NCBI GenBank assembly: GCA_013153275.1
Contig: JAADER010000026.1
Coordinates: 1 to 33,007 of the forward strand
Direction of reading: 5' to 3'
DNA length: 33,007 nt
DNA from: Thermoproteota archaeon
GTDB taxonomy: Archaea > Thermoproteota > Thermoprotei > Thermoproteales > Thermocladiaceae
Both the position numbers and the translations under genes were made by a program. The stretch's first letter is position 1; each line of letters starts with the position of its first letter. The notes under the pieces were generated by a model. That model saw nothing but the letters and a program-made list of their open reading frames with translations, searched no databases and was not told the DNA's origin. Shown piece by piece: positions 1 to 33,007 of the stretch.

Positions 1-797
1 TCAAGACGTTAATGTACATACACTTCCCAATAGATGAGGAGATAAGCGAGGAGAATCTGAGAGAATATGAGTACTATCTGAGATATCCAAAACTTGCTCC
101 AAAATATCTGAAAAGTGCAGACATAGTCGTAGTTAACTCTAGAAGAACGAGACTAGCAGTAGAGATGTTATGGCCCTACTCTCCAGTAGTGATATATCCC
201 CGCATAGATAAGATCTTCTTCAGAGGGGAAACTACAGAGAGCGATATAGGAAGGAAGGAGAAGATGATAATATATGTGGGAAGATTCGTATCATTAAAGA
301 GACAAGATCTTCTACTGCACCTATTCAAGACCGTTAAGGAACATGTAAAAGATGCTAGACTAGCTCTCCTAGGATATGTAGATCCTCGCCACAGAGAGTA
401 CTACGAAGCCGTGAAGAAACTATATGACGAGATACAGGACGTTGCGAAAGATGTTGAACTAATATCATCGCCAGATGACGCTACGTTACTGCAATATTAC
501 AGGATAGCAAAAGTGTACGTACACCTCAGAATCGGCGAGCACTTCGGTATGGCTCCTGTAGAAGCAATGAGCCAGGGAACACCAATAATAATGAGACTAC
601 CTACAGGTCTGATTGAGAAGATAGAAGATAGAACATATGGCAAGTTTGTGGAGACAGATCACGAGATAGTTAGATACATTATACATTTCCTAACGATGGA
701 CAAAGACGAGTATACTAAAATCAGTAAGAGATGCATCATAAAGGCGGGAGAGTTCTACTACATGGACTTCGCAAAAGAGCTTCTGAGACTTCTCTAG
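1..797 (+). CDS. GT4-family glycosyltransferase, 3' part only
   Basis: The reading frame is open to the left edge (first whole codon at base 3), so the N-terminus lies outside the window; the ATG at 12 is probably internal. The visible part is most of the C-terminal Rossmann domain of a GT-B fold family 4 glycosyltransferase. It has the strand and turn IIYVGRF and the nucleotide-sugar signature EHFGMAPVEAMSQGTPII, in which the two Glu residues are the E-x7-E pair. The first residues (MYIHFP) resemble the VHYP segment of ALG11-type mannosyltransferases. The family transfers sugars from nucleotide or dolichol donors to glycans at the cytoplasmic membrane face; donor and acceptor cannot be read here. 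Family call is firm, substrate is not. Confidence 0.85.
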   Translation, partial: KTLMYIHFPIDEEISEENLREYEYYLRYPKLAPKYLKSADIVVVNSRRTRLAVEMLWPYSPVVIYPRIDKIFFRGETTESDIGRKEKMIIYVGRFVSLKRQDLLLHLFKTVKEHVKDARLALLGYVDPRHREYYEAVKKLYDEIQDVAKDVELISSPDDATLLQYYRIAKVYVHLRIGEHFGMAPVEAMSQGTPIIMRLPTGLIEKIEDRTYGKFVETDHEIVRYIIHFLTMDKDEYTKISKRCIIKAGEFYYMDFAKELLRLL

Positions 798-848
798 ATC
801 CTGAAGATTCCCATGATCCAAGTATGAAGTAGAAAGTAGTTATGATGT

Positions 849-917
849 AGCCGCGGACCGCCCGTTCTCCCCTACCGGTCCAGAGCCCGCCATGCTTGGC
901 CGCTACACCACCCGGCT
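849..917 (-). ncRNA. tRNA-Gln(CUG) 5'-half-like RNA, candidate split tRNA half
   Basis: Read on the minus strand, 917 to 879 matches the first 38 positions of an archaeal tRNA-Gln. There is a 7-nt acceptor strand (AGCCGGG), then UG, a D arm with GUGU pairing GCAU around AGCGGCCAA, an anticodon 5' stem GCGGG, and the loop CUCUGGA with anticodon CUG. After A38 the tRNA pattern stops. There is no 3' anticodon strand, T arm or GUUCRA loop in the next 100 nt. Instead GGACCG (881-876) can pair with CGGUCC (860-855), and the terminal CGGCU (853-849) can pair with the initial AGCCG. A TATA box at 949-956 lies at a fitting distance. It may be the 5' half of a split tRNA gene, or a decayed or repurposed tRNA-like RNA. 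The 3' half is not in this window. Confidence 0.7.
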
Positions 918-948
918 TTTTTCTTCGAGCTAGATTCTCTAGCGGGTC

Positions 949-956
949 TTTATAAA
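949..956 (-). promoter_or_regulatory. TATA box for the tRNA-Gln half
   Basis: TTTATAAA lies 35 bp (centre to end) upstream of the tRNA-Gln-like 5' end at 917. A start about 26 bp from the TATA centre would give a leader of about 9 nt. It sits between the Brix gene stop and the RNA, and no other minus-strand gene follows closely, so the RNA half appears to have its own promoter. Confidence 0.6.
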
Positions 957-964
957 CGTTTCTC

Positions 965-1630
965 CTACTCTCCTAGAAGCTCAGCTATGTCAGGACTGGG
1001 TACAAGCTCTCTACCAGTAACGTAATATACTCTCGAGATCCTTATTATTGGTCCTCGAGGACCAAAATCCTCGCCATCAAGCATCTGTATCTCACATGTG
1101 AAGTCTGGTCTATCATATACTGGTCTTACAACAATTATAGTATCGTACTGGCCTCTTAGCTCGTCCAGGTTCCTAGTATAGAGTGTAGGTATGTTAAATA
1201 TCTGTGAAAAGATGTCGGACACTTCATGATAGTCGAACGAGACTATTACCGCATCTCTGGCCCTGTTTTTCACAATCCTTCTTATAGGCATGTCAACTAT
1301 GAGCTTAACACCTATAAGCTTTATCAGATAGGGAAGCCATCTGTAGCTAGCTCTCTCTTTATCAACCTCTATGAACCTGATAGCGACAGGGTTTCCTCTC
1401 CTGACAGTGATATACATTATGTATCTAGCATCTCTCTCCATAGCTTTCATAACAAGCTCATCAATGGACATTCTTCCCCTATTTATCTTAAATGACCGTG
1501 GTAGAGCTTGGACAAGCTCGTTAAGAAACTGTCTTACACGTAGGTTAGGGTCTCTCGACGACGATACTGCTACCCTGTTTGGTATCGTAGTTAGGGCTCT
1601 TATTATCCTCTTCTCGCTCTTTCTCTCCAT
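965..1630 (-). CDS. Brix-domain ribosome biogenesis protein (Imp4-like)
   Basis: This 221-residue protein fits the archaeal Imp4/Brix family in length and pattern. It starts with a basic stretch and TTIPNRVAVSSSRDP, followed by VRQFLNELVQALPRSFKINRG. The second half, with the RGPIIRI strand, completes the single Brix fold. Family members bind rRNA and assist pre-rRNA folding and ribosome assembly. The ATG at 1630 lies 28 bp inside the upstream eL43 gene, so the two are translationally linked in one minus-strand operon with a ribosomal protein. A start downstream of the overlap is possible, but no in-frame ATG occurs before residue 54. It is followed by the orphan tRNA half. Confidence 0.85.
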   Translation of the reverse strand: MERKSEKRIIRALTTIPNRVAVSSSRDPNLRVRQFLNELVQALPRSFKINRGRMSIDELVMKAMERDARYIMYITVRRGNPVAIRFIEVDKERASYRWLPYLIKLIGVKLIVDMPIRRIVKNRARDAVIVSFDYHEVSDIFSQIFNIPTLYTRNLDELRGQYDTIIVVRPVYDRPDFTCEIQMLDGEDFGPRGPIIRISRVYYVTGRELVPSPDIAELLGE

Positions 1631-1914
1631 CTCTGCTTCTCTCTCTCTATCAGTCTTAGCTCCTCTGGAGCTAGGGTCTTACCCAGCGTCGTCTGTGGAA
1701 CCCATGCGCCACCGGCAAACGTGAATCCACATTTTGGACATCTCCATATGCCGAATGCAAGTCTCTCCATCCTCGTTATAGATCTACATTTCGGACAGCG
1801 ATGCCTACCCTTCTGCTTCACCTCTATCTGAGTCACTTTCCTTCTTATGCCCATTCCATACCTGGCACCATACCTTCCGGCTGGTCCAACTACCTTAGTA
1901 TGGCTGAAGGGCAT
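1603..1914 (-). CDS. rpl37ae: 50S ribosomal protein eL43 (L37Ae)
   Basis: This 103-residue basic protein carries the classic eL43 zinc ribbon: CPKC, about 14 residues, then CPKCGFTFAGGAWVP. The N-terminal KVVGPAGRYGARYGMGIRRKV is typical of the family, and the C-terminus is a charged helix. eL43 binds 23S rRNA in the large subunit. The ATG at 1914 is 31 bp from the centre of a TATA-like CTATAATAAG at 1941-1950, so the mRNA leader would be only a few nucleotides. The 3' end overlaps the Brix gene by 28 bp. Confidence 0.96.
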   Translation of the reverse strand: MPFSHTKVVGPAGRYGARYGMGIRRKVTQIEVKQKGRHRCPKCRSITRMERLAFGIWRCPKCGFTFAGGAWVPQTTLGKTLAPEELRLIEREKQRWRERARRG

Positions 1915-1940
1915 GTTCTCGAGAAGGTCTGCTTTAGGGG

Positions 1941-1950
1941 CTTATTATAG
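1941..1950 (-). promoter_or_regulatory. TATA-like element upstream of rpl37ae
   Basis: CTATAATAAG on the minus strand, centre 31 bp before the eL43 ATG, in the 64-bp gap after rpl14. It suggests that eL43 and Brix can be transcribed independently of rpl14. Confidence 0.45.
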
Positions 1951-1978
1951 GTTTTCGTTTTACGTCTACGTCCAGGTC

Positions 1979-2413
1979 TCAGACTATCATTGTAGCTAAG
2001 TTAGCTATCGACGGCCATCTCAGAGCGGCCTCCATTGCGACTGGACCGTGGATCTCGGTCCCCTTTGGATTACCCATCTCGTCCGTGATCACGACGGCAT
2101 TGTCCTCAAACATTATCCAGGTACCGTCCTGTCTTCTATATGGCTTTCTCTGTCTTATCACGATTGCTCTCATTATCTGCTTTCTCATCTCTGGCTTTCC
2201 CTCTCGTACAGATACGACGACCATGTCTCCTACAGCAGCTCCTGGTACTCTTCTGTGGACTGTCTTGGCCTTGCACCCGCATACTCCTATTATCCTGACA
2301 AGCTTTGCACCACTGTTATCTGCTACAGGTACTAGACTATTTATGAATACTGCTGGCGGAATATGGAACTTCCATGGTACACCTACCTGTCTTGCTGCTC
2401 CCTTCTTCGCCAT
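1979..2413 (-). CDS. rpl14: 50S ribosomal protein uL14
   Basis: This 144-residue protein shows the uL14 pattern: [19 protein letters not shown], then [22 protein letters not shown] and the conserved [24 protein letters not shown]. It is a beta-barrel large-subunit protein that contacts 23S rRNA near the factor-binding site. Here it is alone between secY and eL43, without the S17/L24/S4e neighbours usual in archaeal ribosomal operons. The ATG at 2413 is 28.5 bp from the centre of the palindromic TATA element at 2437-2446, so the transcript is close to leaderless. Confidence 0.97.
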
Positions 2414-2436
2414 AGCTATGTTAGAGACCTAGCGGG

Positions 2437-2446
2437 CTTTTAAAAG
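2437..2446. promoter_or_regulatory. Palindromic TATA element shared by rpl14 and a C/D sRNA
   Basis: CTTTTAAAAG is a perfect inverted repeat centred at 2441.5. The rpl14 start codon on the minus strand is 28.5 bp away and the C box of the plus-strand sRNA is 27.5 bp away. Both distances fit an archaeal TATA box, so one element may serve both directions. Confidence 0.55.
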
Positions 2447-2465
2447 TGTTCCTAAAATGTAGAGA

Positions 2466-2519
2466 GGAGTGATGAGGAGTTTAGCAGCTGACAGGTGGTG
2501 ACCGCTATCCTAGCTGATC
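2466..2519 (+). ncRNA. C/D box sRNA
   Basis: A complete archaeal C/D guide RNA layout is visible on the plus strand, opposite to its neighbours: C box GTGATGA (2469-2475), 12-nt guide GGAGTTTAGCAG, D' box CTGA (2488-2491), 3-nt spacer, C' box GTGGTGA (2495-2501), 12-nt guide CCGCTATCCTAG, D box CTGA (2514-2517). Such RNAs bind L7Ae, Nop5 and fibrillarin and direct 2'-O-methylation at the nucleotide paired five bases upstream of D or D'. Targets were not identified. The D box touches the secY stop codon, so the 3' ends of the two genes abut or overlap. Confidence 0.85.
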
Positions 2520-3945
2520 ACACTCTCTCGAGGCCAGCAAACCTCTTCAGTCCTGGGAACAGCTCGAACACGTGCTCCTGTACTGCTATGCCATAGTACT
2601 GAAGTGCTATCTCTATGAGCAACATGAGTCCTATACCTCCACTGAATACCTGGAGCAGGTCTCCAAGTGCTGCTATCAGTCCTGAGAGTATTCCGCTAGT
2701 TATGGTTAGCGCAAATATGTACTTCTCCAAGTACCTGGCTATTATCTTGAGGTTTGGTCTGAATCCAGGTATGCTGAGCTTAGCATCGACGATATACTTA
2801 GCCTGATCCTCAGCCGACATTCCCGCTATGTTCACCCAGATATAGGCATATATCGTACATAGCACAACGTAGATTATTATATGTGCCACAACGTACTGTG
2901 GAGTTATGTTAGGTGGTGGCGGTGACCAGAGGAAGTAGAGTACAGAGTTCACACATGGCTCATATCCTCCATGAGGCAGAGGCTGGATGCATGCGAGCCA
3001 CCTCAATGCTGGATTGTGAACTGCTGCAAACGCGACGTACTGTAACATGTGTGACACGAGGATCAGAGTGAACGCTGTGAATATTATTGGCAGTACTGAC
3101 ACATACATTACACGTAGCGGGAGACTGTACCTTATTCCTCTGTACTGTGGAATAGAGAGAGGTATAGGTACGCTAAGCATCTCGAGGTACAGTATGAAGA
3201 ATCCCAGCAGTATAGTAGCTACGAGGCCTACTATAGTGCCTCCTCTGAAGAACGAGTACACTAGGTCTGGCGGGAATATTCCTCTAGCTGCTGCAGCTAT
3301 CAGTGCAGGTATTATTCCTACAGGTAACGTGTCGGGACCTATGACTGGGGAGAACGTGTACCATAGCACTGTCTTAGCTATGCTTACGAGTATGAACAGG
3401 CTTATACCGCTTCCAAGTCCCCACCCATTAGTGACCAGGTCATCTAGCAGTATTATTATGAGAGTCGCTATCATTAGCTGGACTATCACAGCTATCTTGA
3501 GAGGAATGCTAGGTACGCTGAGCATCCCTATCGTCACAGCTACAAGAGACTCGAAGAACGCTATGACCAGCGACAGCAGCTTCATCAGGGCGTTGAATCT
3601 TGCTCTGTCAATTGGATCCTCCAGGTCTATGTCGAGGATCCCTGAGAATACGAGGATCTCCAGGAGTATTCCAGCGATGACTATGGGGCCTATACCCAGG
3701 TGAGCTAGTGTTCCCCTGCTTGTAGCGAATATCAGGGACATAAGCCTCAACAAACCTGCAGATGGAGTGGCGGCCTTATACACTCCATATAGCGGCACAA
3801 CCATGAGGAGCAGATATATTGTTATTGCAACAAAAGTCCACAACAGTCTCGCAGTTAGAGGCTGAGGAGTCTTAGGCCTAGGAACAGTAGGCATCAGACG
3901 CAGTATTGGGTCCAGCTTCTCAATGAATGAACGGAGCTGTGACAC
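2518..3945 (-). CDS. secY: Preprotein translocase subunit SecY
   Basis: This 475-residue polytopic membrane protein has the ten-helix SecY pattern. Recognisable parts are the N-terminal amphipathic segment with RLLWTFVAITIYLLLMVVPLYG, the plug region, LLDDLVTNGWGLGSGISLFI, the cytoplasmic loop with YRGIRYSLPLRVMYVSVLPIIF, and a late IPGFRP segment with LTITSGILSGLIAALGDLLQVFSGGIGLML. SecY forms the protein-conducting channel with SecE and SecBeta. The start is GTG at 3945. In many archaea secY follows ribosomal protein L15, but here it sits between a CobN-like gene and rpl14. TATA-like AT-rich segments lie at about 3961-3980. Confidence 0.97.
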   Translation of the reverse strand: MSQLRSFIEKLDPILRLMPTVPRPKTPQPLTARLLWTFVAITIYLLLMVVPLYGVYKAATPSAGLLRLMSLIFATSRGTLAHLGIGPIVIAGILLEILVFSGILDIDLEDPIDRARFNALMKLLSLVIAFFESLVAVTIGMLSVPSIPLKIAVIVQLMIATLIIILLDDLVTNGWGLGSGISLFILVSIAKTVLWYTFSPVIGPDTLPVGIIPALIAAAARGIFPPDLVYSFFRGGTIVGLVATILLGFFILYLEMLSVPIPLSIPQYRGIRYSLPLRVMYVSVLPIIFTAFTLILVSHMLQYVAFAAVHNPALRWLACIQPLPHGGYEPCVNSVLYFLWSPPPPNITPQYVVAHIIIYVVLCTIYAYIWVNIAGMSAEDQAKYIVDAKLSIPGFRPNLKIIARYLEKYIFALTITSGILSGLIAALGDLLQVFSGGIGLMLLIEIALQYYGIAVQEHVFELFPGLKRFAGLERV

Positions 3946-4000
3946 GTCTCAAGCGAGGTCTCTTAAAGTCTTGAAAAGCTTTACCGTCTACAGAAACTCT

Positions 4001-6385
4001 CTATCCAGAACCTATATCCACTCTAAACACCTCTCTCACACAGTCAACAACAGTGTGAAATATATCATCGTCCGATGGGGACTCCTCATAAGATAGTTCT
4101 CTTAACGTACATATCGCTACGTCCCTAGCCTTCTTTAATACCTCAATACTTGTCATACCAAGATGAGGAATATAGAAGCATCTGGATCTAGCCTCATCAT
4201 AATTAACACCTAGAAGCTCAGATACGAGCCTAATAATTGACCTATAGCATGCAGTGTCCTTATGCAGTATCGTGACAGCATACTCGACAGCTCTATCAAG
4301 ATCGTACCTACATCCAAAAACGTGAAGCCCAAGATTAATCTGGCTACTCCTAACTGTCTCTATAGCTCTATGAATCTTCTCAACAATCTCATCCTCGCTA
4401 TCGTTATCTGACACCTCTATATGAGCGTCCTTAGCCTTCTCCAAGATCTTGCTAAGCAGAATCTTGGCCCTACTCCTGTCTCCGAGAGCTTTAGCTCTCG
4501 AGTACTCCGCAAGCATGTTCTCAAGATCCTCAAAGACCTCTGGAATAGACATTGGAGGATAAACGTGATCTATTATCGTAGCATATCCTCTACGTTTAGC
4601 TATGACGCCCTCCATAGGATTAGTAACAACATAGACATACAAGTGTGGTAGATCATCTATTGTTATCTCAGGCCAACAGCTCCAGGATAAACCCACACCT
4701 TTTCCGGGCCTGAACTCCAGGTATCCGTGAGTTCCAAAGTGTATGACTACATCAGCCTTAAACACACGGCTAATCCATCTATATACTGCAAGCCACTGAT
4801 GTGGTGGAGGTATCGTAGGATCGTGAAGTATCTTACAGACCTTTCCATCACACCTAGATCCCGCACATCCAAACTTAGGCTGCAGAAGAACTACAACGTT
4901 ACCGAACCTGAGACCGGGAACTACAAGCTTTCCATCATATAACGCGCCTGCGAGAGGGTTCTTAGGATCTCTAACGAGCTCACGAGGATCCCCCCACGTC
5001 TCTATCATTCGTCTCTTAGCTAGGTCTGGAAGCTCTTCAAACCATGATAGATAGGTATCTAAATCAACTAGATCCAGAGCTCCACCTCTCTCAACTATGT
5101 CCCTAACCGAGGTCCACCTGAACTCACTTATAGCTCTCCGCTCCAGGAACAGTTTTGCGAGCTCTCTCCCGCTTTCTGGAACGTTCTCAACATGGTAGCC
5201 AGCTTCTTTCAATCTCCTGAGAAGCTGGACGACGCTCTCAAGAACGTCAAGGCCGAGACCTACCGCGATGTTTGCCTCGAGACCCTTGCAAGGGGCGTTA
5301 TGTAGAACTATGGCGATCTTCCTCTCGTTTGGCCTCTTTCTACGTAGCTCAACCCACCTCCTGACTCTCCTAGCTATATATGTTGCATGCTGCCTAGCAA
5401 CGTCGAATCCACGGATCTCCCCGAACTCTCCTCTACGCGATCCTGCCAGAACTATAGGCTCTATGAGTCCATCGACCTCAGGCATTATCACCTGATACAC
5501 CTGTGTAAGATAGTCAACTCCCTGAGGAGAGCTTAACCACTCCTCGACGCTTCTGAACCACATTAATATAGGCCTCATAACAGGAACATTAAGGACCTTC
5601 AGAATATCTTGCTCCTCGCTCACTATGCTGAACCTGTCAGAGGTCATAGGCCTGTTAGCAAAGAAGAAGCTCGTGAAGTCTATCAGAAACTCAATAATGC
5701 ATTTACCATCAACTATGAAAAACTCTCTACAAGAATCAGCCTTAGACGGAGTATCTAGAAGAGGATCATGATGACCATGAGTAAACACCACTATGACTCC
5801 AAGCCCAGCCTTCTCGAGCTCCCTAACTAGAGCATCTATGGGACCTACATCACCGCTCACCCAGTGTGATCTGTAGAAGAGAACCCCAACGAGAGGCCTA
5901 TCTGCATACTTATACGACATCAAATAATCATGAACATTATAAAACACTCCCATATCGGGATGATATATGCCATGCCACGGAACCTCGATAGGAGGCTCAA
6001 CCTTCACGTCCCTATCGATCAAGCTTGCGAGAAACAGGATAAGCCTCCTATAGTTCTCTATGCCTCCTCTCATGTAATATTCTTTAGCCTTCCTTATAAC
6101 ATCTATATCAACATTAGATATAGAGATCGTCAGAGGATCTATCGATACTATAAGAACTCTATCACGAAGCTTGTTAAGAATATTCTCAAGCTTCTGAGGA
6201 ATAGTGTAAGAATGTATGAACACTACATCACAGCTCTCTATCTCTCTCAGACTCTCATCTCTCTCGGCCTGATTTACAAGCATTGCGAGACAGCTAACAT
6301 TTCTCTCTCTTGAGACTCTCTCTGCAGCCTCTCTAATCGCATCTATACATCTACCACCATATCCCACTAATATGCAGATTCTCAC
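4001..6385 (-). CDS. CobN/BchH-type metal chelatase large subunit, C-terminally incomplete
   Basis: This 794-residue protein matches the N-terminal two thirds of the CobN/magnesium chelatase H family, which inserts Co or Mg into tetrapyrroles. Visible landmarks are FTHGHHDPLLD, HNAPCKGLEANIAVGLGLDV, LLQPKFGCAG, VIHFGTHGYLEFRPGKG (from residue 549), NPMEGVIAKRRGYATIIDH (from 589) and INLGLHVFG (near 686). Typical CobN is about 1200 residues or more. The conserved last 400 residues, including the LPTGRN region, are absent, and no such piece occurs in the window. It may be a split gene with the second half elsewhere, a shorter chelatase paralogue, or truncated. It starts with GTG at 6385 beside AT-rich TATA-like sequence at 6395-6411, 30 bp after the BtpA gene. 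Confidence 0.85.
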   Translation of the reverse strand: MRICILVGYGGRCIDAIREAAERVSRERNVSCLAMLVNQAERDESLREIESCDVVFIHSYTIPQKLENILNKLRDRVLIVSIDPLTISISNVDIDVIRKAKEYYMRGGIENYRRLILFLASLIDRDVKVEPPIEVPWHGIYHPDMGVFYNVHDYLMSYKYADRPLVGVLFYRSHWVSGDVGPIDALVRELEKAGLGVIVVFTHGHHDPLLDTPSKADSCREFFIVDGKCIIEFLIDFTSFFFANRPMTSDRFSIVSEEQDILKVLNVPVMRPILMWFRSVEEWLSSPQGVDYLTQVYQVIMPEVDGLIEPIVLAGSRRGEFGEIRGFDVARQHATYIARRVRRWVELRRKRPNERKIAIVLHNAPCKGLEANIAVGLGLDVLESVVQLLRRLKEAGYHVENVPESGRELAKLFLERRAISEFRWTSVRDIVERGGALDLVDLDTYLSWFEELPDLAKRRMIETWGDPRELVRDPKNPLAGALYDGKLVVPGLRFGNVVVLLQPKFGCAGSRCDGKVCKILHDPTIPPPHQWLAVYRWISRVFKADVVIHFGTHGYLEFRPGKGVGLSWSCWPEITIDDLPHLYVYVVTNPMEGVIAKRRGYATIIDHVYPPMSIPEVFEDLENMLAEYSRAKALGDRSRAKILLSKILEKAKDAHIEVSDNDSEDEIVEKIHRAIETVRSSQINLGLHVFGCRYDLDRAVEYAVTILHKDTACYRSIIRLVSELLGVNYDEARSRCFYIPHLGMTSIEVLKKARDVAICTLRELSYEESPSDDDIFHTVVDCVREVFRVDIGSG

Positions 6386-6415
6386 ACTCTGAGAAGTGTT
6401 AAATAATATTAAAGC

Positions 6416-7192
6416 TTATAGTGAGTCGAGCTCTCTCCTAATCCTTTCAACTCTCCTCGGATCTATAATCCCCCTCTCATCCTTGATGTATGTCCCAACT
6501 ATTATACCTTTAGCACATTTATAGAGAACAATATTTGAAGGATTGACGCCTGATCCAACGAGCACGGGCACGCTGGAGATCCTACATATGTTACAGACAG
6601 CGTTAGGATCAGGAGGATGGCCTGTTCTTGTACCTGTTATAACAAGAAAGTCGGCCAGACATCTATCTACACAGTCATGTACTAGATCTTCAGGGTCGGG
6701 AGAGTATAAAGGATAGGCATGTTTAACATTTATGTCAGCTAGAACCTCTATCCTCCTTCCAAGAGACCTCATCGTTCTCCACACATGTCCTGCCTCCGGC
6801 TCTACTATGCCTTCAGGACAAGTCACAGGTTGACAGTACGCGTTACATCTTATGAACGATGCACCACATATAGATGCTATACATACTGCCTCACTACAAG
6901 CATTCCTAAGAACGTTAACTCCAACACATATACTAACGTTCTTCACTACCTCTCTGACGATGACGCTCATAGCTATCAAGGTCTCGAGACTCGGCTTCTT
7001 CAGGAAGGGGTTATCATTGAAGTTCTCTACTATCACCGCATCTGCACCTCCATCCTCTGCATTTCTTGCACATTTAACAGCAAAGTCAACGATCTCCTCA
7101 AGATCTCCACCATACCTTGCTGAGCCTGGTAGAGGAGGCAGATGAACTACACATATGAGTAGCCGTCTTCTCTCAGCTATGTCTCTCAGCAT
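6416..7192 (-). CDS. BtpA/SgcQ-family protein
   Basis: This 258-residue protein belongs to the BtpA family, a TIM-barrel group named for a cyanobacterial factor needed for stable photosystem I. It shows CVVHLPPLPGS at the N-terminus, DGGADAVIVENFND, GVNVLRN, ADINVKHAYPL, LVITGTRTGHPPD and VPVLVGSGVNPSNI, then IVGTYIKDERGIIDPRRV. The open frame extends 84 bp upstream into the transporter gene, but ATG 7192 gives the family's usual N-terminus. It starts 3 bp after the upstream stop and has GTGAGG immediately before it. The archaeal role is unknown. It lies between a DUF1646 transporter and a CobN-like chelatase in an apparent operon. Confidence 0.88.
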   Translation of the reverse strand: MLRDIAERRRLLICVVHLPPLPGSARYGGDLEEIVDFAVKCARNAEDGGADAVIVENFNDNPFLKKPSLETLIAMSVIVREVVKNVSICVGVNVLRNACSEAVCIASICGASFIRCNAYCQPVTCPEGIVEPEAGHVWRTMRSLGRRIEVLADINVKHAYPLYSPDPEDLVHDCVDRCLADFLVITGTRTGHPPDPNAVCNICRISSVPVLVGSGVNPSNIVLYKCAKGIIVGTYIKDERGIIDPRRVERIRRELDSL

Positions 7193-7194
7193 CC

Positions 7195-8277
7195 TCACAA
7201 TATATGTGCTACGACCAGTAAAATATATACTGCCAGGAGCACGGGAACACCAATAGCAAGACCGTACTTGGCCCACTCGACGAACCTTATCTTGACTCTA
7301 GATGCAACGATTATGTTAGGGATGTTTCCTGGAACAAGGAACCCACCAGATATGAGAGTCGAGGTAACAAAGAATATAATGTCTTTCAGAGAGAGTGCAG
7401 GAGATACAAGTGCAGCTACTAGAGTAGCATTATCAACTACAGCAGACATGATGCCCAGAAAGTAGAACTCGTCCGGAGTGAGCTTGCTGAAGTACAGCTT
7501 GACAAGTATGCCATAGCTGGCTCCAAGTATGACTAGAGCCATTATGAAGAGGTAGATCTTGCCTGCCCTGGTGAACACGTCCCTGAGCTTCTCCTCCTCA
7601 ACAGGTCCCTGAGCCTCTTGAACTGTCCTGCGAGCAACCTTCGAACGTATGCTCAGAGCTGCGAGAATGCTGAACATTATCACCAGCGGTATCACTATTG
7701 GTGCAAAGACCTCAAACAGAAATCCAGGACCAGTATAGTAGTGAGCCTCTTTCAACTTCGACACAAGTATAGTCGAGAGAGGTTCGCCTACGGGAGTCAA
7801 CACTGCTCCTATGCCTAGCGCGAAGCAGGAATATATGCTGTAGAGGACCTTGGATCTCCTATCAACTTTGAGTGCTCTGACGATCTCTGCAAGGATTACG
7901 GCTGCGACGATAACTGATATCACGCTTGATGAGAGACCTAGAGCAAGAGTGAGGAGTCCTAGAATGACGTGACTATGCTTCATGTTCATTATTTTCTCAG
8001 CAAAATGTTCTATCCTATCCTTGATATAGTATGCTATTACTCCAAATATGAGTACTACCTGCACTATTCCGATAGGTATGCCATGTATCATTACTGGATC
8101 TCTCAGCGCTTCTATCCACACGTTGATGTCAAATATCTTTCCTGTGGCTAGTCCAGCAATTATGGCCATTGCAAATAGGAATATCTCGAGATTTTCCTCG
8201 ATCTTTCTAACTGTTGCTGGAAGTGCAAGAATGAGAACTAGAAGGATTACAAGCACTATGGTCGATACTTGAAACAT
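7195..8277 (-). CDS. DUF1646 predicted cation transporter
   Basis: This 360-residue membrane protein has about ten hydrophobic segments and matches DUF1646 (PF07854), which is related to ion transporters of the ArsB/NhaD type. Conserved re-entrant-type motifs are GEPLSTILVSKL, VVDNATLVAALVSPALS and ISGGFLVPGNIPNIIVASR. A charged cytoplasmic loop (residues about 205-235) divides two halves. The transported ion is unknown. The start at 8277 is ATG, and a TATA-like CTTTTTAAG lies about 34 bp upstream. It is the first gene of a minus-strand unit followed by the BtpA-family gene with a 2-bp gap. Confidence 0.85.
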   Translation of the reverse strand: MFQVSTIVLVILLVLILALPATVRKIEENLEIFLFAMAIIAGLATGKIFDINVWIEALRDPVMIHGIPIGIVQVVLIFGVIAYYIKDRIEHFAEKIMNMKHSHVILGLLTLALGLSSSVISVIVAAVILAEIVRALKVDRRSKVLYSIYSCFALGIGAVLTPVGEPLSTILVSKLKEAHYYTGPGFLFEVFAPIVIPLVIMFSILAALSIRSKVARRTVQEAQGPVEEEKLRDVFTRAGKIYLFIMALVILGASYGILVKLYFSKLTPDEFYFLGIMSAVVDNATLVAALVSPALSLKDIIFFVTSTLISGGFLVPGNIPNIIVASRVKIRFVEWAKYGLAIGVPVLLAVYILLVVAHIL

Positions 8278-8347
8278 TCAGACGTGAGTACTAGCTTGTC
8301 CATCTTAAAAAGCGTACCTATAGTAGAGCTAGCTCAACCTATATAGG

Positions 8348-8776
8348 CTACATCTTCAGCATTATTCTCACAGGTATGTCTGCACGAAGCTCAACTATCA
8401 CGTTCAGACCCTCCTCGTTCAGGTACTTGCATAAGTATGTCTCAACTATGTCTCTTATCCTCTTCAGGACATTCAGCTTATCTGACAGTGCTCTATATAC
8501 TGACTCCAGCACCTCGTACTCGTCTACAGGTTTCGGATCTATCACGAGGCGGAGTCCCGATATGTATACTGTGGTGGATAGTGTTGCACTTGTCTCGCCA
8601 GATATCTCCTCTACGAGCTTCTTTATTCTCTCATACTTGCTCTTTCTATCTTTCACAGCCTCCAACATTCTGGACAGGTCCTCGAGCTTCCTCTCTATCT
8701 CTCCTATTCTATCATCTAGATACTTTATAAGCTCACTGACGTTTCTAAATACCATGATATCTAGGTCCGCACTCAT
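8348..8776 (-). CDS. Unknown protein with N-terminal coiled coil
   Basis: I do not recognise this 142-residue protein. Residues about 10-60 form a charged heptad-like helix (ELIKYLDDRIGEIERKLEDLSRMLEAV) likely to be a coiled coil. A short strand-rich stretch follows (TVYISGLRLVIDPKP), then another helix (VLESVYRALSDKLNVLKRIRDIV) and a final LNVIVELRADIPVRIMLKM. ATG 8776 was chosen over the adjoining upstream TTG because it lies 26.5 bp from the centre of the shared TATA element. It is divergent from another unknown gene at 8829, which suggests co-expression. No homology-based function can be given. Confidence 0.7.
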   Translation of the reverse strand: MSADLDIMVFRNVSELIKYLDDRIGEIERKLEDLSRMLEAVKDRKSKYERIKKLVEEISGETSATLSTTVYISGLRLVIDPKPVDEYEVLESVYRALSDKLNVLKRIRDIVETYLCKYLNEEGLNVIVELRADIPVRIMLKM

Positions 8777-8797
8777 CAACTACATATAGAAAAACTG

Positions 8798-8807
8798 TAT
8801 TAATATA
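8798..8807. promoter_or_regulatory. Symmetric bidirectional TATA element
   Basis: TATTAATATA, centred at 8802.5, is the only TATA-like sequence in the 52 bp between the divergent ATGs at 8776 (-) and 8829 (+). Each ATG is 26.5 bp from its centre, so each transcript would start at or next to its start codon. Confidence 0.65.
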
Positions 8808-8828
8808 CCGATCGTACGAATTGAGAAA

Positions 8829-9812
8829 ATGAGAGAGAAGGACATAGTAGAGAAATTGAAAAAGGAGGACCTGACCTCAACAGAGCTCTTCGCACTCTAC
8901 CTAGCCCTACTACAGCTGAGATTCATAGCGCTAGCATACGACATGAGAGACAACGTAGAGACTGAGCTAGAGAGCATACTCATGAAACAGGTATTCTACA
9001 GACACCTCGAGGAGAGCACTGGAAAGGTCCTGGACAAGATATATGATATACTCATAAAGATATTCACAGAGAACCCAAGATTGAGAAACCATGAACATAG
9101 GAACATATTTATAGAAGCCTTCGAACAAGAGTTCCTCGATACTATAAGAGACGTAGGCTTAAGCTGTATAAGACCGTGGCTGATACCTGAGCCCTGGAAG
9201 GACTTCATAAGGACAGTCCTCGAGAGAGTCAGGAAGAGAGAGTACGTAATAAGTGACCAGACGCTGAGCGGATCGGTCTCAATATGGGAGGGAGAGCTAG
9301 TTAAAGACGTACAGACAATGCAGAATCTGACACTGCTCGAGAAGTACATGTTGATAAGTAACATCTGCGCATTCGGGTACAATGTATATCTAGTATTACC
9401 GTTCTATGTCCAGGACAAGGCAGCTCTCGACATAATATCACTATCAAGAGAGCACGCTCTAGCGAGGCCCATAAAAAGAGAGGAGCTACTACTAGAGATA
9501 GAGAAGGCGCTCCGCAAGATCCAGCCGCTGGCGACAACTGAGCTCAGAGATGATACGTTGAGAGTACGTATGAGAGACGATACACGTAACATATCGATAA
9601 CAGTAATAGACATATCAAGAGCAGGAAATATAGAGGACATAGTTAGAAAACATATGAGAGACATTCTCATAGTACTCTGTGACGAGAACAGGAGACTGAT
9701 AAGACAGCTCCTGCAATCGATAGACAACATATTCATAATAGAGACAGCAGACAGAGACCCTAGAGCAACAATGTTAAAGACGTTAGATTTAATATCGAGA
9801 ATAGTGAGATAG
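8829..9812 (+). CDS. Unknown conserved-looking soluble protein
   Basis: I do not recognise this 327-residue protein. The N-terminal 150 residues are predominantly helical (LTSTELFALYLALLQLRFIALAYDM, then a long amphipathic region). The middle has VSIWEGELVKDV and NVYLVLPFYVQDKAALDIISL, and the C-terminal 90 residues alternate strands and helices (ISITVIDISRAGNIEDIVRKHMRDILIVLCDENRRL), like a small alpha/beta domain. There is no signal peptide or membrane segment. ATG 8829 fits a leaderless start 26.5 bp from the shared TATA centre. Codon use matches the neighbours. A likely TATA box for downstream sRNAs (9788-9795) lies within its 3' end. Confidence 0.75.
   Translation: MREKDIVEKLKKEDLTSTELFALYLALLQLRFIALAYDMRDNVETELESILMKQVFYRHLEESTGKVLDKIYDILIKIFTENPRLRNHEHRNIFIEAFEQEFLDTIRDVGLSCIRPWLIPEPWKDFIRTVLERVRKREYVISDQTLSGSVSIWEGELVKDVQTMQNLTLLEKYMLISNICAFGYNVYLVLPFYVQDKAALDIISLSREHALARPIKREELLLEIEKALRKIQPLATTELRDDTLRVRMRDDTRNISITVIDISRAGNIEDIVRKHMRDILIVLCDENRRLIRQLLQSIDNIFIIETADRDPRATMLKTLDLISRIVR
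9788..9795 (+). promoter_or_regulatory. Candidate TATA box for tandem C/D sRNAs
   Basis: TTTAATAT inside the last codons of the 8829 gene. A start about 26 bp downstream falls near 9818, five bases before the first C box. Confidence 0.4.
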
Positions 9813-9819
9813 ATAGACG

Positions 9820-9872
9820 ATAGTGATGACTTAGGAGCCCCCTGAAACGTGATGACGCTACGGAGCTGACAT
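9820..9872 (+). ncRNA. C/D box sRNA, first of a tandem pair
   Basis: The layout is C box GTGATGA (9823-9829), 12-nt guide CTTAGGAGCCCC, D' box CTGA (9842-9845), spacer AAC, C' box GTGATGA (9849-9855), 10-nt guide CGCTACGGAG, D box CTGA (9866-9869). All four boxes are consensus or nearly so and the 3-nt D'-C' spacer is typical of archaeal C/D RNAs that guide 2'-O-methylation. It starts about 10 bp after the stop of the preceding gene. Guide targets would be the reverse complements in rRNA or tRNA; none was assigned. Confidence 0.87.
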
Positions 9873-9890
9873 GTCTCGATATATTTGGAG

Positions 9891-9945
9891 CCGGTGATGA
9901 CCGTCGTGCTTGGCAGAGACGTGAAGAGGACCGGGTCACTGACAT
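9891..9945 (+). ncRNA. C/D box sRNA, second of a tandem pair
   Basis: C box GTGATGA (9894-9900), 13-nt guide CCGTCGTGCTTGG, D' box variant CAGA (9914-9917), spacer GAC, C' box GTGAAGA (9921-9927), 11-nt guide GGACCGGGTCA, D box CTGA (9939-9942). The internal boxes deviate by one base, as is common for C'/D'. The RNA lies 24 bp after the first sRNA and about 60 bp before tRNA-Tyr, with the tRNA TATA box directly after it. Confidence 0.8.
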
Positions 9946-9953
9946 AGAGTAAG

Positions 9954-9964
9954 GCTTAAAAAAG
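9954..9964 (+). promoter_or_regulatory. TATA box for tRNA-Tyr
   Basis: GCTTAAAAAAG, centre about 44 bp before the mature tRNA-Tyr 5' end, giving a leader of about 18 nt for RNase P to remove. Confidence 0.5.
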
Positions 9965-10002
9965 ACACTCCAGTCTAGGAGATCTCGGGCAGCAGAGAAG
10001 AG

Positions 10003-10113
10003 CGGGCCGTAGCTCAGCCTGGTCAGAGCGGCGGGCTGTAGTCAGCCGCCGCTCGCACAAGAGCGCGGCTGTCCGAGACCCGTAGGTCCCGGGTTCAAAT
10101 CCCGGCGGCCCGA
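10003..10113 (+). tRNA. tRNA-Tyr(GUA) with anticodon-loop intron
   Basis: The acceptor strands CGGGCCG (10003-10009) and CGGCCCG (10106-10112) pair fully, with the C1-G72 pair typical of archaeal tRNA-Tyr, discriminator A10113 and an encoded CCA at 10114-10116. The D stem is GCTC/GAGC. The anticodon stem GCGGG/CCCGT flanks C-T-GTA-G, with anticodon GUA at 10038-10040. The T arm is CCGGG-TTCAAAT-CCCGG. A 36-nt intron interrupts the loop after G37. It lies 14 bp before the convergent deacetylase-like gene. Confidence 0.96.
10042..10077 (+). other. Intron of tRNA-Tyr
   Basis: A 36-nt insertion at the canonical 37/38 position, placed so that the anticodon stem GCGGG/CCCGT is restored. It can fold as a hairpin with AGCCG/CGGCT and CGCTC/GAGCG stems around GCACAA. 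It would be cut by the archaeal tRNA-splicing endonuclease. The exact cut could shift by one because G is repeated at the junction. Confidence 0.85.
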
Positions 10114-10130
10114 CCAATGCTAACAAATTG

Positions 10131-10892
10131 TCAGACCTTAATCTCGCCTTTAAGTACACGATTGACGATATCAATACATCGAACAAGCTCGTACCCCCTC
10201 TCGTAGAGCATCTTGACAAGGTCTGAATATATTCTACCTCCCTTCATTCTAAGTGCTTCCTGGTGAAATAGTATTACAAATATCTTCTCGTTTTTCTCTT
10301 TCGCGTTTTCCAGCTTTTTGAAGATATATCTTAATGCTTTTTCTTCAGACATGTGAAGTCTTCCGAAGAGATCTGCGTCCATTACCGCGATTGGTAGTTC
10401 TATTATTTTCTTATGTATGTATAGTGGAGAGTACGTGTTTAAGGCTTCTGCTCTATATGTTGTATCGTATATAATTCCTTCTTTTTCGAACATTTTTAAT
10501 ATTGAGTCGTTTATTATTAAATTATGGACTCTTACGCCCTGGACTTTTATATCAAGCTCGCTCTCTAGGTAGCTTTTCTGCATTTTAAAAAGTGCCTCAT
10601 ACTGTATGGGTTCGTATACGTAGTGTAGCTGTATTTCCCAGCCCTCTCTTATCATTGTTTTCAATTTATCTTTTATCTCATCTATCGAGAATAGTTGTAC
10701 TGGAATGAATACTGTTGATCGGGACCCTACTGAGTCCTCTATTGATATTAACTCATCGAAGTTGTTGTAGAGATTATCTATATGAAATATATGTCTTATT
10801 AGGTCGCTTATAGTGAATCTTCTCCATCGAGATAAGACATGTCTGAGAGGTCTCTTGATAGAATCTACATCATGCGTTAATACTATGTACAT
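10131..10892 (-). CDS. Polysaccharide deacetylase-like (CE4/NodB fold) protein
   Basis: This 253-residue protein begins MYIVLTHDVDS. The THDVD motif (residues 6-10) corresponds to the metal-binding Asp motif of CE4 deacetylases. Later landmarks are EIQLHYVYE (H90), GVRVHN (R121, H123) and VILFHQE (H210), in the order expected for NodB motifs, though the HxxxH zinc motif is degenerate (H90-Y-V-Y-E). CE4 enzymes remove N-acetyl groups from glycans or related amides. There is no signal peptide, so it would act in the cytosol. It overlaps the upstream ATP-grasp/HAD gene by 23 bp. Its GC content is markedly lower than its neighbours (roughly 33% over 10321-10560 by hand count), with AAA/AAT/TTT-rich codons, suggesting recent transfer. 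Confidence 0.72.
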   Translation of the reverse strand: MYIVLTHDVDSIKRPLRHVLSRWRRFTISDLIRHIFHIDNLYNNFDELISIEDSVGSRSTVFIPVQLFSIDEIKDKLKTMIREGWEIQLHYVYEPIQYEALFKMQKSYLESELDIKVQGVRVHNLIINDSILKMFEKEGIIYDTTYRAEALNTYSPLYIHKKIIELPIAVMDADLFGRLHMSEEKALRYIFKKLENAKEKNEKIFVILFHQEALRMKGGRIYSDLVKMLYERGYELVRCIDIVNRVLKGEIKV

Positions 10893-12660
10893 TCCTATCT
10901 AGGAGCTCTGTCAGCATTTTAAGCAGTATTTCAACGTTCTCTAGACATGGTACGTTCAGCTCCGTGAACATCTGCATCCTGTACTTGCTTGATGTCACTG
11001 CTATGAATCTTACAGTGTTTCTACATGCGGCGTAGTAGTCTACTATGCTATCTCCAATCATTAGACTGTTCTCAGGTCTCTCTCCTAGTTTTCTCAGTAT
11101 CAGGAGTACCTGATCGCTCTTGAACATGGTATCGTCCCTCGTCATGACTATGTCGAAGAGCTTCTCTATTCTTGAGTTCTCTAGTATCGTATATGCTGCT
11201 TCTCTGCACTGCTTTGTAGCTAGAGCTAGCTTGAGCCCCATCTCTTTCAATTTCATGAGACTATGGGCCACGCTAGATCTAACTCTAGCTCCTCTTGAAG
11301 CCTCTATCTCGATCTTGCGAACTCTCACATCAGCCTCTCTACACCTAGCTATGAGCGACATCACGTTGAAGGTCCTGCTCTTCCGTAGCTCTCCACACAT
11401 TCTGTCTCTCAATGTTGACCAGTTGATAGGTATGTTTACTAGCGTTCCATCCAGGTCGAAGATTATGAGCCTCAGAGATCTGACTGCTCTAGCGATCTTC
11501 CTCACAAGTAGCTCATGATACTGTCGTCTCCACCTGCTTCTGCTGAACTTTCCAGTCATGACTGCGACAAGTCTCGTTGTGATGCCGTACAGGAGCTCTG
11601 GAGGATCGTCAACATGTATGTCAGATACGTTAACTATACCCTTTCTCATCACGTTCTTAAGCATCTTCATGTAGATCCACGCGTTATCTCCAAGGTAGTG
11701 CATTGCCGCGATTATCCAGGTAAAGACTCTTCCTCTATGAACATTATGTACACACTGAACGTCCTCTCCACATGTCCTCAAGAGCTCGCATGTCAGGTCA
11801 AGACCTGACGAGTACGATAGCTCCAGACTTCCCCAGAACTTGGGGTTTATCTCTATTACATATATCTCTCCAGTCTCTACATGCCTCTTCATCTCTATCA
11901 TTACGGGACCTGTCCACTTGAAGTAGGATAGAAATCTTCTTCCTACTCTGATAAGCTCAGGATCAAAATCAAGCTTAGACGACACACTAGGACCACCGCT
12001 AGCCTTCTCCTCTAGTAGTCTCACATGAGTGTACTCTACTAGTGGTCTACCGTCTACTGCGACTGCAAAGTAGCCACATCCTATTCCTGGAACGTATTCC
12101 TGTACTAGCACCTCCCTCCCAACATTTTTGCTCAATATTTCTAGGAGATCGTCTATATCGCTAACATATGAGGGCCTAGCCGCGTCTCCTCTACCTTTCA
12201 CTACCATTGGATATCCAATCTTATTCTCGATCTCTCTAGCACAATCATGTACGTTGTCCACCTTTATGAGCAACGTTCTAGGATATCGTGTTCCAACTTC
12301 CTCACAGATCTTACAGAGCTCAAACTTGTCAGATGCTCTGTCAACGTTCCTCAACCGAGGAGCCCTTACCGCGGAATCCTCTACCTTGCTTAGGTACAGG
12401 AAGTCCTCGAAGGATATTGGAACAACAATATCGACACCATATCTAGATCTGAGATATCTCAGAAGCACCTCCATATCTCTAGGTCCTCCTATACCATATA
12501 CTCTGACTCTCTCGTTTATGAATCTCGAGAACACATATGACCTCCACTTACTAAATACCGCAACCACAGTATAACCATGCTTCTTCAAGCTTCTCACGAC
12601 TGGGTAAGCCTTCTTGTAGTCTGCCGAGAGTACTGCAACCCTCTTACGGGTAGATCTCAA
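10870..12660 (-). CDS. Fusion of ATP-grasp ligase and HAD-family hydrolase
   Basis: This 596-residue protein has two enzymes in one chain. Residues 1-380 are an ATP-grasp ligase of the CarB/D-Ala ligase-like type: a preATP-grasp Rossmann part (VAVLSADYKKAYPVVRSLKKHGY), ATP-binding MVVKGRGDA (K155), LVQEYVPG (187-194) and the metal-binding VIEINPKFWGS (268-278). Residues about 397-590 are a HAD hydrolase with motif I FDLDGTLV (401-408), motif II ALATKQ, a Lys before IGDSIVDYYAAC and that acidic motif itself. ATP-grasp enzymes join a carboxylate to an amine or other nucleophile through an acylphosphate; the HAD part probably removes a phosphate. Substrates are unknown. The start appears to be TTG at 12660, overlapping RNase Z by 17 bp; no closer ATG exists. 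Confidence 0.82.
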   Translation of the reverse strand: MRSTRKRVAVLSADYKKAYPVVRSLKKHGYTVVAVFSKWRSYVFSRFINERVRVYGIGGPRDMEVLLRYLRSRYGVDIVVPISFEDFLYLSKVEDSAVRAPRLRNVDRASDKFELCKICEEVGTRYPRTLLIKVDNVHDCAREIENKIGYPMVVKGRGDAARPSYVSDIDDLLEILSKNVGREVLVQEYVPGIGCGYFAVAVDGRPLVEYTHVRLLEEKASGGPSVSSKLDFDPELIRVGRRFLSYFKWTGPVMIEMKRHVETGEIYVIEINPKFWGSLELSYSSGLDLTCELLRTCGEDVQCVHNVHRGRVFTWIIAAMHYLGDNAWIYMKMLKNVMRKGIVNVSDIHVDDPPELLYGITTRLVAVMTGKFSRSRWRRQYHELLVRKIARAVRSLRLIIFDLDGTLVNIPINWSTLRDRMCGELRKSRTFNVMSLIARCREADVRVRKIEIEASRGARVRSSVAHSLMKLKEMGLKLALATKQCREAAYTILENSRIEKLFDIVMTRDDTMFKSDQVLLILRKLGERPENSLMIGDSIVDYYAACRNTVRFIAVTSSKYRMQMFTELNVPCLENVEILLKMLTELLDRNVHSINA

Positions 12661-13582
12661 TATAGTACTTATCTAAGTCGTTAGCAATATATGTGTTTCG
12701 AAACACGGACCGAGCTTCCTGAAGAAGCTTGTCCTCCATGCCCTCATACCTCGCGCTCAGGTGAGTAAGTATGAGAATCCTCACACCAGCTCTCCTAGCA
12801 ACTTCAGCAGCGTCTATCGTGCGTGAATGTCCTTGAGGCCAAATACATGCAGGATCCTCCTCAGCACTAAACGTTGCCTCATGAATTAGAACGTCAGCAC
12901 CTCTAGCCAGCTCAATAACGCTCTCACAGGGAGATGTGTCTCCCGTATACACAATCCTGAACGGGCCACACCTCCTGAGCTCGACAACATCTTCAGGTGA
13001 TATAACTTTACCGTTCTCTAGCACGACCTTCTCGCCGACATGAAGCGCCTTCCAGTATCTCGTTGGCACGTTCAGTCTCTGAGCACATTCTGGCCTGAAT
13101 TTTCCTAGTGGTACTCTCCATTGTAGAAGATATGCTATATCTGTTATATTATGCCTAGCTTCTGTACAATAGATCTCGAGCTCTGAGTCCTCAATTATCT
13201 TCATTATACTCTCTTTAGGATCTACCTCTATTATAAACGTTTTAAATGGTAAAGACCCTAGAAACTTCACGGATGAGGAAAGCATATCTCTCAGTCCTGG
13301 AGGTCCAACTATTATGAGATCTCTCGTTCTACCAAGTAGTGCCATGCTTGATATTAGTCCTGGAAGTCCAAATACGTGATCTCCATGTAAGTGTGTGATC
13401 AGTACTATATCTACTCTACATACTGATAATCCTGACTGTATGAGTCTGTGCTGTGCTCCCTCTCCACAGTCGAGAAGGATGTTTCTTCTAGCGTCCGAGA
13501 CCAGTATTGATGGTAAACTTCTATTTCTCGTTGGAGTACCTGCTGCTGTCCCGAGAAAAGTTATAGTGATCCATCTGGTCAC
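12644..13582 (-). CDS. rnz: Ribonuclease Z (tRNA 3' endonuclease)
   Basis: This 312-residue metallo-beta-lactamase-fold protein has the RNase Z signature. It shows FLGTAAGTPTRNRSLPS at the start, DCGEGAQHRLIQSGL, the zinc motif HLHGDH (64-69), FGLPGLISSM, YTGDTSPCESV, HEATFSAEE, GHSRTIDAAEVAR and LTHLSARY. It cleaves pre-tRNA 3' of the discriminator base. Of the two complete tRNA genes nearby both encode CCA, so in this organism it may serve tRNAs lacking CCA or other substrates. Length and motifs are full. GTG 13582 is the only sensible start; an ATG two bases upstream is out of frame. TATA-like elements occur at 13605-13612 and 13619-13630. Confidence 0.96.
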   Translation of the reverse strand: MTRWITITFLGTAAGTPTRNRSLPSILVSDARRNILLDCGEGAQHRLIQSGLSVCRVDIVLITHLHGDHVFGLPGLISSMALLGRTRDLIIVGPPGLRDMLSSSVKFLGSLPFKTFIIEVDPKESIMKIIEDSELEIYCTEARHNITDIAYLLQWRVPLGKFRPECAQRLNVPTRYWKALHVGEKVVLENGKVISPEDVVELRRCGPFRIVYTGDTSPCESVIELARGADVLIHEATFSAEEDPACIWPQGHSRTIDAAEVARRAGVRILILTHLSARYEGMEDKLLQEARSVFRNTYIANDLDKYYIEIYP

Positions 13583-13682
13583 ATGTATGAGCTACATCGG
13601 GGGTAAATATGTGAGAGCCCCTATTTATAGCATGAAAATGAGTAATATAGTACATTAATGGTGAAGGGATAGCTCAACAAAC

Positions 13683-13690
13683 CTTTAAAG
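13683..13690 (+). promoter_or_regulatory. TATA box of rpl37e
   Basis: CTTTAAAG, an inverted repeat centred 26.5 bp before the eL37 ATG, consistent with a leaderless transcript. Confidence 0.6.
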
Positions 13691-13712
13691 CTAATGATAA
13701 ACTCCTCAAGCT

Positions 13713-13901
13713 ATGGTCAAGGGAACAACATCATTCGGAAAGATGAGCAGTGGAAAGACACACATAAGATGCCCACGATGTGGCAGACATGCATACCATG
13801 TGAGAAAGAAGTACTGTGCAGCGTGTGGATGGGGAAGAAGCAGAAGAATAAGAAGATACTCATGGCAGAACAAGAAAGTTAACAAACAGAGAGTGAAGTA
13901 A
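13713..13901 (+). CDS. rpl37e: 50S ribosomal protein eL37
   Basis: This 62-residue basic protein has the eL37 zinc finger: [23 protein letters not shown] (C-x2-C, spacer, C-x2-C), preceded by the invariant [10 protein letters not shown] and followed by RRYSWQNKK. It binds 23S rRNA in the large subunit. The start ATG is leaderless relative to the TATA at 13683-13690. The next gene begins two bases after its stop codon. In many archaea eL37 is paired with an Sm-like protein, but here the neighbour is a membrane-anchored protein and the Sm gene lies at 25241. Confidence 0.97.
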
Positions 13902-13903
13902 TA

Positions 13904-14641
13904 ATGAGTGATATAAAGAGGATCGTTGCACCGGTAGTCGCAGGTATAGTGGTAGCCATAGTGCTCGTAGTGCTCGTCCAGTCTACTCTACTCTCCTCGA
14001 AGCCGATAGCAACAAAATGGAAAGTGAGAACTGAGCTTCCAGTAGAGAGATTCTACAACACTATGACAAGCATATTAGACCAGGAGCCCCTAAAATGTGA
14101 GATAAACGCTAAAGGCGATGATAATATAGTGCTCATAGTACCTGCATCATACAGCTACGCAGTATATAGGACAATGGGAGAGCTTTACGCGGCACTAAAC
14201 ATGACGTATGACAAGGTCGGGAAGATAATCATAATACCATACACGATAACGTTCAACGTCACCATGCCATCAGCTGCAGCTCTCAGCGTTCTCAACTCCA
14301 CTCTCAGACTAGTACAGTACTGTAGACTTCATGGATATAGCAGGTTCCTGAAACTCCTCACACTAAACACAACGGAGCTAAAGAGAGCTCTCGAGAACGT
14401 GACAGTGAACATTCCAGCAAATAGCACAAGAAAAGTGTTCTCTCTATCACTGACGCTTGCGAGGGCAGCCGCAATTGAGGGCCTTCTACAGAAGCTACAG
14501 TACTACACATTTGTCTCGCAGATGGCTCCAGTATTCATAGTATGTAACACTCATAAACACATATGCATAGCCGCTACACTAGGAAAGCTGAACATAGTTA
14601 TAACAAACATGAGGACACAGATACCCTATGGATTAAAATGA
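13904..14641 (+). CDS. Unknown membrane-anchored extracellular protein
   Basis: I do not recognise this 245-residue protein. Residues about 7-30 (IVAPVVAGIVVAIVLVVLVQST) form one N-terminal transmembrane segment or uncleaved signal anchor. The remaining 210 residues would lie outside and contain several N-x-S/T sequons (NMT, NVT, NST, NTT), consistent with archaeal N-glycosylation. The body mixes strands (NIVLIVPASYSYAVY) and amphipathic helices, and has three or four Cys. It follows eL37 by 2 bp, so it is probably co-transcribed with a ribosomal protein gene. Its 3' end overlaps the convergent SpoIIM-family gene by 9 bp. Confidence 0.75.
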   Translation: MSDIKRIVAPVVAGIVVAIVLVVLVQSTLLSSKPIATKWKVRTELPVERFYNTMTSILDQEPLKCEINAKGDDNIVLIVPASYSYAVYRTMGELYAALNMTYDKVGKIIIIPYTITFNVTMPSAAALSVLNSTLRLVQYCRLHGYSRFLKLLTLNTTELKRALENVTVNIPANSTRKVFSLSLTLARAAAIEGLLQKLQYYTFVSQMAPVFIVCNTHKHICIAATLGKLNIVITNMRTQIPYGLK

Positions 14642-15220
14642 TCCTCTTATAGAGATAATCTGCATAAGTGTGACGTACTCGAGAGCTGCAGCAACAAGCA
14701 GCAACACTATCGATATACAGTACTTTAGAATCACTCTGAGTAATGTCGCTCGATCTATATTTCCCCTAAACATTCTTATAGTCAGAGATAGACTGTTCTC
14801 CAAGGCTACCGCATATGCAGACATCTCGATTATTGCGTATGGGTACAATAACGTTATTAAGAGTGAGGACACAAGTATCATTGTACCTAGCTGTCCGGAA
14901 CCGAACTTCGAGTACACGTACAGGCCTAGAAACTGTCCTGTGTTCATCATTATTATGAATGCGTAGAGCGGGCCGACTATGGGTAGACTCATTCTTGTAG
15001 CTTGCACAAGGTTATTTAGAAATATGCCTAGTGCACCTTTTCTGAGAGCTCTCTCCATGTATTTTGTGGTCTTCTCAAGCATTCCTGTTGGGACCTTTAT
15101 CACATACTTGTATGAGATGTATGCTGATGCTACATATATGAGTACCAGAACTAGGTAACAGAGCAGAACCTTCACTACGTAGACTGCTACTGCCCTCGTT
15201 CTATCTCTCCTCCTCTTCAC
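14633..15220 (-). CDS. SpoIIM/DUF95-family membrane protein
   Basis: This 195-residue protein has about four or five transmembrane helices and resembles the SpoIIM family (PF01944). The pattern is a basic N-terminus, a first membrane helix, a loop, then FLNNLVQATRMSLPIVGPLYAFIIMMNTGQFLGLYVYSKFG and LLYPYAIIEMSAYAVALENSL. The N-x-x-x-A...P...G and PxxxxEMxA segments are typical. The archaeal function is not known. The start is GTG 15220, 20 bp inside the upstream small gene. Three minus-strand genes (dehydrogenase, small protein, this one) may form a loose unit. Confidence 0.7.
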   Translation of the reverse strand: MKRRRDRTRAVAVYVVKVLLCYLVLVLIYVASAYISYKYVIKVPTGMLEKTTKYMERALRKGALGIFLNNLVQATRMSLPIVGPLYAFIIMMNTGQFLGLYVYSKFGSGQLGTMILVSSLLITLLYPYAIIEMSAYAVALENSLSLTIRMFRGNIDRATLLRVILKYCISIVLLLVAAALEYVTLMQIISIRGSF

Positions 15221-15428
15221 CTGATCTCGCGGTATGATTGCTTCCCGTTCCTAATATAGCTTTCATTTCAAGTCCGTCGTTCTCTCTAACGATCTCTATC
15301 CTTATTCTTCTACAGTATCTCGCAGCTTTCAACCTCTCTAACACCATCACCAGGAACTCCTCAAAGCTCACATCGTCATTTGCATCGTAGACCAGCACCT
15401 CCGTTATCTTTCTCACAAGAGAAATCAT
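15201..15428 (-). CDS. Small unknown protein (75 aa)
   Basis: I do not recognise this 75-residue protein. It contains an amphipathic helix (SFEEFLVMVLERLKAARYCRRI), a strand RIEIVRENDGLEMKAILG, and an acidic, disordered-looking tail (SGEEEER). ATG 15428 is about 20 bp downstream of an AT-rich TATA-like stretch (TTAATATTTCC on the minus strand, 15442-15452). It overlaps the start of the SpoIIM-family gene by 20 bp, which argues that both are translated. Confidence 0.55.
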   Translation of the reverse strand: MISLVRKITEVLVYDANDDVSFEEFLVMVLERLKAARYCRRIRIEIVRENDGLEMKAILGTGSNHTARSGEEEER

Positions 15429-15467
15429 ATTCAGGGAAATATTAACCTCATATGTAACATGTCTACA

Positions 15468-16460
15468 CTAGTGACACCTGACTATAACTTTCAGTCCCCT
15501 CCTCTCATCAGCAATCTTGAAGGCGTCAGGACATCTCTCAAGCTCTACAACATGGGTGACGCATTCTCTCAGCTTCACAACGCCTCTTCTAACAAGATCT
15601 ATAACATGATCCCACTCTCTAAACGATCCACATCTGGATCCAACTATTGTGATCTCGTTCACGACGAGTCGAGTATAGTCTAGGGATACTGACTGGCCAT
15701 GTGTGGATTTAGCTATAATTGTACCACCAGGTCTAACAAGCTTCAGTGCAAGCTCTATCCCAGACGGTGAGCCAGTAGCCTCGATCACCACATCTGGTCT
15801 ATCCTCTATCTTTTCAAACATTCTCTCAGCCTCCTCGGCTGTCACTGTCCTGAATTTCTTCCTGAAAAACTCTGCCCTGTACCCTCCCTTGACTAGTACA
15901 GTAACATTGTATCCTAATGCCTCAAAGATGAGAGATGAGATATATGCAAGTGGTCCCTGACCTATTACTATGCATCTCCATCCAGAGCTTCTGTCGATGC
16001 TGTATGCAGCATGTAGTGCGGCTGCTGCCGGCTCTATGAGCACCGCGTCTAGGTCGTCTATATCGTCGACTACGTGTAGATTATCGTATGGTACTGCTAC
16101 ATACTCTGCCATTCCCCCGTCTACGTCTATTCCTATGGCTTTCCTATTTATACAGTGTGTGTATGCTCCAAGTCTGCAGAACATGCATCTGCCACAGAAT
16201 ATATTTATCTCGGGCACGACCTTTCTACCTATAATGTCTCTAGGAACCTCTGGCCCCACGTCCTCGACTATGCCCACGATCTCGTGTCCAGGTATTATTG
16301 GTACTTTCCTAGGAGGATATGTGCCTCGGTACATGGCAACATCGGTACCGCAGACCCCCACATACCTGACCCGAAGAAGAACCCAGCCTCTTGGAACGGG
16401 CGGAATAGGTATCCTACATACCTCTATCTTCCTGGGACCTGTCAACAGACATGCAAGCAC
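15468..16460 (-). CDS. Zinc-dependent medium-chain dehydrogenase
   Basis: This 330-residue protein is an MDR-superfamily alcohol/sorbitol/threonine dehydrogenase-like enzyme. The GroES-like half has YVGVCGTDVAMYRG (catalytic-zinc Cys), PGHEIVG (His-Glu) and the structural-zinc cysteines in FCGRCMFCRLGAYTHC. The Rossmann half follows with IVIGQGPLAYISSLIFEALGYNVTVLV; its loop reads GQGPLA rather than the usual GxGxxG. VVIEATGSPSGIELALKLVRPGGTII is also typical. It would oxidise an alcohol with NAD(P); the substrate cannot be deduced. The start appears to be GTG 16460, 40 bp from the divergent CbiX-CbiC gene. Confidence 0.88.
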   Translation of the reverse strand: MLACLLTGPRKIEVCRIPIPPVPRGWVLLRVRYVGVCGTDVAMYRGTYPPRKVPIIPGHEIVGIVEDVGPEVPRDIIGRKVVPEINIFCGRCMFCRLGAYTHCINRKAIGIDVDGGMAEYVAVPYDNLHVVDDIDDLDAVLIEPAAAALHAAYSIDRSSGWRCIVIGQGPLAYISSLIFEALGYNVTVLVKGGYRAEFFRKKFRTVTAEEAERMFEKIEDRPDVVIEATGSPSGIELALKLVRPGGTIIAKSTHGQSVSLDYTRLVVNEITIVGSRCGSFREWDHVIDLVRRGVVKLRECVTHVVELERCPDAFKIADERRGLKVIVRCH

Positions 16461-16500
16461 TAGAAAATATTTTACAGCTACAGGTAACTAAGTCATTACC

Positions 16501-17346
16501 GTGGCTAGACTAGGCATAGTGCTGATAGCACATCCATGCAGGGGGAGAGAGAACGACGATATCGAGCCTCTAGCTAGCGAGCTCAGAGACGTCATATGTT
16601 CCCTCTGCGGTGGTGAGTGTCAGATAGAGGTTATAGATAGTTTAGACAAGGAAGCCATTAAGAGGACTTTAGAGAACATTACTGATAAGCTTGACAGAGT
16701 TATAGTCATTCCACTACTAGTGAGAAAGGGCTCTCATTTTAAAGATATTGAAAGCATAATAAGGGAGCTATCAGAGAAGATGACAGGCAAGATAGTGCTA
16801 GCACCATCGCTGCTAGACCTGGAGACAGTTAGAGCAGCAATAGTGTCAGCAATAGTTCAGATATGTGAACCATCAGGCAAGTACCGTAGAATACTTGAAG
16901 AGACAGGAGACCCTATGATAATAGCTGAGATAAGGTCAAACACAGATAGTAGAGATGTAGCAAGAGCAATGAGAGAGAGCAAGATAATGATAACAGACGA
17001 CATAAGGATCCTCACCTTCATAGATATAGGAAAGATATTTCCAGGCATGAAGATAATGCTTGAAGATAGAGAATCGTTCTCATACCCTCCTAACAGCATA
17101 GTCATCATATGTAGACGAGCGCCAGCCATAAGACAGGTTCTCAAGAACGTTGAGACAGGTCTGAAACCTAGCCTCATAATTGCGGTACCACCAGCACTAT
17201 CGGGAGAGGACATCAAGCTGAAGCGAGAGATACTTAGACTTGACATCCCCGTTATAGCTACAGTAGGATCAAGAGGAGGCCCTCACGTAGCTGGCCTCCT
17301 GATATCATCCATACTAGGTGATAATCATGAGCGAGGACAAGCCTGA
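16501..17346 (+). CDS. CbiX-like chelatase fused to a CbiC-like domain
   Basis: This 281-residue protein has two corrin-pathway modules. Residues 1-120 resemble the short archaeal CbiX: VLIAHPCRGREND with metal-ligand His11, and VIVIPLLVRKGSHFKDIE with His79. Residues 125-275 follow the precorrin-8X methylmutase (CbiC/CobH) pattern: ETGDPMIIAEIRS, IMITDDIRI, the SLIIAVP segment and VIATVGSRGGPHVAGLL. CbiX inserts Co into sirohydrochlorin and CbiC isomerises the ring later. The HATGD catalytic His of CbiC appears as Glu here (EETGD, 133-137), and the GNAPTAL segment is changed, so the second domain may be inactive or altered. It starts with GTG 16501 and overlaps tatC by 20 bp. Confidence 0.75.
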   Translation: MARLGIVLIAHPCRGRENDDIEPLASELRDVICSLCGGECQIEVIDSLDKEAIKRTLENITDKLDRVIVIPLLVRKGSHFKDIESIIRELSEKMTGKIVLAPSLLDLETVRAAIVSAIVQICEPSGKYRRILEETGDPMIIAEIRSNTDSRDVARAMRESKIMITDDIRILTFIDIGKIFPGMKIMLEDRESFSYPPNSIVIICRRAPAIRQVLKNVETGLKPSLIIAVPPALSGEDIKLKREILRLDIPVIATVGSRGGPHVAGLLISSILGDNHERGQA

Positions 17347-18106
17347 ACCTCTCTCATCACATCTCCAGGAGCTCAGGAAGAGACTGATAAGAGTCATAAT
17401 AGCGTTCGTGATAGGCTTCGTTGTAGGATGGCTCCCAGTACCATACGGAGGAAACGGGAACGTGCTCTCTGCTGTCTTTCTTATGGAGTATCGTCCTATA
17501 GCAGCATACCTATATTACATGCTTGTTGTACGTCCTCTACCTAAAAACGTTAAGGTCATAACTCTAGGACTATTGACACCTCTCGAGGTAGCATTCTACA
17601 TATGTATGCTTCTTGGAGTAATAACTGCTGTACCGGTACTAGCATTCGAGCTCTATCAATTTGTCAAGAGAGGACTCTACCCTCACGAGAGAAGGACGTT
17701 CAAGATATATTTTACAGCTGTCGGACTCCTCTTCTTTGCGGGTGGAGTCTTCGGATACGTGGTCATATATCATGCTCTTATAAGGCTGTACGTGATTTTG
17801 GCGCCAATGTTTGGGCTTAAGCCTTACATACTTGCGAGAAACATAATGAACGAGTTCTTAGGTACAATAATATTCTCTGGTATATTATTTGAAACTCCAA
17901 TAATAATGCTTCTCCTAACAAAGCTCGGACTTGTAAATCCTAAATCGTACATCGAGTACAGACCTGTCATATATGCCATAGCTATGATACTCATAGCAAT
18001 ATTCAACCCCGATCCAACATTGCTGAGCTCGATCATATGGGTGATCACCTTCATAGTGCTGTACGAGGTTGGTATAGTACTTGCAAAGAGAAGCAAGAAG
18101 ACGTAA
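17327..18106 (+). CDS. tatC: Sec-independent translocase subunit TatC
   Basis: This 259-residue membrane protein begins MSEDKPEPLSSHLQELRKRLIRVI, where the HLQELRKRL signature is characteristic of TatC. Six hydrophobic segments follow, with the conserved FELYQFVKRGLYPHERR loop and the FGY segment in helix three. It recognises twin-arginine signal peptides and forms the Tat translocon with TatA. ATG 17327 was chosen because upstream GTG 17318 would add only three residues and lies deeper in the preceding gene. No tatA lies in the window. The overlap with the CbiX-CbiC gene suggests coupled translation. Confidence 0.96.
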   Translation: MSEDKPEPLSSHLQELRKRLIRVIIAFVIGFVVGWLPVPYGGNGNVLSAVFLMEYRPIAAYLYYMLVVRPLPKNVKVITLGLLTPLEVAFYICMLLGVITAVPVLAFELYQFVKRGLYPHERRTFKIYFTAVGLLFFAGGVFGYVVIYHALIRLYVILAPMFGLKPYILARNIMNEFLGTIIFSGILFETPIIMLLLTKLGLVNPKSYIEYRPVIYAIAMILIAIFNPDPTLLSSIIWVITFIVLYEVGIVLAKRSKKT

Positions 18107-18160
18107 AATAGAGGGGAGTCATCTATTAATTCTCTCATCGTACCAATACAGGTGACAAAG

Positions 18161-18739
18161 ATGTCGAGAGAAGAGCTTGTAGATAAGATAGCAATGCATG
18201 TGAGAGAGATACTCAGACTCGTAGGAGAGGATCCTGACAGACCTGACCTACGAGAGACCCCTACAAGAGTGGCTAGAGCTCTTCTTGAGCTGACGGAAGG
18301 TCTCAGACGAGAGCCTCCTCACATCAAGTTCTTTCGAGCTGGAAAGAAGATAGAGAGCTACGTTATTGTTGAGAACATAGAGTTCTTCAGCCTCTGCGAG
18401 CATCATCTGCTGCCAGTGATAGGGTACGTATCTGTAGCCTACAAGCCAGAGCATGATGAGGTTCCCGGCCTGAGCAAGGTAGTCAGATTAGTGCAATGGT
18501 ACTCGAGAAGACTAATACTTCAAGAGCGCTTCACTCAGGAGCTCGCGTGGGTTCTCCTAGAGAAGTTGAAGGCAAGCTCGGTCTACTGCAAGGTCCTTGG
18601 AATACATCTCTGCACAATGTTGAGAGGAGTAAGGTCAAGGACATCGAGACTTCTCACAGAGGCATGGGCAGGAGATATAACTAGAGATGAGCTTGTCATG
18701 TTAAGAAAGCTTGTTAAATGTAGAAGCCTAAAAATATGA
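18161..18739 (+). CDS. folE: GTP cyclohydrolase I (type IA)
   Basis: This 192-residue protein has the full FolE pattern: DPDRPDLRETPTRVARAL, FSLCEHHLLPVIGYVSVAY with zinc ligands Cys79 and His82, VPGLSKVVRLVQWYSRRLILQERFTQE, and GIHLCTMLRGVRS with Cys151. It turns GTP into dihydroneopterin triphosphate. In archaea this is the first step of 7-deazaguanine (archaeosine) and of some pterin synthesis, which ties it to tgtA at 25666. GGTGA at 18151-18155 is five bases before ATG 18161, which favours that start over GTG 18152. The stop overlaps the nucS ATG (ATGA). Confidence 0.95.
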   Translation: MSREELVDKIAMHVREILRLVGEDPDRPDLRETPTRVARALLELTEGLRREPPHIKFFRAGKKIESYVIVENIEFFSLCEHHLLPVIGYVSVAYKPEHDEVPGLSKVVRLVQWYSRRLILQERFTQELAWVLLEKLKASSVYCKVLGIHLCTMLRGVRSRTSRLLTEAWAGDITRDELVMLRKLVKCRSLKI

Positions 18740-19539
18740 CAGTGAGCTCGAGAGGGCTCGACATAACAACATTTCTGACAGAGAAAGCTCAGAGCGACTC
18801 TTCGGAGGACTTCATAATAATTAGAGATCCAGATATTGAGGAGGCTGCGAAACTGATAAACCATAATAGACACAGGAGAGTCATAATAATATACGGAAAA
18901 CTGAAGGCACTCTATGAAGGGAGAGCTAAGGCATCTCTCGATCTTGCCCCTAGAATACTTATACTTAAGCCAGATGGTACATTACTAATACATGAGTCTA
19001 CAAAGAGAGAGCCAGTCATATGGCAGCCTCCACGAGCCGTCAACTATGCATGTGTAGAGGACGGGATCCTGACAATAAAGTCGACGAGGACTAATCCTCA
19101 CGAGACTGTTAAGATAGAGATACCGTTGCCATATTTTTTAGGAATATTTAATGTGGGAATGACAGAGAACTACAAAGTTATGGGAACAGAGAAAGAGATT
19201 GTTGACCTATTAACAAGAAAGATAGAGCTCGTCGAGAAGGGTCTAAAAGTGATTGCACGTGAGTATCAGACGATAGCTGGAAGCATAGACATACTTGCAG
19301 AAGACTGTAACGGTAACATCGTCGTCATAGAGGTCAAGAGAGGTATGGCAGGTCCAGAAGCGGTGCATCAGCTTAAGAGATATGTAGAGGTGCTAGAGCG
19401 GACCTCTCAGAGACCTGTAAGAGGGATACTAGTAGCAGAGGATGTGTCGTCAAGTGCGTACAAGTATCTTAGAGAGTATGGGTTCAAGTTTGTACGTATA
19501 ACGAGGAGACTCCTAGAGGATCTTCAGAGACAACTTTAA
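18736..19539 (+). CDS. nucS: Endonuclease NucS/EndoMS
   Basis: This 267-residue protein matches NucS (EndoMS). The N-terminal half is a beta-rich DNA-binding/dimerisation domain (RRVIIIYGKLKALYEGRAKASLDLAPRILILKPDGTLLIHE, and WQPPRA). The C-terminal half is a RecB-like nuclease with AGSIDILAEDCNGNIVVIEVKRGMAGPEAVHQLKRYV, where D, E-V-K and the later Gln form the PD-(D/E)XK site. It cuts mismatched or branched DNA and works with PCNA; the last residues may hold a PCNA contact, but no clear PIP box is seen. It starts in an ATGA overlap with folE and overlaps the next convergent gene by 4 bp. Confidence 0.94.
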   Translation: MTVSSRGLDITTFLTEKAQSDSSEDFIIIRDPDIEEAAKLINHNRHRRVIIIYGKLKALYEGRAKASLDLAPRILILKPDGTLLIHESTKREPVIWQPPRAVNYACVEDGILTIKSTRTNPHETVKIEIPLPYFLGIFNVGMTENYKVMGTEKEIVDLLTRKIELVEKGLKVIAREYQTIAGSIDILAEDCNGNIVVIEVKRGMAGPEAVHQLKRYVEVLERTSQRPVRGILVAEDVSSSAYKYLREYGFKFVRITRRLLEDLQRQL

Positions 19540-20051
19540 GGTGCAGCATATGTAAGCAATGTAAGTATTAGGAGTATTATTATCACTAGTGCTACATGCT
19601 CTGCATAGAGGACTCCTATGCTCTTAACCATGCTCCAGGTCTTGCTCTTGCTCTCTGGAGTCTTAGCTAGTGCGTGGAGTATGAGAGCAGCAAAGAAGAG
19701 CACGGAATCTGCTGTTGGTACTGCAAAGAGAAGCGCTATCATGCATGCTAGAACTCCCTTAATTACTGCTAGAACCGGTGTGGCGAGTCCGCCTGGTCCA
19801 TAGTTTATGCATACTCCAAGGTACAGTAGCTCTGATGATGTGAAGCCTGCACCGATTATGGGGACTAGAGGAAGGATGTAGGATTCTGCTATTCCGACTG
19901 CGTTGATCTCGGTCTTACATACGGTCTTTGCCAGCGAGAGCGGTATTTCAATTCCTAGTCCAGCAACGAAGCTTGCGATATATATCAACGTAACCGCAAA
20001 TATGAGATAGAGCCACAGCCTGTACAGGTTATCTTTAGGTCGCTTCAGCAT
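19536..20051 (-). CDS. Unknown membrane protein, about four helices
   Basis: I do not recognise this 171-residue protein. It has a basic N-terminus, a membrane helix at residues 12-30, a loop, hydrophobic segments at about 57-80, 88-112 and 115-128, a short basic loop (KTPESKSKTW) and a final helix at 150-168. A conserved-looking stretch is GAGFTSSELLYLGVCINYGPGG, and Cys residues occur in the extracytoplasmic candidate loops. It starts one base after the stop of the phosphoribosyltransferase gene, indicating an operon. A distant resemblance to SpoIIM-type proteins is possible but not convincing. Confidence 0.65.
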   Translation of the reverse strand: MLKRPKDNLYRLWLYLIFAVTLIYIASFVAGLGIEIPLSLAKTVCKTEINAVGIAESYILPLVPIIGAGFTSSELLYLGVCINYGPGGLATPVLAVIKGVLACMIALLFAVPTADSVLFFAALILHALAKTPESKSKTWSMVKSIGVLYAEHVALVIIILLILTLLTYAAP

Positions 20052-20052
20052 G

Positions 20053-20685
20053 CTATTCTACCTCTCTTATTCTAGCTAACGCAAGCTTTATACATGCTGC
20101 AGGAACCTTAGAGAGATCTATACCCAGCGACCTCGTCAGATCCTCTATCACTGTCCTCACAGTTGATCCACAATCTCTTATACACCTCCTCATGAGAGCC
20201 TCCATATCCTCTACACAGCTCCATGGATACACTATCCAGAGCCCAGGATCAACATTCAGAGCAGAGAAATCAGGTATAAACTTAGCCTTCCCAACCTTAA
20301 CATGTAGAGCAGCTGTCCTAACATCCACGTCCCTAAACCTCTTCTCGACAAGCTCCTTCGCAAACTTCAGAGTGTCACCAGTATCTGCAACATCATCTAC
20401 TATGAGGATCCTCTTTCCCGATAGATCCTCGCTAGGTATGTCATGTCTTATCTTGACCTCAGGGAGCGTGGTTCCAGGAGCAGGCCAGTGCTCAAGCTGT
20501 ATCACAAGTATGTCCTTCACATTTAACACGTCACTGATAACCATCGCAGGCACCAGTCCGCCCCTAGCTATCGCTATTATGATGTCAGGTTTCCACCTGC
20601 TCTCCAGAATCCTCTCACATAGCTTAACCATGTGACTATACACGTCCTCCCATGATAGAACCATCACACCGAACTTCTCGGTCAC
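20053..20685 (-). CDS. Purine-type phosphoribosyltransferase
   Basis: This 210-residue type I PRTase has the PRPP-binding motif ILIVDDVADTGDTL and the early PDIIIAIARGGLVPAMVISDVLNV loop typical of archaeal xanthine/guanine or hypoxanthine PRTases. It would salvage a purine base to its nucleotide using PRPP. The C-terminal 60 residues (ALMRRCIRDCGSTVRTVIEDLTRSLGIDLSKVPAACIKLAL) are longer than in minimal PRTases. GTG 20685 was kept because a TATA-like TTAAAG at about 20708-20718 is near 26 bp upstream; ATG 20664 is an alternative start. Confidence 0.87.
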   Translation of the reverse strand: MTEKFGVMVLSWEDVYSHMVKLCERILESRWKPDIIIAIARGGLVPAMVISDVLNVKDILVIQLEHWPAPGTTLPEVKIRHDIPSEDLSGKRILIVDDVADTGDTLKFAKELVEKRFRDVDVRTAALHVKVGKAKFIPDFSALNVDPGLWIVYPWSCVEDMEALMRRCIRDCGSTVRTVIEDLTRSLGIDLSKVPAACIKLALARIREVE

Positions 20686-20733
20686 AGAGGTCTAAGCTTG
20701 AGAGGGGTCTTTAACAGATTCCTCGTCTACTGG

Positions 20734-20808
20734 CGGCCCCGCCGGGATTTGAACCCGGGACCTACGGCTTAGGAGGCCGCCGCTCTATCCGGGCTGAGCT
20801 ACGGGGCC
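20734..20808 (-). tRNA. tRNA-Arg(CCU)
   Basis: The minus strand gives a full 75-nt cloverleaf without intron: acceptor GGCCCCG/CGGGGCC, D stem GCTC/GAGC with AGCCCGGATA loop, anticodon stem GCGGC/GCCGT with loop CTCCTAA (anticodon CCU), variable AGGTC, T arm CCGGG-TTCAAAT-CCCGG, discriminator G, and encoded CCA at 20733-20731. A TATA box at 20833-20840 would start transcription about two bases before the mature 5' end. Confidence 0.97.
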
Positions 20809-20832
20809 TACCGCTCTCTCATTTCCTAGGGC

Positions 20833-20840
20833 TTTTATAA
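20833..20840 (-). promoter_or_regulatory. TATA box of tRNA-Arg
   Basis: TTATAAAA on the minus strand, centre 28.5 bp before the tRNA-Arg 5' end. Confidence 0.6.
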
Positions 20841-20857
20841 GGGTTTCTTGCCAGCAG

Positions 20858-20865
20858 CTTTATAA
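20858..20865 (+). promoter_or_regulatory. TATA box of the C/D sRNA
   Basis: CTTTATAA, centre about 26 bp upstream of the C box at 20888, divergent from the tRNA-Arg promoter 25 bp away. Confidence 0.5.
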
Positions 20866-20885
20866 GCTGCAAGCCCGCTCCTATA

Positions 20886-20945
20886 CCCAGATGAGGTTAG
20901 TGGGGATCTCTGAACCATGTGATGACAAGGTCCCCCTTACCGATA
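20886..20945 (+). ncRNA. Candidate C/D box sRNA
   Basis: The layout is C box CAGATGA (20888-20894, two mismatches to RTGATGA), a 15-nt guide region (20895-20909), D' box CTGA (20910-20913), 5-nt spacer, perfect C' box GTGATGA (20919-20925), a 14-nt guide CAAGGTCCCCCTTA and D-like CCGA (20940-20943). The internal pair is better than the terminal one, so this is less certain than the other three candidates. It has a well-placed TATA and lies in an otherwise empty gap. Confidence 0.62.
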
Positions 20946-21018
20946 CGGGCTATATATATTCTAGTGATATCGTTCAGAGCCTGCAACTAGTCTTAAATTG
21001 TTAAAAAGCACCTAATAA

Positions 21019-21510
21019 ATGATGAGCTACATAGAGATTTCAAAACCCTCAACGACGACCACGTCAGTACCGACAAGCGCTGACATGCAGACGCCACCGA
21101 TAACGTCGATAGCTCAGGATATAGTGGCTACAGAGGCGACAGTGAGAGAGGCTCTCAGCAAGATAGCACCATCTCACGGAAGATCGATAATACGTGAGCC
21201 TCCAGTAGACCTGTACGATGAGGGTGACAGGATAGTACTCATGATAGATGTGCCTGGAATACCTAAGGAAAACATAAAGGTGAGGGTCAGCATAGACTCT
21301 GTAGAAGTATCTGCGGTGCCACATGGGCTAAATGGTGGAAAGCTAATCAAGGCGGAGAGACTTGCCAACTTCAGGCTTTACAGGAGGATCCAGCTTCCCT
21401 GCAAGATAAAGCTAGGCGACGTGAAGGCCTATCTTAAGGATGGCGTACTCTATATATATCTTCCCAAACTTCTAGACACTACTGAGTCTCTAGATATCAC
21501 GATAGAGTGA
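21019..21510 (+). CDS. hsp20: Small heat shock protein Hsp20
   Basis: This 163-residue protein has an alpha-crystallin domain at about residues 60-160: EPPVDLYDEGDRIVLMIDVPGIPKENIKVRVSIDSVEVSA, then YRRIQLPCKI and VKAYLKDGVLYIYLPKL. The first 55 residues are Thr/Ser-rich and probably disordered. It lacks a clear C-terminal I-x-I motif, although the last residues read LDITIE. Hsp20 proteins form oligomers that hold unfolded proteins. A TATATATA stretch at 20950-20958 and a TTAAAAAG at about 21000 lie upstream; which is the promoter is unclear. It starts with ATGATG, so the start could be 3 bp later. Confidence 0.93.
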   Translation: MMSYIEISKPSTTTTSVPTSADMQTPPITSIAQDIVATEATVREALSKIAPSHGRSIIREPPVDLYDEGDRIVLMIDVPGIPKENIKVRVSIDSVEVSAVPHGLNGGKLIKAERLANFRLYRRIQLPCKIKLGDVKAYLKDGVLYIYLPKLLDTTESLDITIE

Positions 21511-21575
21511 GGTAGCCCTACATAGTCTGGTATGGTTTTTAAAAGTATCTGTCGGTGATTTATAGACAATGAAGG

Positions 21576-21587
21576 GTTTATATATAG
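21576..21587 (+). promoter_or_regulatory. TATA box of the AbrB-PhoU gene
   Basis: GTTTATATATAG. Initiation about 26 bp downstream would fall near 21608, leaving a leader of about 13 nt before the ATG at 21621. Confidence 0.5.
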
Positions 21588-21620
21588 CATCTAGAGCATA
21601 CTTCACTTAGGCCAAGGGAG

Positions 21621-22706
21621 ATGGAGGACATAACATATGCAACCAAACTGCATGAGGCAGAGACACGCAAGGTACAGCTGACGGGAGGGGCAACCCTCAT
21701 AGTGTCCCTACCCAAGGAGTGGACCCGCCAGGTCAATCTCAGACCTGGAGACGAGGTCATAATACTGCCACAGCTCGACAAGTCTCTACTAATAGTACCA
21801 AAGAAGGCTCTAAGATTCCCACATTTTGAAGCAAGCATAAACCTACGTGAGATAAGGGATCTCAACCAGTCAAAGATAGAGAGACTCCTCATAGCGTACT
21901 ACCTCGCTGGAGTTGACATACTCCGTATAGAGTTTGACGGTGACATGCCTGAGATACGTAGGCTGATAAAGAAGATAATACGTGAGAAGCTCACAGGAAT
22001 AGAAATAATAGAGGAGAGCAGAGACCAGCTAGTACTGCAGAACCTTGTGAGCACTATAGACACAGACGTCCACTCCCTCATAGTGAAGATGCTGAAATCA
22101 ATAATAAACATGCTCAACGACCTGAAAGTAGGACTAGAGAAACGCGACACATTGATACTAAACGACATCATAGATAGAGACGAAGAGGTAGACAGGTTCT
22201 ACTGGTTCATAAGAAGACTACTGAAGAAGACACTCGCATCGGGACTACTGATGATATCCATATCTATTAGAGACCCAAGAAGCATACTTGAGTACTCAAC
22301 AATAGGAAAGATGCTGGAGAGAATAGCAGATAACATAGCAGAAATAGCGAGCGAGATAGTGCAGAAGATAGGAGATAACATAGCAAAGATACCTGAAGAC
22401 GTTGTAAAGGGGATCTCCAAGGTCATAGAGATGCAGCTAAAACAGCTTGAGACACTGATGGACATATTATCGACAAGAAAGCTCACATTTACAAACATAA
22501 ACCAGGTAATAGACGAGGCAAGGCTCAGAACAGTGGCAGAGATAGAAAACATACTATCTCAAATATATGGCGAGGAGATACCTAGAAGCATATCGACGTC
22601 TCTGAGACTAGTACTCTACAATCTACTAAGAATAACAGAATACACTATTGACGTCGCTGAAGCGTTATTAGACATGATTATAGACAACATGGTCAAGATA
22701 ACCTAG
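21621..22706 (+). CDS. AbrB-PhoU family protein
   Basis: This 361-residue protein joins an N-terminal AbrB/SpoVT-type DNA-binding domain (residues about 12-60: TRKVQLTGGATLIVSLPKEWTRQVNLRPGDEVIIL) to two PhoU-type helical repeats over 140-350 (for example RDEEVDRFYWFIRRLL and MLERIADNIAEIASEIV, each with the E/D-x-x-x-D metal-site pattern). Archaeal proteins of this architecture are thought to regulate phosphate transport genes. No pst transporter lies nearby. A TATA box at 21576-21587 precedes it. Its 3' end overlaps the convergent ATPase gene by 14 bp. Confidence 0.9.
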   Translation: MEDITYATKLHEAETRKVQLTGGATLIVSLPKEWTRQVNLRPGDEVIILPQLDKSLLIVPKKALRFPHFEASINLREIRDLNQSKIERLLIAYYLAGVDILRIEFDGDMPEIRRLIKKIIREKLTGIEIIEESRDQLVLQNLVSTIDTDVHSLIVKMLKSIINMLNDLKVGLEKRDTLILNDIIDRDEEVDRFYWFIRRLLKKTLASGLLMISISIRDPRSILEYSTIGKMLERIADNIAEIASEIVQKIGDNIAKIPEDVVKGISKVIEMQLKQLETLMDILSTRKLTFTNINQVIDEARLRTVAEIENILSQIYGEEIPRSISTSLRLVLYNLLRITEYTIDVAEALLDMIIDNMVKIT

Positions 22707-23895
22707 AGAACAGAGTACCAACAGGAACCGACACATGAACTATCCTCCTACAAGAATCGACTATTCCCAGGACCACGTACATTCCATCATAATCAACTCC
22801 ATGTCTCTCGAACTTTGAGACAGCGTCCTCGACCGACTTTCCATGAATGGTGGCGAGAACCTGCAAGCCAGACTTGAGACCAAGGTTAAACGCTTCATAG
22901 TGCTCTCTCTCCCTTAGCTCCCCGATTACTAGAATGCCTCCGCCTCTATATAGCATTTTTTCAACTTCTCTAACTCTGCCATATATTGACCTGTACTTAA
23001 GTACTAGAACATTATCAGGAAGCCATATCTCGTCAGCCTCATCTATACATACTATTCTCATATTATGCTCAGAATAGGCAAGTTCAAGCAATATAGCATT
23101 AAGAAGCGTAGTCTTTCCAGATCCTGGAGGACCAACAATAACAAGATTGCTACCTCCCCTAACCTGCTTAACTATGCCCTTAAGGACAGGTTTAGAGGCA
23201 AGTCTAAGTTCAGCAAGCTCGTCCAGAGAAAGAGGTCTTCTATGAACTCTAACATGTACTACAACATCATCCGTACATGGCCATACATCTACGCTCACCC
23301 TCAGCCGAAGAACGTTACCTATATTAAGTGAGTACAGAGCTGATGGATTATCGAAGTTCAGATCATGTCCTGCAAGAAAGCTCATGTCGAGAAATCTTCT
23401 TGCAAGCCTCAAAATTTCTCCTCTATCTATTTCCACGTTCTCTATTTTTAGACCCCTCTTCACAACATATATTCCCCTACCCGTAACATATATGTCCTCG
23501 ACATCCTCATCCTCTATAAGTGGAATGAGCTCTCCTAAGCCCATGCTTCTTAGTACGCACTTAGAAGCTTCTTCCTCATCTTCTAGACATAGCTTAGCGA
23601 TCACATACCTTAAGTTGATAATTCTCTCAAGCGTTATTAGTCCCCTAGGCATGATCCTAGACAGGAGTTCGCAAAATAGTATAGCATGGTTTACAGGTCT
23701 GCTTCTAACGATCTCAAGTAGGCGAGCTATTGCTCTCAGACATGAGTATTCCTTACCTGATAGCTCGTTTGTGGCTACATCATCGCTAAATATGTTGCAG
23801 GGAAACAGGTTGCAGTTAAGACACCTTGTAAGTAGGTAGCATAGTTTTGCAAGTGCTACAGAATAGTCATTATGTTCTTTCTCGTTTGTGTACAT
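22693..23895 (-). CDS. Type II/IV secretion-type ATPase, orphan
   Basis: This 400-residue protein is a VirB11/CpaF/GspE-like ATPase. Visible parts are the N2-type domain (LIPLIEDEDVEDIYVTGRGIYVV), DLNFDNPSALYSLNIGNVLRLRVSVDVWP, Walker A GPPGSGKTT (255-263), Walker B-like MRIVCIDEADEIW, and the HGKSVEDAVSKF His-box equivalent. It would power pilus assembly, archaellum-like secretion or DNA transfer. The N-terminus carries four closely spaced cysteines (C19, C25, C28, C33), suggesting a metal or Fe-S site. No membrane platform protein (TadC/FlaJ type) or pilin lies nearby. It begins 2 bp after the tfb stop, so it is co-transcribed with a basal-factor gene. Confidence 0.85.
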   Translation of the reverse strand: MYTNEKEHNDYSVALAKLCYLLTRCLNCNLFPCNIFSDDVATNELSGKEYSCLRAIARLLEIVRSRPVNHAILFCELLSRIMPRGLITLERIINLRYVIAKLCLEDEEEASKCVLRSMGLGELIPLIEDEDVEDIYVTGRGIYVVKRGLKIENVEIDRGEILRLARRFLDMSFLAGHDLNFDNPSALYSLNIGNVLRLRVSVDVWPCTDDVVVHVRVHRRPLSLDELAELRLASKPVLKGIVKQVRGGSNLVIVGPPGSGKTTLLNAILLELAYSEHNMRIVCIDEADEIWLPDNVLVLKYRSIYGRVREVEKMLYRGGGILVIGELREREHYEAFNLGLKSGLQVLATIHGKSVEDAVSKFERHGVDYDGMYVVLGIVDSCRRIVHVSVPVGTLFSRLS

Positions 23896-23897
23896 TG

Positions 23898-24755
23898 TTA
23901 GACCTGTTCGTTAATCATCTTCTCAAGCCTCCTCACATGCTCTCTCAATGTTATAGGACTGACATTAAGTACTGACGCTATATCCGCTACTGTTACCCGA
24001 GTCCTCGCTCTACGCGACGCAAGTATGACCACTGCAGCTGCCAGTGTTCTAGGGCTCTTGCCCTGAAGTCTTCTTAGGGGTAATTCTCTAAGCATGTTAT
24101 TTGCCTCTCTCATGAGGGTCATCTTGTCTACATCATTTATCCTCAGTCTCGATATTATATACCCCACGTACGATTTAACACGCTCGCCAAGCCCCCTCGT
24201 CGGAGTCGCTCTTGCACCTGATACAACCTCTAGCAGATCAGACGTCGACACCTTATGACCCATTCTCTGGAACTCCTCTGCAACGTCTTTCGGAGATATT
24301 GGTAAATTATGAGCAAGAACCACGTAGAGCACCGCGGCTGCTGCTAGCTTGTAGCTTGATACGTCTCTCTTCTCCAGCTCCGTGCCGTACTTTGCGAGAA
24401 GCTTCCTCAGTATCTGTAATGCAAGGTCTATCTGCCTGTCTCCAAGGCCTAGCTTTCTCGCTACTATTCTGAGACATATTGCTGCTTTCTTCTCTGTCCT
24501 AAGTCTCGAACGTACCTCGAGATCTATCTTCCTGAGTCTATACATTCTTCTTCTATTTATCTCTCTCTTGACTAGGTCGTGAACGTTCGTGTCTGTGCTT
24601 ACCTCGTCGCTAGATGCCGTGAGGGGCTCGTTCTGAAGTTGTGATAGTGAGGGCACGTACTGTACTCCTATGACCGTTCCACAGCTGGTACACACGTACT
24701 CTCCTGTCTCCGTGTCAAGTATCACGTTTCTAGATCCGCAGTAGGGGCAGTACAC
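23898..24755 (-). CDS. tfb: Transcription initiation factor B, divergent copy
   Basis: This 285-residue protein has the TFB plan: zinc ribbon CPYCGSRNVILDTETGEYVCTSCGTVIG (residues 3-30), a linker, and two cyclin-like repeats (about 85-185 and 190-280) ending in the HTH ADIASVLNVSPITLREHVRRLEKM. It recruits RNA polymerase to the TBP-TATA complex. The B-reader region differs from canonical TFB: the usual EWR...RTG...HDxGLST stretch is replaced by QYVPSLSQLQNEPLTASSDEVSTDTNVHDL. It is therefore probably an accessory TFB. The start is GTG 24755 with a TATA-like CTTATAG at about 24781-24787. It is followed directly by the secretion-type ATPase. Confidence 0.9.
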   Translation of the reverse strand: MYCPYCGSRNVILDTETGEYVCTSCGTVIGVQYVPSLSQLQNEPLTASSDEVSTDTNVHDLVKREINRRRMYRLRKIDLEVRSRLRTEKKAAICLRIVARKLGLGDRQIDLALQILRKLLAKYGTELEKRDVSSYKLAAAAVLYVVLAHNLPISPKDVAEEFQRMGHKVSTSDLLEVVSGARATPTRGLGERVKSYVGYIISRLRINDVDKMTLMREANNMLRELPLRRLQGKSPRTLAAAVVILASRRARTRVTVADIASVLNVSPITLREHVRRLEKMINEQV

Positions 24756-24831
24756 GTTTGATATATCTCCGGTGCTCGACTATAAGTCAAGTGTAGATAT
24801 GTGCTTTAGCAGTGAGAGTACTCCGAAAGTT

Positions 24832-25188
24832 TTACCGTTCTCTCATCCTGATGCCAACGTAGACCTTATCTCCCACCTCTCCAAGGTTATCAGGAGACTT
24901 GAGCTCGAGGATCAGTCCACCTATCGATATCCTCGTTCTGCTCCCATCCCTGTAATATATCCTGCCCCACATATATACGTCCCAGTTCTCTCTGTATCTC
25001 TCATCTTTCTGATGGTCAATAGATATGTATAATGTATCTCCCTCATTAACCTTGATCTTAAGAATCTCTTCAGGATACTCAAGGTACATCTCTCTACCAG
25101 AATCATCAACCATATATAAGGCCTTTAGCGAGGGATAGTCGGGCATGATCTCTACTCTGACCACTTTGAACTTTCCCTCAAATTTCAT
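24832..25188 (-). CDS. rpoG: RNA polymerase subunit RpoG (Rpb8 homologue)
   Basis: This 118-residue protein begins MKFEGKFKVVRVEIMPDYPSLKALYMVDDSGREMYLEYP and ends YMWGRIYYRDGSRTRISIGGLILELKSPDN...VGDKVYVGIR. The last part matches the conserved Rpb8 end (xxYGxxxxxxxxxxxxSFGGLLMxL...VYLLIR). Rpb8-like subunits are found in crenarchaeal RNA polymerase and support the taxonomic reading. ATG 25188 is preferred over upstream TTG 25209 because it lies 26.5 bp from the TATA centre. It precedes the tfb gene on the same strand. Confidence 0.82.
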   Translation of the reverse strand: MKFEGKFKVVRVEIMPDYPSLKALYMVDDSGREMYLEYPEEILKIKVNEGDTLYISIDHQKDERYRENWDVYMWGRIYYRDGSRTRISIGGLILELKSPDNLGEVGDKVYVGIRMRER

Positions 25189-25209
25189 CTCTGTGCCATG
25201 TCGATACAA

Positions 25210-25219
25210 AATATATAAG
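25210..25219. promoter_or_regulatory. Symmetric bidirectional TATA element of rpoG and the Sm gene
   Basis: AATATATAAG, centred at 25214.5. The rpoG ATG (25188, minus) and the Sm-like GTG (25241, plus) are each 26.5 bp away, the same geometry as at 8776/8829. Confidence 0.65.
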
Positions 25220-25240
25220 CTTGACTACGAAGACCTTACG

Positions 25241-25666
25241 GTGTCGACGCCTCTCTCAGAAGCATCGCGTAGGTTCATGATAGAGATGATGAACATGCTG
25301 AACAGGAAGGTCCGCGTGTCGCTTATGTCAGGAAAAGAAATAGAAGGTACGCTGCTAGGATTCAACGACAACATGGACATAGTCCTAGGAGATGTAGCGC
25401 TATCAGAAAATAAGAAGGTTCCTCGGATAGTCATACTTAGACACATGATAGGAACAATATGCCTAACAGAGGAGAGGCTCGAGCTCAGAGAGCTGGCGAA
25501 GTTCCTCGAGAAGTACTTCCCAGGTATGATAAGATACGTCGAGGAAGCAAACGTGATACTTGTTGGAGACAGAATAAGAGTCACAGAGGCAGGAGTAGAA
25601 GGGTCAGGACCACTGGCAAAGAGAGTTAAAGAGATATTCGACGAGTTCCTAAAGTCGAGAAGGTAA
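25241..25666 (+). CDS. Sm-like archaeal protein with C-terminal extension
   Basis: This 141-residue protein has an Sm fold at about residues 15-78: LNRKVRVSLMSGKEIEGTLLGFNDNMDIVLGDVAL (Sm1, with the D-x-M-D/N RNA-contact pattern) and RIVILRHMIGTICL (Sm2, I-L-R-H in place of I-R-G). About 60 extra residues (LAKFLEKYFPGMIRYVEEANVILVGDRIRVTEAG) form a C-terminal domain as in crenarchaeal SmAP3-type proteins. These form rings that bind U-rich RNA. GTG 25241 was chosen by its spacing to the shared TATA box. The stop shares one base with the tgtA ATG (TAATG). Confidence 0.87.
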   Translation: MSTPLSEASRRFMIEMMNMLNRKVRVSLMSGKEIEGTLLGFNDNMDIVLGDVALSENKKVPRIVILRHMIGTICLTEERLELRELAKFLEKYFPGMIRYVEEANVILVGDRIRVTEAGVEGSGPLAKRVKEIFDEFLKSRR

Positions 25667-27318
25667 TGTTTGAGATCACTGATAAGGATCTTGCTGGAAG
25701 AGTAGGGAAACTTCACACTCGTAGCGGGGTAGTTGAGACTCCAGCTCTTTTTCCAGTCATTAACCCTCAAAAACAGACCGTCCCTCTCGACGATATAGAG
25801 AAGATAGGATTCAGACAGATAATAACCAACGCATACCTGATAAAGAAGAATTTCGGAGAAATATGTATAGAGACAGGTATTCACGATCTGATCCAATGGA
25901 GACATACCATAATGACAGACTCAGGAGCGTACCAGCTTATGGAGTACGGAGAAGTAGAGGTAGATCCAGACGAGATACTTAAGTTTCAGATAGATATAGG
26001 AACAGACATAGGAGTCATACTTGACGTGCCGACCAGGGCAGAGACAGATCGAGACATAGTGTTTCTCGAGGTCGAGGAGACCCTTCGCAGAGCTCGAAGA
26101 GCGATGCTTCTACGCGAGGTGTACGATCCTGAGCGCAGGATGCTGCTGGTGGGGCCCGTACAAGGTGGGGACCATGTGGATGTTGTCTCATATTGTGCAA
26201 GAGAGTTGTCGAAGCTTGACTTTGATGTATATGCTATAGGTAGCGTGACGTTGCACTTGGAGCAGTACAATTTTGAGAAGATAGTTGAGATGATAATTGC
26301 TGCAAAGCTCATGCTTCCAAAAGGAAAGCCAGTGCACCTTTTTGGGGCAGGCCACCCTATAGTGATGCCGCTAGCCGTGGCGCTTGGAGTAGACATGTTC
26401 GACTCGGCTAGCTATGTCCTGTATGCTAGGGATGGGAGGATCATGCTTCCTGACAGGACGGTCCGTCTCGAGGATCTTAAGGTTGAGAGCGTGCCTTGTT
26501 GCTGTCCTGTGTGCTCGAGATATACTGTAAAGGAATTGAAAGAAATGGAGAGAGAGGAGAGGGAGAGACTCATAGCAACACATAACCTATACATCCTCAA
26601 GAGAGAAATAGACGAGATAAAGCAGAGAATACGAGAGGGAACACTATGGGAGTACCTTCAGGAAAAATCAATGTCTGACGCACGACTGCGAAGAGCACTA
26701 ATCAAGATCTCGAAAATGAAGAGAATTCTCGAAAAACTGAGCCCAGCTACTAGAGGAGACGTCCACGGGATAGACATAACCTGCATTATCGACATCATAC
26801 GTCCACATGTCTCTCAACATGTTAGAAGACTAGTAGAGAGATATGTTCCTCCTCGTAAAGAGATTCTTCTAGTACTTCCAGAACCAGAGGAGAAGCCTCA
26901 TAATAGAAGCATAACGTTTGCAAAAGTTGTAAAGGTTCTAGAGAAGTTGAATATGCTTGATAAAGTACATATATGCTTTCTAAACAACGTGTTTGGAATA
27001 ATACCTCACGAGATAGCTGACATATATCCGCTAGCACAGTACGATGACGTTAATGTGCTACGATGTATAAGAACTATAAGAGACTCAATAACTTACGCAT
27101 ATGTTAAGGCGAAGATCAGGAACTATAGTATGGTCATCGCGATACTTCCTAGAAACGATCTAGAGAGACTAAGAACAATACTGAAGAAGACTGGCATCAA
27201 GTTCATAGGAGTCCCCCTATTTGGGTCTAGCGATATCTGGTCTATAGACTCTATATGTAGTATGGTGCTCCTTCACGTCTTCTCTGCTCTTCCTCGAGAG
27301 CCTTACGAAGCTGCATGA
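25666..27318 (+). CDS. tgtA: Archaeal tRNA-guanine(15) transglycosylase
   Basis: This 550-residue protein exchanges G15 in the tRNA D loop for preQ0, the key step to archaeosine. The catalytic TIM barrel (1-340) shows MTDSGAYQLMEYG (Asp85), GVILDVPT, GPVQGG, GSVTLHLE, HLFGAGHP and VDMFDSASYVLYARDGR, in which the Asp is the predicted nucleophile. Zinc ligands are in CCCPVC plus the following LIATHN His. The C-terminal region includes ILLVLPEPEEKPHNRSITF and GIIPHEIADIYPLAQYDD, which resembles the ArcS/TgtA C1 domain. No C-terminal PUA domain is apparent. It is co-transcribed with the Sm gene (1-base overlap). The last 68 bp overlap the convergent PAC2-family gene. Confidence 0.95.
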   Translation: MFEITDKDLAGRVGKLHTRSGVVETPALFPVINPQKQTVPLDDIEKIGFRQIITNAYLIKKNFGEICIETGIHDLIQWRHTIMTDSGAYQLMEYGEVEVDPDEILKFQIDIGTDIGVILDVPTRAETDRDIVFLEVEETLRRARRAMLLREVYDPERRMLLVGPVQGGDHVDVVSYCARELSKLDFDVYAIGSVTLHLEQYNFEKIVEMIIAAKLMLPKGKPVHLFGAGHPIVMPLAVALGVDMFDSASYVLYARDGRIMLPDRTVRLEDLKVESVPCCCPVCSRYTVKELKEMEREERERLIATHNLYILKREIDEIKQRIREGTLWEYLQEKSMSDARLRRALIKISKMKRILEKLSPATRGDVHGIDITCIIDIIRPHVSQHVRRLVERYVPPRKEILLVLPEPEEKPHNRSITFAKVVKVLEKLNMLDKVHICFLNNVFGIIPHEIADIYPLAQYDDVNVLRCIRTIRDSITYAYVKAKIRNYSMVIAILPRNDLERLRTILKKTGIKFIGVPLFGSSDIWSIDSICSMVLLHVFSALPREPYEAA

Positions 27319-28000
27319 GCTCCTCCTCATACTTGGAGGCAAGCTCTCTCAGCTTGCTAATATCTACCGGAACATCAAAGCACTTCGAGAAGAACTCTAT
27401 TCCCACTGCAGCAGCTGTGGGATCGGCTCTCCACTTACATGCATATGGAAGTATTGCTATGGCTGGAAAGCTATCTCTCTCGAACTCTGTTAGAAGTAGT
27501 GCTAATGGACCAACAACGTTGTAGAACATGTCCATCTCCTTAGCGTCACACTTGGGGATTCCGATCTCTCTGAACTTTCCCGTAGTAACAACTCTGAGAG
27601 GAGACGTGTCGCTTCCTCGAGTCTCATTATCTAGGCCTCCGAAGAGCACAGCCATCCGGTACCCATTCTCTATGACCCATCCTGCAAGAGCTCTGACTAG
27701 ACTATACATCGTCTTCTCGAAGAAACCCCAGTTTGCTAAAAATAGTGTTACGCCAGCAGACTCAGAGTGATATATCTCTGCAGGAGTATTGAGAGTCTCC
27801 TGATTAAACGCGTAGCCACAGTAGGCTGGCTCCTCGCTCATCTCTACGTAGCCCACGCGTACGCAGTCGAGGCTTGTTATGAGATATCTCACAGATATGT
27901 GTCCCACAAGACCTATCCCATGGAACCCCGTCACGAAGTATCTTCTCCTCAATATTGGTCTAGTAATGATGATTCTGACTTTCCTTGGAGAGGAGGTCAT
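27251..28000 (-). CDS. PAC2-family protein (proteasome assembly chaperone-like)
   Basis: This 249-residue protein belongs to the PAC2/DUF75 family: RYFVTGFHGIGLVGHISVRYLI at the start, then a strand-helix core with GYRMAVLFGGLDNE, VVGPLALLLTEFERDSFPAIAILPYACKWRADPTAAAVGIEFFSKCF, and a C-terminal helix with coiled-coil character (YEEELMQLRKALEEEQRRREG). Family members assist 20S proteasome assembly in eukaryotes and in archaea. ATG 28000 fits. Its last 68 bp lie within the 3' end of tgtA on the other strand. Confidence 0.87.
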   Translation of the reverse strand: MTSSPRKVRIIITRPILRRRYFVTGFHGIGLVGHISVRYLITSLDCVRVGYVEMSEEPAYCGYAFNQETLNTPAEIYHSESAGVTLFLANWGFFEKTMYSLVRALAGWVIENGYRMAVLFGGLDNETRGSDTSPLRVVTTGKFREIGIPKCDAKEMDMFYNVVGPLALLLTEFERDSFPAIAILPYACKWRADPTAAAVGIEFFSKCFDVPVDISKLRELASKYEEELMQLRKALEEEQRRREGAPYYI

Positions 28001-28033
28001 CAGTACCTGTATACCTCGCTCTGTTATTATATC

Positions 28034-28603
28034 TTACCGCTTCTCGAACTCTTTTGAGAAGTCTTGTAAAAGTCTAATCACCTCTATCAAGCATTCAACC
28101 TCCTGTGTCTGGTCAGATTGTGCAAGTGGAGTCTCATCTCTCGGACACTTGAAGTCATAATCATAGGCCTCATCAACAGAGTACCTCCTATAACAGGTTG
28201 GGCAGTAGTAATATGCCTCTGACCTAGCTACATCAAGTATGCTTTTCAGAACCTCTAGAATTCTCTTTACCCTGTTTCTCAATATCCTAGATATGGACTC
28301 ATCAGACAGGAACCAGCGGGTCTCGTATCTCCCCCTGTCAGGATCTATGACCTCCTTCTCCGAGTCTATTAGACCATGCTTGAAGAGCACTTGCAGAACC
28401 TTTCTTATCTCGCTAGTCTCAACGTTAAGTGCGGAAGCTATCTTGTCCTCACTCATTCCTTCACCCTTCTTCAATAATGTTATGGCTGTCTTCACAGCAA
28501 GTTTACCTAGGTCAGCATTATCGTACTCGAAGCCTACTATCTTCTCGATGAGGTTAAGATATATCTTCACTAATGGTGTTACGTTTATCCTGCCTTCACT
28601 CAT
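28034..28603 (-). CDS. tfe: Transcription factor E (TFE alpha)
   Basis: This 189-residue protein has an N-terminal winged helix (residues about 8-95: KLAVKTAITLLKKGEGMSEDKIASALNVETSEIRKVLQVLFKHGLIDSE), a helical linker, and a zinc-ribbon-like C-terminus. TFE helps melt the promoter and stabilises the open complex. The ribbon reads CPTC...KCPRDETPL, so three cysteines are present and the expected fourth is Asp. The following tail is acidic and helical. ATG 28603 overlaps the hflX stop (ATGA), so translation is coupled. Related initiation genes (aMBF1, TFB, RpoG) are also in the window. Confidence 0.93.
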   Translation of the reverse strand: MSEGRINVTPLVKIYLNLIEKIVGFEYDNADLGKLAVKTAITLLKKGEGMSEDKIASALNVETSEIRKVLQVLFKHGLIDSEKEVIDPDRGRYETRWFLSDESISRILRNRVKRILEVLKSILDVARSEAYYYCPTCYRRYSVDEAYDYDFKCPRDETPLAQSDQTQEVECLIEVIRLLQDFSKEFEKR

Positions 28604-29862
28604 CCTTTCTCATTAAGTCCTCTTCTCACTACATATTTAACATTAATACTGTCGAGCCACCTCATTACTCTATCAGCATACGAGAGCACGGGCCTTATGA
28701 TCACAACGCCATTATAATGCTCGACCTTCGCGTACTTGAAGATCCATTCAGGCACTTGATCAATATTCATGTGCACCATGATCTCCTCTGGAGCAAGCTT
28801 TCTCACAATGCTTTCTCTCAACTTATCAACGTTCAGACCCTTCTCGGCCGATATAGCGACAGGTTCTCCGAGACCTGAGCTCTTGATCACGTCTACCCGT
28901 CTCTTGAGCTCTTCCTCAGATACTATATCTATCTTATTGAGGACTGGGAGAACCTTCTCGGTAGGTATCGTGAGGTCTCTAAGGACCTTCAAGCTTGTGA
29001 CAAGCTTTCTACTGAACTCCTCCTCGCTCTCACTTGCATCAAGCACGAGCAGTATAAGGTCAGAGTGAGCTATCTCCTCTATTGTTGCGTAGAACGCCTC
29101 TATAAGTAGTGGAGGTAAGTCATCTATGAACCCTATCGTATCTGTTAGAACTGCCCTTATCCCTCCAAGATCTATGAGACTGGAATACGTGCTCAAGGTA
29201 GCGAATGGTCTGCCATCTCTGTACTTGAACTCTTTACAGAGCCTGTTGAAGAGGGTTGTCTTTCCAGCCATAGTGTATCCTGTCAGCACGATCTCGGGGA
29301 GACCTCTCTCTCTTCGCTTGACTATCAGCAACCTCTTCCTACTCCTTATCTCACGCAACTCACGGGAGATAGTCGTTATCCTTTTTCTCACATATCTATA
29401 ATATGCCTCAACAGCGTACTCTCCAGCACCATGATAACCTATCTGCTCACCCATCTTTGCGAGCCTAATGTACTCACGTATAAGAGGAAGCCTATGCTTG
29501 AGCTGAGCAAGCTCTATCTGAAGCTTAGCCTCCTTGGTTCCAGCCCTCCTGCTAAATATCTCCAGGATAAGCTCGACCCTATCCATAATGGTGACCTTCA
29601 GCTCTCTCTCAAGATTGAAATGTTGCTTAGGCCTGAGCTCGTGATACGTGACAACGACATCAATATTGTTACGTTTTATCTCATCTCTAAGCTCTCTCAC
29701 CTTTCCAGGACCAAGATAGTACCTACTGTCAGGATCCCTCTCCTGGACTATCACTATACTGGGCCTATAACCCGCCGCCTCTGCCAGAAGTCTGAACTCT
29801 GCAAGCTTCCTATCATGGATCACAGAGTCCACATACACTAGCGCAGCGTTCCTAACAAGCAC
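28600..29862 (-). CDS. hflX: GTPase HflX
   Basis: This 420-residue protein has the HflX N-terminal domain (SRYYLGPGKVRELRDEIK, RPKQHFNLERELKVTIMDRVELILEIFSRRAGTKEAKLQIELAQLKHRLP) followed by a G domain: G1 GYTMAGKTTL (consensus has GYTNAGKST), G2 TYSS (usually FATLDPT), G3 DTIGFIDDLP, G4 NKID, G5 ISAEKG. It binds the large ribosomal subunit and is linked to ribosome rescue or splitting. GTG 29862 is 27.5 bp from the centre of an ATTTATAAA TATA box (29885-29893). The C-terminal 60 residues are a short extra domain. Confidence 0.95.
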   Translation of the reverse strand: MLVRNAALVYVDSVIHDRKLAEFRLLAEAAGYRPSIVIVQERDPDSRYYLGPGKVRELRDEIKRNNIDVVVTYHELRPKQHFNLERELKVTIMDRVELILEIFSRRAGTKEAKLQIELAQLKHRLPLIREYIRLAKMGEQIGYHGAGEYAVEAYYRYVRKRITTISRELREIRSRKRLLIVKRRERGLPEIVLTGYTMAGKTTLFNRLCKEFKYRDGRPFATLSTYSSLIDLGGIRAVLTDTIGFIDDLPPLLIEAFYATIEEIAHSDLILLVLDASESEEEFSRKLVTSLKVLRDLTIPTEKVLPVLNKIDIVSEEELKRRVDVIKSSGLGEPVAISAEKGLNVDKLRESIVRKLAPEEIMVHMNIDQVPEWIFKYAKVEHYNGVVIIRPVLSYADRVMRWLDSINVKYVVRRGLNEKG

Positions 29863-29884
29863 TACCTATATTAGCTAGGTTAGA

Positions 29885-29893
29885 GTTTATAAA
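29885..29893 (-). promoter_or_regulatory. TATA box of hflX-tfe
   Basis: ATTTATAAA on the minus strand, centred about 27 bp before the hflX GTG; fits a leaderless start. Confidence 0.6.
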
Positions 29894-29902
29894 TCTTGAA
29901 CT

Positions 29903-30481
29903 TCACTCCTCCTCTTCCCGCCTCCTTATCTCAATAATATCACCAAGAGTAAGCTCTCCAGCACCGCCCCCCCTCCTACCAATAACCTCCCCTGTCTCCT
30001 CAGCTGGTACCAGAAGCTTTATCCTCAGAACCTTCTCAAGCCTTCTAGCAAGCTCTACATCAGGCATGAGCTGTCCCTCCTCTATCCTACGTATGATGCT
30101 CTCCTTAACACCAACAAGCCTAGCGAGCTCCTCTCTCGTTATCCCTATGCTCTGTCTAGCCTTTCTGACGAGCTCCGCGTAGTTCTCAACGACCTCAAAC
30201 CTCTCTGGTCTCACGCCGATCTTGCTTTGAACGTTCCTGTTAACAAGCCTGAAAGTCGTAGTTCTCGGCCCCTCTCTCACGCGCAGGTTGACTGACGGAG
30301 GAGTCTGAGAGATCTGGAGGTGACGTGTGTTCGAGACGTTCTGGACTGATGAGAGTGGTCTCTTTCTGGAGGTTGCATACCTTCTGCTACACTGCTCGCA
30401 GAGGACTAGGACCGCCCCCTCTATCTCGACTATAATGGGCTCGCCTTTTATAGGGCTACCACAGATGTCACAGTAGTACAT
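29903..30481 (-). CDS. Archaeal multiprotein bridging factor aMBF1
   Basis: This 192-residue protein begins with a zinc ribbon (C4-x2-C7 and C28-x2-C31), has a flexible basic linker, and then a Cro/C1-type HTH at about 105-160 (VRKARQSIGITREELARLVGVKESIIRRIEEGQLMPDVELARRLEKVLRI). This is the aMBF1 architecture. It may bridge transcription and translation; archaeal MBF1 has been reported to associate with ribosomes. The C-terminal Gly-rich GRRGGGAGELTLGDIIEIRR tail is typical. Its ATG lies in a short divergent promoter region with the PUA gene. Confidence 0.93.
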   Translation of the reverse strand: MYYCDICGSPIKGEPIIVEIEGAVLVLCEQCSRRYATSRKRPLSSVQNVSNTRHLQISQTPPSVNLRVREGPRTTTFRLVNRNVQSKIGVRPERFEVVENYAELVRKARQSIGITREELARLVGVKESIIRRIEEGQLMPDVELARRLEKVLRIKLLVPAEETGEVIGRRGGGAGELTLGDIIEIRRREEEE

Positions 30482-30512
30482 TAATAGGCCCGACAGATAT
30501 ATCAGCTAGCTA

Positions 30513-30522
30513 GCTTATATAA
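30513..30522. promoter_or_regulatory. Palindromic TATA-like element between aMBF1 and the PUA gene
   Basis: CTTATATAAG-type inverted repeat (core TTATATAA). It is 36 bp from the aMBF1 ATG, which would give about a 10-nt leader on the minus strand. It is too close (20 bp) to the plus-strand ATG, for which a second element (ATATATCA, about 30497-30504) is better placed. Confidence 0.4.
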
Positions 30523-30537
30523 GTTCTCTCAGTGAGC

Positions 30538-30990
30538 ATGTTACCAAGAGACATACATATCGAGACAGTACTGGGAAAACTATCATATCTCTATGGAGAG
30601 AGCATCATAAGATACTTAAAGGAGAACCTCGAAAAGCTGAGCATCAGGCTCACATCTACAGGACGAGTGAGAGACATCATAATAGAAGACAAGCTCCACT
30701 TCACTCTCAGGATGGGAGACGGCTATCTGCTACCGACAATTGAAGCAGCACCACATGTGAGCCTATCCGTCACTGTGACGGATGATGCTGTGCCTTTTGT
30801 AAGTTCGGGGAGGTCGGTGATAGCTAAGACGGTGCTCAAGGTTGAGGGGTCTCCTTATCCTGGAGAGGAGGTCTCTGTGAAGGATAGAGAGGGGAACGTT
30901 CTTGCTGTAGGTAGGCTATTGCTCAGCGAGGAGGAAGTCAGAAGTGTTAGGCGTGGTATTGCTGTAAAGGTTAGAGACCATATACGTTAG
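30538..30990 (+). CDS. PUA-domain protein
   Basis: This 150-residue protein has an N-terminal part with a strand TGRVRDIIIEDKLHFTLRMGDGYLLPTIEAAPHVS and a C-terminal PUA domain (residues about 72-148: VTVTDDAVPFVSSGRSVIAKTVLKV, PGEEVSVKDREGNVLAVGRLLLS, RRGIAVKVRDHIR). PUA domains bind structured RNA, often tRNA or rRNA. Similar archaeal stand-alone PUA proteins are known but not assigned a target. ATG 30538 was preferred over GTG 30532. The stop overlaps the convergent thioredoxin-fold gene by 4 bp. Confidence 0.82.
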   Translation: MLPRDIHIETVLGKLSYLYGESIIRYLKENLEKLSIRLTSTGRVRDIIIEDKLHFTLRMGDGYLLPTIEAAPHVSLSVTVTDDAVPFVSSGRSVIAKTVLKVEGSPYPGEEVSVKDREGNVLAVGRLLLSEEEVRSVRRGIAVKVRDHIR

Positions 30991-31646
30991 CTCTCTGACT
31001 TTCCCGCAGACTCGACCTCTGTCCTCGTCTCTGCACGTGGTGGGTACTCCTTGACGTTACCGACAAGTACTAGCAGTGTGATTAGCTTCTCTAGCTCCTT
31101 ATCTCCGTTTAGTGCTCTCTCTATCAGCTTCTCAAGTGCTCCCTTTCCCCAGTATCCCTCCATCACTATTCCTAGGTTCCTCTCTCTTATTCCTATCAGT
31201 ATAGTTGGCGTTCCTCTGACTCCTATCTCCTTGCCTATCCTCTTACAAGTCATCACGGTATCTATCTCCTCTTTCTTTGCGTTCATGTCTTTAAGAGCCT
31301 CTATCACGTTCCTATCGTCCTGTCTCATGTAGACCTTTCTCAGAACTTCCAGGAACGCTTGTGGATTGTTCTTATATATCCTTCTCAGCGTGACGTGCGC
31401 ATACTCGGATCCTCTGTGTACTGGGAAGTCTACGTAGTATATGCATATCTTTCCTTCTCTCACTAGTCTCTGAAGGTAGTCTCCACACTCTTTATACATT
31501 CTCGCGCAGGCTGGGCAGTCGACGTCGAAGAATATCATCAGGACGACCTTGGCGTCCTCTGGTCCGTACCTCATTGCCAGATCTTTCAATTTCTCTATCA
31601 GCTTGTCGAGACCCACAACTACATATAGGTCCATTCTTCCCCACAT
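30987..31646 (-). CDS. Thioredoxin-fold DsbA/thiol-disulfide protein
   Basis: This 219-residue protein has a thioredoxin fold: KVVLMIFFDVDCPACARMYKECG with the redox pair C44-P-A-C47, an inserted helical region (about 75-140), and GVRGTPTILIG with the cis-Pro loop. The CPAC-plus-helical-insert layout fits DsbA-type oxidoreductases. There is no signal peptide, so it is predicted cytosolic. Hyperthermophilic crenarchaea use intracellular disulfides, which would suit such a protein. The last 30 residues are polar and may be disordered. ATG 31646 or the in-frame ATG 31634 could be the start. Confidence 0.82.
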   Translation of the reverse strand: MWGRMDLYVVVGLDKLIEKLKDLAMRYGPEDAKVVLMIFFDVDCPACARMYKECGDYLQRLVREGKICIYYVDFPVHRGSEYAHVTLRRIYKNNPQAFLEVLRKVYMRQDDRNVIEALKDMNAKKEEIDTVMTCKRIGKEIGVRGTPTILIGIRERNLGIVMEGYWGKGALEKLIERALNGDKELEKLITLLVLVGNVKEYPPRAETRTEVESAGKSES

Positions 31647-31682
31647 GCTGTGACAGGAGAGCTAATAATACTTTCCCCGAAG

Positions 31683-31692
31683 ATGCATGCAT
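31683..31692. promoter_or_regulatory. ATGCATGCAT palindrome in a divergent promoter gap
   Basis: A 10-bp palindrome with an adjoining TGCAT repeat (31694-31698) in the 97-bp gap between the thioredoxin-fold and zinc-protein genes. It is separate from the TATA boxes and could be an operator for a dimeric regulator. Only weak evidence. Confidence 0.25.
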
Positions 31693-31709
31693 TGCATTTC
31701 CGAGGCAGA

Positions 31710-31720
31710 TGATTTAAAAA
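31710..31720 (+). promoter_or_regulatory. TATA box of the zinc-ribbon gene
   Basis: GATTTAAAAATC-type sequence, about 28 bp before the ATG at 31744; consistent with a leaderless or near-leaderless mRNA. Confidence 0.5.
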
Positions 31721-31743
31721 TCCTCTCATAGTCTCCTACGACT

Positions 31744-31962
31744 ATGTCCACACAGTCAGCACAGCAGACCTCGAGACAGCCAACAATGTTCGGAATAGAA
31801 GTGCCTAGATGCACGTCCTGTAACAGACCAATATCTCCAGACGAGAAGGGAGTCAGGTTCCTCTGTCCAAACTGTGGTCAGGCCGAGATATGGAGATGCG
31901 AGAAGTGTAGGAAGCTTGGCAACACCTGGAGATGCCCGGTCTGTGGCTTCGAGGGTCCCTAG
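31744..31962 (+). CDS. Zinc-ribbon RNA-binding protein (HVO_2753-like)
   Basis: This 72-residue protein carries four C-x2-C knuckles: C23/C26, C41/C44, C52/C55 and C64/C67 (RCTSC, LCPNC, RCEKC, RCPVC). It fits the small archaeal zinc-ribbon group predicted to bind RNA in translation (COG2888). Two zinc sites are implied. It stands 71 bp before the aEF1B gene, as in other archaea where these two genes are neighbours. The first 18 residues are Ser/Gln-rich and probably flexible. Confidence 0.88.
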   Translation: MSTQSAQQTSRQPTMFGIEVPRCTSCNRPISPDEKGVRFLCPNCGQAEIWRCEKCRKLGNTWRCPVCGFEGP

Positions 31963-32033
31963 AGACATCATCTCTGAAAATGAAGAACGGTATAACATAT
32001 TAAGGCTTCTCGCCTTGTCTTTGACGACGAACC

Positions 32034-32315
32034 ATGTCAGCAGAGGTGCTGTTAGTATATAAGGTTGTTCCTAACGACCCGAACGTGAACTATGAGGAGC
32101 TGAAAGAGCAGATAAAGAAGGCTCTCGAGCCAAAGTACAGAATCGACAAGATAGAGGAGGAGGAGATAGGGTTCGGAATAAAGATGCTTAGAGTCTACAT
32201 AAGAATGCCTGAAGCCTCAGAAGAGCATTCCAGTGACGACATAGAGAACAGACTCATGAGCATAGACAAGATAAGTGGAGTAGAGCTAGAGTACTTCACT
32301 AGACTAGGCTTCTGA
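32034..32315 (+). CDS. Translation elongation factor aEF1B
   Basis: This 93-residue protein is the archaeal EF-1 beta, the GDP/GTP exchange factor of aEF1A. It shows the ferredoxin-like alpha/beta fold, with VLLVYKVVPNDPNVNYEELKEQIKKAL, YRIDKIEEEEIGFGIKMLRVYIRMPEA and the C-terminal KISGVELEYFTRLGF, all characteristic of the family. ATG 32034. A TATA-like ACATATTAA about 35 bp upstream would leave a short leader. Confidence 0.95.
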   Translation: MSAEVLLVYKVVPNDPNVNYEELKEQIKKALEPKYRIDKIEEEEIGFGIKMLRVYIRMPEASEEHSSDDIENRLMSIDKISGVELEYFTRLGF

Positions 32316-32357
32316 ACAGTTTCAGAGCTCTCTACAGATGTGAAACACAACAAACGC

Positions 32358-32365
32358 TTTAAATA
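32358..32365 (+). promoter_or_regulatory. TATA box of the CDC48 gene
   Basis: TTTAAATA, centre about 39 bp before GTG 32401, leaving a leader of about 13 nt that contains GGGGTG at 32388-32393. Confidence 0.5.
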
Positions 32366-32400
32366 TTCGAACCCTCGAACCTCTCAAGGGGTGCGCTCCA

Positions 32401-33007
32401 GTGTCATTCACATCTTCTGAGCGCAACAAAGAGGAGTGGATAGAGCTGAGAGTCATAGAGGCAAGACAGAGAGATGCTAACAAGCCCATTGTCAGGATAG
32501 ACCCAGAGGTCATGAGACTATACGACATAGAGCCAGGAATGGTCATAGAGATCGTGGGAAGAAAGAGGACGGCAGCAAAAGTATGGTACGGTCTTCCAGA
32601 GGACGAGGGAAAGCGCGTCATAAGAATGAACAGTATAATGAGAAAGAACGCTGACGTTAGCGTTAACGAGAAGGTAAGGATAAGAAAGGTCGAGCCTAAG
32701 CCTGCACAGCTCGTGAAGCTGGCTCCGGTCTCAATGTCGATTGCTGTCGACCAGAACTTCACGCAGTACATAAAGCAGAGATTGAGGGACTACGTCCTCT
32801 GTGAAGGAGATCTAGTACAGTTATCTATTCTCGGACAGGTTCTAACGTTCCAGGTAGTTCAGATACGTCCAAGCAACATAGTTGCAATAATTACGGAGGA
32901 CACTAACCTGGTAGTGTATGAGAGACCTATAGAGAACATAAAGATACCTAGAGTCACATGGGAGGATATTGGTGATTTGGAGGAGGCTAAGCAGAAGATT
33001 CGTGAGT
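32401..33007 (+). CDS. cdc48: CDC48/VCP-type AAA ATPase, N-terminal part
   Basis: The frame from GTG 32401 runs off the right edge (202 codons visible). It starts MSFTSSERNKEEWIELRVIEARQRDA and shows the double-psi barrel of the CDC48 N domain (RIDPEVMRLYDIEPGMVIEIVGRKRTAAKVW, EGKRVIRMNSIMRKNADVSVNEKVRIRKVEPKPAQLVKLAP), the second N subdomain (FTQYIKQRLRDYVLCEGDLVQLSI) and the linker IPRVTWEDIGDLEEAKQKIRE that leads into the D1 AAA domain. These ATPases unfold or extract proteins and feed the proteasome. The ATPase motifs are beyond the window. No in-frame upstream start exists. Confidence 0.92.
   Translation, partial: MSFTSSERNKEEWIELRVIEARQRDANKPIVRIDPEVMRLYDIEPGMVIEIVGRKRTAAKVWYGLPEDEGKRVIRMNSIMRKNADVSVNEKVRIRKVEPKPAQLVKLAPVSMSIAVDQNFTQYIKQRLRDYVLCEGDLVQLSILGQVLTFQVVQIRPSNIVAIITEDTNLVVYERPIENIKIPRVTWEDIGDLEEAKQKIRE

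What the first reader, a model, noticed from the sequence alone, without database searches (positions are those of the whole stretch)
849..917. Isolated tRNA-Gln(CUG) 5' half with its own promoter
Minus-strand bases 917-879 are a near-perfect 5' half of an archaeal tRNA-Gln(CUG), ending at position 38 of the anticodon loop. The T arm and 3' halves of the stems are absent nearby. Split tRNAs are known in archaea (Nanoarchaeum, Caldivirga and some Desulfurococcales). The following GC-rich segment could be the pairing arm of a trans-splicing half. It also has two self-complementary stems (AGCCG with CGGCU; GGACCG with CGGUCC), so a self-folding tRNA-like RNA is an alternative reading. If the 3' half is elsewhere, this would be a split tRNA-Gln.
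Basis: partly seen in the sequence, partly recalled or inferred. Interest (0 to 1): 0.85.

Follow-up and report, generated by a model that had tools for sequence, protein, structure and literature searches.

The report
Split tRNA-Gln genes sharing one half
In an uncultured heat-loving archaeal genus, both glutamine tRNAs are encoded in pieces: two different front halves, one of them in this window, appear to pair with a single shared back half elsewhere in the genome, and relatives suggest that the break arose in a tRNA that was once whole.

Summary
The finding is real and its main reading holds. Window 917-880 (minus) is a 5' half of tRNA-Gln(CUG), positions 1-37, with a tRNA-type TATA box at 956-949. 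The same genome (G000, 88.6% complete) holds a second 5' half with anticodon UUG (C23:18339-18417) and one tRNA-Gln 3' half (C33, 17896-17862 minus). No intact tRNA-Gln was found. Both 5' halves carry the trailer arm GGGCGGTCCGCGGCT. The 3' half carries the exact 15-nt complement, AGCCGCGGACCGCCC. In G000 the 15-mer occurs only at these three places. Four species of the genus share the arrangement; no other genus of the order has the exact arm. Other genera of the family have contiguous tRNA-Gln genes, and one genus has a short intron at 37/38 that resembles the first 15-16 nt of the trailers. The split is therefore probably derived. One feature looks unusual: the 5' half seems to keep nearly the whole old intron hairpin, and the trans duplex leaves from the 3' splice bulge instead of extending the intron stem. 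That rests on folding only. tRNA-Leu(UAA) in the same genome looks like a second, adjacent or nascent split. Expression and splicing are untested.

The parts
880..917 (-). 5' exon of tRNA-Gln(CUG), tRNA positions 1-37 (A1 at 917; C34 U35 G36 at 883-881; G37 at 880)
   Evidence: Sequence; 100% identical to the 5' halves in G001 and G002; contiguous tRNA-Gln genes in other genera align over 1-73
949..956 (-). TATA box TTTATAAA at -39 (upstream gagaaacg is BRE-like)
   Evidence: Matrix built from the upstream sequences of 33 ARAGORN tRNA genes of the same genome; median TATA start -36; 1.2% of shuffles reach this score
867..885 (-). Predicted cis hairpin: CUCU (885-882), 3-nt bulge GG^A (881-879) at the 5' splice site, CC (878-877), loop GGUA (876-873), GG (872-871), GGAG (870-867)
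   Evidence: Minimum-energy fold of the segment alone and within the constrained two-strand complex for all three CUG halves; loops differ between species while the stem columns are kept; resembles the cis intron of other tRNAs. The UUG halves do not all favour this fold.
849..863 (-). Trans-pairing arm GGGCGGTCCGCGGCT, complementary to the leader AGCCGCGGACCGCCC of the 3' half
   Evidence: In G000 the arm (up to one mismatch, both strands) occurs only at the two 5' halves and the 3' half; no exact copy outside the genus in the order
842..848 (-). ACATCAT, end of the stretch shared with the UUG 5' half of the same genome
965..1630 (-). Upstream ORF (221 aa, no Pfam match); the 5' half follows its stop after about 47-49 nt in three species

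Best explanation
This is the 5' half gene of a split (trans-spliced) tRNA-Gln(CUG). It is transcribed from its own archaeal promoter. Its transcript pairs through the 15-nt arm with the leader of a separately transcribed 3' half (G000:C33). The two-subunit splicing endonuclease then cuts after G37 of the 5' half and before A38 of the 3' half, and the exons are ligated into tRNA-Gln. A second 5' half (UUG, G000:C23) uses the same 3' half, so two 5' genes and one 3' gene supply both Gln isoacceptors. Shown: the three pieces, their complementarity, TATA-like boxes, conservation in four species, absence of an intact tRNA-Gln from the assembly, and two endonuclease genes. Inferred: transcription, cleavage, ligation and charging. 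Also inferred: the split arose in a tRNA-Gln with a short intron at 37/38, by a break at the 3' bulge.
For: Only three tRNA-Gln matches in G000: two 5' halves (1-41) and one 3' half (39-73). The 36 Rfam tRNA matches, typed by ARAGORN, include no tRNA-Gln. 15-nt exact complement; expected exact copies of that 15-mer in the genome about 0.001. Same arrangement in G001 and G002 (all three pieces) and G003 (UUG 5' half and 3' half), with the arm unchanged and extended to 18 bp by UGC/GCA in G003. Orthologous gene neighbours for the CUG locus (three species) and the UUG locus (four); partly shared neighbours for the 3' half. TATA-like boxes: 5' halves at -37 to -39, 3' halves 33-40 nt before the arm. 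Duplex gain about -32 to -36 kcal/mol. Two PF01974 endonuclease proteins, 196 and 185 aa open frames. Contiguous tRNA-Gln in the other genera of the family. Mechanism precedent: N. equitans and C. maquilingensis (PMC3218864, PMC4033280, PMC4090602).
Against: No RNA data. G000 is an incomplete assembly (88.6%, 71 contigs), so an intact tRNA-Gln could be missing; several contigs end at or in tRNA genes. The splice junction is not a textbook BHB in trans, and two candidate folds compete, with the UUG complexes preferring a trans pairing of the anticodon loop with the 3' leader. The TATA score of the G003 UUG half is poor, and the boxes of the 3' halves are weaker than those of the 5' halves. G004 of the same genus shows none of the pieces.
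Confidence: 0.94

Rival explanations
1. Pseudogene fragments, for example left by integration of a mobile element into a tRNA-Gln gene.
For: tRNA fragments at integration sites are known in Crenarchaeota (PMC3218864). No expression data here.
Against: Two 5' halves ending at the same place with the same arm, a 3' half with the complement, TATA boxes, four species with the arm unchanged and no intact gene found.
Confidence: 0.02
2. A self-folding tRNA-like RNA acting alone: the 5' half folds on its own with 849-878 and has a separate role.
For: The 5' transcript alone has a stable predicted fold of about -26 to -32 kcal/mol, in some species through GGACCG/CGGUCC.
Against: The lone folds differ between species. 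The same arm occurs as the complement in front of the 3' half in all four species. Pairing with the 3' half gains about 32-36 kcal/mol.
Confidence: 0.02
3. The split is ancestral (split-early view) and contiguous genes in relatives are fusions.
For: The split-early hypothesis exists in the literature (PMC4090602; PMC3218864).
Against: The exact arm is confined to one genus of the order. Sister genera have contiguous tRNA-Gln, with or without an intron at the same position that resembles the trailers. No dated tree was built here.
Confidence: 0.03
4. Same split tRNA, but a more conventional BHB-like motif forms in trans (for example U35G36G37 with CCA of the 3' leader), and the CC/GG hairpin is an incidental insert.
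For: Preferred by the computed optimum for the UUG pairs of G000, G001, G002 and G003 under the cloverleaf plus duplex constraint.
Against: The three CUG pairs prefer the cis hairpin with 4-bp / 3-nt bulge / 2-bp geometry. G003 lacks CCA in the leader. Vulcanisaeta-like introns and the Lys introns of the same genome resemble the trailer hairpin.
Confidence: 0.3

Closest known systems
Nanoarchaeum equitans split tRNA-Glu (CUC and UUC 5' halves, one shared 3' half; split at 37/38)
   Same: Two 5' halves that differ in the wobble base share a single 3' half; same ligation site; own promoters; complementary arms (PMC3218864 Table 1, PMC4090602)
   Different: Different isotype, unrelated host; there the halves look like an intron cut in its loop, whereas here the intron-like hairpin seems to stay in the 5' half
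Nanoarchaeum equitans split tRNA-Gln(UUG)
   Same: Same amino acid and anticodon
   Different: Split at 32/33, not 37/38 (PMC3218864 Table 1); so probably an independent event
Caldivirga maquilingensis split and tri-split tRNAs (Gly, Ala, Glu)
   Same: Same family in this scan (G005 has the length I recall for C. maquilingensis); combinatorial sharing of halves
   Different: G005 has contiguous, intronless tRNA-Gln; G000 has contiguous Glu(CUC, UUC), Ala(UGC) and Gly(CCC) genes
Aeropyrum pernix split tRNA-Asp(GUC), adjacent halves with a promoter inside the former intron
   Same: Split at 37/38; similar to the tRNA-Leu(UAA) locus of this genome
   Different: The Gln halves here lie on separate contigs and serve two isoacceptors

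Membership tests
archaeal split (trans-spliced) tRNA | 5' and 3' halves encoded at separate loci that together make one complete tRNA | tested here: met
   window 917-880 plus G000:C33 17896-17862 give a full tRNA-Gln that matches contiguous orthologs at 84-95% in many relatives
archaeal split (trans-spliced) tRNA | Complementary GC-rich trailer and leader | tested here: met
   15 bp exact in G000-G002, 18 bp in G003
archaeal split (trans-spliced) tRNA | Own promoter for each half | tested here: met
   TATA boxes at tRNA-typical distance for most 5' halves, weaker ones for the 3' halves; sequence matches only, activity not tested
archaeal split (trans-spliced) tRNA | BHB-type motif at the junction | tested here: inconclusive
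   A 5' splice bulge with flanking helices can form in cis in the 5' half; the 3' site lies in a wide junction; two competing folds
archaeal split (trans-spliced) tRNA | Two-subunit tRNA splicing endonuclease | tested here: met
   Two PF01974 proteins in G000 (C61 and C38), as in G005 and G007; subunit assembly not tested
archaeal split (trans-spliced) tRNA | No intact gene for the same tRNA | tested here: met
   None in G000-G003, all incomplete assemblies
archaeal split (trans-spliced) tRNA | Transcripts of both halves and a spliced mature tRNA | not testable with these tools
   No RNA data

The most novel reading that the evidence does not exclude
A split tRNA of a new architecture: the break lies in the 3' splice bulge of an ancestral cis intron. 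The 5' half keeps a complete BHB-like intron hairpin, and the trans duplex forms the third arm of a three-way junction instead of prolonging the intron stem.
Probability: 0.5. Interest if true: 0.75.

Novelty: new variant of a known kind. Interest (0 to 1): 0.68.

Why it matters
Split tRNAs are known from few archaea, and whether they are relics or late products has been argued for years. Here one genus has split tRNA-Gln while sister genera keep the contiguous gene, some with an intron at the same site that resembles the start of the trailers. A neighbouring case, tRNA-Leu(UAA), is intronless at 37/38 in one congener, has a compact intron in another, and has an intron stem interrupted by about 145 nt with a TATA box in this genome. 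That makes the intron-to-split route directly testable. Sharing one 3' half between two 5' halves also offers a simple reason why the arm is frozen: a change would have to occur at three loci at once (inference).

Tried and rejected
A pattern for the Leu leader complement found only itself because I had set the arm boundaries wrongly; ARAGORN then showed the Leu 5' part on the same strand. Flanking genes of the halves do not match those around contiguous tRNA-Gln in relatives (within 1.5 kb), so the ancestral locus is not identified. I first took the upstream ORF 965-1630 for a Brix-domain protein; Pfam gives no match. An 8-nt likeness between the Gln arm and the Leu(UAA) intron of G001 (GGACCGCC/GGCGGTCC) was considered as a hint of intron transposition; too short to claim. 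The C. maquilingensis split tRNA paper PMC2650326 is not held; its content was taken from reviews. No paper reporting a split tRNA in this genus was found in the held library.

Full report
Observation. On the minus strand, 917-880 reads AGCCGGGTGGTGTAGCGGCCAAGCATGGCGGGCTCTGG, which is positions 1-37 of a tRNA-Gln with anticodon CUG. ARAGORN and Rfam do not call it, as expected for a gene without its 3' part. A TATA box TTTATAAA begins 39 nt upstream. The 33 ARAGORN tRNA genes of this genome with enough upstream sequence have a median TATA start of -36.

Partner genes. In the window's genome (G000: 1.39 Mb, 71 contigs, 88.6% complete) the whole segment matches a second place at 96%, C23:18339-18417. 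That is a 5' half with anticodon UUG and the same trailer. A third place, at the end of C33, holds AGCCGCGGACCGCCC-AAACCAA-ACCCGCCGACCCCGGTTCGAATCCGGGCCCGGCTA: a leader followed by tRNA-Gln positions 38-73. The leader is the exact reverse complement of the trailer arm GGGCGGTCCGCGGCT (window 863-849). In G000 this 15-mer, with up to one mismatch and on both strands, occurs only at these three places; about 0.001 exact copies are expected by chance. No intact tRNA-Gln was found. The T-arm motif GGTTCRAATCC gives 39 places; they comprise the Rfam tRNA matches, the Gln 3' half, an intron-containing tRNA-Cys-type gene on C2 that Rfam missed, and a partial tRNA-Leu at the end of C63.

Conservation. 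[quoted passage not shown] its contig ends inside the gene that precedes the CUG half in the others. The arm is identical in all, and extends to 18 bp in G003 through UGC/GCA. The CUG half lies 49 nt after the orthologous ORF in G001 and G002. The UUG locus is syntenic in four species; 3' half neighbours are shared in part. No exact copy of the arm exists in the 40 genomes of the order outside the genus that were searched. G004, same genus, shows none of the pieces and also lacks the upstream ORF of the CUG half, so it is uninformative.

Junction. For the CUG halves the anticodon loop plus trailer folds as CUCU-[GGA]-CC-GGUA-GG-GGAG: a 4-bp helix, a 3-nt bulge at the 5' splice site, and an outer stem. 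The loop varies between species while the stem columns are kept. This resembles a complete short cis intron: the Vulcanisaeta-like genus has CUCUGG^ACCAGCAGGGGUAGAA^ACCCG (genus names g2 = Caldivirga and g4 = Vulcanisaeta are my inference from genome sizes), and the tRNA-Lys genes of G000 have similar introns. The trans duplex would then leave from the 3' bulge. In the known N. equitans case the complex looks like a pre-tRNA cut at a loop in the intron (PMC4090602). For the UUG halves, however, the computed optimum pairs part of the anticodon loop with the 3' leader. The architecture is therefore open.

Origin. Contiguous tRNA-Gln genes were found in genera g2, g3 and g4 of the family, with or without the 37/38 intron. 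With the exact arm confined to one genus, a derived split inside an intron-bearing gene is the simplest reading. No tree was built, and flanking genes do not identify the ancestral site.

A second case. tRNA-Leu(UAA) in G000 (C63, 294 nt in the ARAGORN model, which labels it tRNA-Ala) has a 31-nt extra intron in the 5' part. After UUAAG it carries CGGGCCGCGGGG, then about 145 nt with a TATA box (TTTAAAGA, 31 nt before the arm), then CCCCGCGGCCCG and the 3' part. G001 has a compact intron of about 30 nt at that site; G002 has none. It resembles A. pernix tRNA-Asp (PMC3218864). Whether it is made from one transcript or two is unknown.

Machinery. G000 encodes two PF01974 proteins (196 and 185 aa open frames), like G005 and G007, as expected for the heteromeric endonuclease linked with split tRNAs (PMC3218864).

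Limits. All assemblies of the genus are incomplete, there are no RNA data, the TATA boxes are sequence matches only, and the literature library holds only part of the field.

Noticed in passing
L095 (G000:C63, about 4977-5270): tRNA-Leu(UAA) with a 31-nt extra intron in the 5' part and a 37/38 intron whose 12-bp stem is interrupted by about 145 nt containing a TATA box; compact intron in G001 (L096), none at 37/38 in G002 (L097). Candidate adjacent or nascent split tRNA.
   Followed up: partly
window 10003-10113: tRNA-Tyr(GUA) with a 36-nt intron; Rfam finds it, ARAGORN on the whole window with default settings did not
   Followed up: no
L008 2340-2483 (G000:C2): tRNA-Cys-type gene (ARAGORN: GCA, 66-nt intron) missed by the Rfam search; anticodon assignment not checked
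   Followed up: no
G000 contig ends (for example C33:19, C28:13, C71:3, C22:4, C7:4, C14:5-35): Many contigs end at or inside tRNA genes, so absent tRNAs in this assembly may be assembly losses
   Followed up: partly
upstream of the 3' half in L076, L079, L080: The 60-100 nt before the leader are strikingly A- and C-rich, with very little G or T, in several species
   Followed up: no
window 4001-6385 minus: 794-aa CobN/Mg-chelatase protein beside SecY, L14 and L37Ae genes
   Followed up: no
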